Below, in pieces: positions 1 through 64,000 of a DNA stretch of 64,000 bases. How positions within the stretch are numbered: position 1 is the stretch's first letter; every line of letters begins with the position of its first letter. Made by a program: the position numbers and the translations under genes. The notes below the pieces were generated by a model. It was given only the letters and a program-made list of their open reading frames with translations, was not told the DNA's origin and did no database searches. Origin of the DNA: Polyangiaceae bacterium. GTDB lineage: Bacteria > Myxococcota_A > Polyangia > Polyangiales > Polyangiaceae. The stretch lies in the NCBI GenBank assembly GCA_022842465.1, contig JALHPN010000013.1:1-64000 (forward strand), given 5' to 3'.

Positions 1-436
1 CCGACGCTGCCGCGCGACGCGCACGCGTCGGCGGCGCGCTCGTCCGTCGGCGCTGGCGTTCGTCGCGGGCGGCAAAGCGGCGGAGCGCACGCTCGAGGCG
101 CACGTCGAGCTCGTCGCCCGGCGGGCTCTGCCCCGGGTTCCGCTCGACGTCCTCGATCGCCAGCTCCTTCGCGCGCAGGGCCGTGAGGAGATCGAGGACC
201 GCGTCGCGACCCTCTCGAGAGGAGAGCAGCGCTCGGGCGATCTCCGCGTCGGCCCGTTCGAGCTCACGCGCGAGCGCGAGCTCTCCCTCGGCCGTCAGGA
301 GCGGGTACTGCGAGAGCTGCCGGAAGTGGAGCTCGAGGGCGTCCGACGGCGCGTCCACCGCGTAGGCGTGGACGTCGTCGGCCGTGGCGAGCTCCGTCGG
401 CTCCAGCGAGAGATCGTTGTCGTTTGCGGTCTTCAC
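1..436 (-). CDS. Sigma-70 family RNA polymerase sigma factor (N-terminal part; gene runs off the window)
   Basis: The reading frame starts at a GTG at 436 and stays open to the window edge, so only about 145 residues are visible. Residues 34-70 (DALELHFRQLSQYPLLTAEG, then ELALARELERADAEI) match sigma region 1.2 of primary and RpoH-like sigma factors, where the usual text is a Y/F-x-R-x-I/L-x-PLLT-x-E-x-E pattern. The regions that contact the -10 and -35 elements would lie outside the window. It is downstream of yqeY on the same strand; yqeY next to dnaG/rpoD is a common arrangement, which supports the call. No clear Shine-Dalgarno site precedes the GTG, so the start is uncertain. Confidence 0.8.
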   Translation of the reverse strand, partial: MKTANDNDLSLEPTELATADDVHAYAVDAPSDALELHFRQLSQYPLLTAEGELALARELERADAEIARALLSSREGRDAVLDLLTALRAKELAIEDVERNPGQSPPGDELDVRLERALRRFAARDERQRRRTSAPPTRARRAAAS

Positions 437-653
437 GTTCGGGGGACCAAGGGAGGGAGGTGAAGCCTTCGATGGGTGGGGACGAACCCGTCCTGCGGCA
501 AGGCGGCGGCTGCAACGTAACCACCTGGAAGGCCCGCGCCTTCCCGACCGAGGACGATTTCGTCCGCGATCGTCGAGAACCGCAAGCCCTTCTCCAGTGA
601 TGCCGCTCGCGTGCCGACGGTTCCGCGATCGAACGCCCCGGGGGTCTCGGACC

Positions 654-1091
654 TCAGCCTTCGCGGACCTTCTTCACGGCGAGCGTGACCTCCGCGCCGC
701 TCGCGCTTTTCCCCACGCCTTTGAGGTGCTTCATGGCGATGCCCGTCGCCTGACCGTCGTTCTTCGCCGCGCGGATCGCGTCGCGCGCCGGCGCGAGGAG
801 CTCGGCGATCTGGTCCGGCGTGAGCGACGCCGGGAGGAGCGCGACGAGGACCTCGAGCTCCCGGCGGAGCGCCGACGCGCGGTCGGCGTCCGTCGTGAGC
901 GCCAGCGTCTCCTCGTTCGCCTTCACGAGCTTCCGCACGACCTGGACCGCATCCTCCTCGGGCAGGGGCGCGTTCCTCCGCGCCTCCGCCGTCTGGAGCT
1001 CGCCGAGCGCGAGGCGGAGCACGTCCCGCGCGACGGTGTCTTGGGCCTTCACCGCCTCGGCCACGCGCTTCTTCAGTTCGTCGGTCAGCAT
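654..1091 (-). CDS. yqeY: GatB/YqeY domain-containing protein
   Basis: The 145-residue product has the length and layout of YqeY. It has a helical N-terminus (MLTDELKKRVAEAVKAQD), the LRLALGELQTAEARR segment, and a C-terminal GatB-tail-like helical domain ending in AMKHLKGVGKSASGAEV, close to the family text MG-x-VM-x-x-L-x-x-x-x-x-G-x-A-D. The GatB C-terminal fold binds tRNA in the Asp/Glu-tRNA amidotransferase; the free-standing protein has no firmly established role. A sigma factor gene follows after 217 bp on the same strand, and a small hypothetical gene ends 42 bp upstream. Residue-level family match is good. Confidence 0.88.
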   Translation of the reverse strand: MLTDELKKRVAEAVKAQDTVARDVLRLALGELQTAEARRNAPLPEEDAVQVVRKLVKANEETLALTTDADRASALRRELEVLVALLPASLTPDQIAELLAPARDAIRAAKNDGQATGIAMKHLKGVGKSASGAEVTLAVKKVREG

Positions 1092-1133
1092 GATGGCGCG
1101 AGCATCGCCATCCCGCGCCGCGGGCGCAAGAGC

Positions 1134-1526
1134 TCACGCGACGCGGGCGCGGCGGACGTTCGTCGAGACGCCGCTCGACACGGGCGAGCGCAGCGTCTCG
1201 GGACACGGCTCGTCGACGTCGTCGAGGGTCTCCGCGCGGGCGGACGGCTGCGACTCGGCGGCCGCGTCCGACAGGTGGACGGGGATGTCGAGCGCGTCGA
1301 GGAGCGAGAGCGTGTCCTCGGCTTCGGCGCGGGTCTGGACGGAGACGATCCCGCTGCCGTCCGCGATGTTGAAGGGCTCGAGAGGAGCGGCGAGCGGACG
1401 CGCGCTCCGCACCGTCGCCGGCTCCACGTCGAGCTCCACGGGAATGTCGACGCTGCCGTCGTCCGGGGTGCTCGCACCCCAGACGAACGGGTCGTCGATC
1501 CCGAAGGCGTGGTTCTGGCTCGCCAT
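1134..1526 (-). CDS. Hypothetical acidic protein (130 aa)
   Basis: I do not recognise this protein. I chose the ATG at 1526 rather than the in-frame GTG at 1667 because it is preceded by AGAGGA at a workable distance, and because the upstream extension would overlap the start of the divergent protease gene. The product is acidic, has no signal peptide or membrane segment, and is rich in Asp/Glu/Pro/Ser, with a short possibly folded core around GIVSVQTRAEAEDTLSLLDA. It lies 42 bp upstream of yqeY on the same strand and could share its transcript. A -24/-12-like element at 1560-1575 faces it. Confidence 0.55.
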   Translation of the reverse strand: MASQNHAFGIDDPFVWGASTPDDGSVDIPVELDVEPATVRSARPLAAPLEPFNIADGSGIVSVQTRAEAEDTLSLLDALDIPVHLSDAAAESQPSARAETLDDVDEPCPETLRSPVSSGVSTNVRRARVA

Positions 1527-1559
1527 GACTCGTCCTCTGGCCCTTCCGACGTTCTTGGA

Positions 1560-1575
1560 TGCAAAAAGATTCCCA
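1560..1575 (-). promoter_or_regulatory. Sigma-54-like -24/-12 element facing the 1526 gene
   Basis: Read on the minus strand the site is TGGGAATCTTTTTGCA. The -12 part (TTGCA) is perfect, the -24 part keeps TGG-x-A, and the GG-N10-GC spacing is exact. A start about 12 nt beyond the GC gives a leader near 23 nt that contains the AGAGGA ribosome-binding site. The -24 half departs from GGCAC, so this is a weaker member of the set. Confidence 0.4.
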
Positions 1576-1600
1576 CGCCGTGCGGACGAGCTCTCTCCGG

Positions 1601-1616
1601 TGGCACGAGGTGTGCG
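1601..1616 (+). promoter_or_regulatory. Sigma-54-like -24/-12 element facing the site-2 protease gene
   Basis: TGGCACGAGGTGTGCG matches the sigma-54 consensus at TGGCACG and at TGC, with GG-N10-GC spacing. The predicted transcript would start around 1627, about 3 nt before the ATG at 1630. The gene has no Shine-Dalgarno site, which fits a leaderless message. Confidence 0.5.
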
Positions 1617-1629
1617 CGGGCCTCCGAAC

Positions 1630-2844
1630 ATGCGCTCGTCGTTCCGCGTCGGCCGCCTGCTCGGCATCGACCTCAGGGTCGACTCGAGCTGGCTCTTGGT
1701 CCTCGTCCTCGTGGTCTGGAGCTTGTCGTCGCTCTTCGCGCGCTGGCATCCGGACTGGGCGCCCGGGACCGTGCTCGTCGTAGCGCTCCTCGCCGCGCTC
1801 GCGTTCTTCGGCTCGGTGCTCCTCCACGAGCTCGCGCACTCGATCGTGGCGCGTCTCTACGGGATTCCGGTCCGGGACATCACCCTCCACCTGTTCGGCG
1901 GCGTCTCGAACATCGAGCGCGAGCCGCCGACGCCCGCGGCCGAGCTGCTCATCGCGATCGTGGGGCCGCTGACGAGCGTGGGGCTCGGCGTCGTGATGAC
2001 CCTGATCGTGTCCTTGTGGATCGGCCTGCTCGGCCTCGACGTCGACAGCGCCGCGGAGGCGATCGCGCAGCTCGGCCCCGTGACGACCGTGCTGTCCTGG
2101 CTCGGTCCCATCAACATCGCAGTCGGCCTCTTCAACCTGATCCCGGGCTTCCCGCTCGACGGGGGACGCATCCTCCGAGCGATCACGTGGCTCGTCACCG
2201 GGAACGAGCGCCGCGCGACGCGCATCGCGACGACCGCGGGGCAGCTCGTGGGGTGGACGTTCATCGCGTTCGGCGCCTTCATGGCGCTGGGGTACGCCGT
2301 TCCGTTCTTCGGGCGAGGTCTCGGAGGTGGCGTCTGGCTCGCGCTCATCGGTCTCTTCTTGCGCAATGCCGCCACGCAGCACCAGGCGGGCGCGGCGATC
2401 CACGACGCGCTCGCCGGCGTGCGCGTCTCCGACCTCATGCGCACGGAGGGCGCATGGGCTCCAGCGTCGCTCCCGATCCGTCGTCTCGTCGATGACCTCG
2501 TCCTGAAGCACGAGGAGGGTGCGTTTCCGGTCTACGACGAGGGGCACCTCGTCGGGCTCGTCTGTCTCGAGGACGTGCGGAGGCTCGAGCCGTCCACGTG
2601 GGACGTGCACACCGCGCGTGACGTCATGACCCCGCTCCCGAAGCTCGTCGTGGCCGGGCCCGACGAGGAGATCTTCGACGCGCTCCGGCGTCTCGGCGGG
2701 GCGCGCGTGCGGCAGCTGCCGGTCGTGAAGCAAGGGGAGCAGGGCTCGCCGGTGCTGCTCGGGATGCTCTACGAGCGCGACATCGCGCGGTGGTTGGAGC
2801 TGCGTACGACGCTCGGCCGCGCGCCCTCGCCGCGCCCCGCGTGA
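1630..2844 (+). CDS. Site-2 protease family (M50) membrane metalloprotease with two CBS domains
   Basis: The 404-residue product has a polytopic membrane core with the M50 zinc site HELAH at residues 66-70 and the second conserved motif FPLDGGR at about 174-180, where the Asp is the third zinc ligand. The last third, from about residue 262 (VRVSDLMR), holds two CBS repeats, which in related proteins bind adenine nucleotides or gate the protease. Site-2 proteases cut membrane-embedded anti-sigma factors or signal remnants; the substrate here is unknown. The longer upstream open frame is antisense to two other genes, so ATG 1630 is the sensible start. It sits in a stress-type neighbourhood (USP, OsmC). 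Confidence 0.9.
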   Translation: MRSSFRVGRLLGIDLRVDSSWLLVLVLVVWSLSSLFARWHPDWAPGTVLVVALLAALAFFGSVLLHELAHSIVARLYGIPVRDITLHLFGGVSNIEREPPTPAAELLIAIVGPLTSVGLGVVMTLIVSLWIGLLGLDVDSAAEAIAQLGPVTTVLSWLGPINIAVGLFNLIPGFPLDGGRILRAITWLVTGNERRATRIATTAGQLVGWTFIAFGAFMALGYAVPFFGRGLGGGVWLALIGLFLRNAATQHQAGAAIHDALAGVRVSDLMRTEGAWAPASLPIRRLVDDLVLKHEEGAFPVYDEGHLVGLVCLEDVRRLEPSTWDVHTARDVMTPLPKLVVAGPDEEIFDALRRLGGARVRQLPVVKQGEQGSPVLLGMLYERDIARWLELRTTLGRAPSPRPA

Positions 2845-2918
2845 CGCCCTCGCTGCACCGCGTCTTGCATCGGCGACCGCGCGAGGAGTCGAACCCCTCC
2901 TCTTCAGAAAGGTGATCC

Positions 2919-3263
2919 ATGAACACGTCGATTGGTGACTACGCGCGCGGCGGAGACTTTGGTGGCAACGCGGTCGAGCAGCGGGAGGGACCCGTGGCTC
3001 GAGCGATCGAGACCCGGACGTCGAAGCTGCCGTCGGATCTCTTCCTGTGGGCTGCGGGCGCGGCCGTCCTCGGCTCGCTCGCGTTCCAGGTCATCGGCAT
3101 GACCCGCAAGGTGAACCACGTCGGCAGCTTCTTCGGCGGCATCAACGCCCAGCCGAAGGCCCCCCTCTCGACGTTCATCGGGCAGTGGGCGCCGACCCTC
3201 CTCCTCCTCGGGGTCTACAACAAGATCGTCAAGGTGGCGGGCTCCGACCGGCTGACGCGCTGA
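2919..3263 (+). CDS. Small inner-membrane protein of unknown function (114 aa)
   Basis: A good ribosome-binding site (AAAGGTGATCC) precedes the ATG. The N-terminal 40 residues are soluble. Two hydrophobic segments follow (about residues 41-60, LFLWAAGAAVLGSLAFQVIG, and 87-103, FIGQWAPTLLLLGVYNK), separated by a short Gly-rich loop. No family is recognised. It is convergent with the helical protein at 3353-3616, and the two share a strong hairpin between their ends. It follows the protease gene by 74 bp on the same strand. Confidence 0.7.
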   Translation: MNTSIGDYARGGDFGGNAVEQREGPVARAIETRTSKLPSDLFLWAAGAAVLGSLAFQVIGMTRKVNHVGSFFGGINAQPKAPLSTFIGQWAPTLLLLGVYNKIVKVAGSDRLTR

Positions 3264-3279
3264 AGAGTGCAGACGCGTC

Positions 3280-3327
3280 CCGCGGCCGCGGCCCCGCACC
3301 GAGTGGTGCGGGACGTCGCGGCCGCGG
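3280..3327. terminator. Large GC hairpin between convergent genes, probable two-way terminator
   Basis: An outer perfect 11-bp stem (3280-3290 with 3317-3327) and an inner perfect 8-bp stem (CCCGCACC, 3293-3300, with GGTGCGGG, 3305-3312) close on the 4-nt loop GAGT. It sits 17 nt after the stop at 3263 and 26 nt from the stop at 3353. There is no T-run, which is usual in very GC-rich genomes. Confidence 0.6.
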
Positions 3328-3352
3328 TGCTTCTCGGCCGGTCGCCTCAGCC

Positions 3353-3616
3353 TCAGCCAGGCTTCTTCGTCATCGCGGCGTCCCGCAGGCGCGCGACGAA
3401 CGCCTCGAGCTTGCCGGCCACGTCCGTCGCCTTGTCCTTCGCGTCCGCGCCGAGCTGCTTCGCGCCGTCTTGGATCTCGAGCACGCGCGGCTCGAGGACC
3501 TCGTCCCACTCTTTCTTCGCGTCGAGCGACGCGAGGTGGAGGTGTAGCCGCACTTCGTCTCGCAGCGTGGCGATCTTGGAGAGCGCCTGCGTCACGTCCT
3601 CTTTCACATCCATCAT
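3353..3616 (-). CDS. Small helical protein of unknown function (87 aa)
   Basis: The product is charged, almost entirely alpha-helical and coiled-coil-like by its heptad pattern, with no cysteine and no membrane segment. The family is not recognised; the pattern resembles apolipoprotein-like or stress-associated helical proteins but this is only a resemblance. The start is set by AGGGAG seven bases before the tandem ATG-ATG at 3616. It is convergent with the membrane protein at 2919-3263. Confidence 0.7.
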   Translation of the reverse strand: MMDVKEDVTQALSKIATLRDEVRLHLHLASLDAKKEWDEVLEPRVLEIQDGAKQLGADAKDKATDVAGKLEAFVARLRDAAMTKKPG

Positions 3617-3722
3617 GGAATCTCCCTGTTTTGCTGGGCTCGAGCGCGCCGCGGTGACGCGCCCTCCGCCTCCCTCATCACGGTTCGTGCCGCGGTGCGG
3701 CGACTCGTGCTCGGTCTCCGGC

Positions 3723-4181
3723 TCAGCTCATCGCTTCGACGTGGTTCCGTCCGTCGGCCTTCGCGCCGCAGCACGCGGCGTCGGCGCGCGCGAGCCAGTC
3801 CGACGGCGTGCGATCGCGGTCCGGGTCGACCTCGGCGACGCCGGCGCTCATCGTGAGGACGCTGCCGTCCCCGCGCGCGATCGCCAGACGCTCGACGGCC
3901 TCGACGACGCGGTCGGTGTCGTGGCACGCGCTCGCGAGGCGGCGATCGGGGAGAACGAGGACGAGACCCCCTTCGGACAGGTGGACCTCCGCCCCTTCCG
4001 ACAGCTCCGCGCGAGCGACCTCGGCGAGGCGCTCGAGGACGGCGCGCGCCGCGGCGCGGCCGACCGCGCGCTCGTACGCATCGAAGAGATCGACGTCGCA
4101 GACGGCGATCGAATGCGCGTGCTGGGAGCGGGTCGAGCGCCCGTGGAGAGCGCGGAGGGCTTGCTGGAGGGGAGTCGGCAT
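3723..4181 (-). CDS. Degenerate GGDEF-domain protein (diguanylate cyclase-like, probably inactive)
   Basis: The 152-residue product follows the GGDEF fold order: IAVCDVDLFDAYERAVG matches the metal-binding DxDxFKxxND region, LSEGGLVLVLP occupies the GGDEF strand, TMSAGVAEV matches the SxGVA strand, and LARADAACCGAKADGRNHV matches the final ADxALYxAKxxGRN helix. The signature itself is SEGGL, so the catalytic Asp/Glu pair is lost. It probably binds c-di-GMP or GTP weakly, or has a structural role; this is inference. It starts 7 nt after the stop of the universal stress protein gene and should be co-transcribed with it. Confidence 0.72.
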   Translation of the reverse strand: MPTPLQQALRALHGRSTRSQHAHSIAVCDVDLFDAYERAVGRAAARAVLERLAEVARAELSEGAEVHLSEGGLVLVLPDRRLASACHDTDRVVEAVERLAIARGDGSVLTMSAGVAEVDPDRDRTPSDWLARADAACCGAKADGRNHVEAMS

Positions 4182-4188
4182 GGGGGCC

Positions 4189-4812
4189 TCAGGTCCGGAA
4201 CAGCATCGACCCGAGCCCGAACGACTGGGGGGTCTCGTAGTGGACGTTGCCGTGCGGGTGCTTCGTGGCGTGTCGCGTGCACCAGAGCGTGGCCCCTGCC
4301 GTCTCGCGCTGCTTCGCGAGGCAGTCGGGGCAGGGCGGCTCGATCTCGGGGACGTCGTCGTGCTTGCTCTTCGGGCGCGCGACGAGGACGGCGCACGGCG
4401 CCTTCTTCGCGACCTGCTCGGCGACGGACCCGAGGAGCAGCCTCTCCACGCCCTTCTTGTCCGCGGTCCCGACGACGACGAAGTCGGCGTGGAGGTTCGC
4501 GGCGAGCTGGACGATCTCGCGCCACGGCGTACCGGCGGCGACATGGCCGACGATCCGTCCGCGGAAGGTTTCGCCGGCGACCTCTCCGAGCGTCTCGAGG
4601 AGCGCCCTGGCATCGTCGAGCACCTTCGCGGCGGACGGGAGCCCGCCGTCGTCGCGCATCGGCACGTCGATGACGTGGACGAGGTGCAGCTCGGCCCCGC
4701 CGACGCTGGCCGCGAGGGCCGTGGCGGTCGCCAGGACCTGATCGGACGAGGTCGCGGACTCGACGGCAGCGAGCAGGACCACGCGGGGAGGGGTGACGTC
4801 GGGGGAGCTCAT
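4189..4812 (-). CDS. Universal stress protein (UspA-like) with C-terminal Cys-rich tail
   Basis: The 207-residue product has one Usp domain. It begins with the strand RVVLLAAVESA, has the LHLVHVIDV strand, and ends with the ATP-binding loop GTADKKGVERLLLGS followed by VAEQVAKKAPCAVLVAR, which is the family's G-x2-G-x9-GS pattern. The last 55 residues add a CPDC...CTRH segment that could hold a metal ion. No Shine-Dalgarno site precedes the ATG at 4812, and a -24/-12 element at 4825-4840 would start the message 2 nt upstream. The degenerate GGDEF gene follows; OsmC is divergent. Confidence 0.88.
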   Translation of the reverse strand: MSSPDVTPPRVVLLAAVESATSSDQVLATATALAASVGGAELHLVHVIDVPMRDDGGLPSAAKVLDDARALLETLGEVAGETFRGRIVGHVAAGTPWREIVQLAANLHADFVVVGTADKKGVERLLLGSVAEQVAKKAPCAVLVARPKSKHDDVPEIEPPCPDCLAKQRETAGATLWCTRHATKHPHGNVHYETPQSFGLGSMLFRT

Positions 4813-4824
4813 GGTCCGAGGAAT

Positions 4825-4840
4825 TGCAGCGCACGTGCCA
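4825..4840 (-). promoter_or_regulatory. Sigma-54-like -24/-12 element facing the universal stress protein gene
   Basis: On the minus strand TGGCACGTGCGCTGCA has a perfect TGGCACG and a one-mismatch TTGCA, with GG-N10-GC spacing. The predicted start is about 2 nt before the ATG. Confidence 0.55.
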
Positions 4841-4944
4841 CGGGCTTTTCGCTTGCGGTTTTGCGTCATGAACCCCGGATGCCGCGACTTCTGCCGGCGC
4901 CTGCGCACCCTTTGCACGGGCTCCTGGAGAGCGGCGTCGGGTGA

Positions 4945-4960
4945 CGGCACACGGCTTGCG
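4945..4960 (+). promoter_or_regulatory. Sigma-54-like -24/-12 element facing osmC
   Basis: CGGCACACGGCTTGCG matches GGCAC and TTGC with exact GG-N10-GC spacing. The predicted start near 4971 leaves a 16-nt leader that still includes the GGAGGG ribosome-binding site before the ATG at 4987. Confidence 0.5.
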
Positions 4961-4986
4961 ACCGGGGAGCGGGGAGGGCGCAGGCC

Positions 4987-5502
4987 ATGAACCAGGTGGA
5001 GAGCGAGCGCAGGCGCACGCCGGAGCCGTCGCGGCCGGCGGTCGCGCGACCGGTCGGCGACGTCCGCGTCGCGCTCGAGCACGTGGACGGCTTCGCGTTC
5101 CGCGTTCGCTTCGACGACGCGTCCTGGAAGGAGCTCGTCGTGGACGAGCCGCCGCCGCTCGGACGGAGTCGTGGCCCGAACCCGGCGCGCCTCCTCGCCG
5201 TGACGATCGGCAACTGCCTCGCCGCGAGCTTGCTCTTCTGCTTCCAGCGCAACGGCCTCGATGTCCTCGGGCTGGAGGCCGACGTGCGCGTGGACCTCGT
5301 CCGCAACGAGCGGCGTCGTCTGCGCGTCGGCCGGGTCGCCGTCCATCTCCGGCCGCACCTCGACGTCGACGCAGCTCGGATCACGGAGTGCCTCGAAGGG
5401 TTCGAGGACTTCTGCGTCGTCACCGAGAGCGTTCGCGAGGGCATGTCCATCGAGGTGGACGTGCAGCCGGTGATCGACGATCCGTATGGCTGCGAAGGTT
5501 GA
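4987..5502 (+). CDS. OsmC family peroxide/osmotic stress protein
   Basis: The 171-residue product fits the OsmC/Ohr fold. The central helix carries the first redox cysteine in GPNPARLLAVTIGNCLAASL, the following strand region is VRVDLVRNERRRLRVGRV, and a second cysteine pair lies in ECLEGFEDFCVVTESV. Family members reduce organic hydroperoxides with two cysteines; this one belongs to the broader YhfA/OsmC group rather than clear Ohr. A GGAGGG site precedes the ATG. The next gene begins inside its 3' end, so the two are probably co-translated. Confidence 0.85.
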   Translation: MNQVESERRRTPEPSRPAVARPVGDVRVALEHVDGFAFRVRFDDASWKELVVDEPPPLGRSRGPNPARLLAVTIGNCLAASLLFCFQRNGLDVLGLEADVRVDLVRNERRRLRVGRVAVHLRPHLDVDAARITECLEGFEDFCVVTESVREGMSIEVDVQPVIDDPYGCEG

Positions 5503-7732
5503 AGGCACGCGCGACAGAACGGCTAGGATGCCGCGGGTCGGGATGACCACGCGAACCACGCCGCTGCCGTTCGTCTACGGGAAGAGGCCAGAGGACCTCG
5601 AGATCCTCTCGCGCTCGACGCTCCTCCGCGGCCTCGATATCCGCGAGCTCTCCGCGTTCCTCGACGTCCTCGATCAGGTCGCGATGGCGCCCGGGACGTG
5701 CGTGTTCCGCGAGGGCGAGGAGGGCGACTACATGTTCTTCGTCCTCGAGGGGGAGGCGCGGATCCGCCGCGGCCAGCTCGAGCTCCGTCCCGTGCTCCCC
5801 GGCGACCACTTCGGCGAGATCGCGATGCTCGGTGCAGGGCGCCGGGCGGCGAGCGTCGAGGCCCACACGACGATGCGGCTCGCACGCCTCTCGCGCGCCC
5901 GGTACCACTCGCTCGCGCAGACGCACCCGAAGCTCGCGCTCCACTTCACGCAGGCGCTCGCCTCGGCGCTCGGCCGGCAGCTCACCGAGATGACGGACAG
6001 CGTCGGCCTCCTCGCCTACCAGCGCTCGATCCCGCGTCACGTGCAGGTCGAGGTGCGCCGCGCGGCGGAGTCGCTCCTCGTCGGCACAGGTACGATCGCC
6101 GGGACGCTCCTGCCTCGCGAGGTCGACGGCGCTCTCGTCGTGGCCGCGACGCTGAATCGTCGACCCGCATCTCTCGAGACGGCGATCACGTCGGACGCCG
6201 ACCTCGGCGTCCTCGGCGTCGACGGCATCGAGGGACAGGCGGTCTTCCGCCGCTCCGCGGCGCTCGTGCTCCTCGAGGCCGCGCGACGATCGGCGCCCGA
6301 CGTCGTCCTCCGCATGGGGCCTCCGCTCGAGAACGGCCAGGTCGTTCGCGTGGAGCGCCTGCGCGGGGAGGCCGACGGTGGTGGACTCGCGAAGAGCCTG
6401 ACGGGCGCGTTCGCGCGGCTCGTCAAGGAGGACGTCGCCCTCCGCCAGGAGGTGTGGGCGGTGGAGGAGGCGCGCGCGCACCTGCTCGAGCGCGGCTGGA
6501 CGTCGGGCGCGGCGCTCCTGCCGTCCCGGCGCGAGACGACGACGACGCTCCTCTCCTGCGGCGAGACCTTCGCGCTCGGGATGGGCCCCGTCGTCCCGTG
6601 CGCGTCGTTCCTCGACGGTGTGTCGCTCACCCCGCACCCCGAGGGCCTCCTCATGAGGCTCGGCGGCGCCGTCGACCGCTTCATGCCGGAGCTCCACGCC
6701 GAGCGCATCGATCCGCTCGCGAGCGAGGTCGCGTGTCCTCGCTACGGCGGCGAGATGGCGGTCCTCGCGCGCACCTGGCTCGCGGGTACGGGCGTCACGA
6801 GCGTCGGCGGCTTCAACGCCGAGTGCGTCTCCGGGCGTGTCCAGGAGCTGATCCGCGTGGCGGAGGGCTTCCACGAGAAGTGGATCGGCCGCATCGCCGA
6901 CGAGATCGCGAAGCGTCGCCACGACGTGAAGGTCATCGCCATCGCCGGCCCGTCGTCGTCGGGCAAGACGACCTTCATCAAGCGCCTTGTCGTGCAGCTC
7001 GTCGTGAACGGCATCCGCCCGCGCGAGATCTCGCTCGACGACTTCTACGTCGATCGCGAGCGCACGGTGAAGGACGAGGCGGGGGAGTACGACTTCGAGG
7101 CCTTCGAGGCCCTGGACGCCGAGCTCCTCCAGACCCAGCTCCGGCGGCTCCTCTCGGGCGAGCGGGTGAAGACCGCCCGCTACGACTTCGTGAGCGGAAA
7201 GAGCTTTCCCAGCGGCGGCAAGGAGCTCGCGCTCGGACGCGGCGACGTGCTCCTCCTCGAAGGCATCCACGGCCTCAACCCGGAGCTCGTCGGCGAGACC
7301 GTCCCGCCGGAGGCGCTCTTTCGCATCTTCGTGCAGCCGTCGACGACGCTGCCCTTCGACCGCCTCTCCGTGCTCCCGCCCGAGGATCTCCGCCTCGTCC
7401 GACGCATCGTCCGCGATCGTCACTCACGGAACTACACGGCGGCCGAGACGATCCTCCGCTGGTCCTCGGTGCGCCGCGGCGAGCTTCGGCACATCTTCCC
7501 GTTCCGCCCCAACGCGGACATGGTGTTCGACTCGTCGCTCGTCTACGAGATGAGCGTCCTCAAGACCTACGCCGAGCGCTACCTCCTCGAGGTGCCGGAG
7601 GACCACCCGGCCTTCACGACCGCGTTCCGCCTCCGGAACCTCATCGACCAGTTCGTCGCGATCTACCCGGAGCACGTCCCGCCGACGAGCGTGCTCCGCG
7701 AGTTCATCGGCGGCAGCGGCTTCGAGTACTAG
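5486..7732 (+). CDS. Cyclic nucleotide-binding domain fused to a ThrRS-like segment and a uridine-kinase-type P-loop kinase
   Basis: The frame encodes up to 748 residues. Residues 45-150 are a CRP-type cNMP-binding domain (FREGEEGDYMFFVLEGEARI, then the phosphate-binding stretch GDHFGEIAMLGAGRRAASV). Residues 200-430 resemble the threonyl-tRNA-synthetase-like module seen in front of some bacterial uridine kinases. The P-loop GPSSSGKTTF is at about residue 488, followed by the Udk-type DDFYVDRE and LLEGIHGLN. There is no helix-turn-helix, so the cNMP domain probably regulates the kinase. Starts at 5486, 5528 and 5543 are possible; 5486 overlaps the osmC stop by 17 nt. Confidence 0.85.
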   Translation: MAAKVEGTRDRTARMPRVGMTTRTTPLPFVYGKRPEDLEILSRSTLLRGLDIRELSAFLDVLDQVAMAPGTCVFREGEEGDYMFFVLEGEARIRRGQLELRPVLPGDHFGEIAMLGAGRRAASVEAHTTMRLARLSRARYHSLAQTHPKLALHFTQALASALGRQLTEMTDSVGLLAYQRSIPRHVQVEVRRAAESLLVGTGTIAGTLLPREVDGALVVAATLNRRPASLETAITSDADLGVLGVDGIEGQAVFRRSAALVLLEAARRSAPDVVLRMGPPLENGQVVRVERLRGEADGGGLAKSLTGAFARLVKEDVALRQEVWAVEEARAHLLERGWTSGAALLPSRRETTTTLLSCGETFALGMGPVVPCASFLDGVSLTPHPEGLLMRLGGAVDRFMPELHAERIDPLASEVACPRYGGEMAVLARTWLAGTGVTSVGGFNAECVSGRVQELIRVAEGFHEKWIGRIADEIAKRRHDVKVIAIAGPSSSGKTTFIKRLVVQLVVNGIRPREISLDDFYVDRERTVKDEAGEYDFEAFEALDAELLQTQLRRLLSGERVKTARYDFVSGKSFPSGGKELALGRGDVLLLEGIHGLNPELVGETVPPEALFRIFVQPSTTLPFDRLSVLPPEDLRLVRRIVRDRHSRNYTAAETILRWSSVRRGELRHIFPFRPNADMVFDSSLVYEMSVLKTYAERYLLEVPEDHPAFTTAFRLRNLIDQFVAIYPEHVPPTSVLREFIGGSGFEY

Positions 7733-7759
7733 TCTAGCTGGCACCGGCGGCGCTGCGTT

Positions 7760-8698
7760 TCATGGCAGCACCTTCGTCGGCTTCGGGAAGTTGACCTGCG
7801 CCGACAGCTCGAACGTCGCATCCACGTTGCCTTCGCGTCGCTGCTCGCCGTCGACCTTCGCGAGGAGCGCGTACACGTCGACGTCTTGCTCGAAGGCCTC
7901 GGTCACGAGCGAGGGCGGGACGACCACCTCGCCGGTCGCGTCCGGCGCGCGGCACTCGACCCCGGACCCGTTCGCCAACAAGAGGAGCTCCGCGAACCCT
8001 CCACCTGCGGGCGCGAACGCGACGCGTGCGCCATTCGTTCGAGACACCGGAAGCCCTCCCGCGAGCGCCGGCGTGACGCCGGACGGGAACGCGGGACCGG
8101 TCGCGCGGAGCGAGAACGACGCGATCGCGGCGCCCGCCGCGCGGAGCTCCACGGCTTCGGCGAGTGACCAAGGGACCCAGGGGACCGTGTGGTTGTGCCG
8201 TACGTCGTCGCTCTCGTTCTTCGCGCCGCGCGCGACGTTCTCGACGGCGAGCTTGCCTGGGCTCACGTGGTCGGCGGCGGTCGACGCATCCGAGGCACGC
8301 CACAGGCAGCAGGCTCCCACGCGCGTCCCGACGGCGCCGGTGCTCATCGCGCAGCCCGACGCCCCGAGCGAGGCGCGGAACAGCGACGAGACCGACATGC
8401 TCCCGTCCGAGTAGGCGTTCTGCTGTCCGAGTCGCATCCAGGCGACGTACGGGGCAGGCGAATCGGGATCGTTGGGCGCATCGCCGCTCGGGCCGAGCGC
8501 GCCCTCTCGTTCCGGTGCGTCCGCGGAGGCGGGCGAGGCGGGGCCGGCGCCTTCGGCAGAGCCTCCTGCGTCGCCGCTCCCACCACCGCACGCGGTGGCG
8601 ATCGCGAGCGTGACGCCGGGCAGGACGGCGGCGAGCCTCGATCCGAAGCGAGGAGAAGATCGTCGTGAGATGCGTGAATCAGGCAAGGGAGTGGGCAT
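7760..8698 (-). CDS. Predicted lipoprotein of unknown function (312 aa)
   Basis: The start at 8698 gives a twin-basic n-region, a hydrophobic stretch and the lipobox AIATACGGG, so the mature protein would be anchored at Cys. A low-complexity Gly/Ala/Ser/Pro linker (about residues 37-75) is followed by a predicted beta-rich domain with several Cys (GCAMSTG, GACCLWR, GVECRAPD). No family is recognised. An upstream in-frame GTG at 8770 would bury the signal peptide and is rejected. A -24/-12-like element lies 29-44 nt upstream. It is convergent with the uridine-kinase fusion. Confidence 0.7.
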   Translation of the reverse strand: MPTPLPDSRISRRSSPRFGSRLAAVLPGVTLAIATACGGGSGDAGGSAEGAGPASPASADAPEREGALGPSGDAPNDPDSPAPYVAWMRLGQQNAYSDGSMSVSSLFRASLGASGCAMSTGAVGTRVGACCLWRASDASTAADHVSPGKLAVENVARGAKNESDDVRHNHTVPWVPWSLAEAVELRAAGAAIASFSLRATGPAFPSGVTPALAGGLPVSRTNGARVAFAPAGGGFAELLLLANGSGVECRAPDATGEVVVPPSLVTEAFEQDVDVYALLAKVDGEQRREGNVDATFELSAQVNFPKPTKVLP

Positions 8699-8726
8699 GA
8701 TGAGAAGGGTCTCCGCACGGGCTCGT

Positions 8727-8742
8727 TGCAGCAGGCGTTCCA
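8727..8742 (-). promoter_or_regulatory. Sigma-54-like -24/-12 element facing the 8698 lipoprotein gene
   Basis: On the minus strand TGGAACGCCTGCTGCA keeps TGG-x-ACG and TGCA with exact spacing. The predicted leader is about 18 nt. Confidence 0.45.
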
Positions 8743-8879
8743 CGCCTCGCGCAGGGGAGCCCTCTCTCATCGGCCCGACATCTCACGCGCGCACCCCCCG
8801 CGCATCCCCGGCCACGTGCACCCATGCACGACCACTGGACGCGACGACGTCCAGGACACGGGCTCCGCTTCGCGCGTCC

Positions 8880-9419
8880 TCACGGAATGCGCTGCGCCTG
8901 CCGCGTGCACTCGAGGTCCCAGGCGAGCGTCTCCGGGACGTCGCCGCCGGTCCGCTCGAGGCGACCGGTGAACTCGTCCGCCCACGCGCCGCGCCTCACG
9001 GTGAGCCGGTACGTGAGCTCGTCGAGCTGCGCGTCCGCGCCGCTGGACCGGGTGAACGTCGCCGTCGAGTCGGCGCCGAAGAGATCGACGGACTCGCGGC
9101 TGGTGAGCTCGTGCCACGCGAAGCTCGGATCCCAGCCCGTGTAGCGAGCGACGGGGGCGAGCCCCTCGTAGAACGAGAGGACGACGGGACCGCCGCCGGC
9201 GGCAACGTCCGACGCGACGCGGAGGTGCTCGACGCAGACTCCGCCCGACCCGAGCGAGGGTGCCCCGGCGCAGGGATGGCTCGCGGTCTGGCACGAGAGC
9301 TCGGAGGACGCGGACTGCGCCGCCGCGCTCTTGCCCGCCTCCTCCGTTGGGCGTGACGAGCATGCCGCGATCGTGAGGGCGACGACGCCCGCGGTGAGGG
9401 TGAGGAGTCGAATGCGCAT
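8880..9419 (-). CDS. Predicted lipoprotein of unknown function (179 aa)
   Basis: A short signal peptide ends in the lipobox LTIAACSSR. The mature part begins with a Ser/Ala linker and a short Cys pair (SCQTASHPC), then a single beta-rich domain that ends with WDLECTRQ. No family is recognised. The ribosome-binding site AAAGGAAAG is strong, and a -24/-12 element at 9451-9466 predicts a 21-nt leader that contains it. The gene lies between two other envelope-protein genes on the same strand. Confidence 0.72.
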   Translation of the reverse strand: MRIRLLTLTAGVVALTIAACSSRPTEEAGKSAAAQSASSELSCQTASHPCAGAPSLGSGGVCVEHLRVASDVAAGGGPVVLSFYEGLAPVARYTGWDPSFAWHELTSRESVDLFGADSTATFTRSSGADAQLDELTYRLTVRRGAWADEFTGRLERTGGDVPETLAWDLECTRQAQRIP

Positions 9420-9450
9420 CGGGGTCTTTCCTTTCGGGTCGGGCCCCTCC

Positions 9451-9466
9451 CGCAGGCGCAGTGCCA
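9451..9466 (-). promoter_or_regulatory. Sigma-54-like -24/-12 element facing the 9419 lipoprotein gene
   Basis: On the minus strand TGGCACTGCGCCTGCG has a perfect TGGCAC and CTGC with GG-N10-GC spacing. The predicted start near 9440 places the AAAGGAAAG ribosome-binding site inside the transcript. Confidence 0.55.
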
Positions 9467-9566
9467 GCGCGTGCCCTCTGCCCCTTTCCGCGGGAACGAG
9501 CGCAACGCGGGCGCGCGCGGACTCGGGTTGGCGGCGTTCTCGACCACGCCCCGATCGCGTCCAGCG

Positions 9567-10643
9567 TCAGCGCCGGCCGAGGCCTTCGATGAAGCGGAGG
9601 GTCTCGTCGAGCGCGCGCGTCCGGTGCGCGTCGTCTTCGATGAAGAGCTCGTGCTTCGCGCCCTCGAAGCGGAGGGTCCGGCATCGCTTCGCCGCCCTGC
9701 AGACCTTGTCCTGGCCTTCGCTGTCGACGACCTCGTCGTCGCTCGGCTGGAGGAGCAGGGTCGGCGTCTCGAGCATGCCTGCGCGCTCGCGGAGGTCTCG
9801 GGTCGCGAGGATGGACTCCACGAGCCACTTGTTCGTCGGGCCGCCGAGCGCGATCTCGGGGTGGTCGAGGTGCAGCTGGTTGAACGCCTTCCAGCGCGCC
9901 TCGCTCGTCGTGCAGAGGTTCTCGCGATCGTGGTCGTACGGGCCCTGGCTGGGGGCGTACGCGTCGGGCGTCAGGCGTCGCGCGATCTCGAGCGCGCCCC
10001 ACTCACCCCCTGTCCACGCGGGGAAGTCGATCTTGTGCATCGGCGCCGAGAGCACGATGCCGGCGAAGTCGTCCGGGTGGGTCATGGCGTACGACGTCAG
10101 GATGGCCCCGCCCATCGAGTGGCCGATGCCGACGACCTTCGCGTGCGGCGACGCGAGGACGACGTCGGCGACGACGCGCTTCGCGTCGCTCACGTAGCTG
10201 GCGAACGCGTCGACGTACCCCTTTTGACGATCCGGGAGCAACCTGCCGCTCGACCCCTGGCCACGGTGATCGAAGAGGTAGACCGAGTAGCCGTGGCGCG
10301 TGAGGTCCCACGTGACCTCCGCGTACTTCAGGTACGACTCCCCGCGGCCCTGGAAGATCACGATCGCCGCCCTCTCGCGCGGGACGACGAAGCTCGCGTG
10401 CTTGATGGGGACGCCCGCTGCGCCCTCGAGCTGGCCGAAGCGACCCTTCCGGAAGAACCACGGGAGGATCGTCTGCGGGAGCGCCGCGGGCGTCTCCGCG
10501 GCTCGCGACCAACCCGGATGGTCGACCTCGCCGAGGGCCGAGGCCCCGTCGCTCGCGTCGTCCTCGAGCGGCGCCGCGCACGCCGCCCCCGCGAGCGTCA
10601 GCAGGGCGACCAGCGGGACGAGCGGCGATCGGAGGAAGCACAT
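9567..10643 (-). CDS. Alpha/beta hydrolase (monoacylglycerol-lipase/lysophospholipase-like) lipoprotein
   Basis: The start at 10643 gives a signal peptide with lipobox LAGAACAAP. The mature 335 residues form an alpha/beta hydrolase: YLFDHRGQGSSGR is the strand before the nucleophile elbow, GHSMGG carries the nucleophilic Ser, the acid is in LLQPSDDEVVD, and the base is the His in FEGAKHELF. This arrangement and the RGQG motif fit the serine-lipase group that includes monoacylglycerol lipase and PldB. Being a lipoprotein, it probably acts on lipids or esters at the envelope. The upstream in-frame start would precede the signal peptide and is rejected. No Shine-Dalgarno site is seen. Confidence 0.85.
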   Translation of the reverse strand: MCFLRSPLVPLVALLTLAGAACAAPLEDDASDGASALGEVDHPGWSRAAETPAALPQTILPWFFRKGRFGQLEGAAGVPIKHASFVVPRERAAIVIFQGRGESYLKYAEVTWDLTRHGYSVYLFDHRGQGSSGRLLPDRQKGYVDAFASYVSDAKRVVADVVLASPHAKVVGIGHSMGGAILTSYAMTHPDDFAGIVLSAPMHKIDFPAWTGGEWGALEIARRLTPDAYAPSQGPYDHDRENLCTTSEARWKAFNQLHLDHPEIALGGPTNKWLVESILATRDLRERAGMLETPTLLLQPSDDEVVDSEGQDKVCRAAKRCRTLRFEGAKHELFIEDDAHRTRALDETLRFIEGLGRR

Positions 10644-10655
10644 GGTGACGATGTA

Positions 10656-10671
10656 GGCATGTCGCGTGCCC
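10656..10671 (-). promoter_or_regulatory. Sigma-54-like -24/-12 element facing the hydrolase gene
   Basis: On the minus strand GGGCACGCGACATGCC matches GGCACG and TGC with exact spacing. The predicted transcript begins about 2 nt before the ATG at 10643, consistent with its lack of a ribosome-binding site. Confidence 0.48.
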
Positions 10672-10761
10672 TCCGACGAAACGCAATGTCTTCCATCGCT
10701 TGCGCCCCTCGTGGGTGGAGGTTGCTGCGCGATTCGAGATCGCGAGCTGGCCCGCCCGCCC

Positions 10762-10781
10762 ACGGCGGGATCCGCCGCCGT
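10762..10781 (-). terminator. Possible hairpin terminator after the 10789-11340 gene
   Basis: ACGGCGG (10762-10768) can pair with CCGCCGT (10775-10781) over a 6-nt loop, 8 nt beyond the stop codon. There is no T-run and simple GC repeats can pair by chance. Confidence 0.3.
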
Positions 10782-10788
10782 GCGCCGC

Positions 10789-11340
10789 CTACTTCTTGAA
10801 GGCGCTGACCTCGTCGCCGGCCTTCTTCACGAGGCCCTCGAGGGTGTCGAGCTGAGCGTCGACGCCGTCCTTGGCCGGGCCCCAGCTCTCCGTCGTCGCC
10901 CGGGAGAGACGGTCCATCTCGCTGACGACCATCGTGCGCTGCGTGTCGACCGTCTTCATCGCGTCGCGGGAGGACGTGCTCGCCTTTCCTCCGGCCTTCG
11001 CGATCAGCGTCCTCAGCTCCGTGGCGCGCGCGTCGGCCTTCTCGAGGCGCTCGGTCGCCTTCGCGCGGTGGAGGGCGCGCGCCTCCGTCATCGTCGCGTC
11101 CGCGCCCACGCGGTCCCTGGTCGCGGCCGACCCCGTCGCGCTCTCTTCCGAAGCCTCGCGCTGCGCCTCGGCGGCGTTCTGACGGGCATCGCTCCGGTCG
11201 TCGGCGTGCGCTTGCTGCTGTTTGCGCTCGGACTCGAGCTGGGCGTCGTGCGCGTCGTCGGCGCCCTTCGCCGGGTTGCTGGCGCACGCGAGAACCCAGG
11301 TCGAAGCGACGAAAGCAAGAAGGAGTCGGCGGGTCATCAT
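10789..11340 (-). CDS. Small helical lipoprotein of unknown function (183 aa)
   Basis: A signal peptide ends in the lipobox STWVLACASN. The rest is highly charged and predicted to be long helices: an Ala/Glu/Asp/Arg-rich stretch, then ALHRAKATERLEKADARATE and a C-terminal helix with DRLSRATTESW and DTLEGLVKKAGDE. This resembles periplasmic coiled-coil lipoproteins but no family is assigned. GGAG lies five bases before the ATG-ATG start. Another coiled-coil or stress-helix protein at 3353-3616 is similar only in style. Confidence 0.68.
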   Translation of the reverse strand: MMTRRLLLAFVASTWVLACASNPAKGADDAHDAQLESERKQQQAHADDRSDARQNAAEAQREASEESATGSAATRDRVGADATMTEARALHRAKATERLEKADARATELRTLIAKAGGKASTSSRDAMKTVDTQRTMVVSEMDRLSRATTESWGPAKDGVDAQLDTLEGLVKKAGDEVSAFKK

Positions 11341-11577
11341 GGCTCCGCCTCTGCTCGTGCCGTGCCGTCGCCAAGGCCGCGGGAAGACGCCGTTCGGGAG
11401 GCGTTCTCCGTATCGCCCTGTCCCGAGTGAGGCGTTGTCGCGGCCGCGACGGGCGGCCTTACACCCGCGGGCGCTCGGGCAGCGCGAGGCGCGGCGTGAC
11501 GCAACCCGTTGCCGGCAAGGCCTTGCGAGCTCGTGGCGACGTGCGTGTAAGTGCATGAAATCAAAGATGCGGATGCG

Positions 11578-11593
11578 CGGCACGCGGGCTGCT
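11578..11593 (+). promoter_or_regulatory. Sigma-54-like -24/-12 element facing the 11635 membrane protein gene
   Basis: CGGCACGCGGGCTGCT matches GGCACG and TGCT with exact GG-N10-GC spacing. The predicted start near 11604 leaves a 31-nt leader containing AAAGGAAG. Confidence 0.5.
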
Positions 11594-11634
11594 CCAGCGA
11601 GGCCGACCCCCTCGGCACGAAAGGAAGCCCACGG

Positions 11635-12600
11635 ATGCAACGCCCGCCTGCTCGTCCTCGCTCGACCCCGCCCCAGGCCGAGAGCTACTCGTCCCTTTCT
11701 GGCCCGTGGCGGGAGTGGCACGAGAAGCGCGACGCGGCGCGCGCCGAGCGTGACGTGGCGGAGGACGAGACGATGCTCTCGAGCCCCCTCGATCGGGGCT
11801 GGGAGCCGCGCCCGGAGGAGATGACCCAGCTGATGCCGAACGCGCCCCGCCGACCGAGCGCGGCGCCGCTCGGTCACGACGGCTTTCCCTTCTCGGGCGC
11901 CCCGTCGCCGCCCCCCCTCTCGCCGCCCGTTCCGTACGTCGCGGCGCCCACGCAGGGGTGGCCCGGCTCGGCCGTCCAGCCGCTCCCGATGCCGCCGCCG
12001 TACTTCGGGAGCGCGTTCGGTCCGGCGCCCGAGGCTGGGCCCGGCTCGGTGCCTTCCGTGCAGGCGCATCCGTCGCCGGGGTATTCGATGCAGCCGATGC
12101 AGCCGATGCAGCCGATGCCGACGATGCCGCCGCCGGCCTACTCCTCGGCGCCTCCTCCCCCGCAGGCGTTCGGCATGCCGGGGCTACCCCACGGCATGCC
12201 CGGCGCGAAGGGTTCGCTGCCGCAGCCGAGCGGACTCCCGTCCGCCATCGCGTTCGCCCTCGCCCTCGTGGCGGTGCTCGTCGCGCTCCTCTTCGACGTG
12301 ATCTTCCTGAGGGTCCACATCCCGGGCCTCGGGGGGTACGCATGGTACCTCACGACCGCGCTCTCCTTCGCGGGCGCAGGCTTCGGCGGCGCGAAGTGGA
12401 CGCGGGCCTCGCAGACCACCGCGTACACGGCCGTCGCGCTGTCGGGCGTGCTCTACGGCGTGGCCGGCGTCGGGCTCGGGCTCGTCCTCGAGGATCTCGC
12501 GATGGGGAGCGCGCTCTTCCTCGGGATCCAGGGCCTCGCGATCGCGATCGTCTCGGGCGGCGCCGGCGTCCGCAAGGGGATGGCGGCGAAAGGCGACTGA
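11635..12600 (+). CDS. Membrane protein with long Pro-rich N-terminal region (321 aa)
   Basis: The ATG at 11635 is chosen because AAAGGAAG precedes it at good spacing; an open frame from 11551 lacks one. Residues 1-200 are disordered and rich in Pro, Met, Gln and Gly, including three QPM repeats. The last 120 residues hold four hydrophobic segments (SAIAFALALVAVLVALLFDV; WYLTTALSFAGAGFGG; YTAVALSGVLYGVAGVGLGL; FLGIQGLAIAIVSGGAG). This layout of a proline-rich cytosolic tail plus a small membrane domain is common in myxobacteria but has no assigned function. The TetR gene follows after 18 bp and is probably co-transcribed. Confidence 0.7.
   Translation: MQRPPARPRSTPPQAESYSSLSGPWREWHEKRDAARAERDVAEDETMLSSPLDRGWEPRPEEMTQLMPNAPRRPSAAPLGHDGFPFSGAPSPPPLSPPVPYVAAPTQGWPGSAVQPLPMPPPYFGSAFGPAPEAGPGSVPSVQAHPSPGYSMQPMQPMQPMPTMPPPAYSSAPPPPQAFGMPGLPHGMPGAKGSLPQPSGLPSAIAFALALVAVLVALLFDVIFLRVHIPGLGGYAWYLTTALSFAGAGFGGAKWTRASQTTAYTAVALSGVLYGVAGVGLGLVLEDLAMGSALFLGIQGLAIAIVSGGAGVRKGMAAKGD
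12091..12117 (+). repeat. Three tandem copies of CAGCCGATG inside a coding region
   Basis: Three perfect 9-bp units encode QPM-QPM-QPM in the disordered part of the membrane protein at 11635-12600. Copy number could vary without a frameshift. Confidence 0.8.
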
Positions 12601-12618
12601 GGTAGTGTTCGCGGCGTC

Positions 12619-13311
12619 GTGCGGAAGAGCACCCGTGATCGGATCGTCGACGCCGCCGTGGAGATGTTCAACGCCGACGGCGTCGGCAACGTGACGACGA
12701 ACCACATCGCCGCGCACCTCGGGATGAGCCCGGGGAACCTCTACTACCACTTCGCGAACAAGGAAGAGATCGTCCGCGCGGCCTTCACGCGGATGAACGA
12801 CGAGGCGACGGCGATCTGGTCTCTCCCCGAGCCGCCCGCGCGGGGCGCCTCGACGATGCCCGACCCCACGTCGCTCCAGCGGATGATCGTCGGGAATCTC
12901 CGGCTCTACGCGACCTACCTCTTCTTCGCGCGGGAGCTCTCGGTGCTCCTCCGCGCCGACCCGGAGCTCCGGCGGAGCTACGCGGCGATCAGCGCGTCGC
13001 GGATGAAGCAGCTCGAGGACGTGCTCGCCTCGCTCTCGGAGGCGGGGCTCCTCACGGGCCTCGACGCGGAGGACCGTCGCGACCTCGCCGAGGCCTCCTG
13101 GATGATCGGCATGGTCTGCGTGCCGTACGCGGAGGCGATGGACGCGACGCCTGCCGCGCGCTCCGCGAAGGGCCGCGCGGAGAAGGTGCACCACGCGCTC
13201 GAGCGGGGGGCGCTCCTCGTGCTCCACATGTTCCGGCCGTACATGGACCCGCTCGCGTACACGGGCCTCGTCGTCCTCGTCCGCAGCGAGCTCGAGAAGC
13301 TCGTGACCTGA
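12619..13311 (+). CDS. TetR/AcrR family transcriptional regulator
   Basis: The 230-residue protein starts at a GTG. Its first 50 residues are a typical TetR DNA-binding domain (RDRIVDAAVEMFNADGVGNV, then TTNHIAAHLGMSPGNLYYHF and KEEIVRAAF). The helical C-terminal domain is a ligand/dimer domain of unknown specificity, with LYATYLFFARELSVLLRADPEL resembling the YcfQ/TetR C-terminal groups. It lies 18 bp after the Pro-rich membrane protein gene and 74 bp before a YfhO-like gene, all on one strand, so it may control either one. Confidence 0.92.
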   Translation: MRKSTRDRIVDAAVEMFNADGVGNVTTNHIAAHLGMSPGNLYYHFANKEEIVRAAFTRMNDEATAIWSLPEPPARGASTMPDPTSLQRMIVGNLRLYATYLFFARELSVLLRADPELRRSYAAISASRMKQLEDVLASLSEAGLLTGLDAEDRRDLAEASWMIGMVCVPYAEAMDATPAARSAKGRAEKVHHALERGALLVLHMFRPYMDPLAYTGLVVLVRSELEKLVT

Positions 13312-13385
13312 GCGTCCTCGGAAGCTCGGGTCGCGCATCGTGGTGGACTCGGCGCGCGCCAGGCTCCTAGACTGCGCGCCTGCCG

Positions 13386-15149
13386 ATGAACGAACGTACG
13401 CCGCTGCGCCCCGTCTGGTTGCGCGTCGCGCTCCTCGTCGTCGTCGGGACCGTGCTGGCGGTCGTCGTGTGGCAGCCGATGTTCAAGGCGTACCCCGGGA
13501 CGCCGATCGAGGACGGCCGCTACTTCTTCCACCAGATCGAGATCAGCAAGGCGGCCGTGCGGCTCTACCACGAGGCGCCGCTCTGGAACGCGTTCGACTG
13601 CCGCGGGATCCCGATGTGGGACCACCCGGAGAACATCACGGCGAGCCCGATCTTCTGGCTCACCGTCCCGTTCTCCGCGAACGTCACGATCATCGCCTGG
13701 AACATCGTCCACGTCGTCGTCGGCTTCGTGGGGATGTGGATCCTCTCGCGCGACGACCTCCGGCTCTCTCGCGCGGCCTCCTTCGTAGCGGCGGCGGGGT
13801 GGGCGTACGGGACGGTGCACTGCCAGTACGCGGGGGAGCACGAGGCCTTCGTCTCCTTCTACGACGCGCCGCTGCTCCTCTACATGTGGCGCCGCGCGGA
13901 GGCGTCCTGGGACTGGGCGGTCTACACGGGCCTCGGGCTCGCGCTCATGGTCTACAACGGCGCGACCTACCCGCTGCCGCTCACGATCGTCTTTCTCGGC
14001 ATCGAGTCGTGCACGCGGCTCACCAGCGTGAAGCGCGCGCTCCGGATCGCGGGCGCGGCGGGGGTGGTCGGCCTCGTCGGCTTCACGGTCGCGGCCTCGC
14101 GCATCCTCCCCATCGCCGATCAGTTCGCGACGCACAAGCGCGTCATGGAGGACGACTTCGACTCCCTCACGAACCTGAAGACGTGGGCGGACATGTACCT
14201 CCTCCGCTCGCCGCACTGGCGCGCGCGCGTGCCAGGGCAGCAGTACGTCTTCGGCGAGTACCAGGCGTACATCGGCCTCCTCGGGCTCGCGCTCGTGATC
14301 CTCGGCGTCGCGACGGCGGGGGTGGAGACGTGGTGGCTCCTCGTCACGTCCCTCGTCCTCGTCGGCCTCATGCTCGGCAACTTCTCCGACAAGGCGCCGT
14401 GGACGGTGCTCCACAAGCACGTGCCGCCGTTCACGTCGATGCGCGTCCCGGCGCGGTTCCGGCTCCTCCTCGCGCTGCCCTTGACGGCGTACATGGGCTT
14501 CGCGGTCGATCGCGTCCCCGTCGCTGCGCGGAGGTGGCTCGGCGGCGCGCAGCTCTCGAAGGCGCTCCGCGTCGCGCTCGTCGCGATCGGGATGTTCGCG
14601 GTGGGCGACAACGCGGGCCTCTTCACCCAGACGCTCGAGTACCGCTTCACCGATCCGCCGCCGCGCGTCGTCCGTCCCGCGACGCGCTTCGCCTACGGCG
14701 CGCCGGACACCGATCCCGATCCGGTGAACCAGCCGCGACAGAACCGCGCCTACACCGGCTGCCGCGCGGCGTGGGTGTACAACGCGGACGCGAACGTGTG
14801 GCTCGGCGACGTGCCGCAGGCTCGCGCGCTCGACGCGTCGGTCACCGTCGAGGTGGCGAACCGCACGCACAACACGTTCACGGTCGACGTCGACGCGCGC
14901 GAGCCGGGCGTCGTGCTCCTCAACTCGGCCTACGACAAGGGGTGGCGCTCCGACGTCGGCGAGGCCTTCGAGCGGGAGCACATGCTCGCGATCCGGGTGC
15001 CTGCGGGGCGTCACCGCATCCACGCGCGCTACTGGCCGAAGCTGATGACGGTGGGGATCGCGATCTCCGTCCTCGGGCTCCTCGGCGCGATCGGCTTCCT
15101 CGCTCGCGGGCCTCTCCGCCGGAGGCTAGGGAAGGCCGTTCCCTCGTGA
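13386..15149 (+). CDS. Polytopic membrane protein, YfhO-like (GT-C glycosyltransferase-like)
   Basis: The 587-residue protein has about 10-11 membrane segments. After the first one comes an acidic loop, PGTPIEDGRYFFHQIEISK, in the place where GT-C enzymes carry the catalytic Asp/Glu. The C-terminus is a soluble beta-rich domain (VTVEVANRTHNTFTVDV, VLLNSAYDKGW, VPAGRHRIHARY) followed by a last membrane segment, the layout of the YfhO family. YfhO-type proteins are linked to glycosylation of cell-wall polymers; the substrate here is unknown. An FMN reductase gene follows after 13 bp. Confidence 0.75.
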   Translation: MNERTPLRPVWLRVALLVVVGTVLAVVVWQPMFKAYPGTPIEDGRYFFHQIEISKAAVRLYHEAPLWNAFDCRGIPMWDHPENITASPIFWLTVPFSANVTIIAWNIVHVVVGFVGMWILSRDDLRLSRAASFVAAAGWAYGTVHCQYAGEHEAFVSFYDAPLLLYMWRRAEASWDWAVYTGLGLALMVYNGATYPLPLTIVFLGIESCTRLTSVKRALRIAGAAGVVGLVGFTVAASRILPIADQFATHKRVMEDDFDSLTNLKTWADMYLLRSPHWRARVPGQQYVFGEYQAYIGLLGLALVILGVATAGVETWWLLVTSLVLVGLMLGNFSDKAPWTVLHKHVPPFTSMRVPARFRLLLALPLTAYMGFAVDRVPVAARRWLGGAQLSKALRVALVAIGMFAVGDNAGLFTQTLEYRFTDPPPRVVRPATRFAYGAPDTDPDPVNQPRQNRAYTGCRAAWVYNADANVWLGDVPQARALDASVTVEVANRTHNTFTVDVDAREPGVVLLNSAYDKGWRSDVGEAFEREHMLAIRVPAGRHRIHARYWPKLMTVGIAISVLGLLGAIGFLARGPLRRRLGKAVPS

Positions 15150-15162
15150 TAGGACGCGAGGC

Positions 15163-15747
15163 ATGACCCACATCGTCGCGATCGCGGGCGCGCTCCGGGC
15201 GGGCTCCTTCAACCTGCGCCTCGCGCGCGCCATCGCGTCTCGCGCGCCGGCGGGCACGACGATCGACGTCGCGACCCTCCACGGCATCCCGCTCTACGAC
15301 GGCGACGAGGAGGCGAAGAGCGGCGTACCCGCGTCCGTCACCGCGCTCAAGGAGAAGGTGGCGTCCGCGAGCGCGCTGCTCCTCGTGTCCCCCGAGTACA
15401 ACAGCGGGATCCCCGGCGTGATGAAGAACGGGATCGACTGGATGTCCCGCCCCGCCGCCGACATCGCGCGCGTCTTCAAGGGCAAGCCCGTCGGCATCGT
15501 CGGCGCGACGCCGGGCCCGGCGGGGACCCGCCTGGCGCAGACGGCCTGGCTGCCGGTCGTCCGCACGCTCGGCATGGCGCCGTTCTTCGGCGCGGCTCTC
15601 TACGTCGACTCCGCCGGCAAGGTCTTCGACGAGCAGGGTGACGTCACGGACCCGAAGACGGAGGAGCGCATCCGGACCTACGTCGAGGGCTTCGTCGCCT
15701 TCGCCGGCGCGCTCGCCGAGCGGGCCTCGGGGGCACGCACCAGCTGA
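15163..15747 (+). CDS. NADPH-dependent FMN reductase family quinone/azo reductase
   Basis: The 194-residue product begins with IVAIAGALRAGSFNLRLA, the flavodoxin-like FMN-binding loop of the YieF/ChrR group. It contains LLLVSPEYNSGIPGVMKNGI, the family's PEYN-x-x-x-PG-x-x-KN-x-x-DW motif, and a third flavin loop in GATPGPAGT. These dimeric enzymes reduce quinones, chromate or azo compounds with NAD(P)H. It follows the membrane protein by 13 bp. Its last 70 bases overlap the 3' end of the opposite-strand DUF3037 gene. Confidence 0.92.
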   Translation: MTHIVAIAGALRAGSFNLRLARAIASRAPAGTTIDVATLHGIPLYDGDEEAKSGVPASVTALKEKVASASALLLVSPEYNSGIPGVMKNGIDWMSRPAADIARVFKGKPVGIVGATPGPAGTRLAQTAWLPVVRTLGMAPFFGAALYVDSAGKVFDEQGDVTDPKTEERIRTYVEGFVAFAGALAERASGARTS

Positions 15748-16118
15748 TCGAGGAGGCGCGCGACGAGCGCGTCCATGTCGCCCGAATCCGCGACGAGGCC
15801 ACCGTGGGCGGGCGAGGTCTGGAGGATGGTGCTCCGGGGGGCGACGAGCCATCGCCATCGCTCGCGCGACGGCAAGAGGCCGATGTCTCCGGCGTCCGCA
15901 CCGCCGCGGCAGATGCGTGCCGTGGCGTCGAGATGAGCCGTCACGAGCGCGAGATCGATCTCCGGCCAGAGCGCGAGCCACCGGGTCTCGTCGACGACGA
16001 CGCGCGAGACGACGAGGTCCTTCGCCTCGCAGAAGAAGAGGATGCCGACGTTCACGAACTCCTCGCGCTCCACGCGAGGGACGAGCCTCAGGACGGCATA
16101 CTCATACGGCGCGCGCAC
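15678..16118 (-). CDS. DUF3037 family protein, partner of the HipA-like kinase
   Basis: The 146-residue product starts YEYAVLRLVPRVEREEFVNV and continues with GILFFCEAKDLV, which is the DUF3037 signature (Y-x-V-RLVP-x-x-x-x-E-x-x-NVG). The family has no known biochemical role and is repeatedly found beside HipA-like kinase genes, as here. The start overlaps the end of the kinase gene by 17 nt, so translation is probably coupled. The 3' end overlaps the convergent FMN reductase gene by 70 bp; the extra tail (SASAPAKATKPST) may be an extension caused by that overlap. Confidence 0.85.
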   Translation of the reverse strand: MRAPYEYAVLRLVPRVEREEFVNVGILFFCEAKDLVVSRVVVDETRWLALWPEIDLALVTAHLDATARICRGGADAGDIGLLPSRERWRWLVAPRSTILQTSPAHGGLVADSGDMDALVARLLDQLVRAPEARSASAPAKATKPST

Positions 16119-16896
16119 GCTCGGCCTCCTCGACGATGCGGGGGAGCGCGGCGAGCCGCGCCCGGAGGAAGGACAGGTAGGCCGCGCGGAACGACGTTGG
16201 GTCCGACCAGCCCTCGCGTGGGTCGCACCACGCGTCGGGGACGAGCGCGCAGACGTCGTGGAGGACGTCGGCCGTGAGCGTGGCCTCGAGGTGAGCCGCC
16301 GCCGCGGGGATCTCGGTCGCAGAGCGGAGCAGGACGTGCGCGCGGACGTCGGCGAACGGATCGTCGCTGCCGACGAGGACGGTCTCGGGCGTCCACCCGT
16401 GGTGGAGGTAGAGGGCCGCGCCGTGATCGATGAGCCAGAGCTTCTGGTGCCAGGAGAGGAGGTTCGGGTTCCGCGCCGTGCGATCGACGTTCATGAGGAA
16501 CGCGTCGAGCACGACGAGCCGCGACGCGGTCGTCGCGTCCGGCTTCGGGCCCGCGACGGGATCGAAGGTGAGGCTCCCGGGGAGATAGTCGAGGCCGAGG
16601 TTCGTCCCTGCGCTCGCCTCGAGGGGCATCGCGAGCTCCGGATCGGGCTCCGCTTGCGCGATCGCGGCGTCGAGGTCGACGAGCACGAGCTCCGGCACGT
16701 GGAGGCCGATCGCGCGCGCGAGCTCCCCGCCGACGAGCTCGGCGACGAGGGCCTTGCCGCCCTGCGCCGCGCCGCGGAGCTTCATGACGTACATCCCGAG
16801 GTCGTCGCCCTCCACGAGCGCGGGAACGGAGCCTCCCTGCCGGAAGGGCATCACGTACCGAACGGCCTGCACGGTGCGGAGCGGCACGGCAACCAC
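16102..16896 (-). CDS. HipA-like kinase domain protein (HipA_2 group)
   Basis: The 264-residue protein starts at a GTG. It has the HipA-like core: YVMKLRG for the ATP-binding Lys strand, LVAELVGGELARAIGL for the following helix, VVLDAFLMNVDRTARNPNLL for the catalytic loop (D-x-x-x-x-N-x-D-R-x-x-x-NPN), and LWLIDHGAAL for the metal-binding DHG in place of DFG. It lacks the N-terminal HipA domain and any HipB-type antitoxin gene; instead DUF3037 follows with overlap. The lipoprotein stop is only 1 nt upstream, so the three genes form one operon. The target is unknown. Confidence 0.85.
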   Translation of the reverse strand: MVAVPLRTVQAVRYVMPFRQGGSVPALVEGDDLGMYVMKLRGAAQGGKALVAELVGGELARAIGLHVPELVLVDLDAAIAQAEPDPELAMPLEASAGTNLGLDYLPGSLTFDPVAGPKPDATTASRLVVLDAFLMNVDRTARNPNLLSWHQKLWLIDHGAALYLHHGWTPETVLVGSDDPFADVRAHVLLRSATEIPAAAAHLEATLTADVLHDVCALVPDAWCDPREGWSDPTSFRAAYLSFLRARLAALPRIVEEAERARAV

Positions 16897-16897
16897 T

Positions 16898-18136
16898 CTA
16901 GCGGACTCGCGAGGCGGAGCGCGCGGAGTCGAGCTCAGCGGACCGATGCCGCGTGATCCCGGGGAGGCAGCCGAGAAGGCCGTCGCACGTCTTCGGCGCC
17001 GGGCCGCACAGGTGGTCGGGCGCGAGGAAGTCGCGGAGGCAGGCCTCGACGTCGGCGACCGCGGCCGTGCAGGTGAGAGGACGCTCGGCGCACGCGGCCT
17101 CCCCGTAGTCGACGCTCCACGACTCGCCGCGCTCGCATTCGAAGCCGTGGCTCGCGCCGGTCCGTGCGAGGGAGGGGCGCACGTCGTCGGCGAGCCAGCC
17201 GCAGAGGAGGGCGCGATCCTCGCGCGAGAGATCGACGAGGCGACGTGTCGTCGCGACCCCGCTCGACGAGCGCGCGAGGCGCGCCTTCCTGCGTGCGACG
17301 CCGAGAGCCGTCAGCTGATCGCGCCAGCCGTACCGCGCGTTGTCGTAGGCGTAGGCCTCGCGGACCTTCTCGTCCTCGAAGAGCGACGCGCCGAGATCGT
17401 GGGCGTCGAGGATCGCGCGGAGCTCCGTCGTCTCGTCGGGCGTCATGACCGCGTGCTCGCCGCCGCCCGTCGCTTCGCTCGCGGGGAGGACGAGCCACTC
17501 GTGGCACGAGAAGCAGACCACGATCCGGCCGAGGAGCTGGTCGTTCGCGTCGAAGAGGGCGAGCGCGTGATGGGGATCGAATCCGCAGCGCACCACGGCG
17601 CGCTTCACGATGTGCTTCCCCTTCTTCATCTCCGCGAGCCTCGCCTCGCTCGCGGTGAGGAGGCTCGTCACGCGCGCGAGCTCGTCGGGCGACAGCGTCG
17701 CGATCGGCAGGCGGACGTCCCCGCACGTCCGCCCTTCGCGCGTGAACGGCTCGTCCCGGACCTCGCAGTGGGGGCCGCGCTCGAACCGATCGCGCGCGCG
17801 GTTGAAGGCGTACGCCTCGATCCGCGCGACGTTCCGGACGGGCACCACGCCGGCGGTCGGGATCGTGCGACGCGGTCGCGGCGGGTTCTCGCCGGGAGGG
17901 AGGCGGGCCACGGTGCCGTCCGTCGCGAAGAAGGCTTCGCGGGCGCGGACGAACGCTTCGAGATCCTCGCGGCGAGGAGGAGGAGCGTCGGGTGCGGGTG
18001 CGGGTGCGGGGGCGGGTGCGGGGGCGGGGGAGGCGGAGGCTGGACGGAGCGGAGGGGGCGCGGCGGGCGGGGCGCGATCGGCGCACGCGACGAGGCTCGC
18101 GATTCCGATGGCGAGGAGACTCCGCTGGGCGCTCAC
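16898..18136 (-). CDS. Predicted lipoprotein with Ala-Pro repeat linker (412 aa)
   Basis: A signal peptide ends in the lipobox IASLVACAD. A Pro/Ala linker (about residues 22-52) built from an AP repeat connects it to a 350-residue domain with many cysteines (HCEVRDE, RTCGDVRL, VVRCGFDPHH, VVCFSCHEWL, FECERGES, and a C-terminal Cys cluster). FSCHEW lacks the full CXXCH so haem is not expected. The family is not recognised. It is 1 nt from the HipA-like gene and 48 bp from the safE-like gene upstream, all on one strand, so it may also be read through from the cbb3 operon. Confidence 0.65.
   Translation of the reverse strand: MSAQRSLLAIGIASLVACADRAPPAAPPPLRPASASPAPAPAPAPAPAPDAPPPRREDLEAFVRAREAFFATDGTVARLPPGENPPRPRRTIPTAGVVPVRNVARIEAYAFNRARDRFERGPHCEVRDEPFTREGRTCGDVRLPIATLSPDELARVTSLLTASEARLAEMKKGKHIVKRAVVRCGFDPHHALALFDANDQLLGRIVVCFSCHEWLVLPASEATGGGEHAVMTPDETTELRAILDAHDLGASLFEDEKVREAYAYDNARYGWRDQLTALGVARRKARLARSSSGVATTRRLVDLSREDRALLCGWLADDVRPSLARTGASHGFECERGESWSVDYGEAACAERPLTCTAAVADVEACLRDFLAPDHLCGPAPKTCDGLLGCLPGITRHRSAELDSARSASRVR
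17990..18025 (-). repeat. Hexanucleotide repeat (six units of GGG-T/G-GC on the plus strand)
   Basis: Six in-frame 6-bp units encode an Ala-Pro run on the minus strand within the lipoprotein linker. Unit changes keep the frame, so the linker length could vary between strains. Confidence 0.8.
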
Positions 18137-18184
18137 GGGGGGGTCGGACAGTCTACATCCGGCCGAGTTCCCGACCGCCTTCGC

Positions 18185-18925
18185 TCACTTCCTCGTCGGG
18201 CAGCATGCGTGGGCGCCGTGACCGAGTCCGAGCGCCGCAGAGACGCCCGTCTGGGCGGCCACTCCTGCCGAGCTCCAGAGTCCGAAGGCGAGGACGATCG
18301 CGCCTGCCAGCTTCCGCACCCACGCGCGCGCGATGAAGCGCGCGACGTTCCCCGCGAGGGCGCTCACCGTCAGCATCACGGGAAGCGTCCCGAGCCCGAA
18401 GGCGAGCATCGTCCCCGCGCCGAGCGTTGCGGTCTCCGCGCTCGCCGCCAGCGCGAGCGCGCCGTAGAGGAGGCCGCACGGCATGAGGCCCCAGAGCATG
18501 CCGACGGCGAGCGCATGCCACGGCGTGCGCAGCGGGAGGAGGCGCGCCGTCACGGGCGCGAGCTTCCGCCAGAGCGGCGTGCCGACGGACTCGAGCGCCT
18601 TCACCATCGACGGCAGCCCCGCGAGGTGGAGACCCACCGCGAGCATGCACACCGCGGCGAGCGCGCGGAGGCCGAGCCGCACCGCATCGAGCGGGATGAT
18701 GCCGGTCGAGAGCGTGCCGAGCGATCCGAAGAGGAGGCCGAGCAGCGTGTACGCGCCCACGCGGCCGCCGTTGTAGGCGAGCCAGTAGGGCGCCTGGCGG
18801 AGGCGCGCCGTCTCCGATCGAGGCGCGGCCCCGCAGAGGACGCCCACGACGCCTCCGCACATCGCGACGCAGTGCGCGCCGCCGAAGAGTCCCATCAGGA
18901 ACGCGGACACGACGAGCGGGCTCAT
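18185..18925 (-). CDS. SafE/TauE-like membrane transporter of the cbb3 oxidase operon
   Basis: The 246-residue product has six predicted membrane segments and the GGAHCVAMCGG motif in the first, followed later by WGLMPCGLLYGAL. These Cys/Met-rich motifs are typical of the SafE-like branch (annotated as sulfite exporter TauE/SafE) found behind ccoG/ccoI in many bacteria, where a role in copper handling for the oxidase is suspected. The C-terminus ends GHGAHACCPTRK, another possible metal site. The start codon overlaps the ccoG stop as ATGA, so it is the last gene of the cco chain. Confidence 0.85.
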   Translation of the reverse strand: MSPLVVSAFLMGLFGGAHCVAMCGGVVGVLCGAAPRSETARLRQAPYWLAYNGGRVGAYTLLGLLFGSLGTLSTGIIPLDAVRLGLRALAAVCMLAVGLHLAGLPSMVKALESVGTPLWRKLAPVTARLLPLRTPWHALAVGMLWGLMPCGLLYGALALAASAETATLGAGTMLAFGLGTLPVMLTVSALAGNVARFIARAWVRKLAGAIVLAFGLWSSAGVAAQTGVSAALGLGHGAHACCPTRK

Positions 18926-20319
18926 CGTGCCCCCAGGAAGACCGCCTTGGGCGCGAGCGTCTTCCCCCCACCCTCGGGCGTGATGTGGATCGTGAACGGC
19001 GTGTCGGACCGGAACGCGGCCTGGTCCATCGTGACGAACACCGGGACGCGCCTCTGCTCGAGGGTGCCGACGGTGACCTCGCGCATGGGGAGGATGAACG
19101 CGAGGCCGGCCTGCGCGACGGGCTCGACGACGAAGGTGACCGGCTTCGCCTCCTTGTTGACGAGGTGGACCTCGAAGGAGTTCCGGATCACGCCGCCCTC
19201 GCGCGTGTAGGGGACGCCCGGCAGGCGAAGCACGTTCGCCTCGAACGGGGTGCGCTTCGCGAGGAACGTCCCGCCCACCACGAAACCGAGGACGAGGAGC
19301 GCGGTGTACGCCCAGATCCGCGGGCGGAGGATGCGCTTCGGCTCTCCGCGGAGCCCGCGGAGGGAGTCGTAGCGGACGAGGCCCGCGGGCTTGCCGACCT
19401 TCTCCATCACGTCGTCGCACGCGTCGATGCAGGCCGTGCACGCGATGCAGTCGAGCTGCAGGCCGTCGCGGATGTCGATCCCCGTCGGGCAGACGACGAC
19501 GCACCGATTGCAGTCGACGCAGTCGCCCTTGCCCTCGCGGGCCTTGCCGACGCCGCGCGGCTCGCCCCGCTTCTCGTCGTAGCCGACGACGAGCGAGTCG
19601 TCGTCGAGGAGCACCGACTGGAGACGCCCGTAGGGGCACATGACGACGCAGAACTGCTCCCGGAAGTGCCCGAAGTTCACGTAGAAGAGCGCCGTCGTCC
19701 CGAGCATCCAGGCGAAGGCCTCGGGGTGCTGCGAGGGAGCCCTCCGCACCATCGCGAAGAGGTTCGGGAGCGAGACGAAGTACGCCAAGAAGACGTGGGC
19801 GACCAGCGCGGCAGCGACGACGTAGGCGCCGTGCATCACGACGGAGCGCCACGCGCGATCGAACGTCATCGGCCCGGCGTTACGGCGCATCGCGACGCTG
19901 CGCGGTCCGTGCACGAGGCGCTCGATCGGACGGAAGATCGCTTCGATGAACACGGTCTGCGGGCACGCCCACCCGCACCACACGCGACCGAGGAGCGCCG
20001 TCGCGTAGACGAGGCCGAAGCCGAGGCCGGTGATGGCGAAGAAGAGGAGCGGGATGTCCTGCGCGTTCGCGGTGAGACCGAAGAGGAAGAACTGACGCTT
20101 CTCGATGTCGAGGAAGACCGCGGGGTGGCCGTTCACCGGGATCCACGGGAGCGCCGCCCAGAGCGCGATGAGCATCGCGTAGACGATCCGCCGCCACCGG
20201 AGCCACCTGCCGGAGACGTCGGCAGGGTAGGGGCGCTTCCGCCGCCCATCACGACCGAGGGAGCCCTCGTGGTAGTGCGGGACCTGGTCGACGACGGGGA
20301 GGCGGCGGAGGTTCGACAT
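18922..20319 (-). CDS. ccoG: Cytochrome c oxidase accessory protein CcoG (FixG/RdxA), Cu/Fe-S reductase
   Basis: The 465-residue protein has four or five membrane segments, the motif RVWCGWACPQTVF, and then two 4Fe-4S ferredoxin-type clusters in CVDCNRCVVVCPTGIDI and CIACTACIDACD. A C-terminal periplasmic beta-sandwich (VHLVNKEAKPVTFVVEP) follows one more membrane segment, as in the family. CcoG is thought to reduce Cu(II) for delivery to the oxidase CuB centre. It begins 5 nt after the ccoP stop. No separate ccoH gene follows; the operon goes straight to the safE-like gene. Confidence 0.95.
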   Translation of the reverse strand: MSNLRRLPVVDQVPHYHEGSLGRDGRRKRPYPADVSGRWLRWRRIVYAMLIALWAALPWIPVNGHPAVFLDIEKRQFFLFGLTANAQDIPLLFFAITGLGFGLVYATALLGRVWCGWACPQTVFIEAIFRPIERLVHGPRSVAMRRNAGPMTFDRAWRSVVMHGAYVVAAALVAHVFLAYFVSLPNLFAMVRRAPSQHPEAFAWMLGTTALFYVNFGHFREQFCVVMCPYGRLQSVLLDDDSLVVGYDEKRGEPRGVGKAREGKGDCVDCNRCVVVCPTGIDIRDGLQLDCIACTACIDACDDVMEKVGKPAGLVRYDSLRGLRGEPKRILRPRIWAYTALLVLGFVVGGTFLAKRTPFEANVLRLPGVPYTREGGVIRNSFEVHLVNKEAKPVTFVVEPVAQAGLAFILPMREVTVGTLEQRRVPVFVTMDQAAFRSDTPFTIHITPEGGGKTLAPKAVFLGAR

Positions 20320-20324
20320 GGCTC

Positions 20325-20903
20325 TCAGTCACGCATCGAGAACGACTCGCGCTCGCCCTGCGGCGCTTTCCCGCCGGCCACGTTCGTGCCGCGCAGGCTG
20401 ATGACGTAGGCCGTGACGGCCGAGACGCGGTCCGGGCCGAGGACGGGCATCCAGGCGGGCATGCCCTTGTCGGCGATCCCGTCCTTGATGCTCTTGTAGA
20501 CGCGCTCGGGCGCGCCGCCGTGCAGCCAGAACTCGTCGGTGAGGTTCGGGCCGACGACGCCGCCGCCGTCCTGTCGGTGACACGAGGCGCACGTCGCCGC
20601 GAAGACCTGCTTGCCCTGCTCGACGGTCCCCTTGTCCTTCACGAGTGCCGCGAGCGCCTCGGGCGTCATCACGCCCGCCGCCTTGATCCTCGCGGCCTGC
20701 TCGGCGTTCGCCTTCGCGACCTCGACCTGGTACTGCGCCTCGGGTCCCTCGCCGAACTGGCCGACGTGGTAGTGGAACCAGTAGCCGACGGCGAACACCA
20801 TCGTCCCGTAGAGGGTGTAGAGCCACCAGTTCGGGAGCTTGTTGTCGTACTCCTGGATGCCGTCGATCTCGTGGATGATCTTGTCCTGGGGATCGTCGCT
20901 CAT
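20325..20903 (-). CDS. ccoP: cbb3-type cytochrome c oxidase subunit III, single-haem form
   Basis: The 192-residue product starts with the FixP N-terminal signature (IIHEIDGIQEYDNKLPNWWL) and one membrane helix. A linker and one class-I cytochrome c domain follow with the haem site CASCH (about residues 109-113) and a likely Met ligand in DKGMPAWMP. Canonical CcoP is about 300 residues with two CXXCH sites; only one is present here. It accepts electrons from soluble cytochrome c and passes them to the CcoO haem. Its ATG overlaps the ccoQ stop as ATGA. Confidence 0.92.
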   Translation of the reverse strand: MSDDPQDKIIHEIDGIQEYDNKLPNWWLYTLYGTMVFAVGYWFHYHVGQFGEGPEAQYQVEVAKANAEQAARIKAAGVMTPEALAALVKDKGTVEQGKQVFAATCASCHRQDGGGVVGPNLTDEFWLHGGAPERVYKSIKDGIADKGMPAWMPVLGPDRVSAVTAYVISLRGTNVAGGKAPQGERESFSMRD

Positions 20904-21082
20904 CGTGCGTCTCCGTGGCGGTCGTCCTCGCCCTCGAGGGGGAGTCGAGCGATGGGGTCGTAGGCGAGGGGCTTCTTCCGCATCGTCAGGACGAAGATCC
21001 CGACGAAGACGGCGAGGAAGAAGAAGAGGGCCACGAGCGGCAGGAGCAGCATCGGGCTCTTCGCGAGGAGCTCGGCCTTCAT
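20900..21082 (-). CDS. ccoQ: cbb3-type oxidase subunit CcoQ (FixQ)
   Basis: The 60-residue protein has one membrane helix (PMLLLPLVALFFFLAVFVGI) followed by the family's short cytosolic tail with TMRKKPLAYDPIARLPLEGE; CcoQ proteins typically carry an F/Y-x-P-x-A-x-L-PL motif here. It stabilises the oxidase complex. Both its start and stop overlap neighbouring genes as ATGA, which confirms the small frame. Confidence 0.92.
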   Translation of the reverse strand: MKAELLAKSPMLLLPLVALFFFLAVFVGIFVLTMRKKPLAYDPIARLPLEGEDDRHGDAR

Positions 21083-23448
21083 CGCGCCGCTCCTTCCGCG
21101 CTCGAGACCGCGTCGCCCGACTTCTTCACGTCCGTCGAGTGTTTGCCGAGCCGCTGGAGGTAGGCGATGACGGCGACCATCTGCGTGTCGGGCTTGACCT
21201 CGACGCCCTCGGTCGCGAGGTCCTTCACGATCGCCTCGCCCTGCGCGCGCGCGTCGGTCTGGGCGTTCGCGATGTCCGCGTCCTTGTAGGGGACGCCCAC
21301 GCTCTTCATCGCCGACAGCTTCGCGGAGGTGCGCGCGAGGTCGACCGTATCGGTCGCCATCTGCGGGTACGCCGGCATGTTCGAGCCCGCCGTGATCGCG
21401 CGCGGGTCCATCATGTGTCGGTAGTGCCAGAGGTTCGGGTACTTCCCGCCCTCGCGCGACAGATCCGGCCCCGTGCGCTTGGAGCCCCACTGGAAAGGGT
21501 GGTCGTAGATCGACTCGGCGAGGGTCGACGGATCGCCGTAGCGGGTCGTCTCGAACCGCATCGGGCGGATCATCTGCGAGTGGCAGGTGTAGCAACCCTC
21601 CTGGAGGAAGACGTCGCGGCCCTCGAGCTCGAGCGCGCGGTACGGCTTGATGTCGGCCGCGCCGGCGATCTCCGCCGGCCTCACGATGAGGGCGGGGACG
21701 AGCTCGGCGACGCCGCCCGCGAGCACCGCGATGGCGCTCATGACCGTGAAGAGGAGCGCCCTGCCCTCGAGCATGCGGTGCCACGCGGGCCCGCCAGCCT
21801 TCTTCGCGGACTGGATGGCGAGGGCGCCGAAGACGCCGATCACGAAGGCCGCGATCGTGAAGAGCGGGCTCGTGAACGCGTTCGCGACGAAGCCCACACC
21901 GGCGAAACCGAGGACGGCGATCGTGACGACGACGGGGCGCGAGAACGCGATCTCGGTCCAGGGGACCTCCGGCCCGCGCGGCAGCGCGATGACGGTCGTA
22001 CCGGACGAGACCTGCTTCTGGCCGGCCATCGTCTTCGCGAGGTTCACGGCCATCATGATCATGCCGGCGAGGTACATGAGGCCGCCGAGGAGCCGGAGCC
22101 AGTAGAGCGACCGGATCGCGATGAGCGTCTCCACGAACGTCGGGTACATGAGCGACCCGTCGGCGTTCGTCGCGCGCCACATCATGCCCTGCGTCACGCC
22201 CGCGACCCACATCGCGACCATGTAGAGGAGGATGCCGAAGGTCCCGAGCCAGAAGTGCGCGTCGGCGAGCTTCGTCGACCAGAGCTTTCGGCCGTAGAGC
22301 TTCGGGATCATCCAGTAGAACATCCCGGCGGCCATGAAGCCGTTCCAGCCGAGCGCGCCGGAGTGGACGTGGCCGATGATCCAGTCCGTGTAGTGTGCAA
22401 GACCGCTCACGCTCTTGATCGAGAGGAGCGGGCCCTCGAAGGTCGCCATCCCGTAGAACGTCACACCGCCGGCGAAGAACTTGAGGACGGGGTCCGTCCG
22501 CAGCTTGTCCCAGCCGCCGCGTAGCGTGAGGAGGCCGTTCAACATCCCGCCCCAGGACGGCGCCCAGAGCATGAGGCTGAAGATCATGCCGAGCGTCTGC
22601 GCCCAGTCGGGCAGCGCGGTGTTGAGCAGGTGGTGAGGGCCGGCCCAGATGTAGACGAAGATCAGCGCCCAGAAGTGGATGATGCTGAGCCGGTAGCTGT
22701 AGACCGGGCGCCCCGCCGCCTTCGGCAGGAAGTAGTACATGATGCCGAGCACGGGGGTCGTGAGGAAGAAGGCGACCGCGTTGTGGCCGTACCACCACTG
22801 CACGAGCGCATCCTGCGCGCCGCCGTACACCGAGTAGCTCTTCATCGCGAAGACGGGGATCGCGAGCGAGTTGACGATGTGGAGGACGGCGACGGTGACG
22901 ATCGACGCGATGTAGAACCAGATCGCGACGTAGATGTGTTTCTCGTTCCGGCGCGCGAGCGTCCAGAAGAAGTTCACCGCGAAGACGACCCAGACGAGCG
23001 CGATCGCGATGTCGATCGGCCACTCGAGCTCCGCGTACTCCTTGCCCTGCGTGATGCCGAGCGGGAGGGTGATCGCGGCGGAGACGATGATCGCCTGCCA
23101 GCCCCAGAAGTGGATCTTCGAGAGCAGATCGCTCGCCGTGCGCGTCTTCGCGAGGCGCTGCGTCGAGTAGTAGATGCCGGAGAAGACCATGTTGCCGACG
23201 AACGCGAAGATGACGGCGTTCGTGTGGAGCGGCCGGAGGCGTCCGAACGAGAGCCACGCGTGGACGTTCGCCGGGTGCCAGGCGAGCTGGAGGGCGACGA
23301 TGACGCCGACGAGCATCCCGACGATGCCCCACAGGACGGAGGCGACGGCGAAGAGCTTCGGCGTCTCGTCGTCGTAGACGATGTCGAGGCGCTTTCCGCC
23401 CGTCTCCTGGACGGCGTCGTCGCGATCGAGGACGGCGGGTGCGTTCAT
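21079..23448 (-). CDS. ccoNO: Fused cbb3-type cytochrome c oxidase subunits I and II (CcoN-CcoO)
   Basis: The 789-residue product joins the catalytic subunit to the mono-haem subunit. Residues 1 to about 470 are CcoN: haem and CuB histidines are seen in LRPLHTNAVIFAF, WWYGHNAVAFFL, YIWAGPHHLLNTALPDW and DWIIGHVHSGALGWNG. After a few extra membrane segments, the CcoO part has GRDVFLQEGCYTCHSQMIRP with CYTCH as the haem c site and the distal Met in GSNMPAYP. It reduces O2 to water at high affinity and pumps protons. The ATG at 23448 overlaps the ccoS stop, which fixes the start despite a longer open frame. Confidence 0.96.
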   Translation of the reverse strand: MNAPAVLDRDDAVQETGGKRLDIVYDDETPKLFAVASVLWGIVGMLVGVIVALQLAWHPANVHAWLSFGRLRPLHTNAVIFAFVGNMVFSGIYYSTQRLAKTRTASDLLSKIHFWGWQAIIVSAAITLPLGITQGKEYAELEWPIDIAIALVWVVFAVNFFWTLARRNEKHIYVAIWFYIASIVTVAVLHIVNSLAIPVFAMKSYSVYGGAQDALVQWWYGHNAVAFFLTTPVLGIMYYFLPKAAGRPVYSYRLSIIHFWALIFVYIWAGPHHLLNTALPDWAQTLGMIFSLMLWAPSWGGMLNGLLTLRGGWDKLRTDPVLKFFAGGVTFYGMATFEGPLLSIKSVSGLAHYTDWIIGHVHSGALGWNGFMAAGMFYWMIPKLYGRKLWSTKLADAHFWLGTFGILLYMVAMWVAGVTQGMMWRATNADGSLMYPTFVETLIAIRSLYWLRLLGGLMYLAGMIMMAVNLAKTMAGQKQVSSGTTVIALPRGPEVPWTEIAFSRPVVVTIAVLGFAGVGFVANAFTSPLFTIAAFVIGVFGALAIQSAKKAGGPAWHRMLEGRALLFTVMSAIAVLAGGVAELVPALIVRPAEIAGAADIKPYRALELEGRDVFLQEGCYTCHSQMIRPMRFETTRYGDPSTLAESIYDHPFQWGSKRTGPDLSREGGKYPNLWHYRHMMDPRAITAGSNMPAYPQMATDTVDLARTSAKLSAMKSVGVPYKDADIANAQTDARAQGEAIVKDLATEGVEVKPDTQMVAVIAYLQRLGKHSTDVKKSGDAVSSAEGAAR

Positions 23449-23609
23449 GACTCGGTTCCCTCGGTGGTGAGCTCGTCGTCCTCGGTCGGAAGGAGCGCGA
23501 GTCGGTCGGCGTGATCGAAGTCGCGCTGCCGCGCGGTGAAGAGGAAGAGCAGGACGGAGCCGATGACGAGCAGCAGGCTCACGAACACCTGCATGACGAG
23601 GATCTCCAC
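23445..23609 (-). CDS. ccoS: cbb3-type oxidase assembly protein CcoS
   Basis: This 54-residue gene starts at GTG 23609 after the ribosome-binding site GGGAGAG. The product has one membrane helix (VFVSLLLVIGSVLLFLF) and the CcoS tail pattern TARQRDFDHADRLALLPTED, close to the family's W-x-x-x-x-GQFDD-x-x-x-P. CcoS is needed to insert haem and copper into CcoN. Its TGA overlaps the ATG of ccoNO. It opens the operon, and a -24/-12-like site lies 67-82 nt upstream. Confidence 0.85.
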   Translation of the reverse strand: MEILVMQVFVSLLLVIGSVLLFLFTARQRDFDHADRLALLPTEDDELTTEGTES

Positions 23610-23675
23610 GGACTCTCCCGGCGGACGGCGGGTCGTGCGGGATGCACGAGCTGCTGGCCGTCCGTTCGGCGCTCA

Positions 23676-23691
23676 CGCAACGGGCATGCCT
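23676..23691 (-). promoter_or_regulatory. Sigma-54-like -24/-12 element facing the cco operon
   Basis: On the minus strand AGGCATGCCCGTTGCG has GGCA, a perfect TTGC and exact GG-N10-GC spacing. The predicted start near 23665 gives a 56-nt leader to ccoS. It is one of the weaker members (CAT instead of CAC). Confidence 0.38.
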
Positions 23692-23695
23692 GTGT

Positions 23696-23710
23696 GATCG
23701 TGCGACGATC
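23696..23710. promoter_or_regulatory. Perfect inverted repeat GATCGT-GCG-ACGATC upstream of the cco operon
   Basis: Two 6-bp arms with a 3-bp spacer lie 4 bp upstream of the -24/-12-like site. It could be an operator for the oxidase operon; it is not an FNR box (TTGAT-N4-ATCAA). The binding protein is unknown. Confidence 0.35.
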
Positions 23711-23879
23711 GGCCGCTCGGGCGCGGGGCCCGCGCGCGTCCCGTGCAGCGGCGCGCATCGTTTGCGCCGGCGCTAATGGAGCGCGGCCGCGAAGCAGGGC
23801 GCCTGCGCGCGGCCTCGCGATCCGCGTCTGGTGGTGTCGTGGGAGGCGCGGGCGGCGGCCGCCCACCCTCCTTCCGCGA

Positions 23880-23908
23880 TGACGACGTCGGCCTCTCGGG
23901 GCTATGCT
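23880..23908 (+). promoter_or_regulatory. Sigma-70-like promoter of the MYXO-CTERM gene
   Basis: TGACGA (23880-23885) and TATGCT (23903-23908) are spaced 17 bp; shifting the first by one base gives ATGACG with 18 bp. The start codon follows at 23918, so the leader would be very short. Confidence 0.35.
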
Positions 23909-23917
23909 CCGCGCCGC

Positions 23918-24421
23918 ATGAAGCGCTTCACCTCCGCCCTTGCGGCGCTCGTCTTCCCGGTCTCGTTCGCCTTCGCCCTCACGGCGCGCCCTGCCGTCCT
24001 CTACGCCGAGAGCTCCACGCTCGGGGACTGCACCTCGGCCGCGTCCACTTCGTGCGCAGGCAAGGCCGCGGCGGCGACCTGCACGACCGACGACGGCAAG
24101 GCTGGGACCTGCACGGCGACTCGCTGCGCGAGCCCTGACGGCGGATCCGGCTCGTCGCTCGTCTGTCTCGAGAGGCCGACGACGACGCCGACCCCGGGCA
24201 AGACGATCCCGGAGGCGCCGTCGGAGACGACGCCCGCGGGCACGACGGCGAACGACGACGGGGGCTGCTCGCTCGCGACCTCGCGCGGTACCTCCGGTGC
24301 CCCCGTCGCTCTCCTGCTGGCAGGCCTCGCGTTCGCCTCTCTCGCGTTCGCACGTCGCGTGCGTCGCGCGCGTCGCGAGGGTGGTCGACGTCCTCCCGGT
24401 CGTACCTCGACCCACTGCTGA
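23918..24421 (+). CDS. Secreted Cys-rich protein with MYXO-CTERM-like sorting tail (167 aa)
   Basis: A signal peptide (MKRFTSALAALVFPVSFAFA) is followed by a small Cys-rich region (DCTSAASTSCAG, ATCTTDD, TCTATRCASP, LVCLER) and a Thr/Pro linker. The C-terminus has a Gly-Cys (DDGGCSLATSRG), a hydrophobic helix (VALLLAGLAFASLAF) and an Arg cluster (ARRVRRARR), which is the MYXO-CTERM plan: invariant Cys, helix, basic end. Such tails are thought to be cut by a rhombosortase- or CPBP-type sortase (myxosortase) and lipid-anchored. The tail runs 20 residues past the basic cluster, longer than usual. Confidence 0.7.
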   Translation: MKRFTSALAALVFPVSFAFALTARPAVLYAESSTLGDCTSAASTSCAGKAAAATCTTDDGKAGTCTATRCASPDGGSGSSLVCLERPTTTPTPGKTIPEAPSETTPAGTTANDDGGCSLATSRGTSGAPVALLLAGLAFASLAFARRVRRARREGGRRPPGRTSTHC

Positions 24422-24532
24422 CCTCGGGTTTCGCCGGACGAACGCGCCTACCTACGTCGTCGCCACCGAGGGCCGCGGAATCCGCGTCGTGGCGTGCGCC
24501 GAAGCAGGCCCTTTCTCGCAGAATCGGTCATC

Positions 24533-25960
24533 ATGAAGCCGATGGATTCGCACCCGCTCGACCGCGGGCTCCGTGGCGCCGCGCTCTGCGCGATCGTCCT
24601 CGGCGTCACGACGATGTGCGCGGCCCCGACCGAGATCCTCGTCGACGTCTACACCGAGGTCGACTGCGCGAAGGACCCGACGACGGCCGTGGTCGTCGGT
24701 CCCACGCTCGTGTCCCTCCAGACGAGCGCGGTGACGTCGACGCTCTCGTCGTGCGCGCCGCGCACCCAGCGCAGCGGGCGGGTCGTGCTCTCTCCAGCCG
24801 GGGAGCGCGACGCGTCGATCGCCTTCCAGATCGTCACGCGCGACGACGGCGAGGATCCCGAGCGCTCGTGCACGGCGTCTTCGTCGGCCGGCTGCATCGT
24901 CGCCAGGCGCCAGCTCCGCTTCGTCCCCGGCGCGTCGACGCGCGTCGACGTCGCGCTGAGGCTCTCCTGTCTCGGCGTGACGTGCCCGATCGAGGAGACG
25001 TGCCGGAACGGAGCCTGCGAGGCCGCAGCGGTGCCGGACGGGTGCCTCGGGGGCGTGTGTCCCGACTCGCTTCCCGAGCCGGGGAGCGCGGACGCCGGCA
25101 CGGCGGCCGACGCGAGCACGCCTCCGCTCCGCGACGCGAGCTCGCCCGACGGCGGCGGCCCCTCGTCGACGCTGCCCGAGGTCGTCGATGTCCCCACGCT
25201 CGTCTACGCCAGCGACGACCCCAGCTATCAGGTGCGCGGGCTCGCGGCATCGCCGGGCGGGCTCGTCTGGGTCGAGACGAGGAGCAGCGATCCCGCCCCG
25301 CGCTACCAGAAGGCGAGCTGGGACTCGATGACGACGCCGACGACGGCCACCCTCCCCGCGGACGCCGGCGTCGGCATCTCCGTCGACGAGAACGGGGACC
25401 AGCTGACGATCGGGCGTTCAGGGCCCACGCACTGCGCCGACGTCTTGGGCGTCGGCTCCGTCACGTGCTCCGGCGCGTTCCTGACGAACGGCGGCGTCGC
25501 GCACATGGGCGGGCAAACCTATCTCGTAGGAGCCCAGAGCGTATCGCCCGCGGTCGGGTGGTTCGGCGCCGGGCCGACGGTCTCCGGAGTCTGCACGCTG
25601 CCCTCGCTCCTCGTCCCGCGCTACGCGGAGGCGAGGGGAGGCTTCCTCTTCGTCGCCCTGGGGGCCGCGGTCGGGCGGATCACGCTTCCCCTGACCGGAG
25701 GCCAGCCTTGCATGACGCCCATTTTCGTCCTGTCCGACCTGGTCAACGGTAGGGGGGTTGCCGTGAGCAACGAGAGCGACATCGTCTGCGGTGGCGACGA
25801 CGGCGCGATCGTGTGCGCGTTCGCCGCTCTCGGCAACCAAAGGGTCAGGTTCGCCGAGACGAAGCGCCCCACCGAGGACCTCGCGATGCGCGCTCTCGAC
25901 GCCAGGCGTTTCGTCTACTACGCCGCGGGCCACGAGATTTGGGTCGTGAGGATCCTATGA
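24533..25960 (+). CDS. Secreted protein, first of two paralogues (475 aa)
   Basis: After a signal-type hydrophobic segment the mature part begins TMCAAPTEILVDVYTEVDC, a start shared with the next gene. An N-terminal domain of about 150 residues with paired cysteines ends in the EGF-like TCPIEETCRNGACE. A Pro/Ala/Asp/Ser linker (about residues 175-215) leads to a beta-propeller-like domain with repeating GG-LVW, GG-YLV and CGGDDGAIVCAF segments. Function is unknown; a surface-displayed binding protein is plausible. I chose ATG 24533 because it gives a regular signal peptide. Its stop overlaps the next ATG as ATGA. Confidence 0.75.
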   Translation: MKPMDSHPLDRGLRGAALCAIVLGVTTMCAAPTEILVDVYTEVDCAKDPTTAVVVGPTLVSLQTSAVTSTLSSCAPRTQRSGRVVLSPAGERDASIAFQIVTRDDGEDPERSCTASSSAGCIVARRQLRFVPGASTRVDVALRLSCLGVTCPIEETCRNGACEAAAVPDGCLGGVCPDSLPEPGSADAGTAADASTPPLRDASSPDGGGPSSTLPEVVDVPTLVYASDDPSYQVRGLAASPGGLVWVETRSSDPAPRYQKASWDSMTTPTTATLPADAGVGISVDENGDQLTIGRSGPTHCADVLGVGSVTCSGAFLTNGGVAHMGGQTYLVGAQSVSPAVGWFGAGPTVSGVCTLPSLLVPRYAEARGGFLFVALGAAVGRITLPLTGGQPCMTPIFVLSDLVNGRGVAVSNESDIVCGGDDGAIVCAFAALGNQRVRFAETKRPTEDLAMRALDARRFVYYAAGHEIWVVRIL

Positions 25961-26910
25961 CGCACGTACGGAGATCGCGACCCCGCGTCGGCGGCCTCGT
26001 GCTCGTCGGCGGCGTCCTCGGCCTCGCGCTGGCGACGGTCATGTGCGCGGCGCCCACGGAGATCGTCGTCGACGTCTACACGGAGGTCGCTTGCGCGAGC
26101 GGCCCGAAGACGACGTTCAAGGCGGCCGCATCGCTCGCCGAGCTCCGCTCGCAGGCCGTCACGTCGGAGCTCGTCGCCTGCGCGCCCCGCACCGAGCGAA
26201 GCGGGCGGATCGTGCTCTCGCCGTCGGCGGCGAGGGACGAGACCGTCGCCTTCGAGGTGGCGACCCGCAACGACGCAGAGGACACGGCTCGGAAGTGCAC
26301 CGACCAGAGCTACGTCGGATGCATCGTCGCGAGACGTCAGCTGCGGTTCTCTCCCGGCGCCTCGACGCGCGTCGAGGTCGCGCTTCGCCTCTCGTGCCTC
26401 GACAAAGCCTGCCTCCCGACGGAGACCTGCCGGAACGGGACGTGCGAGTCGGCCGTCCTCCCCGAGTCGTGTCTAGGTGTAGATTGCACGGATCCGGCCG
26501 TCGAAGCGCCGCCGCCGGGGCCTGGCGACGCGGCGGTCGCGACGGAGGCGGGGGCGGACGCTGCGCCGCCCGCGGAGGACGTTGTTCCGGAGGGGATCGG
26601 TGAGGTCGCGCCGTCGCCCGTCTACGTCCTGCCGGGCGGCGAGATCCGCGGCCTCTCCGTCTTCGACGGCGGGCTCGTCTGGCTCGAGGTGCCTCCGTCC
26701 TCGACGGGAGCGCGCGTGAGGAAGGGATTCTGGGGGAACCTCGGAGCCGCCTCCGGCTACCTCGTCGGGAACGGCTACGGCGTGAGCTCGGACCCGCAGG
26801 GGAACGGCATCGTGGCCGCCCAGGACGTCGGGCAAGGGCCTTGCGCGCACCAGCAGACGACCGGCCGAGCCTCGCCGCGCGCGCGCTGGCGGTCTCGAGC
26901 GGCTCGATGA
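25957..26910 (+). CDS. Secreted protein, second paralogue, truncated at its 3' end (317 aa frame)
   Basis: It parallels the preceding protein: VMCAAPTEIVVDVYTEVACA, the same Cys domain with CLPTETCRNGTCE, an acidic/Ala linker, and the start of the propeller (IRGLSVFDGGLVWLEVPP). Homology to the paralogue stops after QDVGQGPCAH at about 26,848; the last 20 residues (from about 26,851) are Arg/Ala-rich and are antisense to the kinase gene on the other strand. The paralogue continues for about 155 more residues. The gene has therefore lost its 3' third and is probably non-functional. Confidence 0.65.
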   Translation: MTHVRRSRPRVGGLVLVGGVLGLALATVMCAAPTEIVVDVYTEVACASGPKTTFKAAASLAELRSQAVTSELVACAPRTERSGRIVLSPSAARDETVAFEVATRNDAEDTARKCTDQSYVGCIVARRQLRFSPGASTRVEVALRLSCLDKACLPTETCRNGTCESAVLPESCLGVDCTDPAVEAPPPGPGDAAVATEAGADAAPPAEDVVPEGIGEVAPSPVYVLPGGEIRGLSVFDGGLVWLEVPPSSTGARVRKGFWGNLGAASGYLVGNGYGVSSDPQGNGIVAAQDVGQGPCAHQQTTGRASPRARWRSRAAR

Positions 26911-27619
26911 GCAGCTCGCGGAGCAGCTTCGCGGGGACGATGTCCTCCGAGTACGCGGAGATCCAGTAGCTGCCCCCGGTCAGGAGTTGGAACGCGAGGA
27001 GGCCGAGGGCCCACACGTCGGTGGCCGGGGTGACGCTGCCCGACGGATCCGTCTGCTCCGGCGCCATCCACAGCGGCGTCCCGATCGCGCCGGTGCTCCC
27101 CACGCCGGTCGACGTGACCTTCGCGATGCCGAAATCGAGGATCTTCACGAGGAGCGCGCGATCCGCGATGCGTGACGACGCGAGGAAGACGTTCTCCGGC
27201 TTGAGATCGCGGTGGACGATCTTCGCGTCGTGCGCGGCGGCGAGGCCGTGGCACAGCTGCGCGAGGATCTCGGCGCTCGTCTCGACCGAGAGGCGCCCTT
27301 CACGGTCGAGACGTGCCGCGAGGTCCTCGCCCTCGAGGAGCTCCATCACGAGCCACGGCCGACCGTCGGGCCCGTCGTCGCCCGCGGCCACGACCTCCAC
27401 GACGTGCTCGCTCGCGATCTGCGCGCCGACGCGGGCCTCCTGGGCGAAGCGGCGGCGCGCCTCCACGCCGTCCATCCCGACGTGCAGGAGCTTGAGCGCA
27501 CGGAGCTTCCCCGTGCTGAGCTGCTCGACCACCCACACCGCGCCCATGCCGCCCTCGGAGAGAGGACGGACGAGCCGATAGTCCTTTCCGAACGGGCGTC
27601 CGGGCTCGAGCGCCGCCAT
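26159..27619 (-). pseudogene. Hanks-type Ser/Thr protein kinase, truncated after subdomain IX/X
   Basis: From ATG 27619 the frame encodes a clear kinase: LSEGGMGAVWVVEQ glycine loop, the ATP Lys in ALKLLHV, catalytic HRDLKPEN (residues 137-144), ILDFGIAKV, and TPLWMAPEQ with DVWALGLLAF. After RAARLG (residue 252, about 26,864) the kinase text stops and the frame runs antisense through the truncated secreted-protein gene as an Arg/Ser/Pro-rich sequence to the stop at 26159. The end of the C-lobe with its conserved Arg, and the usual linker and membrane segment, are missing. It starts 34 bp after ccoI on the same strand. Confidence 0.7.
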
Positions 27620-27653
27620 CCGCCTCAGCGTAGCCGACGCCCGCGTGTGCGCG

Positions 27654-30098
27654 TCAGGAAACCGCAGCGGGGCGGCGCGGGGTGCCCCGCAGCTTCACCG
27701 TCGTCGCGAGGACCGTGGACACGGAGCTCACGGGCATGAGGATGGCACACAGGAGCGGCGTCATCACACCTGCCAGCGCGAGGCCGACCGTGATGACGTT
27801 GTAGAAGAGCGCGATGACGAGGTTCGTGTGGACGACCCGGCGGAGGCGCTTCGCGGCGTCGAGCGCAGCCCGGATCGGACGGAGCCCGGGCGTCACGAAA
27901 TAGAAGTCGCAGCGTGCGGCCATGAACGGGCGATCGATCGCGGGGGTCCCCGCGCACAGCGCCTCTTCGGCGACGAGGCTGTCGTTGAGCCCGTCGCCGA
28001 CGAAGAGCGTCCGTGCCGAGGCGTCCCCGTGGCTGCGGAGCCAGGCGGCCTTGCCCTCCGGCGAGCGGCCGCCGAACGCGTGATCCGGCGCGATCCCACA
28101 CGCGGCGGCCATCTCACGCGTCGCGTCGAGCCCGTCTCCGGAGAGGACGAAGGGCTCGTAGCCCTCCGCCCGGAGCGCGAGCACCTCGGCGCGTGCGTCG
28201 TCGCGGAGCTCTTCGCCCGTCGTGATCGACGCGAGCGGCTCGCCGTCCTTCGTGAAGAGGACGTCGGCGCGCGCGCTCGCGAGCGTCGTCGTCCTGGCGA
28301 GGGCGGTCGCCCATGCCGGCGCCCCGAGCCGGTAGACGCCGTCGGTCGCGACGAGCTCGAGGCCCTTCCCGGCCACCTCGCGCACGTCGCGTGCAGCGTC
28401 GAAGACGGGGGGCGCGCCGAGCGAGGCGAGCGCGTCGACGACGGCCCGGCTCTTCGGGTGCGAGCTCCGGACGGCGAGGTCTCCGAGCTTCGCCTGGTCT
28501 TCCGGCGCGAGCGCCTCGAGCGGGGACACGTCTCGGACGGTGAGGCGCCCGGTCGTGAGCGTGCCCGTCTTGTCGAAGACGACGCGGTCGACCAGCACGG
28601 CGCGATCGAGGAAGCCGGGGGTCCGAACGAAGAGGCCCGTCCGCCGGAGGCCGGCTTGGGCGAGCTCGTAGGCGAGCGGGACCGCGATCCCGAACGCGCA
28701 AGGGCACGTCACGATGAGGACGGCCGCGACGACGTCGAGCGTGCGCTGGACGTCGTGGGTGGCGAGCCACCAGCCGAGCGAGCCCGCGGTGGCGAGCCCG
28801 AGGACGGAGGCGACGTACACGCTCGTGAGGCGCTTCCACCACGGCGTCGACCGCGCGAGGTCGGCGTCGCGCCGGGACGTCGTGCGGAGGAGGGCCACGA
28901 TCGTGGACGCGTCGAACGCCGCCTTCGCGACGAGCGTCGCTGCGCGCGCGTCCTGACAGAACGCGCCCGCGGGCACGACCTCGCCCGTCGCGAACGAGCG
29001 CGGCGCGCTCTCGCCGTTGATCCAGTCGAGCGAGAAGGTGGCGGTCCCCGACACGAGCTCGGCCTCGACGGGGACGAGGTCCTGGTGACCGACGAGCAGG
29101 CGGTCGCCGAGCCCCACGTCGGTGCAGCGCACGAGCTCGGCCGTCCCGTCCTCGCGGAGGCGCCTCGTGAAGAGGCCCTCCGCCCCGTCGGACGCGAGCA
29201 GGTAGGCGCGGTTCTTCGCGAGCACGCGCTCCTGGAGGAAGCGTCCGACGAGCATCAAGGCGATGAACACGTTGATCGTGTCGAAGTACGACGTGCCGCC
29301 GCCGCGCTCGAAGAAATTGTAGGTCGAGCTCGAGAACGCGAGGAAGATGCCGAGCGCGATCGGGAGATCGAGGTGGAGCACGCGTCGGCGCAGCGCTTGC
29401 CACGCGGAGCGGAAGAACACGGTGCCCCCGACGAGGACGCTCAGGAAGGAGAGCGCGAAGTCGAGGCCGTGGAACAGGCGGAACACGCGCGGCTCCTCTT
29501 CCCCGAGGCCGAGATACAGCGCGAACCCGAAGATCATCGTGTTCATCGCGATCGCGATGCAGACGCCCATCCGCCAGACGAGATCGGTGTCTCCCGCGCG
29601 CGCCTTGCCCTTCAGCGGCGGGCCGAAGCGGTAGCCGAAGGACTCGACCGCACCGACGAAGCTCGAGAGCGAGAACTCGGGGGTGACCGAGAGCTCGGCG
29701 GAGCCCACGGCGGGGTTCACGAGGATGCTCCCGGCGCCCTTCTCGCGCCGGAACATCTCCTCGAAGAGCCAGACGCACGCGGCGCAGTGGACGCCTTGCA
29801 CGTCCAGCACGACGCGCGCGTAGGACGTGCTTGCGGTGGTCTCGAGCTTCGCCTGCACCGCCTCGAGCCACTTGTGATCGAACGAGCCTCGCTGGATGGG
29901 ATGCCCCTCGCCTCCGCCGAGGTCGTAGTAGCGATCGAGCCCCGCGCGGACGAGGAGGTGATTCACCTCCTCGCACCCGCGGCAGCAGAACGCCGCGGAG
30001 GACTCGCGCGGCGCGGGGCGCGCGAGGGGCGTCCCGCAGTGGACGCAGTCCTCGGCGAGCGGTGCGGGGACGAGCGGGGACGTCGAGGCAGCAGCCAC
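27654..30098 (-). CDS. ccoI: Copper-transporting P1B-type ATPase of the cbb3 oxidase assembly type (CcoI/FixI)
   Basis: From GTG 30098 the product has 814 residues. The N-terminus is the Cys-rich metal-binding segment of this branch (DCVHCGTPL, AFCCRGCEEVNHLL), then an HMA domain with the ion site GVHCAACVW. The membrane ion site is CPC in TCPCAFG, the phosphorylation site DKTGTLT is at about residue 510, and SSHPKS and GDGLNDS complete the ATPase. This architecture is that of CcoI, which exports copper to the cbb3 CuB site. The gene is 4 kb away from the cco operon. An open frame upstream of the GTG has no better start. Confidence 0.88.
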   Translation of the reverse strand: MAAASTSPLVPAPLAEDCVHCGTPLARPAPRESSAAFCCRGCEEVNHLLVRAGLDRYYDLGGGEGHPIQRGSFDHKWLEAVQAKLETTASTSYARVVLDVQGVHCAACVWLFEEMFRREKGAGSILVNPAVGSAELSVTPEFSLSSFVGAVESFGYRFGPPLKGKARAGDTDLVWRMGVCIAIAMNTMIFGFALYLGLGEEEPRVFRLFHGLDFALSFLSVLVGGTVFFRSAWQALRRRVLHLDLPIALGIFLAFSSSTYNFFERGGGTSYFDTINVFIALMLVGRFLQERVLAKNRAYLLASDGAEGLFTRRLREDGTAELVRCTDVGLGDRLLVGHQDLVPVEAELVSGTATFSLDWINGESAPRSFATGEVVPAGAFCQDARAATLVAKAAFDASTIVALLRTTSRRDADLARSTPWWKRLTSVYVASVLGLATAGSLGWWLATHDVQRTLDVVAAVLIVTCPCAFGIAVPLAYELAQAGLRRTGLFVRTPGFLDRAVLVDRVVFDKTGTLTTGRLTVRDVSPLEALAPEDQAKLGDLAVRSSHPKSRAVVDALASLGAPPVFDAARDVREVAGKGLELVATDGVYRLGAPAWATALARTTTLASARADVLFTKDGEPLASITTGEELRDDARAEVLALRAEGYEPFVLSGDGLDATREMAAACGIAPDHAFGGRSPEGKAAWLRSHGDASARTLFVGDGLNDSLVAEEALCAGTPAIDRPFMAARCDFYFVTPGLRPIRAALDAAKRLRRVVHTNLVIALFYNVITVGLALAGVMTPLLCAILMPVSSVSTVLATTVKLRGTPRRPAAVS

Positions 30099-30210
30099 GG
30101 TCGAGAGGCCGACGCAATCCGCGTTCCACGCGGGATCCCGGCCGCTCCCGTGATCGGCGGCGCCCTCACCGACGCGCGGCTTGCGTCGCGCGCAGGTCTT
30201 GCGTGGACGA

Positions 30211-31233
30211 TCATCGGTAGGGGGTGTCGGGCGTCGCCGCGGCGAGCGCGGCCTCGAGCACCGTCGCGACCTGGGCGGGCTCTGGCCGGAGCCCGTCGAA
30301 GGCGAGCTCGACGACCGAGCCGTCGCGGCGGACGCCGACGAGGACGTCGGGGCCGCCGCGGGCGACGAGCCGGTAGGGCTCGGGCACGGCGCCGTCTTCG
30401 GTGAGCCCCGCGCCCGCGGTGGCGTCGCGCACGACGGACCAGCGCGCATCTGCGGCGTCCTCCACGCCGAGGAGACGGACGATCGTGAGCGCCCAGTCGT
30501 CGCGGAAGCGGACGACGAGCTCACAAGGGACACCGCGGCGGACGCCGCGCGCGACGAGGTACCCCTCGCCGTCGGCTTCCATCCGTGCCGTCTCGGGGAT
30601 CCACTCGAGCGCTCGGGCGACGCGTGCGGGGCCGCGGACGGTGTCGACCCAAGCGCGGACGAGTCGCTCGGCGAATCGAGCGAGCTCGACGAGGGGCTCG
30701 AGCTCCTCCGGCGCGCCCTCGCGCTCGGTGGAGAGCTCCCCTTGCTCGACGACGAATCCCTGTCTCGCGTCGCAGAGCAGGTTGCGGAGGCTCCGATCGA
30801 GGAGCTCGTTCGCGAGCGCACGCGGCTCGCTCCGCACCTCGAAGGCGGCGTCGAACACGTCGTCGCCGGTCGCGACCGGCGCGCCGGTCATTCGCTCCAC
30901 GATCGGTCGCACGAGCCTCGACGTGGCGCTCCGCGGCGAGACGTGGACGCTCAGCGACGCCGCTCCCGGGAGGGGCGCGGCGTGCGCGATCGTCGAGCAC
31001 GTCTCGGACCGCCCGACGGAAGCGGACCGCCTGCGGACGACGAGCGTGACGTCGTCGACGGAAATCGCCATCGCGGGCTCCGGGAAACGCGCCGTCCCGC
31101 CGACGACCTCGCCGCCGACCAGGGTGGCCGCGCGCCTCCACAGCGAAAGCTCGGCCTCGCGCGCATCGCCTCCGCGGCGGGCGAGCAGCCGCACGGCGAA
31201 GGCGCCGCAGGCCAGCACGGCGACGAGCAGCAT
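30211..31233 (-). CDS. Protein of unknown function with N-terminal membrane anchor (340 aa)
   Basis: The start is ATG 31233 or GTG 31242; either gives one N-terminal hydrophobic helix (MLLVAVLACGAFAVRLLARR), and the longer frame overlaps the SulP gene. The remaining 310 residues look like a soluble globular domain with alternating strands (AMAISVDDVTLVVRRR; DDVFDAAFEVRSEP; VVELAFDGLRPE). I do not recognise the family. It lies between the SulP-carbonic anhydrase gene (61 bp upstream) and ccoI (112 bp downstream) on the same strand. Confidence 0.65.
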   Translation of the reverse strand: MLLVAVLACGAFAVRLLARRGGDAREAELSLWRRAATLVGGEVVGGTARFPEPAMAISVDDVTLVVRRRSASVGRSETCSTIAHAAPLPGAASLSVHVSPRSATSRLVRPIVERMTGAPVATGDDVFDAAFEVRSEPRALANELLDRSLRNLLCDARQGFVVEQGELSTEREGAPEELEPLVELARFAERLVRAWVDTVRGPARVARALEWIPETARMEADGEGYLVARGVRRGVPCELVVRFRDDWALTIVRLLGVEDAADARWSVVRDATAGAGLTEDGAVPEPYRLVARGGPDVLVGVRRDGSVVELAFDGLRPEPAQVATVLEAALAAATPDTPYR

Positions 31234-31294
31234 CTCGTTCACGTCCGTCCATCGAAGCGCGAACCTGGACGAGGGTAAAGGCGTCCCCGTGGGA

Positions 31295-33601
31295 TCACGC
31301 GGGCGACGGCTTCGGCAAGGACGGGGGCGCCGGCGCTCGCTCGGGCTCCGAAGGCGTCGCGCGTGGTGCCGCGGGCGCGACGGTGACGGGGACGAATTGC
31401 CCAGCTGTGGCCGACCACTCCTCGACCTCGCCCTCCCCGAGATCGAAGAACCACGCGGAGACGGAGAGCTCGCCGCGCGCCCGCGCCTCGCGGACGACCT
31501 CGTACGTCTCGAGGTGATCGAGCTGACCGAGCACGACGAGCCGCGCGACCTCGTCGACGCCGAGCGAAGTGGGCAGGCGACCGAGGATCTCGCGAACCCG
31601 GGTCGCATCGAGCCACGCCCCGAGCTCCCGGAGGTCGGGCCGGGCTCCGGCAGGCGCGAGCAGCGCCTTGATCGCGCCGCAGCCCGAGTGACCGCAGACC
31701 ACGATCTTCTCCACGTGCAGCACGCCGACCGCGTACTCGATCGCGGCGGCGACGGCGGACCCGTTCACGACGCCCGAGGGCGGGACGAGGCTCCCGATGT
31801 CGCGCACGAGGAAGAGCTCGCCGGGATCCGTCGCGGTGATGAGGTTCGGAGGAACGCGGCTGTCCGAGCACGTGATGAAGAGCGTGTGGGGCGCCTGCCC
31901 GGCCGCGAGATGATGGAAGAGGCCGGCATAGCGAGGGCGGAGGGTCGTCCGGAAGCGCTCGACGCCCACCCGGAGCCGCGCATCGGCGCCGGCGACCCCG
32001 TCGAGGACCGACGCCGCTTCGCGCTCGGTCGCGATGAGGGCTTCGGCCATCTGCACGCCGTCCTTCGCCGCCGTCCGCACCTTCGCTGCGCGCTCCTCGG
32101 TCAAGCCGAGCAGTACGGGGTGGAGGCCGCGGTCTCTTGCCTGCTCGACGAGGCCGGCGAGCATCTCGGCGGCGGACGCGTCGACGATCGTGACGCGGGT
32201 GGCGTCGATGACGAGCCCGCGCCCGGGCTCGAGGAGCGCGATCTCGCGCCCGAGCGTCTCCATCCACATCGAGGAGAGGAACGTGAGCGGGCCTTCGAGC
32301 GAGAAGACGTAGCTCTCTCCGATGCGCTCGGTGCGCACCACCACCTTCTGCTTCCCGAGTTGGACCGCGGCGACCCCCAGCGCGGCGACGATGCCCCACT
32401 GCACCCCCTCGAGCAGGTCGACGAAGACGATGACGAGGAACGTGAGCGCGTACACGAGCGCCTCCGGTCGCGATTGCCGCCAGAGCTGGACGAACGTCGC
32501 CGGTCCGAGCATGCGGAACGCGACCGAGAAGAGGATCCCTGCGAGCGCCGCGATCGGGATCCGTCCGATGACGGGCCCGGCCGCGAGGACGGTCACGACG
32601 AGGAAGAGAGCGTGGAAGATCGCCGCGCGCCGCGTGCGTGCGCCGGCCTGCACGTTGGTCGCCGAGCGGGCGATGACCCCGGTGACCGGAATGCCGCCGA
32701 AGAACGCGGTCGCGAGGTTGCCGAGGCCCTGACCGACGAGCTCCTGGTCCGGGTCGCTCTTCGTCCCGCCGGCGAGCTTGTCGACGGCGCTCGCGGAGAG
32801 GAGCGTCTCGAGCGACGCGAGCGCGTAGACGACGGCGCCCGTGAAGACGAGCTTGCCCACGTCGAGCTCCGCGGGCAGACGCGGCACGCGCGGCGCAGGG
32901 AAGGACCGAGGGATGTCTCCGATGACCGGCGTGTCGATCGAGAAGACGGCGACGAGGACGCTCGCGACGACGACGGCGAAGAGCTGCGGCGGGATCCGTC
33001 GCGTGAGCTTCGGTGTCCCGTAGACGAGGGAGAGCGTGAGCAGCGTGATCCCTGCCGCGGCGCCGCTCACGTCGGCGAGGCCGCTGCCGACGTGCGGAAT
33101 GACGTCGAAGACGTGGGACTCCGTGGGCGGCTTCATGCCGAGCGCTCGCGGCAGCTGCTGCACGAGGATGATCGCGCCGATGCCGGCCGTGAACCCCTGG
33201 ATGACGGGGAGTGGCACCAGGCGGATGTATCGACCGAGGCCGAGCACGCCCGTCGCGAGCTGCAGCGCGCCCGCGAGGAGGCCCACGAGGAGGAGCGCGC
33301 CGACGCCCTGCTCCTGGACGATGCTCGCCACGAGCACCGCCATGGCCGCCGCGGGCCCGCTCACCGCGAGCGGGGTCCCGCCGAAGAGCGCGCAGACGAT
33401 GCCGGCGACCACGGCCGTCACGAGCCCGACGGCGGGCTCGACGCCGGAGGCGAGCGCGATCGCGAGCGAGAGCGGGACCGCGACACACGCGACTGTGAGG
33501 CCTGCGATCAGGTCGCGCTGCAGATCGCGACGCTGGAACATCGCGCGCCACTCGGGAAGGAGGCGATGCAGCCCGAGATCGAGGCGGAGGGCGAGGGTCA
33601 T
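31295..33601 (-). CDS. SulP-family anion transporter fused to a beta-carbonic anhydrase
   Basis: The 768-residue protein has the SulP membrane core (RDLIAGLTVACVAVPLSLAI; GLVTAVVAGIVCALFGG), a STAS domain at about 440-560 (VIDATRVTIVDASAAEML), and a C-terminal beta-carbonic anhydrase from about 570. The zinc site is intact: Cys and Asp/Arg in TCSDSRVPP (about 580) and His and Cys in VCGHSGCGAIK (about 640). Fusions of this kind are thought to move bicarbonate (or sulfate) with local CO2/HCO3- conversion. ATG 33601 is chosen because the upstream extension is basic and lacks hydrophobic character. Confidence 0.92.
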   Translation of the reverse strand: MTLALRLDLGLHRLLPEWRAMFQRRDLQRDLIAGLTVACVAVPLSLAIALASGVEPAVGLVTAVVAGIVCALFGGTPLAVSGPAAAMAVLVASIVQEQGVGALLLVGLLAGALQLATGVLGLGRYIRLVPLPVIQGFTAGIGAIILVQQLPRALGMKPPTESHVFDVIPHVGSGLADVSGAAAGITLLTLSLVYGTPKLTRRIPPQLFAVVVASVLVAVFSIDTPVIGDIPRSFPAPRVPRLPAELDVGKLVFTGAVVYALASLETLLSASAVDKLAGGTKSDPDQELVGQGLGNLATAFFGGIPVTGVIARSATNVQAGARTRRAAIFHALFLVVTVLAAGPVIGRIPIAALAGILFSVAFRMLGPATFVQLWRQSRPEALVYALTFLVIVFVDLLEGVQWGIVAALGVAAVQLGKQKVVVRTERIGESYVFSLEGPLTFLSSMWMETLGREIALLEPGRGLVIDATRVTIVDASAAEMLAGLVEQARDRGLHPVLLGLTEERAAKVRTAAKDGVQMAEALIATEREAASVLDGVAGADARLRVGVERFRTTLRPRYAGLFHHLAAGQAPHTLFITCSDSRVPPNLITATDPGELFLVRDIGSLVPPSGVVNGSAVAAAIEYAVGVLHVEKIVVCGHSGCGAIKALLAPAGARPDLRELGAWLDATRVREILGRLPTSLGVDEVARLVVLGQLDHLETYEVVREARARGELSVSAWFFDLGEGEVEEWSATAGQFVPVTVAPAAPRATPSEPERAPAPPSLPKPSPA

Positions 33602-33621
33602 GGACGATGGGCGATCGAGCA

Positions 33622-33637
33622 AGCAAAGGTGCAACCA
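33622..33637 (-). promoter_or_regulatory. Weak sigma-54-like element facing the SulP gene
   Basis: On the minus strand TGGTTGCACCTTTGCT keeps TGG and TTGCT with GG-N10-GC spacing, but the CAC part is missing. The predicted leader is about 9 nt. Confidence 0.28.
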
Positions 33638-33664
33638 CCCGCCCGCGCTCGCGCTGCGCACGCG

Positions 33665-33680
33665 CGGAACCGCTCTTGCC
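33665..33680 (+). promoter_or_regulatory. Sigma-54-like -24/-12 element facing the YVTN lipoprotein gene
   Basis: CGGAACCGCTCTTGCC matches GG-x-AC and TTGC with exact spacing. The predicted start is about 4 nt before the ATG at 33695, and no ribosome-binding site is seen. Confidence 0.45.
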
Positions 33681-33694
33681 TCGCCTCCTCGTCG

Positions 33695-34834
33695 ATGGCC
33701 CCTCACCGCGCGCACGCTGCATGGAGATGGGTCGGTGTGCTCGCGCTCGGGCCGAGCCTCCTGGCCTGTCGCCGCCGTGAACCGGACCCCGTCCGCGTCT
33801 TCGTCTCGAACGAGGACTCGGGCGACGTGAGCGTCGTCGACGCCACGCGGGACGTCGTCGTCGCCACGATCCCCGTCGGCCGGCGCCCGCGAGGCCTTCG
33901 CGTCTCACCGGACGGAAGGCTCCTTTACGTCGCCGTGAGCGGGGCGCCCAAGGGCGGCCCGCCGTCCCCGCCGCGCGACGAAGTCGCCGCCGTCCCGGTC
34001 CGCGCGACCGCGAGGTCGTCTCCCGCGACACCAAAGGCGACGCCGGCCGAGCACGACGGTGCGCGACCCGAGCACGACGCGACGGCCGACGGGATCGCGG
34101 TGCTCGACCTCGACCGTCAGGCCGTCGTCCGCACGCTCCGCGCGGGCCGCGCTCCTTCGGCCCTCGACGTCTCCCCCGACGGGACGACGCTCTACGTCTC
34201 GAACGAGGACTCCGCGCAGCTCACGGTGGTCGACGCTCGATCGGGGGCGACCAAGGGGAGGGTCCGCGTGGGCGAGGAGCCGGGGGGCGTCTCCGTGACG
34301 CGCGACGGACGCTTCGTCTACGTGACCTGCGAGGCGGCGAACGAGGTCGTGGTCGTCGACGCGCGGTCGCTCGGCGTCGTCGCGCGAGCCCCGACGGCCG
34401 GCCGGCCGCGCGCGGTGGCGTTCCCTCTCGACGGCACCCTCGCGCTCGTGACGACGGAGAGCGGCGGCGCCGTGGACGTCCTCGACGCCTCGAGGCATGC
34501 GTCGGTCGGCCGCGTCCGGATGGATGGCGCGCGCGCACGACCCATGGGCATCACCGCGTCTCCCGACGGCAAGCATGCGTGGGTCGCCAACGGGCGTGAC
34601 GGGTCGGTGTCCGAGCTCGACGTCGGGACCCGCAGGGTCACGCGCACGCTGCACGGCGTCGGGACGAGGCCCTGGGGGATCGCGTCGCTTCCCGACGGCG
34701 CGAAGCTCTACGTCGCCGCAGGGCCGGATCTCGCCGTCGTCGACGTTGCGCGGGGCACGGTCACGAAGCGTCTCACCGTGGGGAGCGGGCCGTGGGGCGT
34801 CGCGGTCGCGCCGCGGTGGCGCGCTCGACCTTGA
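33695..34834 (+). CDS. YVTN-type beta-propeller lipoprotein (379 aa)
   Basis: A signal peptide ends in the lipobox GPSLLACRR. The mature protein is a seven-bladed-type propeller made of about 40-residue YVTN repeats: VFVSNEDSGDVSVVDATRD, LYVSNEDSAQLTVVDARSG, VYVTCEAANEVVVVDARS, AWVANGRDGSVSELDV and a last blade ending LAVVDVARGTV. A low-complexity insert (about residues 75-112) interrupts the second blade. Such proteins resemble surface-layer YVTN proteins and haem d1-type propellers without the haem ligands. The role is unknown. It is divergent from the SulP gene and convergent with the response regulator. Confidence 0.88.
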   Translation: MAPHRAHAAWRWVGVLALGPSLLACRRREPDPVRVFVSNEDSGDVSVVDATRDVVVATIPVGRRPRGLRVSPDGRLLYVAVSGAPKGGPPSPPRDEVAAVPVRATARSSPATPKATPAEHDGARPEHDATADGIAVLDLDRQAVVRTLRAGRAPSALDVSPDGTTLYVSNEDSAQLTVVDARSGATKGRVRVGEEPGGVSVTRDGRFVYVTCEAANEVVVVDARSLGVVARAPTAGRPRAVAFPLDGTLALVTTESGGAVDVLDASRHASVGRVRMDGARARPMGITASPDGKHAWVANGRDGSVSELDVGTRRVTRTLHGVGTRPWGIASLPDGAKLYVAAGPDLAVVDVARGTVTKRLTVGSGPWGVAVAPRWRARP

Positions 34835-34840
34835 CGCGCC

Positions 34841-35233
34841 TCAGGCCGGGACGTGCAGCGGGGCCGGTCTGAAGCGCTCGAGCACGCGCACGAGGCCTTC
34901 CTTGAGGCGCGACTTCCGGACGTTGTCGGTCGCGTGGACGGTGCCCGCATCGGGAGCGCCGGAGACGACGACGACGGGGATGCCGGAGAGCGTCGGATCG
35001 CTGCGCATCGTCTCGATGAGCTCGCGTCCGTTCATGATCGGGAGCTCGAGATCGACCAGGACGAGGTCGGGGGCGGGGAGCTCGCGCGCGGCCTCGAGCG
35101 CGCTCGCGCCGTCACGCACGACGATCGGGTCGCAGCCGGCGTCGTGGAGCATCATGGAGAGGAGCTCGGCGGCCTCGGGCTCGTCCTCGACGACGATGAC
35201 CACGGGCTTTCGGATGGATGCGAGGTTCGCCAC
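34841..35233 (-). CDS. Single-domain response regulator (CheY-like)
   Basis: A GGAGG five bases before GTG 35233 fixes the start and gives a 130-residue receiver. The acidic pair is in VVIVVEDEPEAAELL, the phospho-acceptor Asp is D61 in LVLVDLELPIMNG, the Thr/Ser position is in VVVVSGAPD, and the conserved Lys is probably in NVRKSRLKEG, a shifted version of the usual KP. No output domain is present, so it would act by protein contact. It has no histidine kinase neighbour. Confidence 0.88.
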   Translation of the reverse strand: MANLASIRKPVVIVVEDEPEAAELLSMMLHDAGCDPIVVRDGASALEAARELPAPDLVLVDLELPIMNGRELIETMRSDPTLSGIPVVVVSGAPDAGTVHATDNVRKSRLKEGLVRVLERFRPAPLHVPA

Positions 35234-35246
35234 GAGAGCCTCCGAT

Positions 35247-35262
35247 TGCAGGCGACGTGCCC
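35247..35262 (-). promoter_or_regulatory. Sigma-54-like element near the response regulator start
   Basis: On the minus strand GGGCACGTCGCCTGCA matches GGCACG and TGCA with exact spacing. The predicted start would be about 3 nt before the GTG and therefore downstream of the good GGAGG site, which is a conflict. Either the site is not used as a promoter or the GGAGG match is fortuitous. Confidence 0.3.
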
Positions 35263-35441
35263 CGGTGCGGGTGGATGCCCGCTCGAGCGATCTCCGCGAC
35301 GATCTGCGAGCGCGAGAGCACGGGTGCCGCGCCGAGGGCGTGAGACCGCGGCCGAACGCCACGGGAACCGGCCGTTTTGCCACGCGCCCCCTTGCGAGGG
35401 AAGCTGGAGGCGTCATGCTGCCGTACCACGAGAGGGCCATC

Positions 35442-36728
35442 ATGAGGTCGCTCGCCCCATCCCGCTTCGCGCTCACGTTCCTCGTCGCCGGCGCGGCGAT
35501 GAGCGTCGCGCTCGGCGCGTGCGCGACGGACAACGGCCCGACCTTCTACGGAGAGACGTTCGGGCCGCTGCCCGAGCGCCGCGACGGAGGGGCGATCGGG
35601 GCCGACGGAGGGCCGCTCGACCGGGACGGGAGCGCGGCGTCTCCCGACGGCGCCGTCGTCCTCTTGCCGGATTCTGGCGCCTGTCCGAGCGGGATCCTCG
35701 CCGTCCTCTCCGGCTCCGACACGAGCCTCACCGGCGCGGTCCAGGACGAGGGAGGCGGCTGGACGACGACGGCGCTCACGGGCGCGTCGAAGAGTCTGCC
35801 GTCCCTCGTCGCCGGTGAGAACGGCTTCCTCGGCGTCGTCCGCAGCACGTCGGACGCGGTCGCCTCGGTCGCGTTCGGCGTGGCGTGGTCCGGGCCGTCG
35901 TCGATCCCCGGCGCGACGACGATCGGGACGCCGGCGCTCGCGCCCTCCGGGGCGACCACCCACCTCGCGATCCACACGCCCGCGTTCGAGCATGCGTACG
36001 GCGTCACGATGCAGACGACGTGGACGGCGGCGTCCGAAGCGCTCCAGCCGGCGCAGGGAGCGAAGAGCTTCGGGCCGTCGGCGCCCGCGATCGCGGCGAC
36101 GGGAGGGGAGGTCGTCGTCGCCTACGACGGAGACGACGGTGGGCTCTACCTCCAGTCGCGGCCGAGCACCGGCGCGGGCGGATGGGGCCCGCCCGCCGGC
36201 CTCATCGGCGCGGGAGTCCACAAGCCGGTGCCGCCGGTGCTCGTGCCGTGGGAAGGCGGGCGGGACCTCGTCGTCCTCTTCGCCGACGGCTCGCAGGATC
36301 ACGTCATCCGCCATGCGACGCGCACGGCGGGCGCGAAGACCTGGTCGGCGGTCGCGAACACGGGCGCGCTCGCGTTCACGGCCGAGGCGTTCCGCGCCGC
36401 GCGCCTCTCGACGACCCAGCTGCTCGTCGCCTACCGCGGCGCGGACACGCGCGCGTACGCGATGGTCGGGACCTTCGCGAGCGACGCCTTCTCGTGGACC
36501 GCCCCGGTCCCCCTCTTCGCAAGCGCGGCCGTCGACGGCGCACCCGCGGTGGCGAGGGGTGTGTGTGGCGACGACGCCGTCGCGGTCGCGTCGACGGGAG
36601 GCGCCGTGCGAATCACGCGCCTCCGCGGCGCGAGCGCAGGCGGAGGTGCGTGGAGCGCACCCGCGGACGTACCGGGGCTCCCCGGCGGCCCCGGCACGCG
36701 CCTCGCCGTCGCCGCGCGCGCGCCTTGA
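35442..36728 (+). CDS. Predicted lipoprotein with propeller-like repeats (428 aa)
   Basis: From ATG 35442 the signal peptide ends in the lipobox SVALGACATD; ATG 35415 is also possible and has GGAGG before it. A Gly/Asp linker is followed by about 340 residues of repeating beta segments (LPSLVAGENGFLGVVRS, APAIAATGGEVVVAYDG, VPPVLVPWEGGRDLVVLF, RAARLSTTQLLVAYRG) typical of sialidase/FlaA-type or other propeller folds. It looks like a surface carbohydrate- or protein-binding lipoprotein but no family is assigned. Confidence 0.7.
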   Translation: MRSLAPSRFALTFLVAGAAMSVALGACATDNGPTFYGETFGPLPERRDGGAIGADGGPLDRDGSAASPDGAVVLLPDSGACPSGILAVLSGSDTSLTGAVQDEGGGWTTTALTGASKSLPSLVAGENGFLGVVRSTSDAVASVAFGVAWSGPSSIPGATTIGTPALAPSGATTHLAIHTPAFEHAYGVTMQTTWTAASEALQPAQGAKSFGPSAPAIAATGGEVVVAYDGDDGGLYLQSRPSTGAGGWGPPAGLIGAGVHKPVPPVLVPWEGGRDLVVLFADGSQDHVIRHATRTAGAKTWSAVANTGALAFTAEAFRAARLSTTQLLVAYRGADTRAYAMVGTFASDAFSWTAPVPLFASAAVDGAPAVARGVCGDDAVAVASTGGAVRITRLRGASAGGGAWSAPADVPGLPGGPGTRLAVAARAP

Positions 36729-36794
36729 GTCCGTACGTCGTACGTCGTTCGCGCTCGTTACGAATCCGGACGGTCCGCGGGACGCCAGCCCCCG

Positions 36795-36819
36795 GTTGAC
36801 CCCTCGGCGCGGCGAGGGG
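36795..36819 (+). promoter_or_regulatory. Inverted repeat next to a TTGAC motif upstream of the PilZ-like/kinase gene
   Basis: TTGACC (36795-36800) resembles a -35 box. It overlaps a perfect 7-bp inverted repeat (CCCCTCG, 36800-36806, with CGAGGGG, 36813-36819). No convincing -10 is seen at standard spacing. The upstream 60 bp also contain a tandem GTACGTC pair. Confidence 0.25.
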
Positions 36820-36838
36820 AAGATCCGTAGACGCCCTC

Positions 36839-39394
36839 ATGGCTTCCTTGCCTCCCGACGAGGTCCGCCCCGTCATCGTGGCCGACCTGGCCGACGACGA
36901 GTCCCGCGAGGTTCTCGATGCCGCCGCGTACGTGAGCGGAAGCGTCTACGTGCCCCTCCAGGACGCGCCGGTGGACACGTCCGTCCACGTGCTCGAGGTC
37001 TACGTGCCCAACCGGGAGGGCCCGTGCTTCTACCTGGCCGAGCCGCTCGGCCCGCCGACCGCGCACGGCTTCCCGCTCCGGATCCGCCCGATGGAGAACG
37101 CGGCGGCGAAGGCGCCACGACGCGACAGCACCGCCGGGATCGTCCGAGGGCGGACCCATCGTGCGACCCAACAGCTCTCGGAGAGCCACACCAAGGACCT
37201 CTCCACCGTCGGGCCGCTCCCGACGGACCCCGACGCCGAGGCCGATGCGCTCGTGGGGCGAGCGCTCGGCGGCGGCAAGCTCACGATCGAGTCGCTGATC
37301 GGCCGCGGCGGCGTCGGCGCGGTCTACCGGGCGATGCACCGCGAGCTCCGGATCCCCGTCGCGGTGAAGGTGCTCCACGAGTCCTTCCAGCGCGACCTCG
37401 ACTTCTGCCGGCGCTTCTACGCGGAGGCGCTCGCCGCGAGCCGCCTCGATCATGCCAACATCACGCGCGTCATCGACTTCGGGCAGGAGCCCGACGGCCT
37501 CCTCTACTTCGCGATGGAGTTCCTCGCGGGGGAGGAGCTCCGCAGCGTCCTCGAGCGCGAACGTCGTCTGCCGCCGACGCGCACTGCGCAGCTCGCGATG
37601 CAGATCTGCGCCGGCCTCCTCCACGCGCACCAGCGTGGGATCGTCCATCGCGACATCAAGCCGGAGAACCTCGTCCTGGTGCCCGGCGAGGACGACGACG
37701 GGAAGCCGGTCGAGATCGTGAAGGTCTGCGACTTCGGCATCGCGCAGCACCGGGGCATCACGGGCGAGACGACCGTCATCGCCGGCACGCCCGAGTACAT
37801 GTCGCCCGAGCAGTGTCGCGGTGACGAGCTCGACGCTCGGAGCGACGTCTACGCGGTCGGCGTCGTGCTGTACGAGCTCGCGACCGGGCAGGTGCCCTTC
37901 ACGGCAGCGTCGCCGCAGAGCGTCATCAACAAGCAGCAGTTCACGCCGCCGCTGCCGCCCTCCAAGATCGCCGACGACGTCGATCCCCTCCTCGAGCGGA
38001 TCATCCTCAAGGCGATGGCGAAGGAGGCCGACGACCGGCACGCCTCCATGCGCGAGCTACGCGCGGAGCTCCGCGAGCTGCTCGCCCCGATCCTGACGGA
38101 GGCCTCGCCGCCGCCGCCGCAGAGCACGGCGAGCTTCGTCGAGCTCGAGCTCGTCGCGCCCATCCCGCCTCCGTCTCGGCGCGATGCACGACCGAAGCCG
38201 CCGCCCGCGTGGCTCGAGCGTGGAGGATCGTTCGGGACCTCGCCGGCCCTCTCGTCGCCCACCTCTCCGCACGGCTTTCCGCCGCCCGCGGCGGCAGCTC
38301 AGGAGCTCGGCGCCGAGCTCGTCGCCCAGAACGCGGCTGCCCTCGGCCGCGAGCTCGCGAAGACGACGGACGCCGCGCAGTTCGCCCAGCTCGCGGCGCG
38401 CGTCGAGGGTACGGTCCGCGCGCTCGCGACCCACGGCGACGTGAAGAGCCTGTGGACGCTCTCCAGCATCCTGCACGGCGTCGCGACGGAGGGCATCCAG
38501 GGGAAGGGCGCACGCGGGGGGTACGCCGAGCGCGTCCTCCGCGTCTTCGCCGACCCGCAGGTGCTCTCCAGCGTGGGCGAGCGGGCTCTTGCGGGCGCCG
38601 ACGAGGCGCGAGACTTCGGCCGTCGGCTCCTCGTGAACGCCGGTGTCGCCGGCGCCTACGGCCTCTACGGCGCACGCGTGAAGCTCGCGGCGGAGCCGCA
38701 GATCCGCGCGCCCTTCGTCCAGACGACGAAGGACTTCGGCCCGAAGGCCTGGCCCGTCGTGCGCGCGGCGCTCGAGAAGATCCTCACGAGCGATCAGAAC
38801 GGACGCGCGCTGGAGCTCGCCGAGGATCTCCTCTTGTGCGTCCCGTCCGTCGGGGACGAGGCGGCGGGCCATCTGGTCGTGAAGTACCTGCGCGTGAACG
38901 TGGCCGGCGTCTGTCGCGCCGCGACGGCGTCGATCGTGAAGCTCTGGGGGGACCGCGCCAAGCCGCTCCTCGTCGGGATGGTGCAGAGCAAGGACGACGT
39001 GGTCCGCATCGCCGCGATCGCCGGCCTGAAGCAGCTCCACTGCATCGACGAGCACCTCGTCCCGCGTCTCCACGCGATCCTCGCCAAGCGCATCCCCGCC
39101 GGCGAGGAGCTGCGTGCGGCCGCTGCCGTCGCGCTCGCCCACGTCACGCCGAGCGCGAAGCAGCCGGCGATCTCGCTCCTCACGCAGGTCGTCGCGGCGC
39201 CGCCGCTCTTCAAGGCGCAGCCCGGCGTCGTGGGCGGGGCTCTCCCGCGCGAGGACGCCGTCGTCCTCGCGGCGGCGCGATCGCTCCTCAGCCTCGGCGG
39301 GATCACCCAGCGGAGCTTGGTCCTGGAGCGCGCGGAGAAGAGCCAGGAGCCGCTCAAGGCGCAGCTCCGGCGGCTCCTCACCCCCGCGGTCTGA
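36839..39394 (+). CDS. Hanks-type Ser/Thr kinase with N-terminal PilZ-like and C-terminal HEAT-like repeat regions
   Basis: The 851-residue protein has three parts. Residues 8-90 are a small beta domain resembling PilZ-like domains of myxobacteria (YVSGSVYVPLQDAPVDTSVH). The kinase spans about 145-410: GRGGVGAVYRA glycine loop, VAVKVL, catalytic HRDIKPEN at about 270, CDFGIAQ at about 298 and GTPEYMSPEQ. A proline-rich linker (420-490) leads to about 360 residues of helical repeats (WPVVRAALEKILTSD; VVRIAAIAGLKQLHCIDEHL) of HEAT type. No membrane segment is present. HEAT repeats suggest a scaffold for substrates; this is inference. Confidence 0.88.
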   Translation: MASLPPDEVRPVIVADLADDESREVLDAAAYVSGSVYVPLQDAPVDTSVHVLEVYVPNREGPCFYLAEPLGPPTAHGFPLRIRPMENAAAKAPRRDSTAGIVRGRTHRATQQLSESHTKDLSTVGPLPTDPDAEADALVGRALGGGKLTIESLIGRGGVGAVYRAMHRELRIPVAVKVLHESFQRDLDFCRRFYAEALAASRLDHANITRVIDFGQEPDGLLYFAMEFLAGEELRSVLERERRLPPTRTAQLAMQICAGLLHAHQRGIVHRDIKPENLVLVPGEDDDGKPVEIVKVCDFGIAQHRGITGETTVIAGTPEYMSPEQCRGDELDARSDVYAVGVVLYELATGQVPFTAASPQSVINKQQFTPPLPPSKIADDVDPLLERIILKAMAKEADDRHASMRELRAELRELLAPILTEASPPPPQSTASFVELELVAPIPPPSRRDARPKPPPAWLERGGSFGTSPALSSPTSPHGFPPPAAAAQELGAELVAQNAAALGRELAKTTDAAQFAQLAARVEGTVRALATHGDVKSLWTLSSILHGVATEGIQGKGARGGYAERVLRVFADPQVLSSVGERALAGADEARDFGRRLLVNAGVAGAYGLYGARVKLAAEPQIRAPFVQTTKDFGPKAWPVVRAALEKILTSDQNGRALELAEDLLLCVPSVGDEAAGHLVVKYLRVNVAGVCRAATASIVKLWGDRAKPLLVGMVQSKDDVVRIAAIAGLKQLHCIDEHLVPRLHAILAKRIPAGEELRAAAAVALAHVTPSAKQPAISLLTQVVAAPPLFKAQPGVVGGALPREDAVVLAAARSLLSLGGITQRSLVLERAEKSQEPLKAQLRRLLTPAV

Positions 39395-39410
39395 TCCCTG
39401 GCGCCGCCCG

Positions 39411-40040
39411 TCAGGCGCGGCGGGGCACGCGGTGACGCGACGCGGGCGCGTCGTCGTCGGCCGGTGGCGCGACCGAGGTGCGCGGCTGCGCCTCTCGGCG
39501 CAGCGCGTTCTCGACCCCGAGGCCGGTCCAGTCGGCGATCTGATCGAGGAGCGCGAGCTCCTGGTCGTCGTAACGCCGTGTGCCGTGCGTCGCGACGACC
39601 GTGAGCACGGCCATCGGTGTCCCGTTCACGACGACGGCTGCCGCCATGTAGGACTTGACGGCGTCGCCCTGGAGCAGCGCGACGTCGGCGAGCTTACCCG
39701 ACCGCGCGCTCTCGGTGACGCGGGCCGCCATCTCCGTGCCGCCGCGCTCGAGGAGGCGCGCGACGCGACCTCCCGCCGGGAACGCTGCGTCGTCGCACGC
39801 GACGCGCAGGCGCGCATGCCGGCTCGCGTCCGCATGCTGGATGTCCAGGCGACGGACCGAGCCGCGGCGATCGACGACGTCGACGATCGCGTACTGGCCG
39901 ATCTCGACGGCGAGGAGCCCCGCGACCCCCTTGAGCATGCGCTCGGGATCGACCGGCTGGCGGAGGAGACGCCGCAGGCGCGCGAGCGTCTCGAGGTGCT
40001 TCATCGCGGCGCCACGCCGGCTACGAGTTGGTCCTGGCAT
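39411..40040 (-). CDS. GAF-domain protein (209 aa)
   Basis: The product is one GAF domain. It has LRRLLRQPVDPERMLKGVAG as the leading helix, VEIGQYAIVDVVDRRGSVR and LDIQHAD as central strands, and a C-terminal GTPMAVLTVVATHGTRRYDD plus ELALLDQIADWTGLGVENAL helix that are the usual GAF end. I chose ATG 40040 because a -24/-12-like site predicts a transcript start 5 nt upstream; ATG 40004 (197 aa) is the alternative. No output domain follows, so it may sense a small molecule for a partner. It is convergent with the kinase gene. Confidence 0.8.
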   Translation of the reverse strand: MPGPTRSRRGAAMKHLETLARLRRLLRQPVDPERMLKGVAGLLAVEIGQYAIVDVVDRRGSVRRLDIQHADASRHARLRVACDDAAFPAGGRVARLLERGGTEMAARVTESARSGKLADVALLQGDAVKSYMAAAVVVNGTPMAVLTVVATHGTRRYDDQELALLDQIADWTGLGVENALRREAQPRTSVAPPADDDAPASRHRVPRRA

Positions 40041-40055
40041 CAACCGATTCGACGA

Positions 40056-40071
40056 AGCAATCGGCGTTCCT
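40056..40071 (-). promoter_or_regulatory. Sigma-54-like -24/-12 element facing the GAF gene
   Basis: On the minus strand AGGAACGCCGATTGCT has GG-x-ACG, a perfect TTGCT and exact GG-N10-GC spacing. It puts the start about 5 nt before ATG 40040. Confidence 0.48.
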
Positions 40072-40213
40072 TCGTCTCCGCGAGCGCGCGGAGGAATCCC
40101 CCTCCACGAAACCCCGACAAAGTGGGCTTCGTCGCGCGCGAGCGGTGCCCTCGCGCGGGCTTCGCTGGAACCTCGTCCGACCACGCGCGGCAACCGCGAG
40201 GTCCAGCGCGAGG

Positions 40214-40609
40214 TCACGTCTCGCCGTCGAGCACTCCCCAGCGATCGGTCGGCATCACGCCGTCGACGCACTTCGCCGCGAGGTCGTGGAGCATCGTCAC
40301 CGCGCCCTGCAGCTCGCGGATCTGCTTCTCGAGGTGCTCCGCCTTCGTCGTGAGCAGGGTCGCGAGCTCCGCGGGATCACGGCGACCACGTCGCAGGGCG
40401 ACGAGCCGCTCCACCTCGCGAATCGTGAACCCGAGGCCGCGAGCCTTCCGGATGAACCGCAGGAGCTCGAGCGCCTCGAGGGAGTACTCGCGGACCCCAC
40501 GCGGCTGGCGCGGCGGTTCGGGGAAGAGTCCGCGGCGTTGGTAGTAACGCACCGTCTCCACTCCCACGCCGGCGCGTCGCGCCAGCTCGCCGATCGTCAT
40601 GCGACGCAT
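40214..40609 (-). CDS. MerR family transcriptional regulator
   Basis: The 131-residue protein has the MerR winged-helix domain (MTIGELARRAGVGVETVRYY, then QRRGLFPEPPR and REYSLEALELLRFIRKA) and the dimerisation coiled coil (LTTKAEHLEKQIRELQGAV). Only one cysteine remains in the C-terminal part (AKCVDGVMPTD), so the three-Cys mercury site of MerR is absent and the inducer is unknown. The start is ATG 40609 or 40600. A MerR-type promoter immediately upstream points into this gene, suggesting autoregulation. Confidence 0.92.
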   Translation of the reverse strand: MRRMTIGELARRAGVGVETVRYYQRRGLFPEPPRQPRGVREYSLEALELLRFIRKARGLGFTIREVERLVALRRGRRDPAELATLLTTKAEHLEKQIRELQGAVTMLHDLAAKCVDGVMPTDRWGVLDGET

Positions 40610-40619
40610 ACTGTGGGGT

Positions 40620-40650
40620 AGCCTAGCTCTGTACCTCGGTACGGGCTCAA
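40620..40650 (-). promoter_or_regulatory. MerR-type promoter with 19-bp spacer and central dyad
   Basis: On the minus strand TTGAGC (-35, 40650-40645) and TAGGCT (-10, 40625-40620) are separated by exactly 19 bp. The spacer is centred on the perfect inverted repeat GTACC-GA-GGTAC (40631-40642). Over-long spacers with a dyad inside are the hallmark of MerR-activated promoters. The predicted start is 4-13 nt from the merR start codons. Confidence 0.7.
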
Positions 40651-40697
40651 TCGCGGTTCACGGCGATGCCGCAGGGGCGCTCGGGACGAGGACCCCC

Positions 40698-40713
40698 CGG
40701 CACGCGCAGTGCA
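40698..40713 (+). promoter_or_regulatory. Sigma-54-like -24/-12 element facing the AI-2E family gene
   Basis: CGGCACGCGCAGTGCA matches GGCACG and TGCA with exact spacing. The predicted start is 2 nt before the GTG at 40726, and argues for that start over ATG 40666, which would lie upstream of the promoter. Confidence 0.48.
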
Positions 40714-40725
40714 GAGCTCACCGCC

Positions 40726-41922
40726 GTGGAGCCGTCCCCCCCGTCCTCGAGCTCGCCCCCCTCGTCGCCCGGAGCCTCCGGTCCCGAGTCGGAGGACGAC
40801 CGCTTGAAGCTCCTCTCCTCGGCCACGCCGACGCTGCCGGACGGCGCGCCGCTCGCGCCGTTCGCCCCGCGAACGCGGCGGCGCGCCCTCGTCGCCGTGG
40901 TCGTCGTGTCGTTCGTGGCGGCGGTGTGGGTGGCGGCCCCCCTGTGGGTCGCAGTCATGGTCGGCGGGGTGCTCGCGATCTCGATGCAGCGCCCGTACGT
41001 GGCGCTCGCCCGCCGCCTCGGCCCCGGCCGCGAGGGCTGGGCCGCGGGGCTCGTGACGCTCGGGAGCGGCCTCGCCGTCGCGGGCGTCGGCGTGCTCGTC
41101 GCCCTCACGTTCACGGGCGAGCTCATGAAGCTCGTCACCCATCTCGACGGCGAGCGATCGGGCTCCCTCGCCGGTCTCCTCGGCGAGCGGGGCGCGAAGG
41201 CCGTCGCCGAGCTCGGCGTCGACACCGAGCGCCTCTATCGATGGATCCAGGGCGAGCTCGCCGCGGCCGCCAACTACGCGGCGACGCTCGGCGCGCTCCT
41301 CGTCCGGACGGCGAGCTTCGCCGTCCTCGGGTTCGTCGTGTCCCTGATGACGTCGTACTACGTGCTGCTCGAGGGGCCCTCCCTCGCACGACGCATCGAG
41401 CGGGTCGCGCCTCTCGATCCGCGTCACACGCGGGCGCTGCTCGTCGAGGCGAGGGAAGTCGGCCGCACGGCGTTCATCGGCACGATCGCCACGGCCGTGG
41501 TGCAAGGCCTCATCGCCGGCCTCGGGTACGCGATGCTGGGCGTGCCGCAGCCGGTCACCTGGGCGCTGGCGACCGCGATGGCGTCCTTCCTCCCGATCAT
41601 CGGGACGGCCATCGTCTGGGTGCCCCTCTCCGGCTACCTCCTCGTCGACGGGCATCCCGTTCGCGCCATCCTTCTCGCCGCATGGGGCATCGTGGCCATC
41701 ACGTCGCTCGCCGACTACTGGATCCGGCCCCGCATCGTGGGGGCGAGCGGGCACGGCCATCCGCTCCTCACGCTCATCGCGCTCCTCGGCGGAATCGAGG
41801 TCTTCGGGCTCGCCGGGCTCCTCGTGGCCCCGATCGTCATGAGCGTCTTCGTGGCCGCGTTCCGGCTCTACGAGCGCGAGATCCGGACCGGTGGCCTGCG
41901 CATCTCCGTCGGGACGAGCTAG
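40726..41922 (+). CDS. AI-2E family transporter (TqsA/PerM-like membrane protein)
   Basis: The product is about 398 residues from GTG 40726 (418 from ATG 40666). After a disordered Pro/Ser N-terminus come eight membrane segments in the AI-2E transporter pattern: an early pair (LVAVVVVSFVAAVWVAAPLW), the loop with VTHLDGERSG, VVSLMTSYYVLLEG, and the late block with FLPIIGTAIVWVPLSGYLLV and HPLLTLIALLGGIEVFGLAG. Family members export autoinducer-2 or act in other transport; the name does not fix the substrate. The mlaE-type gene follows after 30 bp. Confidence 0.85.
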   Translation: MEPSPPSSSSPPSSPGASGPESEDDRLKLLSSATPTLPDGAPLAPFAPRTRRRALVAVVVVSFVAAVWVAAPLWVAVMVGGVLAISMQRPYVALARRLGPGREGWAAGLVTLGSGLAVAGVGVLVALTFTGELMKLVTHLDGERSGSLAGLLGERGAKAVAELGVDTERLYRWIQGELAAAANYAATLGALLVRTASFAVLGFVVSLMTSYYVLLEGPSLARRIERVAPLDPRHTRALLVEAREVGRTAFIGTIATAVVQGLIAGLGYAMLGVPQPVTWALATAMASFLPIIGTAIVWVPLSGYLLVDGHPVRAILLAAWGIVAITSLADYWIRPRIVGASGHGHPLLTLIALLGGIEVFGLAGLLVAPIVMSVFVAAFRLYEREIRTGGLRISVGTS

Positions 41923-41938
41923 CGGAACGGATCATGCT
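41923..41938 (+). promoter_or_regulatory. Sigma-54-like -24/-12 element facing the MlaE-type gene
   Basis: CGGAACGGATCATGCT keeps GG-x-ACG and TGCT with exact GG-N10-GC spacing. It begins directly after the stop codon of the AI-2E gene and predicts a start about 4 nt before the ATG at 41953. Confidence 0.45.
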
Positions 41939-41952
41939 CGAGCCTCGGGGAG

Positions 41953-43134
41953 ATGACCGCTCACGCACGACCCCCCGAGGCGCCCGCCCGGCCGCGGAAC
42001 GCTCACGCCTTCCGGGTGGCGACGAAGCCGACCGCGATCGAGCTCGGCGGCGACCTCCGGCTCGCCGATGCAGGGGCGCTCTGGCGCGTCCTCCGGTCGG
42101 GGGTGCGCCGATGCAAGGCGAAGACGCTCACGGTCGACCTCTCCAACGTCGAGGACGCCGACGCGGGCGCGCTGGCCCTCCTCGTGGAGGTCCGCGCCGA
42201 GGTCGCCGCCCGAGGCGGGGTCGTGGAGCTGACCGGGGTGAGCGAGAAGCTCGCGCCGCTCGTCGCCCTCTACGACGGCCACGATGAGCCGGACCCGGGC
42301 GGGAAGCGTCGGAAGCGGCGCCCCGCGCGGCGGAAGGCGGAGGGCCTTCTGGCGCAGGTCGGTCACCGCACCGTCGAGATGGGGGCGGGGGCGAAGAACA
42401 TCGTCACGTTCATCGGGACGCTCGCGGCGTCGGTCCGGACCGTGCTCCGACGGCCGGCGGCCGGCCACTGGCGCGAGGTGCTCCCGCTCGTCGAGCGGAT
42501 GGGCGCCGACGCGGTCCCGATCGTCCTCCTCATCAACTTCCTGGTCGGCTTCGTCATGGCCTTCCAGGCCGCGCGGCAGCTCTCGATGTTCGGCGCAAAC
42601 CTCTACGTCGCCGATCTCGTCGGCATCGCCCACACGCGCGAGCTCGCTCCGCTCATGACGGCCATCATCGTCTGCGGTCGGTCCGGCGCGGCGATCGCCG
42701 CGGAGATCGGCTCTATGAAGGTGTCCGAGGAGGTCGACGCGCTCCGCACGCTCGGCCTCTCGCCCGTGGCCTGGCTCGTCATCCCCCGCACCATCGCGCT
42801 CGTCGTCGTCGTCCCCGTCCTGACCCTCCTCGCAGACGTCATCGGCGTGCTCGGAGGTCTCGCCGTCGGCGTCACCACTCTCGGCCTGACGTCGACCGGC
42901 TACATGAACGAGATCAAGAAGGCGGTCATGCCGTGGGACGTGTCGACGGGGCTCATCAAGAGCGTCGCGTTCGCGTTCGCGATCGTCCTCGTCGCCTCCC
43001 AGCAGGGCTTCGCCGCCTCCGGCGGCGCCGAAGGCGTCGGCAAGCGCACGACGACCACGGTGGTCACGTCCCTCTTCGTCCTCGTGCTCCTCGATACGCT
43101 CTTCACGATCGTCTTCCGGATGTTGGGGGTCTGA
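41953..43134 (+). CDS. mlaE: MlaE-type lipid ABC transporter permease with N-terminal STAS domain
   Basis: The 393-residue protein joins a STAS domain (about 15-110, IELGGDLRLADAGALWRVLR, VDLSNVEDADAGALALLVEV) to an MlaE permease (about 150-393). The permease shows LINFLVGFVMAFQAARQLS, the conserved RELAPLMTAIIVCGRSGAAI, AEIGSMKVSEEVDALRTLG, and a last membrane segment. In Escherichia coli the STAS protein MlaB is separate; here it is fused. The MCE-type ATPase and solute-binding genes follow with 2-nt gaps or overlaps. Confidence 0.9.
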   Translation: MTAHARPPEAPARPRNAHAFRVATKPTAIELGGDLRLADAGALWRVLRSGVRRCKAKTLTVDLSNVEDADAGALALLVEVRAEVAARGGVVELTGVSEKLAPLVALYDGHDEPDPGGKRRKRRPARRKAEGLLAQVGHRTVEMGAGAKNIVTFIGTLAASVRTVLRRPAAGHWREVLPLVERMGADAVPIVLLINFLVGFVMAFQAARQLSMFGANLYVADLVGIAHTRELAPLMTAIIVCGRSGAAIAAEIGSMKVSEEVDALRTLGLSPVAWLVIPRTIALVVVVPVLTLLADVIGVLGGLAVGVTTLGLTSTGYMNEIKKAVMPWDVSTGLIKSVAFAFAIVLVASQQGFAASGGAEGVGKRTTTTVVTSLFVLVLLDTLFTIVFRMLGV

Positions 43135-43136
43135 CG

Positions 43137-43913
43137 ATGGAGCCCGAGGTCATGACCTCGCCCCTCGCGAAGCCGGACGAGCGCCCGATCGTCCGCGCCC
43201 TGGGCCTACGCGTCGGCTGGGGAGACGTCGTCCTCCTCGAGAGCGTCTCGTTCCAGGTGAAGCGGGGCGAGATCTTCGCCGTGCTCGGCGGCAGCGGCGC
43301 GGGGAAGTCGACGCTCCTCCGCTTCCTCGTCGGTCTCGAGATGCCGCTCGCGGGGGAGATCGACATCGCGGGCCGCGGCGCGCCGGATCTGGACCGGGGC
43401 CTTCCTCCGTTCGGCGTCATGTTCCAGGGCGGCGCCCTCTTCGGCTCGATGACCGTCGGCGAGAACGTCGGGATGGTGCTCCAGGAGTGGACGAAGCTGC
43501 CGCCCGACGCGATTCGCGCGATCGCGCGCGCCAAGCTCCGCCTCGTCGGTCTCGAGGACGCCATCGACAAGCTCCCCTCCGAGCTGTCCGGCGGCATGAA
43601 GAAGCGCGCGGCGATCGCGCGTGCCCTCGCGCTCGACCCGTCCCTCGTCTTCCTCGACGAGCCGTCGGCGGGGCTCGACCCCGTCACCAGCGCGGAGCTC
43701 GACGAGCTCGTCGTGACGCTGAACGAGACGCTCGGTCTCTCGGTCGTCCTCGTGACCCACGAGCTCGAGAGCGTCTTCGAGATCGTGCATCGATGCATCC
43801 TCCTCGACAAGAGCGAGAAGGGCATCATCGCCGAAGGTGACCCGCGCGAGCTGCGTGGCTCGAGCGACCCGCGCGTGAGCGCATTCTTCCAACGCAAGAG
43901 CAGGCACGGCTGA
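43137..43913 (+). CDS. mlaF: MlaF-type ATP-binding protein of the lipid transporter
   Basis: The 258-residue ABC ATPase has Walker A GGSGAGKST, the Q-loop in FGVMFQGGALFGSMTV, the signature LSGGM, Walker B SLVFLDEP, the D-loop SAGLDP and the switch His in VLVTHELESV. The LSGGM-KKRAAIARAL form is typical of MlaF. It energises lipid movement by MlaE. Its ATG is 2 nt after the mlaE stop and its TGA overlaps the next ATG. Confidence 0.93.
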   Translation: MEPEVMTSPLAKPDERPIVRALGLRVGWGDVVLLESVSFQVKRGEIFAVLGGSGAGKSTLLRFLVGLEMPLAGEIDIAGRGAPDLDRGLPPFGVMFQGGALFGSMTVGENVGMVLQEWTKLPPDAIRAIARAKLRLVGLEDAIDKLPSELSGGMKKRAAIARALALDPSLVFLDEPSAGLDPVTSAELDELVVTLNETLGLSVVLVTHELESVFEIVHRCILLDKSEKGIIAEGDPRELRGSSDPRVSAFFQRKSRHG

Positions 43914-44896
43914 TGTCATCCCCCGTCAATCACACGAAGCTCGGCGCATTCGTCCTCTTGACCCTCGCGGCGGTGCTCGCGACCGTCGTCGCGTTCGGCG
44001 CGCAGCGCGCGAAGCGCGAGACCGTCGCGTACCACACCTACTTCAACGAGTCGGTGCAGGGCCTCGAGCTCGGGGCTCCGGTGAGGTTCCGGGGCGTGAC
44101 GATCGGGTACGTGAAGGCGATCGAGATCGCCCCCGACCACCGGCACGTGGACGTGGTGTCGGACCTCGACGTCGCCGACGTGCGGCGGATGGGCCTCGCC
44201 GAGCAGAGCGAGGGGCGAGGGGCGAAGACGCGCTTCAAGTTCCTGATTCCGGGAGACCTCCGCGCGCAGCTCGGATCGCAGGGCATCACCGGCATCAAGT
44301 ACGTGTCGATCGACTTCTTCGACCCGAAGTCGAACCCGGTCGCGCCGCTGCCGTTCCCGGTGCCGGAGGAGACGATCCCCGCCGCCCCGAGCATGATGAA
44401 GAGCCTCGAGGACTCCGTCACGAAGGCGATGGACAAGCTGCCCGAGCTCGTCGACGCCGTCGTCGTGATCGTGAACCGCGTCGACGGCCTCATCGCGACC
44501 CTCGAGAAGGAGGGCGTGACCGAGAAGACCGCAAGGACGATCGCGCACGCGGACCAGGTGCTCGGCACCCTCGACAAGACGATCAAGAACATCGATCGCG
44601 CGCAGGTCCCGGAGAAGGCCGGCAAGACCCTCGACGACATGCAGAGCGCGATCGGGAAGATGAACGCGCTCCTCGACAAGGTGGGCGGCGAAGCGGGCCT
44701 CGTCGCGTCGGCGCAGAAGGCGACCGAGTCGGTCGGTCAGGTCGGGCGCGACGCCCATGGGACGACGAGACAGCTCGACGAGACGTTGAAGGAGGTGCGT
44801 GACGCAGCGAGCTCGATCCGCACGCTCGCCGACGCGCTCGAGAAGGATCCGGACATGCTCGTCAAGGGCAGGGCGAAGGGAAAGGGTGCGCCGTGA
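43913..44896 (+). CDS. mlaD: MlaD family (MCE domain) lipid-binding protein
   Basis: The 327-residue protein has an N-terminal membrane anchor (KLGAFVLLTLAAVLATVVAF) and one MCE domain (about 35-150: YHTYFNESVQGLELGAPVRF, RGVTIGYVKAIEI, LGSQGITGIKYVSIDFFD). The C-terminal half is long amphipathic helices (KAMDKLPELVDAVVVIVNRV; QSAIGKMNALLDKVGG), as in Mce- and YebT-like proteins that bridge the periplasm. It presents lipid between the membranes. It overlaps the genes on both sides. Confidence 0.92.
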   Translation: MSSPVNHTKLGAFVLLTLAAVLATVVAFGAQRAKRETVAYHTYFNESVQGLELGAPVRFRGVTIGYVKAIEIAPDHRHVDVVSDLDVADVRRMGLAEQSEGRGAKTRFKFLIPGDLRAQLGSQGITGIKYVSIDFFDPKSNPVAPLPFPVPEETIPAAPSMMKSLEDSVTKAMDKLPELVDAVVVIVNRVDGLIATLEKEGVTEKTARTIAHADQVLGTLDKTIKNIDRAQVPEKAGKTLDDMQSAIGKMNALLDKVGGEAGLVASAQKATESVGQVGRDAHGTTRQLDETLKEVRDAASSIRTLADALEKDPDMLVKGRAKGKGAP

Positions 44897-45537
44897 TGAA
44901 GTCGCTCGGTTGGTACGCGGTGATGGGGGCCCTCGTCCTCGCGACGCCGGGCTGCGCGCTCACGTCGAAGAGCGACGCGCTCGAGATCCGGTATTTCACG
45001 CCGCAGAGCGTGAAGACCCGCCTGTCCTCGTCGCCTGCGCCCGGGATGCCCACGACCGGAGAGGGCCGGCCGATGCCTGCGCTCCGTCTCGGTCGCGTCA
45101 CCGCCGGCTCCCACCTCCGCGACAAGATGGTGAGGCGGAGCGCGAGCGGCGAGGTGACGTTCGCGGACGAGCGGCGATGGACGGAGAAGCCGGACGCGTT
45201 CGTTCGTCGGGCCCTCGAGCGCGAGCTCTTCGAAGACCGCGGATACGGGCGCGAGCTCACGGGCACGGCGCCGACCCTGGATGTCGAGGTCCTCGCGTTC
45301 GAAGAGGTGAAGGGGCCGAGGGGTTCCGTCGCGCGCGTCGAGGTGCGGGTCGTGCTCCACGACGGTGAGAAGGTCCTCGCCGAGGAGACGATGACGGTGG
45401 ATCGGCCCGTGGGCGGGAGCGGCGCCGTCGAGGACGTGGTGACGGCGACCGCCGAGGCGCTCGACGCGACGGCGCGCGGGATCGCGGATCGTGTCGCGGG
45501 CAGGCTCGCGCCGCCGCGGCGCAGCGACACGCCCTGA
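44896..45537 (+). CDS. ABC-type transport auxiliary lipoprotein of the Mla operon
   Basis: The product has 213 residues from ATG 44896 (GTG 44893 is in frame one codon earlier). A signal peptide ends in the lipobox LATPGCALT. The mature domain follows the ABC_trans_aux pattern: YFTPQSVK, then PALRLGRVTAGSHLRDKMV and ADERRWTEKPDAFVRRALER. The second half is DVEVLAFEEVKG and RVEVRVVLHDGEKVLAEETM. Such lipoproteins (PqiC/LetC type) are outer-membrane partners of MCE transporters. The start overlaps the mlaD stop (TGATG). It is the last gene of the operon. Confidence 0.87.
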   Translation: MKSLGWYAVMGALVLATPGCALTSKSDALEIRYFTPQSVKTRLSSSPAPGMPTTGEGRPMPALRLGRVTAGSHLRDKMVRRSASGEVTFADERRWTEKPDAFVRRALERELFEDRGYGRELTGTAPTLDVEVLAFEEVKGPRGSVARVEVRVVLHDGEKVLAEETMTVDRPVGGSGAVEDVVTATAEALDATARGIADRVAGRLAPPRRSDTP

Positions 45538-45564
45538 GCCGGCGCTCGACCTCGGACCGCGCGG

Positions 45565-46536
45565 TCACTCCTCGGCGTCGTGGTGCCTCGCGCGGCCGTC
45601 GGTCGTGTCGGGCCCCGTCGCCGCGCGCTCCCACGCGGCGCAGGTCTCGACCCGGAGCTCCTTGTTGATCGCGTACGCCGCGCGCGCGCCCTCCGCCGCG
45701 GCGATGATCGCGAACTGGACGTCGCGGGACGCGTCGCCGATCACCCAGAGCCCAGGCACGCCGGCGCGCTCGAGGTCCTCGACGACGACGTTGTGGTCGT
45801 CGTCGAAGGCCAGCCCGAGCCTCTCTGCGAACGGCGCGCGCTGGTGGCGCCCCATGTGGACGAACATGGCGTCCCGCGGGATCGCCTCCCCCGACGCGAG
45901 CCGGATCGCGGCGAGGCGCCCGGTCTCGCCCTCGAGCCCGACGACGCGCTCGCGGACGACCGCGATCCCGCAGCGAGTGAGCCGGGCGACGTCGGCCGGT
46001 CCTTGCCCCCCGCCGGTGAAGAGCACGACGTCGCGGCTCCACGTCGTCAAGCCGAGCGCGAAGTCCACCGCATCGTCGGTGGGGGCGTAGGCGGCGATCC
46101 TCCGATCGCGATGGTCCCATCCGTCGCAGTACGGGCACGTGTGCACCGTCACGCCGTAGAACGCCTCGAGGCCCTCGATCGCCGGGAGGTCGTCCCGCAT
46201 GCCCGTCGCGAGCACGAGCTTCTTCCCGCGGACGACCGCGCCGCTCGTGAGGACGACCTCGAATCCTCGCGGCACGCACCGCCGGACGTCCGCGACCTTC
46301 TCGTCGTGGAGCGCGACGTCGTAGGGCGCGAGCTGCTCGCGCGCGACCCATCGGAGCGCATGCGGCGGCATCCCCTCCCGTGTGAGGAAGCCGTGCACGC
46401 CGCGCGCTCGGGCATTTCGCGGGCGCCCGTCGTCGAACACGACGACCTTGCGCCGGCAGCGCCCGAGGAGGAGCGCGCAGCTCAGCCCCGCGGGCCCGCC
46501 CCCGACGACGAGGACGTCTGCCTCGGCCTCCCCCAT
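45565..46536 (-). CDS. Thioredoxin-reductase-like FAD/NAD(P)-dependent oxidoreductase
   Basis: The 323-residue protein has the FAD Rossmann start DVLVVGGGPAGLSCAL, a CPYC disulfide motif in TVHTCPYCDGWD (about 133-136) within the NAD(P)-binding part, and the final FAD-binding VPGLWVIGDASRDVQFAI. The layout and CPYC fit the thioredoxin-reductase-like group that also includes YpdA-type and dithiol oxidases; the second Rossmann GXGXXA motif is poorly kept (AYAPTDDAVDFAL), so nucleotide preference is unclear. It starts 10 nt after the kinase-receiver gene stop and is probably its operon partner. Confidence 0.87.
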   Translation of the reverse strand: MGEAEADVLVVGGGPAGLSCALLLGRCRRKVVVFDDGRPRNARARGVHGFLTREGMPPHALRWVAREQLAPYDVALHDEKVADVRRCVPRGFEVVLTSGAVVRGKKLVLATGMRDDLPAIEGLEAFYGVTVHTCPYCDGWDHRDRRIAAYAPTDDAVDFALGLTTWSRDVVLFTGGGQGPADVARLTRCGIAVVRERVVGLEGETGRLAAIRLASGEAIPRDAMFVHMGRHQRAPFAERLGLAFDDDHNVVVEDLERAGVPGLWVIGDASRDVQFAIIAAAEGARAAYAINKELRVETCAAWERAATGPDTTDGRARHHDAEE

Positions 46537-46546
46537 CAGCCGCCCG

Positions 46547-48202
46547 TCAGCCCGCGCTCGCCGGCGGCATCGCCGACGCCCGCGATCGAAGCGTCCGGCG
46601 GATGAGCATCTCCACGTCGTCGGCGTGAACGGGCTTCACGAGGAACGCGTCGGCGCCGATCGCCGAGAGCCGCTGCCACTCGCGGGGGCCCCCGGCCGCC
46701 GTCATGACGATGATGGGCGTGCGCGACGAGTCGTCGATCGACCGGAGGAGGAGGGTCAGCTTCGCGCCGTCCATCTCGGGCATCTCGAGATCGACGAGGA
46801 CGACGGAGTACGGGTTCCGCTCGAACGCCTCGAGGGCGGCCTCGCCGTCCCCGACCTGATCGATGACCGCGTTCGGGAAGCGTTCCACGAGCGAGGAGTG
46901 GATGATCGTGCGCCAGTCCGGGTCGTCGTCGGCGATCAGGATGCGCGCGGGCTCGCGGTTCCCCGAGTGCTCCGCGGCGAGGGCCCGTCGGAAGGCGGCG
47001 ACCGACGTGTACCGCGTGTGGGGATCCTTCGAGAGCGCCCGGAGTATGACCTCGTCGTAGCCTGGCGCGAGGCCGACGCGGAGCGCGCTCGGCGGCTTCG
47101 GCTCCTGCAGCACGTGCTGCGAGAGGATGTTCATGTCCGTCTGGCCCGTGAACGGCGGACGTCCCGTCACGAGCTCGTAGGCGAGGCACCCGAGCGCGTA
47201 GACGTCACGACGCTCCGCGAGCTCCGGATCCTCGTCCTCGCCGAGCGCGGCCTCCGGCGCCATGTACGCCGCGCTGCCGACGATGAAGTTCGCGGCGCTC
47301 GCCGACTCGAGCATCCGCGCGACGCCGAGGTCGCCGACCATGACGCGGAAGCTTCCGTCGATGAGGAGATTCGAGGGCTTCAGGTCGCGGTGGACGGTGC
47401 CCGACGCGTGGATCGCCTCCACGCCGCGGCACGCCTGGTCGAGGATGCGCATCGCGTCGTCGAGGTCGGGCGCGGCGCCACGCGGGCGCGCGCGAAGCCA
47501 CTGCTCGGCCGTCCGGCCCTCGACGTACTCCATCACGAAGTACGGGGTGCCCTCGTGCTCGCCGAAGGCGTAGACCTGGAGGACGTTCGGATGCGACACG
47601 CGCGCCATGGCACGCGCCTCGTTGTGGAAGAACGAGCGCATCTCGGGGAAGGCGAAGAGGTCGGCCTTGATGAACTTGATGGCGACCTTGCGCTCCAGGC
47701 GCTCGTCGTGCGCGAGCGCCACGACACCCATGCCGCCGACGCCGAGCGCACGCTCGACGCGGTAGGTGCGATCGACGAGCGTCCCCGCGCGGAGGCCGAC
47801 GCCGGCGAGGGCGTCGTTCGTGTTCACCGGGCGACTCACCACGGCGCTCGTCGCGGGCCCCGTCACCCCCCCGGCGCGGAGGGGCTGACCGCGGGTGAGC
47901 GCGCCCAGGGCGCGAGGAGAGCGAGCCGACCGATCGTCCGACGTGACGTCCGGCGTCGGCGAGGATCCGTCGGGGACGATCGGCATCCATTCGGCCATGG
48001 TCGGGGCGAGCGTGGCGGCGAGGGCTTCGTGCGTCGACACCGGCGCCATGCCGGAGCCGGGCGGACCATGGGCTCCCGCGACGGGTTCGCCCGGACGCGA
48101 CGACGGCGGCGTCGCCGCGAGCAGACGCGAGGCGCTCGGACGCTCCGACAGCGGAGAGGCCGGCACGACGGCCGCTTCGTCCTCGCGAATCTTGCGCTCC
48201 AT
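46547..48202 (-). CDS. Hanks-type Ser/Thr kinase fused to a C-terminal response-regulator receiver domain
   Basis: GAGGAGGG before ATG 48202 fixes the start. The 551-residue protein has a disordered N-terminus (1-140). The kinase domain (about 145-410) has ALGVGGMGVVALAHD, KVAIKFIKA, catalytic HRDLKPSN (about 271), VGDLGVARM in place of DFG, and GSAAYMAPEA. A CheY-like receiver (about 420-545) has ILIADDDPDW, the phospho-Asp at about 468 in VVLVDLEMPEMDG, and the Lys in FLVKPVHADD. The receiver could let a histidine kinase switch the Ser/Thr kinase; that link is inference. No membrane segment is present. Confidence 0.9.
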   Translation of the reverse strand: MERKIREDEAAVVPASPLSERPSASRLLAATPPSSRPGEPVAGAHGPPGSGMAPVSTHEALAATLAPTMAEWMPIVPDGSSPTPDVTSDDRSARSPRALGALTRGQPLRAGGVTGPATSAVVSRPVNTNDALAGVGLRAGTLVDRTYRVERALGVGGMGVVALAHDERLERKVAIKFIKADLFAFPEMRSFFHNEARAMARVSHPNVLQVYAFGEHEGTPYFVMEYVEGRTAEQWLRARPRGAAPDLDDAMRILDQACRGVEAIHASGTVHRDLKPSNLLIDGSFRVMVGDLGVARMLESASAANFIVGSAAYMAPEAALGEDEDPELAERRDVYALGCLAYELVTGRPPFTGQTDMNILSQHVLQEPKPPSALRVGLAPGYDEVILRALSKDPHTRYTSVAAFRRALAAEHSGNREPARILIADDDPDWRTIIHSSLVERFPNAVIDQVGDGEAALEAFERNPYSVVLVDLEMPEMDGAKLTLLLRSIDDSSRTPIIVMTAAGGPREWQRLSAIGADAFLVKPVHADDVEMLIRRTLRSRASAMPPASAG

Positions 48203-48271
48203 CAAACCCTCCTCGCCCACACCAGGGCGCTGCGTCGCTCGCGGGTCCTGCGCGCGTCGCACGACTCCGGG

Positions 48272-48287
48272 AGCAGGGGACGTGCCA
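48272..48287 (-). promoter_or_regulatory. Sigma-54-like -24/-12 element upstream of the kinase-receiver operon
   Basis: On the minus strand TGGCACGTCCCCTGCT has a perfect TGGCACG and CTGCT with exact spacing. The predicted leader is about 59 nt and includes GAGGAGGG. Confidence 0.5.
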
Positions 48288-48457
48288 CGGTTCGGACGGA
48301 GGCGCGAGCTCGAGCGATCACGCCCTTGCGCAGACCCGACCCCATGCGAGCGTGAGGGAGCCGCGCGAGACGCGGGCCGGGGCATCGTGCCTCTCCGCCA
48401 CACCCGAGGCGTCGTGACGCGGTTGACGCCTCCGGCGAGCCGGGCCATGAGGCGGTC

Positions 48458-49126
48458 ATGCGATGGTCGCTCGCGGCGCTCGCCGCCTCGGGGCTCGTGT
48501 TCTCCGGAGCGCTCGTCGTCGGGTGGGTCCGGCTCGCCGCCGAGGCGCGCGCGAGCTCTGCCGCGACGCCCTTCGCGAGCGAGTCGCCGCTGGCCACGGC
48601 GGCGCTCTTCGCCGCGACGCTGCCCGCCGATCCGCGCCCGGTCGTCTGCGGGCCCGATGGGTGTCACCGCATCAACAGCTACGATCTCGTCACGCTCTCG
48701 CCGAGCGGTGAGGTGCGAAGGCTCGAGGCTCTGCTCGATTCCTCCTGGACGCACGAAGGGCTCACCGTAGGCCGTCGGCTCGAGGCAACGCCCGGGGGCG
48801 AGCTCGTGCTCACGGGAACGCTGCCGGACGCGGAGCGGGGAACGGCGACGCACCTCGTGCTCCGCCGTCGCGCGGACGGGACCGTGAGCGTGCTCCGCGA
48901 GGAGCCCGGGGCCCTGCCCGACGAGGCCGGCTCGTCGCTCGTCCATCCCGCGACCGGAGGGCTCTTCCGTCGCGCCGCGGACGGATCTTCGCGGACCCTC
49001 CTCGCGCCGGAGACGGGCGTGTGCGTCGCGGTCGCCGAGACGGAGGCCGCGATCCACTGCATCCGCGAGCTGCGCGAGCCGGCGTCGCCGCCCCTCGCGG
49101 AGGACGACGCCGAGCCGTCTCCCTAG
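48458..49126 (+). CDS. Protein of unknown function with N-terminal membrane anchor (222 aa)
   Basis: An N-terminal hydrophobic helix (SLAALAASGLVFSGALVVGW) is followed by a short linker and a predicted beta-rich domain with four Cys (VVCGPDGCHR and VCVAVAETEAAIHC). No family is recognised. TTGACG about 30 nt before the ATG is the only promoter-like motif. The stop overlaps the stop of the opposite outer-membrane protein gene by 4 nt. Confidence 0.65.
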   Translation: MRWSLAALAASGLVFSGALVVGWVRLAAEARASSAATPFASESPLATAALFAATLPADPRPVVCGPDGCHRINSYDLVTLSPSGEVRRLEALLDSSWTHEGLTVGRRLEATPGGELVLTGTLPDAERGTATHLVLRRRADGTVSVLREEPGALPDEAGSSLVHPATGGLFRRAADGSSRTLLAPETGVCVAVAETEAAIHCIRELREPASPPLAEDDAEPSP

Positions 49127-49896
49127 AAGCTGAACCAGCCGCCCAGAGAGGCGTTCACACCGACGTGGAACTGCGAGAAGTCGTTCGTCGTCGTCGTGCT
49201 CGTGTTGCCGGCGACGGTCTCGACCTTCCGAGAGCCGGCGATCGGGATGTTCAGCACGGGGCCGACGCTGAAGTAGAAGTGCTCCATCGGGACGATGGCC
49301 AGCTGCGGATCGAGATCGATCGAGAACGACGTGATCGACGACGTGATGCGGAGGCGGTTGTTGTTGTCGTCGTCGTAGTTGCGGTTCGACACGGAGTAGA
49401 AGGAGAACCCGCCCCGGAGCCACACCGCGAGGACGTCGTGGATCGGGAGGATGTAGCCGACGCGCGGCCCGAGGCCGAGGAGCGTGCCGCTCCCCGCATC
49501 CTCGGAGCGGTTGGTCGTCGTGCCGTTGTTGTTGACGACCTCTCGGTCGTTCGACCCGCCGAGCCCCAGCCCGAACGCGACGAACCCGCCGACGGTGAGG
49601 TGGTCGATGACGGTGAAATCCGCGGCGACGCGGGGGACCGTGTGCACGGTGAGCCGGTCGAGCGGGTTCGAGAAGAGGAGGACCGTCGACGTGCGCGACG
49701 TCGAGTCCGTCACGGTCGCGTTGCCCTGCTGGGTCTCCGTCGACGTCCGCTCGACGGAGAGGAGCGGGACCAGGCGGTCCGCGGTGAGGATGAGGTGATT
49801 CTTGTCGGCGAAGCCGTGCGCCTGCGCGCGCGCCTCCGGCTCGAGGGACGTCGCCACCAGGCCGAACAGCGTCGCCAGGACCCATCGCGTTCTCAT
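49123..49896 (-). CDS. Outer-membrane beta-barrel protein (257 aa)
   Basis: A signal peptide (MRTRWVLATLFGLVATSLEP) is followed by alternating amphipathic strands (LTVHTVPRVAADFTVIDHL; TVGGFVAFGLGLGGSND; VLAVWLRGGFSFYSVSN; FSIDLDPQLAIVPM) and Asn/Thr-rich loops. The last residue is an aromatic Phe (GGWFSF), the signal recognised by the BAM machinery. The start at 49896 is preferred because it begins the signal peptide. It follows the DUF4870 gene by 65 bp on the same strand. Confidence 0.8.
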   Translation of the reverse strand: MRTRWVLATLFGLVATSLEPEARAQAHGFADKNHLILTADRLVPLLSVERTSTETQQGNATVTDSTSRTSTVLLFSNPLDRLTVHTVPRVAADFTVIDHLTVGGFVAFGLGLGGSNDREVVNNNGTTTNRSEDAGSGTLLGLGPRVGYILPIHDVLAVWLRGGFSFYSVSNRNYDDDNNNRLRITSSITSFSIDLDPQLAIVPMEHFYFSVGPVLNIPIAGSRKVETVAGNTSTTTTNDFSQFHVGVNASLGGWFSF

Positions 49897-49961
49897 GCGC
49901 GGGAAGGTACCGGCGCGGCGCCTTCGGGTCGACAACGCTGCGAGGGTGGTCACTCCCGTGG

Positions 49962-50294
49962 TCAGCCGCGCGCGGTCCAGGATCGCGCCAGCTCGGAGAC
50001 GATCGGGTACTCCGCCTCCTCACCCCGCAGGACGACGATGGCCGCCCACACGTGCACCACGAGGAAGAGCGGGAGAGCGAGCCCGCACGTCACCGCGCTC
50101 GCGACCGTGCCGAGCGCCGACCAGAGCAGCGCCGAGAGCGCCTGGCGCGCGACCCAGGACGAGCGGTCCCGCTCGACGAGATAGACCACGAGCGGCGCCA
50201 AGAACCACGCCACGCATGTCCCGGCGTGCGCGATCGCCGCGGTCACCCGCTCGTTCGAGGTCCTCTGGGGAAAGGCGAGATCCGTCGACTGCAT
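49962..50294 (-). CDS. DUF4870 family small membrane protein
   Basis: The 110-residue protein has three membrane segments in the DUF4870 order: HAGTCVAWFLAPLVVYLVER, RQALSALLWSALGTVASAV and LFLVVHVWAAIVVLRGEEAEY. Conserved features include the RD-x-x-x-W-V-x-x-QA-x-x-A loop. The family has no known function. It is divergent from the FGE-fold gene. Confidence 0.85.
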   Translation of the reverse strand: MQSTDLAFPQRTSNERVTAAIAHAGTCVAWFLAPLVVYLVERDRSSWVARQALSALLWSALGTVASAVTCGLALPLFLVVHVWAAIVVLRGEEAEYPIVSELARSWTARG

Positions 50295-50460
50295 GGCGGA
50301 GGAGTCGACCCACCTCGCCGGGAAATTTCAATCGCGCGCCGCGGGAGGCACAGGCCCGCTCGAACCTGCGTAAGACCCTGCGCATAGGGGTAGAGGATTT
50401 TTGTGCTTTCCCGAGTCGACAGACGAGAATCGAAGGTCCACCTTGAACGTCGTACGAGTC

Positions 50461-51423
50461 ATGGGGAAGGCAGTCGATTCCCGCCGTCGATGGTCGCGGG
50501 CCGCGATGCTCACGAGCTTCGCGGTCGCGAGCCTCGCGCTCGCGGCCGGGCCCTCGGGCGCCGCGCCGTCGCCCCCGCTCGCGACCTCCGCGGCGGAGGG
50601 CTCCGCGCGCGCGTGGCAGCTCGTCGCCGGCAAGCACTGGCAGATCCAAGGCCCGCGTGGCGAGGACCCGGCCGTCACCGATATCCGCGAGGGGACCCGC
50701 GGCAGCTGCCCCACCGGGATGGTGGAGGTGCAGGGCCGGATGAAGCAGCACTTCCTCCTCGACGAGCTCCAGCTCCAGGCCTGCACGAAGTGGATCGATC
50801 GCAAGTGGCCCGAGCGCTGCGCGGAGTACGACCGGGATCGGTGGCTCACGCTCTCGAAGGATCTCCCCACCTCGCCGATCCACGTCTGCATGGACCGCTT
50901 CGAGTACCCGAACCGCAAGGGCGAGTGGCCCATCATCATGGTGAGCTGGTACGAGGCGCGGGACACGTGCAAGGCCGAGGGCAAGCGCCTCTGCACGGAG
51001 GACGAGTGGACCTTCACCTGCGAGGGCGAGGAGGCGACGCCCTACCCGAACGGCTACGTCCGTGACGCGGAGGCCTGCGTCAACGATCGGCCGTGGAAGG
51101 AGTTCAAGGGCGAGCTCCTCGCGCCGCGGAGCTCCGCGCGCGCGATGAACGAGCTCGACCGCCTATGGCAGGGGCTCCCGAGCGGCACGCGTCCGCTCTG
51201 CAAGAGCCGGGCGGGCGTCTACGACATGACGGGCAACGTCGACGAGTGGACGCGCTCGGCGCTTCCCGGAGAGCGACCGAGCACGCTGAAGGGCGGCTAC
51301 TGGGGCCCCGTGCGCACACGCTGCCGGCCCGCGACGAAGAAGCACGACGAGGGACACGTCTTCTACCAGCAGGGCTTCCGCTGCTGCGCGGACCCACCGG
51401 CGCTGACGACCGCGCAGCGGTGA
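50461..51423 (+). CDS. Secreted FGE-sulfatase (SUMF1) fold protein
   Basis: From ATG 50461 the 320-residue protein has a long basic signal peptide (MLTSFAVASLALAAGP core). The mature part carries the formylglycine-generating-enzyme fold: PIIMVSWYEARDTCKAEGKR, LCTEDEWTFTCEGEEA, GVYDMTGNVDEWTRS, LKGGYWGPVR and the end YQQGFRCCAD. In true FGEs two Cys coordinate copper near this C-terminus; here a Cys-Cys pair is present, but the order is not exactly that of FGE. Many such proteins are not FGEs. It has no sulfatase neighbour. Confidence 0.78.
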   Translation: MGKAVDSRRRWSRAAMLTSFAVASLALAAGPSGAAPSPPLATSAAEGSARAWQLVAGKHWQIQGPRGEDPAVTDIREGTRGSCPTGMVEVQGRMKQHFLLDELQLQACTKWIDRKWPERCAEYDRDRWLTLSKDLPTSPIHVCMDRFEYPNRKGEWPIIMVSWYEARDTCKAEGKRLCTEDEWTFTCEGEEATPYPNGYVRDAEACVNDRPWKEFKGELLAPRSSARAMNELDRLWQGLPSGTRPLCKSRAGVYDMTGNVDEWTRSALPGERPSTLKGGYWGPVRTRCRPATKKHDEGHVFYQQGFRCCADPPALTTAQR

Positions 51424-51436
51424 GAGGAAGGCCTAG

Positions 51437-53206
51437 CTAGCGCGTGGCGGGGACGACGACGGTGTTGATCGGCGCGACGTTGCCGCCGGCCGGGTAGGCG
51501 TACGAGGCGTACTCGTCCGTGCCCCACACCATGAGCCCGAACGAGCCCTTGCTCTCGGCGACGTGGGGGCCGTTGTCGCAGGCGCCGTTCGGGTTGCCGT
51601 TCCGCACGAGGTCGACGTCGGCCTGCTCGTAGTCGCCCGCCGCGTCGACGGCCTTCCAGCCCGTGACGACGCCCGCGCAGTCGAGCGTCACGTCCTGGAA
51701 CGCGCCGCCGGCCTTCGCGCGGACGAAGACGAGGTTCGTCGTCTTGTACGTCGGGTCGGTGAAGAAGACGTACCGCGACAGGTACTGCGCGGGCGGCACG
51801 AGGTTGACGTACTCGTCGTCCCCGAGGCATCCGCCGCCTTTGCTCCCGCCGGAGACGCCGCAGCCGGGCATCACCTGGCCGAGGTGGAACGGGTGCTGGT
51901 CGTCCTGGCTCTTCACGACGAACGGCGCGGCCGACTCGAAGTCGAAGGCCTGCCCGCCGTTCACTTGCAGCGGGGCGCCCTGGATGGGCGGGTCGTAGGT
52001 GAGGTTCGTCCCGTCCACCGCGGCGACGAGGCGGTACGGGATCGACTCGGGTTGTCCCGCCGCGCGTCGCGTCGCGTAGGCGGCGCCGACGTAGGCGGAC
52101 CCCAGCGCGCTCACGGGCGCGACCTGCTGGTGGGCGGAGTCACACCCGCCCGACCGCGACGTCTGCGACCGGTAGCAGACGTAGCCGTTGCCGCCGACGA
52201 AGGCGATCGGCTTGTCGGACGCGAGGACGGTGCCGCTCATCTCCGCCGTGTCCTGCCACTGGATGTATTCTCCAGCCTTCAGGGTGAAGGTCGTCGTCGC
52301 CCCCTGTGGCGCGGCCGCGACGTTCCCGCCGCCGGGGAGGGCGACGTTCGGCAGGACCTGCACCGTCGTATCGTCCGCCTGCGCGACGACCTGTCCCCAC
52401 TGCGGCCCCGCGCTCCCGCGAGGAGGGACGATGCCGTAGTAGTTCGTCCCCCAGGCCGAGGTCGGCAGGAGGAGCTCGGCGCTCGGCAGGAACGATCGCG
52501 CGCCGCCGTACGGAAGGATGTCGTAGGCGGTGACGGGCGCGTCGGTCGCGATCGTCCAGGCCTGCCCGCGTCCCGTCCCGGAGACCGCGGTGCCCGACGG
52601 GATGGCGCTCGGCACGGGGCACGTCAGCGCCGTCGCCCCGTTCGCGCTCCCCGGATCGGCGGAGAGGAAGAGCACCGCGACCTGGCCCGTGGGGATCCCG
52701 CCTGCGGGGACCGCGGGCCACTCGGCCTCGGGCTTGCCCGTCGTCGCGATGCGACCGAACGACGACACGTCGTAGGTCTGGCCGCTTCGCGAGACCTGCA
52801 CCTTGATCGCCTTCTGCCAGTTGTTGGCGAGGAAGACCGCGAAGCAGGGCGGCGTGATCGTCGGGTAGAACGACGGCGTCGCGACGACGTAGTCGCACCC
52901 GATGCTGCCGCGGCTCGCCCTCGCCGCCTCGCACGCGGGCACGCAGCCGCCGGCCGCGCAGCCCTGGTCGGGCGGGCACGTCTGCACGACGAGCCCGCTG
53001 CGCTTGTCCACGATGCTCGTGAGGTCACCGCTGCACGCGAGGTCGCGCTCCGCGGCCGCGTCGCCGCCGAAGCCCCCGGTCGACCCGCCCGGCTCGTTCG
53101 GCGCGACGTCGCCGTAGTCGCGCGGATCCGAGCCGCAGGCGACGACGAGGCCGACGACGGCAGCGAGGACCGAGACGACGACGACCGGGCGGTGAGGACG
53201 GCTCAT
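51437..53206 (-). CDS. IgGFc-binding-like lipoprotein (589 aa)
   Basis: A signal peptide ends in the lipobox GLVVACGSD. After a Gly/Pro linker and a short Cys region (CPPDQGCAAGGCVPACEA), a large beta-rich domain matches the IgGFc-binding protein N-terminal type found in many myxobacteria: NWQKAIKVQVSRSGQTYDVS, PVTAYDILPYGG, NYYGIVPPRG, IQWQDTAEMSGTVLASDKPI and VGAAYATRR. The name refers to eukaryotic relatives and does not prove IgG binding. Its ATG overlaps the fabI stop as TGATG, an unexpected coupling. Confidence 0.8.
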   Translation of the reverse strand: MSRPHRPVVVVSVLAAVVGLVVACGSDPRDYGDVAPNEPGGSTGGFGGDAAAERDLACSGDLTSIVDKRSGLVVQTCPPDQGCAAGGCVPACEAARASRGSIGCDYVVATPSFYPTITPPCFAVFLANNWQKAIKVQVSRSGQTYDVSSFGRIATTGKPEAEWPAVPAGGIPTGQVAVLFLSADPGSANGATALTCPVPSAIPSGTAVSGTGRGQAWTIATDAPVTAYDILPYGGARSFLPSAELLLPTSAWGTNYYGIVPPRGSAGPQWGQVVAQADDTTVQVLPNVALPGGGNVAAAPQGATTTFTLKAGEYIQWQDTAEMSGTVLASDKPIAFVGGNGYVCYRSQTSRSGGCDSAHQQVAPVSALGSAYVGAAYATRRAAGQPESIPYRLVAAVDGTNLTYDPPIQGAPLQVNGGQAFDFESAAPFVVKSQDDQHPFHLGQVMPGCGVSGGSKGGGCLGDDEYVNLVPPAQYLSRYVFFTDPTYKTTNLVFVRAKAGGAFQDVTLDCAGVVTGWKAVDAAGDYEQADVDLVRNGNPNGACDNGPHVAESKGSFGLMVWGTDEYASYAYPAGGNVAPINTVVVPATR

Positions 53207-54090
53207 CAGAGGGCCTTCCCCATCGCGTGGTAGCCCTTGTCGACGTAGACGACGGTGCCGGTGATGCCGGCGCCGAGCGGGCTCGCGAGGAACGCGGCCG
53301 TCGTACCCACCTCGCGCGCGTCGAGCTCCTCGGGGATCGGCGCGTTCGTCTTGCAGTAGTCGATCATCTGGCCGATGAAGCCGATCGCGCTCGCCGCGCG
53401 CGACGCGTAGGGCCCCGCGCTGATGCAGTTCACGCGGTGCCCCCACTTGCGGCCCGCCTCGAAGGCGAGGAGGCGCGTGTCGCTCTCGAGCGCCGCCTTC
53501 GCCGACGACATCCCGCCGCCGTACCCGGGGATCACGCGCTCGCTCGCCATGTAGGTGAGCGAGACGAACGAGCCCCCCTTTCGCATGATGGGGCCGAAGC
53601 GCTGCACCAGCGACACGTTCGAGTACGCGCTCACGCCCATCGCGCCGAGGTAGCCGCGCCGGCTCGTCTCGAGGAGCGGGTTTCTCACCTCGGGGCCGTT
53701 CGCGAGCGAGTGGACGACGATGTCGACCGGCGTCTCGCCGAAGTCCGCGACGAGCTTGTCGACCGTCGCCTGGATGCTCACGTCGCCGTGCTCCTTGTAC
53801 CGCTTGTTCTCGCGGATCTCCTCCGGCATGTCGGCGTAGGTGTCGAACTCGGCGTCGAAGGGCAGGATGCGCTCGAATGCGAGCTTCGAGCCGTCGGGCA
53901 TCGCGAGCGACGCATCCATCTTCCCGCGGCGGAGCAGCGTCTGGAAGATGCCGAGCGCCGGGGGCCACGTGCCGACGCAGACGGTAGCGCCGGCCTCGGC
54001 GAGGGCCTTCGAGATCGCGAAGCCGAAGCCTCCGTCGTCGGCGACCCCCGCCACGAAGGCGCGCTTGCCCGCTAGATCGATGCTCAGCAT
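53206..54090 (-). CDS. fabI: Enoyl-[acyl-carrier-protein] reductase FabI, plant-type branch
   Basis: The 294-residue protein starts [20 protein letters not shown], the NAD-binding loop of FabI, followed by the large insertion [17 protein letters not shown] seen in chloroplast ENR and related bacterial enzymes. The catalytic Tyr-x6-Lys motif is Y-M-A-S-E-R in [20 protein letters not shown] with the Lys in [10 protein letters not shown], and the substrate-loop region is [16 protein letters not shown]. It catalyses the last reduction of fatty acid elongation. ATG 54102 (298 aa) is an alternative start. Confidence 0.92.
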
Positions 54091-54225
54091 GGCGCGGACC
54101 ATGGAACGACTCACCCCGCGGCGACAAGGAAAAACTCCGCCCGGGAAACCCGTGTCGTCGCAGCTTGCAACAGGGTGCCGCTCGTCGTTCGGGCTGGGAG
54201 GCGTTTGAGATAGAGTCGCGCGGAG

Positions 54226-55455
54226 ATGCTCAGGAAACCGCTCCTCGCCGCCCTCGCCGCCGTCTCCCTCCTCGCGCCGCGCGCCGCGCACGCGGAGCTC
54301 CCGACGCTCGAGCGAACGATCCAGCTCGCGCGTGCGCGCGCGCTCACGGTCGCCGAGGCAGTGGGTGAGCTCGGCGTCGCCGGCGCGCAGATGAAGGGCG
54401 CGCGCGTCAGCGCGATCGGCAATCCCTACAGCGACATCCAGGTCGATCAGGGGCTCTCCTCGGGGCAGCAGCTCCAGGTCCTCAGCTACACGTACCTGCC
54501 CATCGACATCGCCGGGCAGCGCGGCGCGCGCATCGAGGAGGCGGAGAAGCTCATCGAGTGGCGGAAGCTCGGCGTCGTCGACGCGCGGGCGATCGCGACC
54601 GGCGAGGCGATCTCGGCGTACGGTGCGTTCGTCATCGGCTCGGAGCGAATCTCGGGCGCCACCGCGGGCGAGGCGCTGGCGCGCGAGGAGGCGAAGTACT
54701 TCACCGGTCGCTTCGAGGCGAAGGACACGACCCTCTACGAGAAGGCCGTCGCCGACGCGGAGGTGGTGCGCTGGGCCCAGCAGCGGGCCGAGGCGGAGCT
54801 CGCGATGGCGACGGCGCGCGCGCGGCTCTCGCTCGTGACGGGCGCCCAGAACAAGGACGACGTCCCGAAGGGGATTCCCGTCGCGCCGCCTGCGCTGCGC
54901 GGCTCGTGGGACGACGCGTTCGTCGCGCGCGTCGTCGATCGCTCGCCGATCGTCTCGCGGGCCCTCGCCGAGCGCACGTACTGGGACGCGTCGATCGAGC
55001 GCTACAAGACCGAGCGCATCCCCCCGATCTCGCTCGAGCTCATCGGCGGCCGGGGCGCTGCAGGCGAGGCCCGCGTGGGCGGCGGCGTCGTCCTCACCTT
55101 CCCGGTCACGCGCCGGTACCAGGGCGAGATCGCCCGCGCGGAGCACGGACGGACGCACGTCGAGCGACACCTCCCGCTCTACCGGAACATGGTCGAGGCC
55201 CGCGTCCGTGCGGCGCGTGACGCGGTGCAGACCGTCATGCGCGCGCTCTCCGAGCTCGACAAGTCCGGCATCACCGCCCTCGAGACGGCCGTGAGCGCCT
55301 CGCAGGAGGCCTACAAGGCCGGGAAGATCGAGCTCACGCGCGTCATCCTCGCGCGCCGAGACCTCGCGCTCGCCCGCTCGCGCAGGTTGGACTTGCTCGA
55401 CGCGGCTTGGCGCGCGTATGCGGATCTCTCCATCTTCGCCGGAGACCTCCCTTGA
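54226..55455 (+). CDS. TolC family outer-membrane efflux protein
   Basis: A signal peptide ([18 protein letters not shown]) is followed by a TolC-type helical barrel: [38 protein letters not shown], and the second repeat [18 protein letters not shown] and [20 protein letters not shown], ending with [17 protein letters not shown]. At 409 residues it is of normal size. GGAG is adjacent to the ATG. The GH44 lipoprotein gene begins 2 nt after its stop, and no inner-membrane or adaptor gene of an efflux pump is nearby. Confidence 0.87.
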
Positions 55456-55457
55456 CC

Positions 55458-57239
55458 ATGGCTCGCACCCCGTCGCTCGTCGCGCTGTTCGCCCTCCTGG
55501 CCGTGACCGGTTGCGAGCGTTGCTCGAAGGACGGCGGCGCGGCCGGCGGCAGCGCGTCCGGCAAGCCGCCCTCGTCGACCGATCCGCCGCCGCCCGGTCC
55601 GGTGATCGTCACGCCCGACGGCAAGACCGTGCAGGCCGCGGCCGTCATCACCGAGGCGATGGCCGCCGAGGTCGCCGGCCCCGTCCCGTCGTCCGGCAAG
55701 CTGAAGGCGCTCACGCCGATGAAGGTGACGTGCTCGAGCCCGGGGCAGCCCGTGAGCCAGACCGTCTTCGGCGTCGGCTGGGCGGACGAGGACGAGGGGC
55801 TCAAGGTGGGCGCCCACCGCTGGGGCGGCAACACGACGTCCCGCTACAACTGGAAGCTCGGGAACGCGTGGAGCTCGGCGAACGATTGGTTCTGGGAGAA
55901 CCAGGAGATCGACTCGTACCAGGTGTTCCTCGGCAAGGCCGAGAAGAAGGGCGGCTTCGCGGCGATCACGGTCCCCATGATCGGCTGGGTGTCGAAGGAC
56001 ACGACGAGCTGCTCGTTCCCGGTCTCCGCGTTCCCCAACCAGGAGAAGTTCGACCCGCACCGGAAGGAGTGCGGCAACGGGAAGAAGGGCGACGGCAAGA
56101 CGCTCCTCCCCCCTGGCGAGCCGACGCGCACGAGCGTGAGGATGACGCCCGAAGAGGTCGGACAGTGGGTCGCGAAGATCAAGGCAGAGGACGCGAAGCG
56201 CGGGAGAAAGCTCGTCTACGAGTACATCCTCGACAACGAGCCCGCGCTCTGGGACTCGACCCACCGCGACGTCCACCCCGAGCCGCTCACCTACGACGAG
56301 CTCCTCGAGAGGACGATCGCGTACGGCACCGCGGTGCGGAAGGCGGACCCGGACGCGATCATCGCCGGCCCCGCCGAGTGGGGCTGGCCCGCGTACTTCT
56401 TCAGCGCGAAGGACGCCAAGGCCGGCTTCACGATGAAGCCCGATCGCCGCGCGCACGGCGATCAGCCGCTCCTCGCGTGGTACCTGAAAGAGCTCGCCGC
56501 GCACGAGAAGAAGACCGGCGTCCGCGTGCTCGACGTCCTCGACGTCCACCTCTACCCGCAGGGCGAGGGAGTCCAGGGGCCGGATCCGGACGGCGGCGAC
56601 GGCGGCGGCAACACCGACCGCGCGACCAACGACCTACGCTTCCGCACGACCCGCTCGCTCTGGGATCGCGAGTACAAGGACGAGTCCTGGATCAAGGACG
56701 CCGTCTACCTGATCCCGCGGATGAAGGACCTCATCGCGGAGAACTACCCGGGCCGCGGCTTCCAGATCGGCGAGTACAACTTCGGGGCCGAGAAGCACAT
56801 CGCCGGCGGTGTCGCGCTCGCCGAGGCGCTCGGGCGCTTCGCGCAGTTCGGCGTGAGCCACGCGTTCTACTGGACGTACCCGAAGAAGCCGACGCCGGCG
56901 TACTGGGCGTTCCGCGCGTTCCGGAACTACGACGGGAGCGGCGGGCGCTTCCAGGACCGCATCGTCCCGACGAGCTCGCCGAGCGGGACGTCGGTCTACG
57001 CCTCGAAGGACGAGGCCGGGAAGAAGTGGGTCGTCGTCGCCTTGAACTTCAGCGCCGACCGCCCCGCCGACGCGAGCATCACGCTCGACGGCTGCGCCAC
57101 GCCCGCGAGCGTGAAGTCCTTCCTCTACACCGGCGGCGACCAGGGCTTCGTCGCCGGCACGATCGCCTCGGCGGGGACGAAGCTCACGGGCAAGCTCCCG
57201 CCGTACTCGATCACCGTCATCGAAGCGACGATGCCGTGA
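55458..57239 (+). CDS. Glycoside hydrolase family 44 endoglucanase/xyloglucanase-like lipoprotein
   Basis: A signal peptide ends in the lipobox LAVTGCERC. The 593-residue protein has the GH44 (beta/alpha)8 core: [15 protein letters not shown] near the start of the barrel, the acid/base Glu in [19 protein letters not shown] (about 260), and the nucleophile Glu in [13 protein letters not shown] (about 437). A C-terminal beta-sandwich ([30 protein letters not shown]) follows. GH44 enzymes cut beta-1,4-glucans and xyloglucan. Lipoprotein anchoring suggests surface display. It is coupled to tolC and convergent, 3 bp apart, with the isoamylase gene. Confidence 0.88.
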
Positions 57240-57242
57240 GAC

Positions 57243-59543
57243 CTACTTCGCGACGAGGACGAGGACGCTCCTTCGCCCGAGGGCGTAGGGGAAGCTCGCG
57301 TCGCGCTCGCCGGCGTTCCCCCAGCTCTCGGCTGCCTCCGACGTGTCGAAGACGGCCTTCCACGCCTTGCCCGCGGGGGGCGCCGGCGGCGTGACGAGCA
57401 CCGTGCCGGACCACCCGTTGTAGAAGACCGTGAGCGGCGTCGCGCCGTCGAGCGTCCACCCGAGCGCGTGTCGGTCCGCGGCGTCGAGATAGGCATCGTC
57501 CGCAGTCACGCCGTCGTCCCGGAGCCAGGTGACGTCCGCTCCGCGGGAGAACTTGGCGGGGCGCAGCGCCGGATGCGCGTGGCGGAAGGCGAGGAGCTTC
57601 GCGGTGAAGGCCGTGAAGGCATCTCGCTCGGGCGTGGGGGTCCAGTCGAGCCACGCGCCGACGGAGTCGAGGTTGTAGGGGTTGTTGTTGCCGCGCACTG
57701 TGCGGAGCCGCTCGTCGCCGCCCGTGAACATGGGCACGCCGGCGGAGAGCGCCACGAGCGCCAACGCGGTCCTCGCCGCCCCGCGCTGGCGCGCCGGATC
57801 GCCGCCGTGAGAGAAGGCGAGGTCCGAGTCCGTTCCGCCCGACGAGGGGCCGTACGGCCACGGCTGATCGTTCTGCTTCACGTCGTAGGCGAAGAGATCG
57901 GCGAGCGTCATCCCGTCGTGAGAGACGACGTAGTTGATCGACGCGGCCGGGCCGCGTCCGTCGTCGCCGTAGAGATCCGGTGAGCCCTGGATGCGCCTCG
58001 CGAGCTCGCGAGGCGTGACGGCGTCCGCGCCGAGGCGGTTCAGGTCGCGGCGGACCGTGTCGCGGAAGCGATCGTTCCACTCCGCCCAGCCGGGCGGGAA
58101 GTTCCCGACCTGATACGTGCCGGCGCCGATGCCCCACGGCTCGGCGACGAGGTCTACGCCGCGGGCGCCGTCGTCCGTGCGGCTCGGGAGCTCCTTCGCG
58201 ATCCGAGTGAGGAGCCCTCCCTTGTCGAAGCGGAAGCAGCCGCGCGTACAGCCGTTGCCGACCACGGACGCGAGGTCGAAGCGGAAGCCGTCGACCCCGA
58301 GGAGCTCGTGCCAGTAGCGGAGCGAGGCGACGACGAGGTCGGCCGTGACGGGATTCGCCGTGTTCACGTTCGAGCCGACGCCGTTGTTGTCGACGTGACG
58401 GTGCGCGTCGTCCGCCAGCTCGTAGAACGTGGCGTTGTCGAGCCCGCGCAGCGAGTAGAGCGTCGCGGCGTCTCCGCCCGCGCCGCCCTCCGCGGTGTGG
58501 TTGTAGACGACGTCGACGAAGACCTTGATCCCCTCGGCGTGGAACGCGTCGACCATCGCGGCGAGCTCGCGGGTCGGACCGCCGGGGGAGCGATCCTTCG
58601 CGTAGCGGCGGTCGGGCGCGAAGAACGACAGCGTCGAGTAGCCCCACATGTTGTCGCCCGAGGCGTCCGGCGTGCGCTCGTTCTGATCGTTCGGCGTCTC
58701 GTGGAGGGGGAGGAGCTCGATCGCCGTGACGCCGAGAGACTTCAAGTAGGCTGCACGACGGGCGGCGCCCGCGTAGGTCCCGCGCTCGGCCTCGGGAACG
58801 GACGCGTCGGCCATCGTGAAGCCGCGGAGGTGGACCTCGTATACGACGTCGTCCCGCAGGTGCCGGGCGGGAGGGCTCGTCGTCGCGAGGCGGCGTGACG
58901 GGAGGACCACCCCCTTCGGTGCGAACGGGCCGGAGTCGAGCTGCCGGTTGCCTTCGCCGGTCCGGTAGACCGCGCCGTTCGCGAAGGTGAGCGTGATCGG
59001 ATCATGGCTCACCTCGAGCGCGTACGGATCGAGGAGGAGCTTGTTCGGGTCGAAGCGATTGCCCTCGTCGTCCACGTCGCGGACGAAGCCGGTGAGCGAG
59101 CCGGGGGTGAACGCCGGGTCGTAGCGCCAGTTGGGCCCGAAGGCCCGGAGGCCGTAGAAGAGGGGCTCGCCGAGTCCGGCCTCGGCGAGACGCAGAGCGG
59201 CGACGCGCAGCGTGAAGAGGCCGTCTCCGCGCGGGTCGAGCGGGAGGCGGAGGCGCTCGACCTCGCCCGTCTGGGCGGCGAAGAGGCAGACCTCGACGCG
59301 CTCGGCGCGCGGCGCGCGGACGCGGATCTCGAGATCGCCGTCCGGGTGACGGCGCGCGCCGAGAGGAGGCCCGGAGGCGAACGGATCGCCCGGGCCCGCG
59401 TCGTTCGCCACGCCGTCCGCTCCGGCGTCCGCGGCGCCCGCGTCAGGCGGAGGACCGCCGATCGCGGCCTCGTCTGCGGAGTGGATGCCGCAGGCGGCGA
59501 GCAGGGCCAGGAGGCCGAGGGCGGAGCGAGACGGTCGACGCAT
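57243..59543 (-). CDS. GH13 isoamylase/glycogen-debranching-type lipoprotein (GlgX-like)
   Basis: A signal peptide ends in the lipobox LLALLAACGIHS. A Gly/Ala/Asp linker leads to a CBM48/N-terminal domain (IRVRAPRAERVEVCLFA) and a GH13 barrel with the conserved regions VYNHT, GFRFDLASVV (nucleophile Asp), DLVAEPWGIG (general acid Glu) and INYVVSHDGMTL (third carboxylate). The 766-residue enzyme ends in a beta C-domain. GlgX/isoamylase debranches alpha-1,6 links; a lipoprotein version implies action on external starch or glycogen. ATG 59543 is chosen for the signal peptide. Confidence 0.9.
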   Translation of the reverse strand: MRRPSRSALGLLALLAACGIHSADEAAIGGPPPDAGAADAGADGVANDAGPGDPFASGPPLGARRHPDGDLEIRVRAPRAERVEVCLFAAQTGEVERLRLPLDPRGDGLFTLRVAALRLAEAGLGEPLFYGLRAFGPNWRYDPAFTPGSLTGFVRDVDDEGNRFDPNKLLLDPYALEVSHDPITLTFANGAVYRTGEGNRQLDSGPFAPKGVVLPSRRLATTSPPARHLRDDVVYEVHLRGFTMADASVPEAERGTYAGAARRAAYLKSLGVTAIELLPLHETPNDQNERTPDASGDNMWGYSTLSFFAPDRRYAKDRSPGGPTRELAAMVDAFHAEGIKVFVDVVYNHTAEGGAGGDAATLYSLRGLDNATFYELADDAHRHVDNNGVGSNVNTANPVTADLVVASLRYWHELLGVDGFRFDLASVVGNGCTRGCFRFDKGGLLTRIAKELPSRTDDGARGVDLVAEPWGIGAGTYQVGNFPPGWAEWNDRFRDTVRRDLNRLGADAVTPRELARRIQGSPDLYGDDGRGPAASINYVVSHDGMTLADLFAYDVKQNDQPWPYGPSSGGTDSDLAFSHGGDPARQRGAARTALALVALSAGVPMFTGGDERLRTVRGNNNPYNLDSVGAWLDWTPTPERDAFTAFTAKLLAFRHAHPALRPAKFSRGADVTWLRDDGVTADDAYLDAADRHALGWTLDGATPLTVFYNGWSGTVLVTPPAPPAGKAWKAVFDTSEAAESWGNAGERDASFPYALGRRSVLVLVAK

Positions 59544-59630
59544 CGGGACGCTACGATCCGAGCACCGAGACGGGCGACGCGCCACGGCAGGACCGGCGAT
59601 GATCCGCGAGAAACCGTCACGAATGGCCGC

Positions 59631-60296
59631 TCACGCGGCCTTCACGTCCTTCGCGCTCTCCTTCTCCCCGACGACGACGAGCAGCTCGTCGAGCGCGGCC
59701 GAGACCGTCTTGGCGAGGCCCCTCGGGACGGTGTTCGTCGTCTCGAGGAGGTCCTTCAGCTTGTTCGCGGTGCTCTTCAGCTGCGAGCGATCCTTCTCCT
59801 TCTTCTCGGCCTCCGGGACCGGGAAGAGGGTGTCCTTGTAGAGGCGCGCGACGGTGGCGACCGGCACGCCCTCGTCGAGGACCTTCTTCCGGATGTCGAC
59901 GATGGTGGCGTCGGGGACCGTGCTGTCCTCCTCCGCGACCCGCTCCTCGGCGCGCCGGAGGAAATCAATCGCCTGGTAGCTCGGCATCGGCGCGTCGCCG
60001 AGCGGATCGCGCTTCAGCACCTCGGGGGCGCGCTTGTGCAGGAACATGTACGAGCCGGCGAGCTTCTCGACCGTATCGCCGCGGAGCTTCAGCTCCGACT
60101 TGGCGTAGCTCTCGAAGGAGTCGTACCCCCAGCGCTCCCAGTGCTTCTCGCGCTTCACCTCGGCGAGCGCCTCCGCGAGCTCGAGCCAGCTCGCCTTGAA
60201 CTTGCGCGTTCGGCGGAGCACCTCCACGCGATCGGGGTCGTCCGCGTACTTCTCCTCGAGGGCGGCGAGGGCTCGGTCCACGTTCGTCGGCTGCAT
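59631..60296 (-). CDS. Conserved-looking hypothetical protein, helical (221 aa)
   Basis: The soluble protein begins NVDRALAALEEKYADDPDRV and has a region with KHWERWGYDSFESYAKSEL, a short pattern that recalls DNA-associated 'KilA-/ParB-like' N-terminal helices, but I do not assign a family. The C-terminal part is Lys/Glu-rich (EAEKKEKDRSQLKSTANKLK) and coiled. The codon use is similar to its neighbours. Its upstream region contains a 19-nt direct repeat. Confidence 0.65.
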   Translation of the reverse strand: MQPTNVDRALAALEEKYADDPDRVEVLRRTRKFKASWLELAEALAEVKREKHWERWGYDSFESYAKSELKLRGDTVEKLAGSYMFLHKRAPEVLKRDPLGDAPMPSYQAIDFLRRAEERVAEEDSTVPDATIVDIRKKVLDEGVPVATVARLYKDTLFPVPEAEKKEKDRSQLKSTANKLKDLLETTNTVPRGLAKTVSAALDELLVVVGEKESAKDVKAA

Positions 60297-60341
60297 GACC
60301 GAGCCCTCTACGAGGCAGGCGTCCGTGGCGCAACGGGAGGC

Positions 60342-60361
60342 CTGGGGAGGGGCTGTGGAGA
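60342..60361 (+). repeat. Direct repeat, copy 1 (partner at 60432-60450)
   Basis: CTGGGGAGGGGCTGTGGAGA at 60342-60361 is repeated at 60432-60450 with one G fewer. Both copies lie in the 201-bp region between the hypothetical gene and cls, and both contain TGTGGAGA, one base away from half of a DnaA box (TGTGGATAA). No gene is seen in this region. Confidence 0.6.
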
Positions 60362-60431
60362 GGGGCTCGTCAGGCTGTGAGCGCGCTGGGGAGATCTCGC
60401 GGAGGGGCCTCGCGGACGCGGGGACTTGGGG

Positions 60432-60450
60432 CTGGGGAGGGCTGTGGAGA
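60432..60450 (+). repeat. Direct repeat, copy 2 (partner at 60342-60361)
   Basis: CTGGGGAGGGCTGTGGAGA repeats the 60342 sequence, 90 bp downstream. It is followed by an unusually A-rich run (AAGAAAAATG) for this genome. Confidence 0.6.
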
Positions 60451-60497
60451 AAGAAAAATGCGAGGCGTCGGCGTTTCCTGAATCACCCACGATCCCG

Positions 60498-61916
60498 TCA
60501 CAGGAGCGGCGACAGCACCCTCGCGCCAGCCTCCGCCAGCCTCCACCCTGGCGACACGTGCTTCCGCGCGGCCGCCTTCACCTCGTGCGCCGAGCGCAAG
60601 TCGGTCTTGAAGTGCGCAGCGAGCTCCCGGGCGTGCTCCTCCCCGTAGAGGATCGCCGTCACCTCGAAGTTCAAGCGGAAGCTCCGGTTGTCCATGTTCG
60701 CCGTCCCGACGGCGCAGCACAGATCGTCGATGACCATCGTCTTCGCGTGGATCATCGTCGGCTCGTACTCGTATACGCGCACGCCGCACGCGAGGAGCGC
60801 GTCGTAGTACGAGCGCGCGGCGGCGGTCACGACGAGCGAGTCCCCTCGCTTCGGGACGAGCACCCGCACGTCGACGCCGCGGAGCGCCGCGGTCGCCAGC
60901 GCCGTGAGCACCGCATCGTCCGGGACGAAGTAGGGCGTCGTGACCCACACGCGCTCGTTCGCGAGCGCGATCGCCGCGAAGTACATCTTCTGGATCGGCT
61001 CGAGCTCGCGGTCCGGGCCCGACGCGACGATCTGCACGCGGTGCGCGCCCCTTCCGGTCGGGGGAGGGAAGTACTCCTCGCCGCGCGGTGAGTACGACGT
61101 CGCGTACGTCCAGTCCTCGAGGAACGTGAGCTGCAGCCAGCGCACGGCGTCCCCCTGGAGGCGCACGTGGGTGTCTCGCCACGCCTTCGCGTCGAGGTAG
61201 TCGTCCGTCACGTTGATCCCGCCCGTGAAGCCGACGACTCCGTCGACGACGACGATCTTCCGGTGGTTGCGGAAATCGATCCGGCTCCGGATGCGGGCGA
61301 ACGTCACCTCGTTGAAGCGCGCGAACTTCGCGCCTGCCGCGAGGAGGGGCGCGAGCCACGCCCTCGTGATCGCCGCCGAGCCGACGTGGTCCACGAGCAC
61401 ACGCACCATGACGCCCGCCCTCGCGCGCTCGATCAGCGCGTCGCGCAGCCGCGTCCCCGCGCGGCCCGGCACGAGGATGTAGTACGCGATGTGCACGTGA
61501 TGCTTCGCCTCGCGGACGGCGCGCTCGATCGCGTCGAAGGTGGACGCGGCGTCGTGGAGGATCGTCACCTCCTCACAGAGGTCGACCTGCGGCTCTCCGG
61601 TCCGCGTCCCGAGCGTGACGAGCTGCGCCTCGCGCGGATCGCGCGGCGTGAGCGCCGCGGCCGCCGAGGCCGCGAGCGCCTTCGCCCCCGCCGTCTCTGC
61701 GGCGACGGCGCCTCGCGCCCGCTTGTGGCGGAGCCTCTTCCGACGTACGCGGCGGGGACCGAGCAGGAAGAAGACCACGAATCCCACGTACGGGAGCGCG
61801 ACGAGCGCGAGGATCCACGCGAGCGTCGCGACCGGCGATCGCTTCTCCAGCAGGATCCAGGTCGCGAGCCCGAGCACGTAGAGGAGCTCGGCGATCGTGA
61901 GCACCGTGACGAACAC
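60498..61916 (-). CDS. cls: Cardiolipin synthase (phospholipase D family)
   Basis: The 472-residue protein starts at a GTG. Two N-terminal membrane helices (TIAELLYVLGLATWILLE; VALPYVGFVVFFLLG) are followed by two PLD domains, each with an HxK(x)4D motif: FRNHRKIVVVDG at about 222 and MIHAKTMVIDD at about 386. The first domain also has HVHIAYYILVPGRAGT and the second NMDNRSFRLNFE. Two phosphatidylglycerols are condensed to cardiolipin. The start lies only 19 bp from the divergent photolyase ATG, so their promoters must overlap or lie within coding sequence. Confidence 0.93.
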   Translation of the reverse strand: MFVTVLTIAELLYVLGLATWILLEKRSPVATLAWILALVALPYVGFVVFFLLGPRRVRRKRLRHKRARGAVAAETAGAKALAASAAAALTPRDPREAQLVTLGTRTGEPQVDLCEEVTILHDAASTFDAIERAVREAKHHVHIAYYILVPGRAGTRLRDALIERARAGVMVRVLVDHVGSAAITRAWLAPLLAAGAKFARFNEVTFARIRSRIDFRNHRKIVVVDGVVGFTGGINVTDDYLDAKAWRDTHVRLQGDAVRWLQLTFLEDWTYATSYSPRGEEYFPPPTGRGAHRVQIVASGPDRELEPIQKMYFAAIALANERVWVTTPYFVPDDAVLTALATAALRGVDVRVLVPKRGDSLVVTAAARSYYDALLACGVRVYEYEPTMIHAKTMVIDDLCCAVGTANMDNRSFRLNFEVTAILYGEEHARELAAHFKTDLRSAHEVKAAARKHVSPGWRLAEAGARVLSPLL

Positions 61917-61935
61917 GAGGGCATCCTAGAAGATC

Positions 61936-63405
61936 ATGCGCACGCTCGTCTGGTTCCGAGGAAAAGACCTCCGTCTCCACGATCACGGCCCGCTCCTCGA
62001 GGCCACGAAGGCCGCGCAGAAGGGGGGAGGAGAGCTCGTCCCGCTCTTCGTCGTCGACCCGTACTTCTTCGCCCCCGAGCGCGCGAGGGAGCTGCCGAGC
62101 CGCATGCAGTACCTCGTCGCGACGCTCGCCGAGCTCCACGCGGCCGTGGCGGGGCTCGGCTCGGAGCTCCTCCTCCTCGGCGGCAAGAGCGTCGACGTCG
62201 TGCCGCTCGTCGCCCGGGTCGCGGAGGTCGACCGCATCGTCGCTCACCGCTGGACGGAGCCGTTCGGTCGCGAGCGCGACGCACGCATCGCGAAGGCCCT
62301 CCCGCCGGGCGTCCGCTTCGAGCTCCACGAGGGCGAGACGCTCGCCACCCCGGGGGAGGTGATGACCCAGGCCGGGAAGCCTTTCTCGGTCTTCTCCCCG
62401 TTCGCGCGTGCCCTCGCGAAGGTCGTCGTCCCCGGAGAGCCGCTCGCGCGACCACGCTCGCTGCCGCCGAGCCCGGTGGCGGGCGCGAAGCTTCCGAAGG
62501 AGCTCCGCGCGCTCGTCGTCCCGCTCCCGACCCTCGCGTCGCTGGGCCTCGAGGAGAACCCAGGGCTCGTCGCGGGAGGCGAGGCGGCCGCGCGGAGGCG
62601 TCTCTCCCTCTTCTCGAAGGGCCCCGCCGCTCTGTACGACGTCGGCCGGAACGAGCTCGGCGTCGCAGGCACGAGCCGACTCTCGCAGGACCTGAAGTTC
62701 GGGACGCTCACCCCGCGCGCCGTCTGGCACGCGGCCAAGGAGGCGCTCGCTCCGCATCCGAAGGCGTGGGCCGCCTTCTCGAACGAGCTCGTGTGGCGCG
62801 ACTTCGCCTACCACGTGCTCTACCACCAGCCCGAGGTGCTGACGCATCCGTTCCGCCGCGAATGGGAGGGCTTCCGGTGGCGGGACGATCCCGCCGGCTG
62901 GGAGGCCTGGGTCGCCGGGGAGACCGGCTACCCCGTCGTGGACGCCTCCGCGCGCCAGCTCCTCGGCGAGGGCTTCGTCCACAACCGCGCGCGGATGATC
63001 AGCGCGAGCTTCCTCTGCAAGCACCTCATGATGGATTACCGCCTCGGCGAGGCGCACTACCTCCGCTGGCTGACGGACGCCGACTGGGCGTCGAACAACC
63101 TCGGCTGGCAATGGTCGGCCGGATGCGGCGTCGACGCCCAGCCGTGGTTCCGCGTCTTCAACCCCGTCTCCCAGGGCGAGAAGTTCGATCCTGACGGCGC
63201 GTACGTGCGGCGCTGGATCCCGGAGCTCGCCCGCGTCCCGTCGAAGTGGATCCACGCGCCGTGGACCGCGCCCGCCCACGAGCTCACGAAGGCGGGCGTC
63301 GAGCTCGGCCGCACCTATCCCCGCCCCATCGTCGATCACGCGCTCGCCCGCGGCCGCTTCCTCGCTACAGCCGAGGAGATGCTCGCGCGCAGACGGTCGC
63401 GGTAG
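61936..63405 (+). CDS. phr: Class I CPD photolyase/cryptochrome family DNA repair enzyme
   Basis: The 489-residue protein has the N-terminal photolyase alpha/beta antenna domain (TLVWFRGKDLRLHDHGPLLE). The FAD-binding helical domain shows FSNELVWRDFAYHVLYHQPE, FVHNRARMISASFLCKHLM and WSAGCGVDAQPWFRVFNPV, where the last two are the family signatures for flavin and DNA contact. It repairs cyclobutane pyrimidine dimers with blue light. The product ends with a basic tail. It is divergent from cls. Confidence 0.93.
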   Translation: MRTLVWFRGKDLRLHDHGPLLEATKAAQKGGGELVPLFVVDPYFFAPERARELPSRMQYLVATLAELHAAVAGLGSELLLLGGKSVDVVPLVARVAEVDRIVAHRWTEPFGRERDARIAKALPPGVRFELHEGETLATPGEVMTQAGKPFSVFSPFARALAKVVVPGEPLARPRSLPPSPVAGAKLPKELRALVVPLPTLASLGLEENPGLVAGGEAAARRRLSLFSKGPAALYDVGRNELGVAGTSRLSQDLKFGTLTPRAVWHAAKEALAPHPKAWAAFSNELVWRDFAYHVLYHQPEVLTHPFRREWEGFRWRDDPAGWEAWVAGETGYPVVDASARQLLGEGFVHNRARMISASFLCKHLMMDYRLGEAHYLRWLTDADWASNNLGWQWSAGCGVDAQPWFRVFNPVSQGEKFDPDGAYVRRWIPELARVPSKWIHAPWTAPAHELTKAGVELGRTYPRPIVDHALARGRFLATAEEMLARRRSR

Positions 63406-63438
63406 CGCAGCGCACGGAGCGTGCTCTATCTTCCGCTC

Positions 63439-63759
63439 ATGCTTCCCGAGCACCGCGCGACGAGCTACGCCCACGACCCGGCCCTCACGAAGGTCCTCGT
63501 CGTCTCGGACCAAGGGCCCCGGCCGAGCTTGAGCGGAGACGTCCCCGCGAAGTTGCTCCTCGATGCCGCGAACCACCTCGTCGGGGTCGACCTCGTGCCG
63601 AGCACGCCCGAGCGGCTCGTCGTGATGCTCGGGCCGCACGAGAGCGTCGCGCGCGTCGTCGACGCGACCGTTCACGTCGAGGGAGCCGGTCGCACGCTGA
63701 CGATCACGGGGCACGCCGCGAAGGAGATCGCGGCCGGCGCGAGCCCCTACGTGTCCTGA
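63439..63759 (+). CDS. Small protein of unknown function (106 aa)
   Basis: The product is soluble and mostly beta-strand by pattern: KVLVVSDQG, HLVGVDLVPSTPERLVVML and TVHVEGAGRTLTITG. No family is recognised. It lies 33 bp after the photolyase gene on the same strand; GTG 63421 gives six more residues. It ends within a perfect hairpin shared with the next, convergent gene. Confidence 0.6.
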   Translation: MLPEHRATSYAHDPALTKVLVVSDQGPRPSLSGDVPAKLLLDAANHLVGVDLVPSTPERLVVMLGPHESVARVVDATVHVEGAGRTLTITGHAAKEIAAGASPYVS

Positions 63760-63782
63760 ACCGGCACCCGGACCCGGTTCAG
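63756..63782. terminator. Bidirectional terminator hairpin containing both stop codons
   Basis: CTGAACCGG (63756-63764) and CCGGTTCAG (63774-63782) form a perfect 9-bp stem with a 9-nt loop. The TGA of the plus gene (63757-63759) and that of the minus gene (63779-63781) both lie in the stem. Confidence 0.65.
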
Positions 63783-64000
63783 CGCGGCGGGGCGCTGGGC
63801 GCACACGTCGACGACCCCGCCCCCACGATGAGGATCCCTGCGTTCGGCACGGGGACCGTCGAGTCGTCCGTCGCCGGCGCGTAGCGCGTGACCTGCGACG
63901 TGGTCGTGCCCGTGAAGATCCAGAAGTCGCCGCCCCAGTGGGCGAAGGCGAAGGCTGCGCGCTCCTCGATCGCGGACGTGCGGTACGTCGCGAGCGTCTT
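63779..64000 (-). CDS. C-terminal end of a larger, probably secreted protein (partial)
   Basis: Only the last 73 residues are in the window. They contain ERAAFAFAHWGGDFWIFTG and QVTRYAPATDDSTVPVP and end with a Cys-containing GILIVGAGSSTCAPSAPPR, a style seen at the C-termini of myxobacterial secreted or lipid-anchored propeller proteins. The family cannot be decided from this part. Its stop codon is in the shared hairpin. Confidence 0.6.
   Translation of the reverse strand, partial: KTLATYRTSAIEERAAFAFAHWGGDFWIFTGTTTSQVTRYAPATDDSTVPVPNAGILIVGAGSSTCAPSAPPR

Follow-up and report, generated by a model that had tools for sequence, protein, structure and literature searches.

Deletions that join two neighbouring genes are one way in which pseudogenes form. 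In the closest relatives of the genome studied here, the cbb3-oxidase genes are tightly packed, with ccoI abutting ccoS-ccoN. Eukaryotic-like kinases are known in large number in myxobacteria (PMC2887360). A literature search otherwise returned general background only, and nothing in it bore directly on the junction described below.

We analysed a 64,000-nucleotide stretch of DNA (the window) from contig C13 of a draft assembly of 9.57 Mb in 431 contigs (97% complete, 6% contamination). The nearest named relatives of this genome in the collections searched were Polyangiaceae/Labilithrix-type metagenome-assembled genomes (MAGs). A first-pass annotation had reported that a plus-strand secreted-protein gene (B) and a minus-strand Ser/Thr kinase gene (K) are both truncated at one point. 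We confirmed that the two truncations are real and correctly placed, and we found that their junction lies inside an insert of approximately 4.06 kb between ccoI and ccoS of the cbb3-oxidase cluster. In our judgment, the junction at approximately 26,854 to 26,866 is probably a genuine deletion breakpoint that joined B and K tail to tail within this lineage-specific insert.

Lineage-specific DNA between ccoI and ccoS

The window retains the gene content and order of the ccoI-ccoS-ccoN cluster of its relatives but differs from it by the DNA inserted between ccoI and ccoS. The cluster genes, the genes of the insert and the features of the junction are as follows.

22018 to 23448, minus strand: ccoN/FixN (cbb3 oxidase subunit I), 75 to 81% identical to ccoN of many relatives; open frame
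23445 to 23594, minus strand: ccoS/FixS-like short gene; relatives have a homologous short gene between ccoI and ccoN
23831 to 24421, plus strand: g1, small putative secreted protein and first gene of the insert; open reading frame
24533 to 25960, plus strand: A, full-length secreted protein of 475 aa and paralogue of B; open reading frame and alignment
25957 to 26856, plus strand: B, the N-terminal approximately 299 residues of a second paralogue; homology to A and to the paralogue on contig C217
26159 to 26863, minus strand: antisense continuation of the K frame through B (234 residues, 34% Arg); open reading frame and codon usage
26854 to 26866, no strand: junction (breakpoint interval); ends of homology and codon-usage switch at 26,862 to 26,866
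26857 to 26910, plus strand: antisense continuation of the B frame into K, approximately 17 foreign residues with the stop at 26,908 to 26,910; open reading frame and codon usage
26864 to 27619, minus strand: K, residues 1 to 252 of a Hanks Ser/Thr kinase, with subdomain XI and all beyond it missing; Pfam PF00069 and homologue alignment
27654 to 30107, minus strand: ccoI/FixI copper P-type ATPase, 65 to 67% identical to the closest relatives

The ccoN frame, which runs on into more cco sequence, forms the left flank of the insert, and ccoI forms the right flank. The left edge is marked by the ccoS/FixS-like gene, for which a GTG start a few codons upstream is possible. The distance from ccoI to ccoN is 4.2 kb in the window, compared with 0.13 to 0.31 kb in all same-order relatives checked (29 loci from 23 genomes and six named MAGs, two samples that partly overlap). 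In the 23 genomes, the ccoI and ccoN matches were 169 to 314 bp apart, as computed from match coordinates, and in the six named MAGs the gap between ccoI and ccoS was at most 45 bp. DNA homology to relatives was lost at approximately 23,593 to 23,613 and regained near the end of ccoI, and the species-specific DNA (23,594 to 27,654) is located precisely between ccoI and ccoS. Among 60 genomes examined for ccoN and ccoI, all that shared the gene order lacked the insert at this site. Its edges showed no long repeat or target-site-type duplication.

The insert carries three plus-strand genes (g1, A and B) and one minus-strand gene (K), with the B/K junction in its interior. The function assigned to g1 is predicted from its sequence alone; the protein has a hydrophobic stretch at the C-terminus followed by a basic end, and it matched no Pfam family. 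In a cbb3-oxidase cluster that is otherwise tightly conserved, the junction is a marker of a lineage-specific insert.

Two truncations at one point

B resembles A, its adjoining upstream paralogue, and a third paralogue on contig C217, members of what we call the CAAPTEI family, over their common N-terminal approximately 290 residues. By BLASTP, B was 48% identical to A over 286 aa, and the match stopped at B residue 285. A more sensitive genome search extended the homology to 26,847, which agrees with the end at approximately 26,848 given in the first-pass annotation, and the C217 paralogue supports the CAHQQ stretch of B perhaps as far as approximately 26,856, in an alignment judged by eye. 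Both A and the C217 paralogue extend approximately 175 residues beyond this end. B therefore differs from its family in that these C-terminal residues are gone: the N-terminal domain is present, and the C-terminal domain is absent. Up to the junction, the B frame contains no stop or interruption.

K is a Hanks-type (eukaryotic-like) kinase that matched Pfam PF00069 at 1.2e-37, covering profile positions 1 to 204 of 263, and it is mostly 49 to 60% identical to its nearest relatives among the kinases of Polyangia. The motifs of subdomains I to IX are retained, including an intact start, the glycine loop, HRDLKPEN, DFG, APE and subdomain IX. In contrast to these kinases, K stops short of subdomain XI, and it has neither a complete C-lobe nor the conserved W and R positions of that subdomain, among them its conserved arginine. 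The missing tail includes P, G, F, W, R and R residues that are invariant in 12 homologues, and many relatives of K extend into additional C-terminal regions. Homology to relatives began at residue 1 and ended at residue 252 in most of them, which corresponds to 26,864, the end that had been reported at first pass; a kinase-tail profile placed it at 26,858. Like that of B, the K frame is free of stops and interruptions before the junction.

The two breakpoints agree to within approximately 10 bp. To locate the change in coding strand, we used a codon-usage model trained on neighbouring genes, with the undamaged parts of B and K included. The maximum-likelihood switch from plus- to minus-strand coding fell at 26,862 to 26,866, and the frame favoured by GC3 phase changed from that of B to that of K between approximately 26,815 and 26,905. 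As first described, each frame continues antisense into the other gene, B to 26,910 and K to 26,159. Both run-ons had strongly negative coding scores and are non-coding. Antisense frames in GC-rich DNA commonly stay open in this way, as expected at 72% GC, and many such open reading frames occur in the window. Since the coding signal ends at the junction on both strands, natural overlapping convergent genes were ruled out. No RNA gene or terminator was found at the junction. Two genes are truncated at one point of one locus, as in a gene-pair remnant made by deletion.

These ends matter mainly for annotation. Automatic gene callers could give the kinase as 486 aa and the secreted protein as 317 aa, both with ends that are not real, and the two called genes would overlap by several hundred bases.

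The N-terminal CAAPTEI(x)VDVYT domain was widespread: genes encoding it occurred in 49 of 108 genomes of the family, in many copies and with varied C-terminal parts. At 11 of 49 sampled loci, a Hanks kinase was located within approximately 1.5 kb of a gene of this kind. A rough estimate of kinase density predicts approximately 4% (binomial p about 4e-6), and the count at cco control loci was 0 of 58. Five of the 11 pairs were divergent, six were tandem and none was convergent. A CAAPTEI gene and a Hanks kinase may form a kinase-lipoprotein signalling pair. No kinase adjoins the C217 paralogue. The kinase-tail profile matched approximately 95 loci in the genome of the window at E values up to 10, which fits the abundance of eukaryotic-like kinases known in myxobacteria (PMC2887360).

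Origin of the junction

The most economical history has a single insertion and, after it, a single deletion. We infer that g1, A and B (plus strand), together with the Hanks kinase gene K (minus strand), would have arrived between ccoI and ccoS in this lineage on a segment longer than 4 kb. At least approximately 0.65 kb would later have been deleted, comprising approximately 530 bp of B, at least approximately 120 bp of K and anything between them, which would have joined the two gene bodies tail to tail and left both 3'-truncated. From K, the deletion would have taken subdomain XI and any further C-terminal sequence, and from B, the C-terminal domain. The event looks recent, because neither frame is interrupted before the junction. 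The truncated genes are most likely non-functional or decaying.

The first-pass annotation had proposed a single deletion that removed both 3' ends, or else an assembly join. The deletion fits the data and is favoured by our tests, with a local assembly fault and a two-step rearrangement as the readings that compete with it. In the first of these, the true ccoI-ccoS insert would be larger, and the assembler would have skipped its middle and joined B to K. We consider this unlikely, although the draft is in 431 contigs and the otherwise undamaged frames of B and K are what would be expected if the break did not exist in the cell. Against it, the lost 3' end of B was found nowhere else in the 97%-complete assembly, in which a search profile built from the C-terminal domains of A and the C217 paralogue detected those two copies only. 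The kinase-tail profile gave two strong matches in the genome, both to kinases with a catalytic loop upstream, and it also matched the remnant of K itself, which breaks off at profile position 23. Most of the 30 best matches had a recognisable catalytic loop upstream, and none of them was an orphan kinase tail with its upstream side at a contig edge. The junction 24-mer had no second copy in the genome when up to 3 mismatches were tolerated. There is no overlap between the homologous parts of B and K, and so no sign of the shared repeat that a k-mer assembler needs for a false join. A join caused by a repeat was rejected on the same lack of another junction copy, and among the repeat pairs listed, none spanning the junction was conspicuous. 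The two arms of the junction lie in one cbb3-oxidase locus and match parts of one cco cluster, which makes a random chimeric contig unlikely. A genuine deletion is therefore favoured over an assembly fault by indirect tests that fall short of proof: the same picture would arise if the assembler had skipped a segment and the assembly had lost it as well.

The second competing reading is that the B and K sides came as separate fragments, or that one of them was inverted, such that the junction would mark where an insertion or an inversion ends. Separate arrival of K or an inversion is a real alternative because none of the 11 related secreted-protein/kinase pairs was convergent; a tail-to-tail ancestor, which deletion between convergent neighbours would require, is without precedent in that sample. 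The absence of the whole insert from relatives also suits this reading. However, it requires more events, and no long repeat or duplication of the target-site type turned up at the edges of the insert. We regard it as improbable, somewhat more so than the assembly fault.

The comparison with relatives holding both full genes, as suggested at first pass, yielded no such relative in this arrangement. An intact ancestor with full-length B and K was found neither in the 108 family genomes nor in a scan of GTDB contigs. A had no close counterpart among the 108 genomes, and B had no relative in the GTDB-contig scan, which may leave out records near the genome of the window.

It is very doubtful that the shortened products are functional, a reading in which B' would serve as a lipoprotein-like N-terminal domain and K' would be a truncated kinase, or a pseudokinase, that has a basic tail. 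Both frames are stop-free up to the junction, but the two tails have strongly negative coding scores, the invariant residues are lost with the tail of K, and no conserved orthologue of the truncated length was found. Just as far-fetched is a novel fusion pair produced by one deletion, in which B' and K' with its Arg-rich run-on tail are both expressed in a new role.

Comparison with deletion-joined pseudogenes

With a single deletion as the preferred reading, the B/K junction is most likely an ordinary deletion-type remnant of a gene pair in a lineage-specific insert, and a case of ordinary gene decay. It differs from the pseudogenes formed when a deletion joins two neighbouring genes in that the genes face each other, 3' ends have been lost from both and the ancestor has not been seen. 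It resembles them in having two coding regions that stop at one point.
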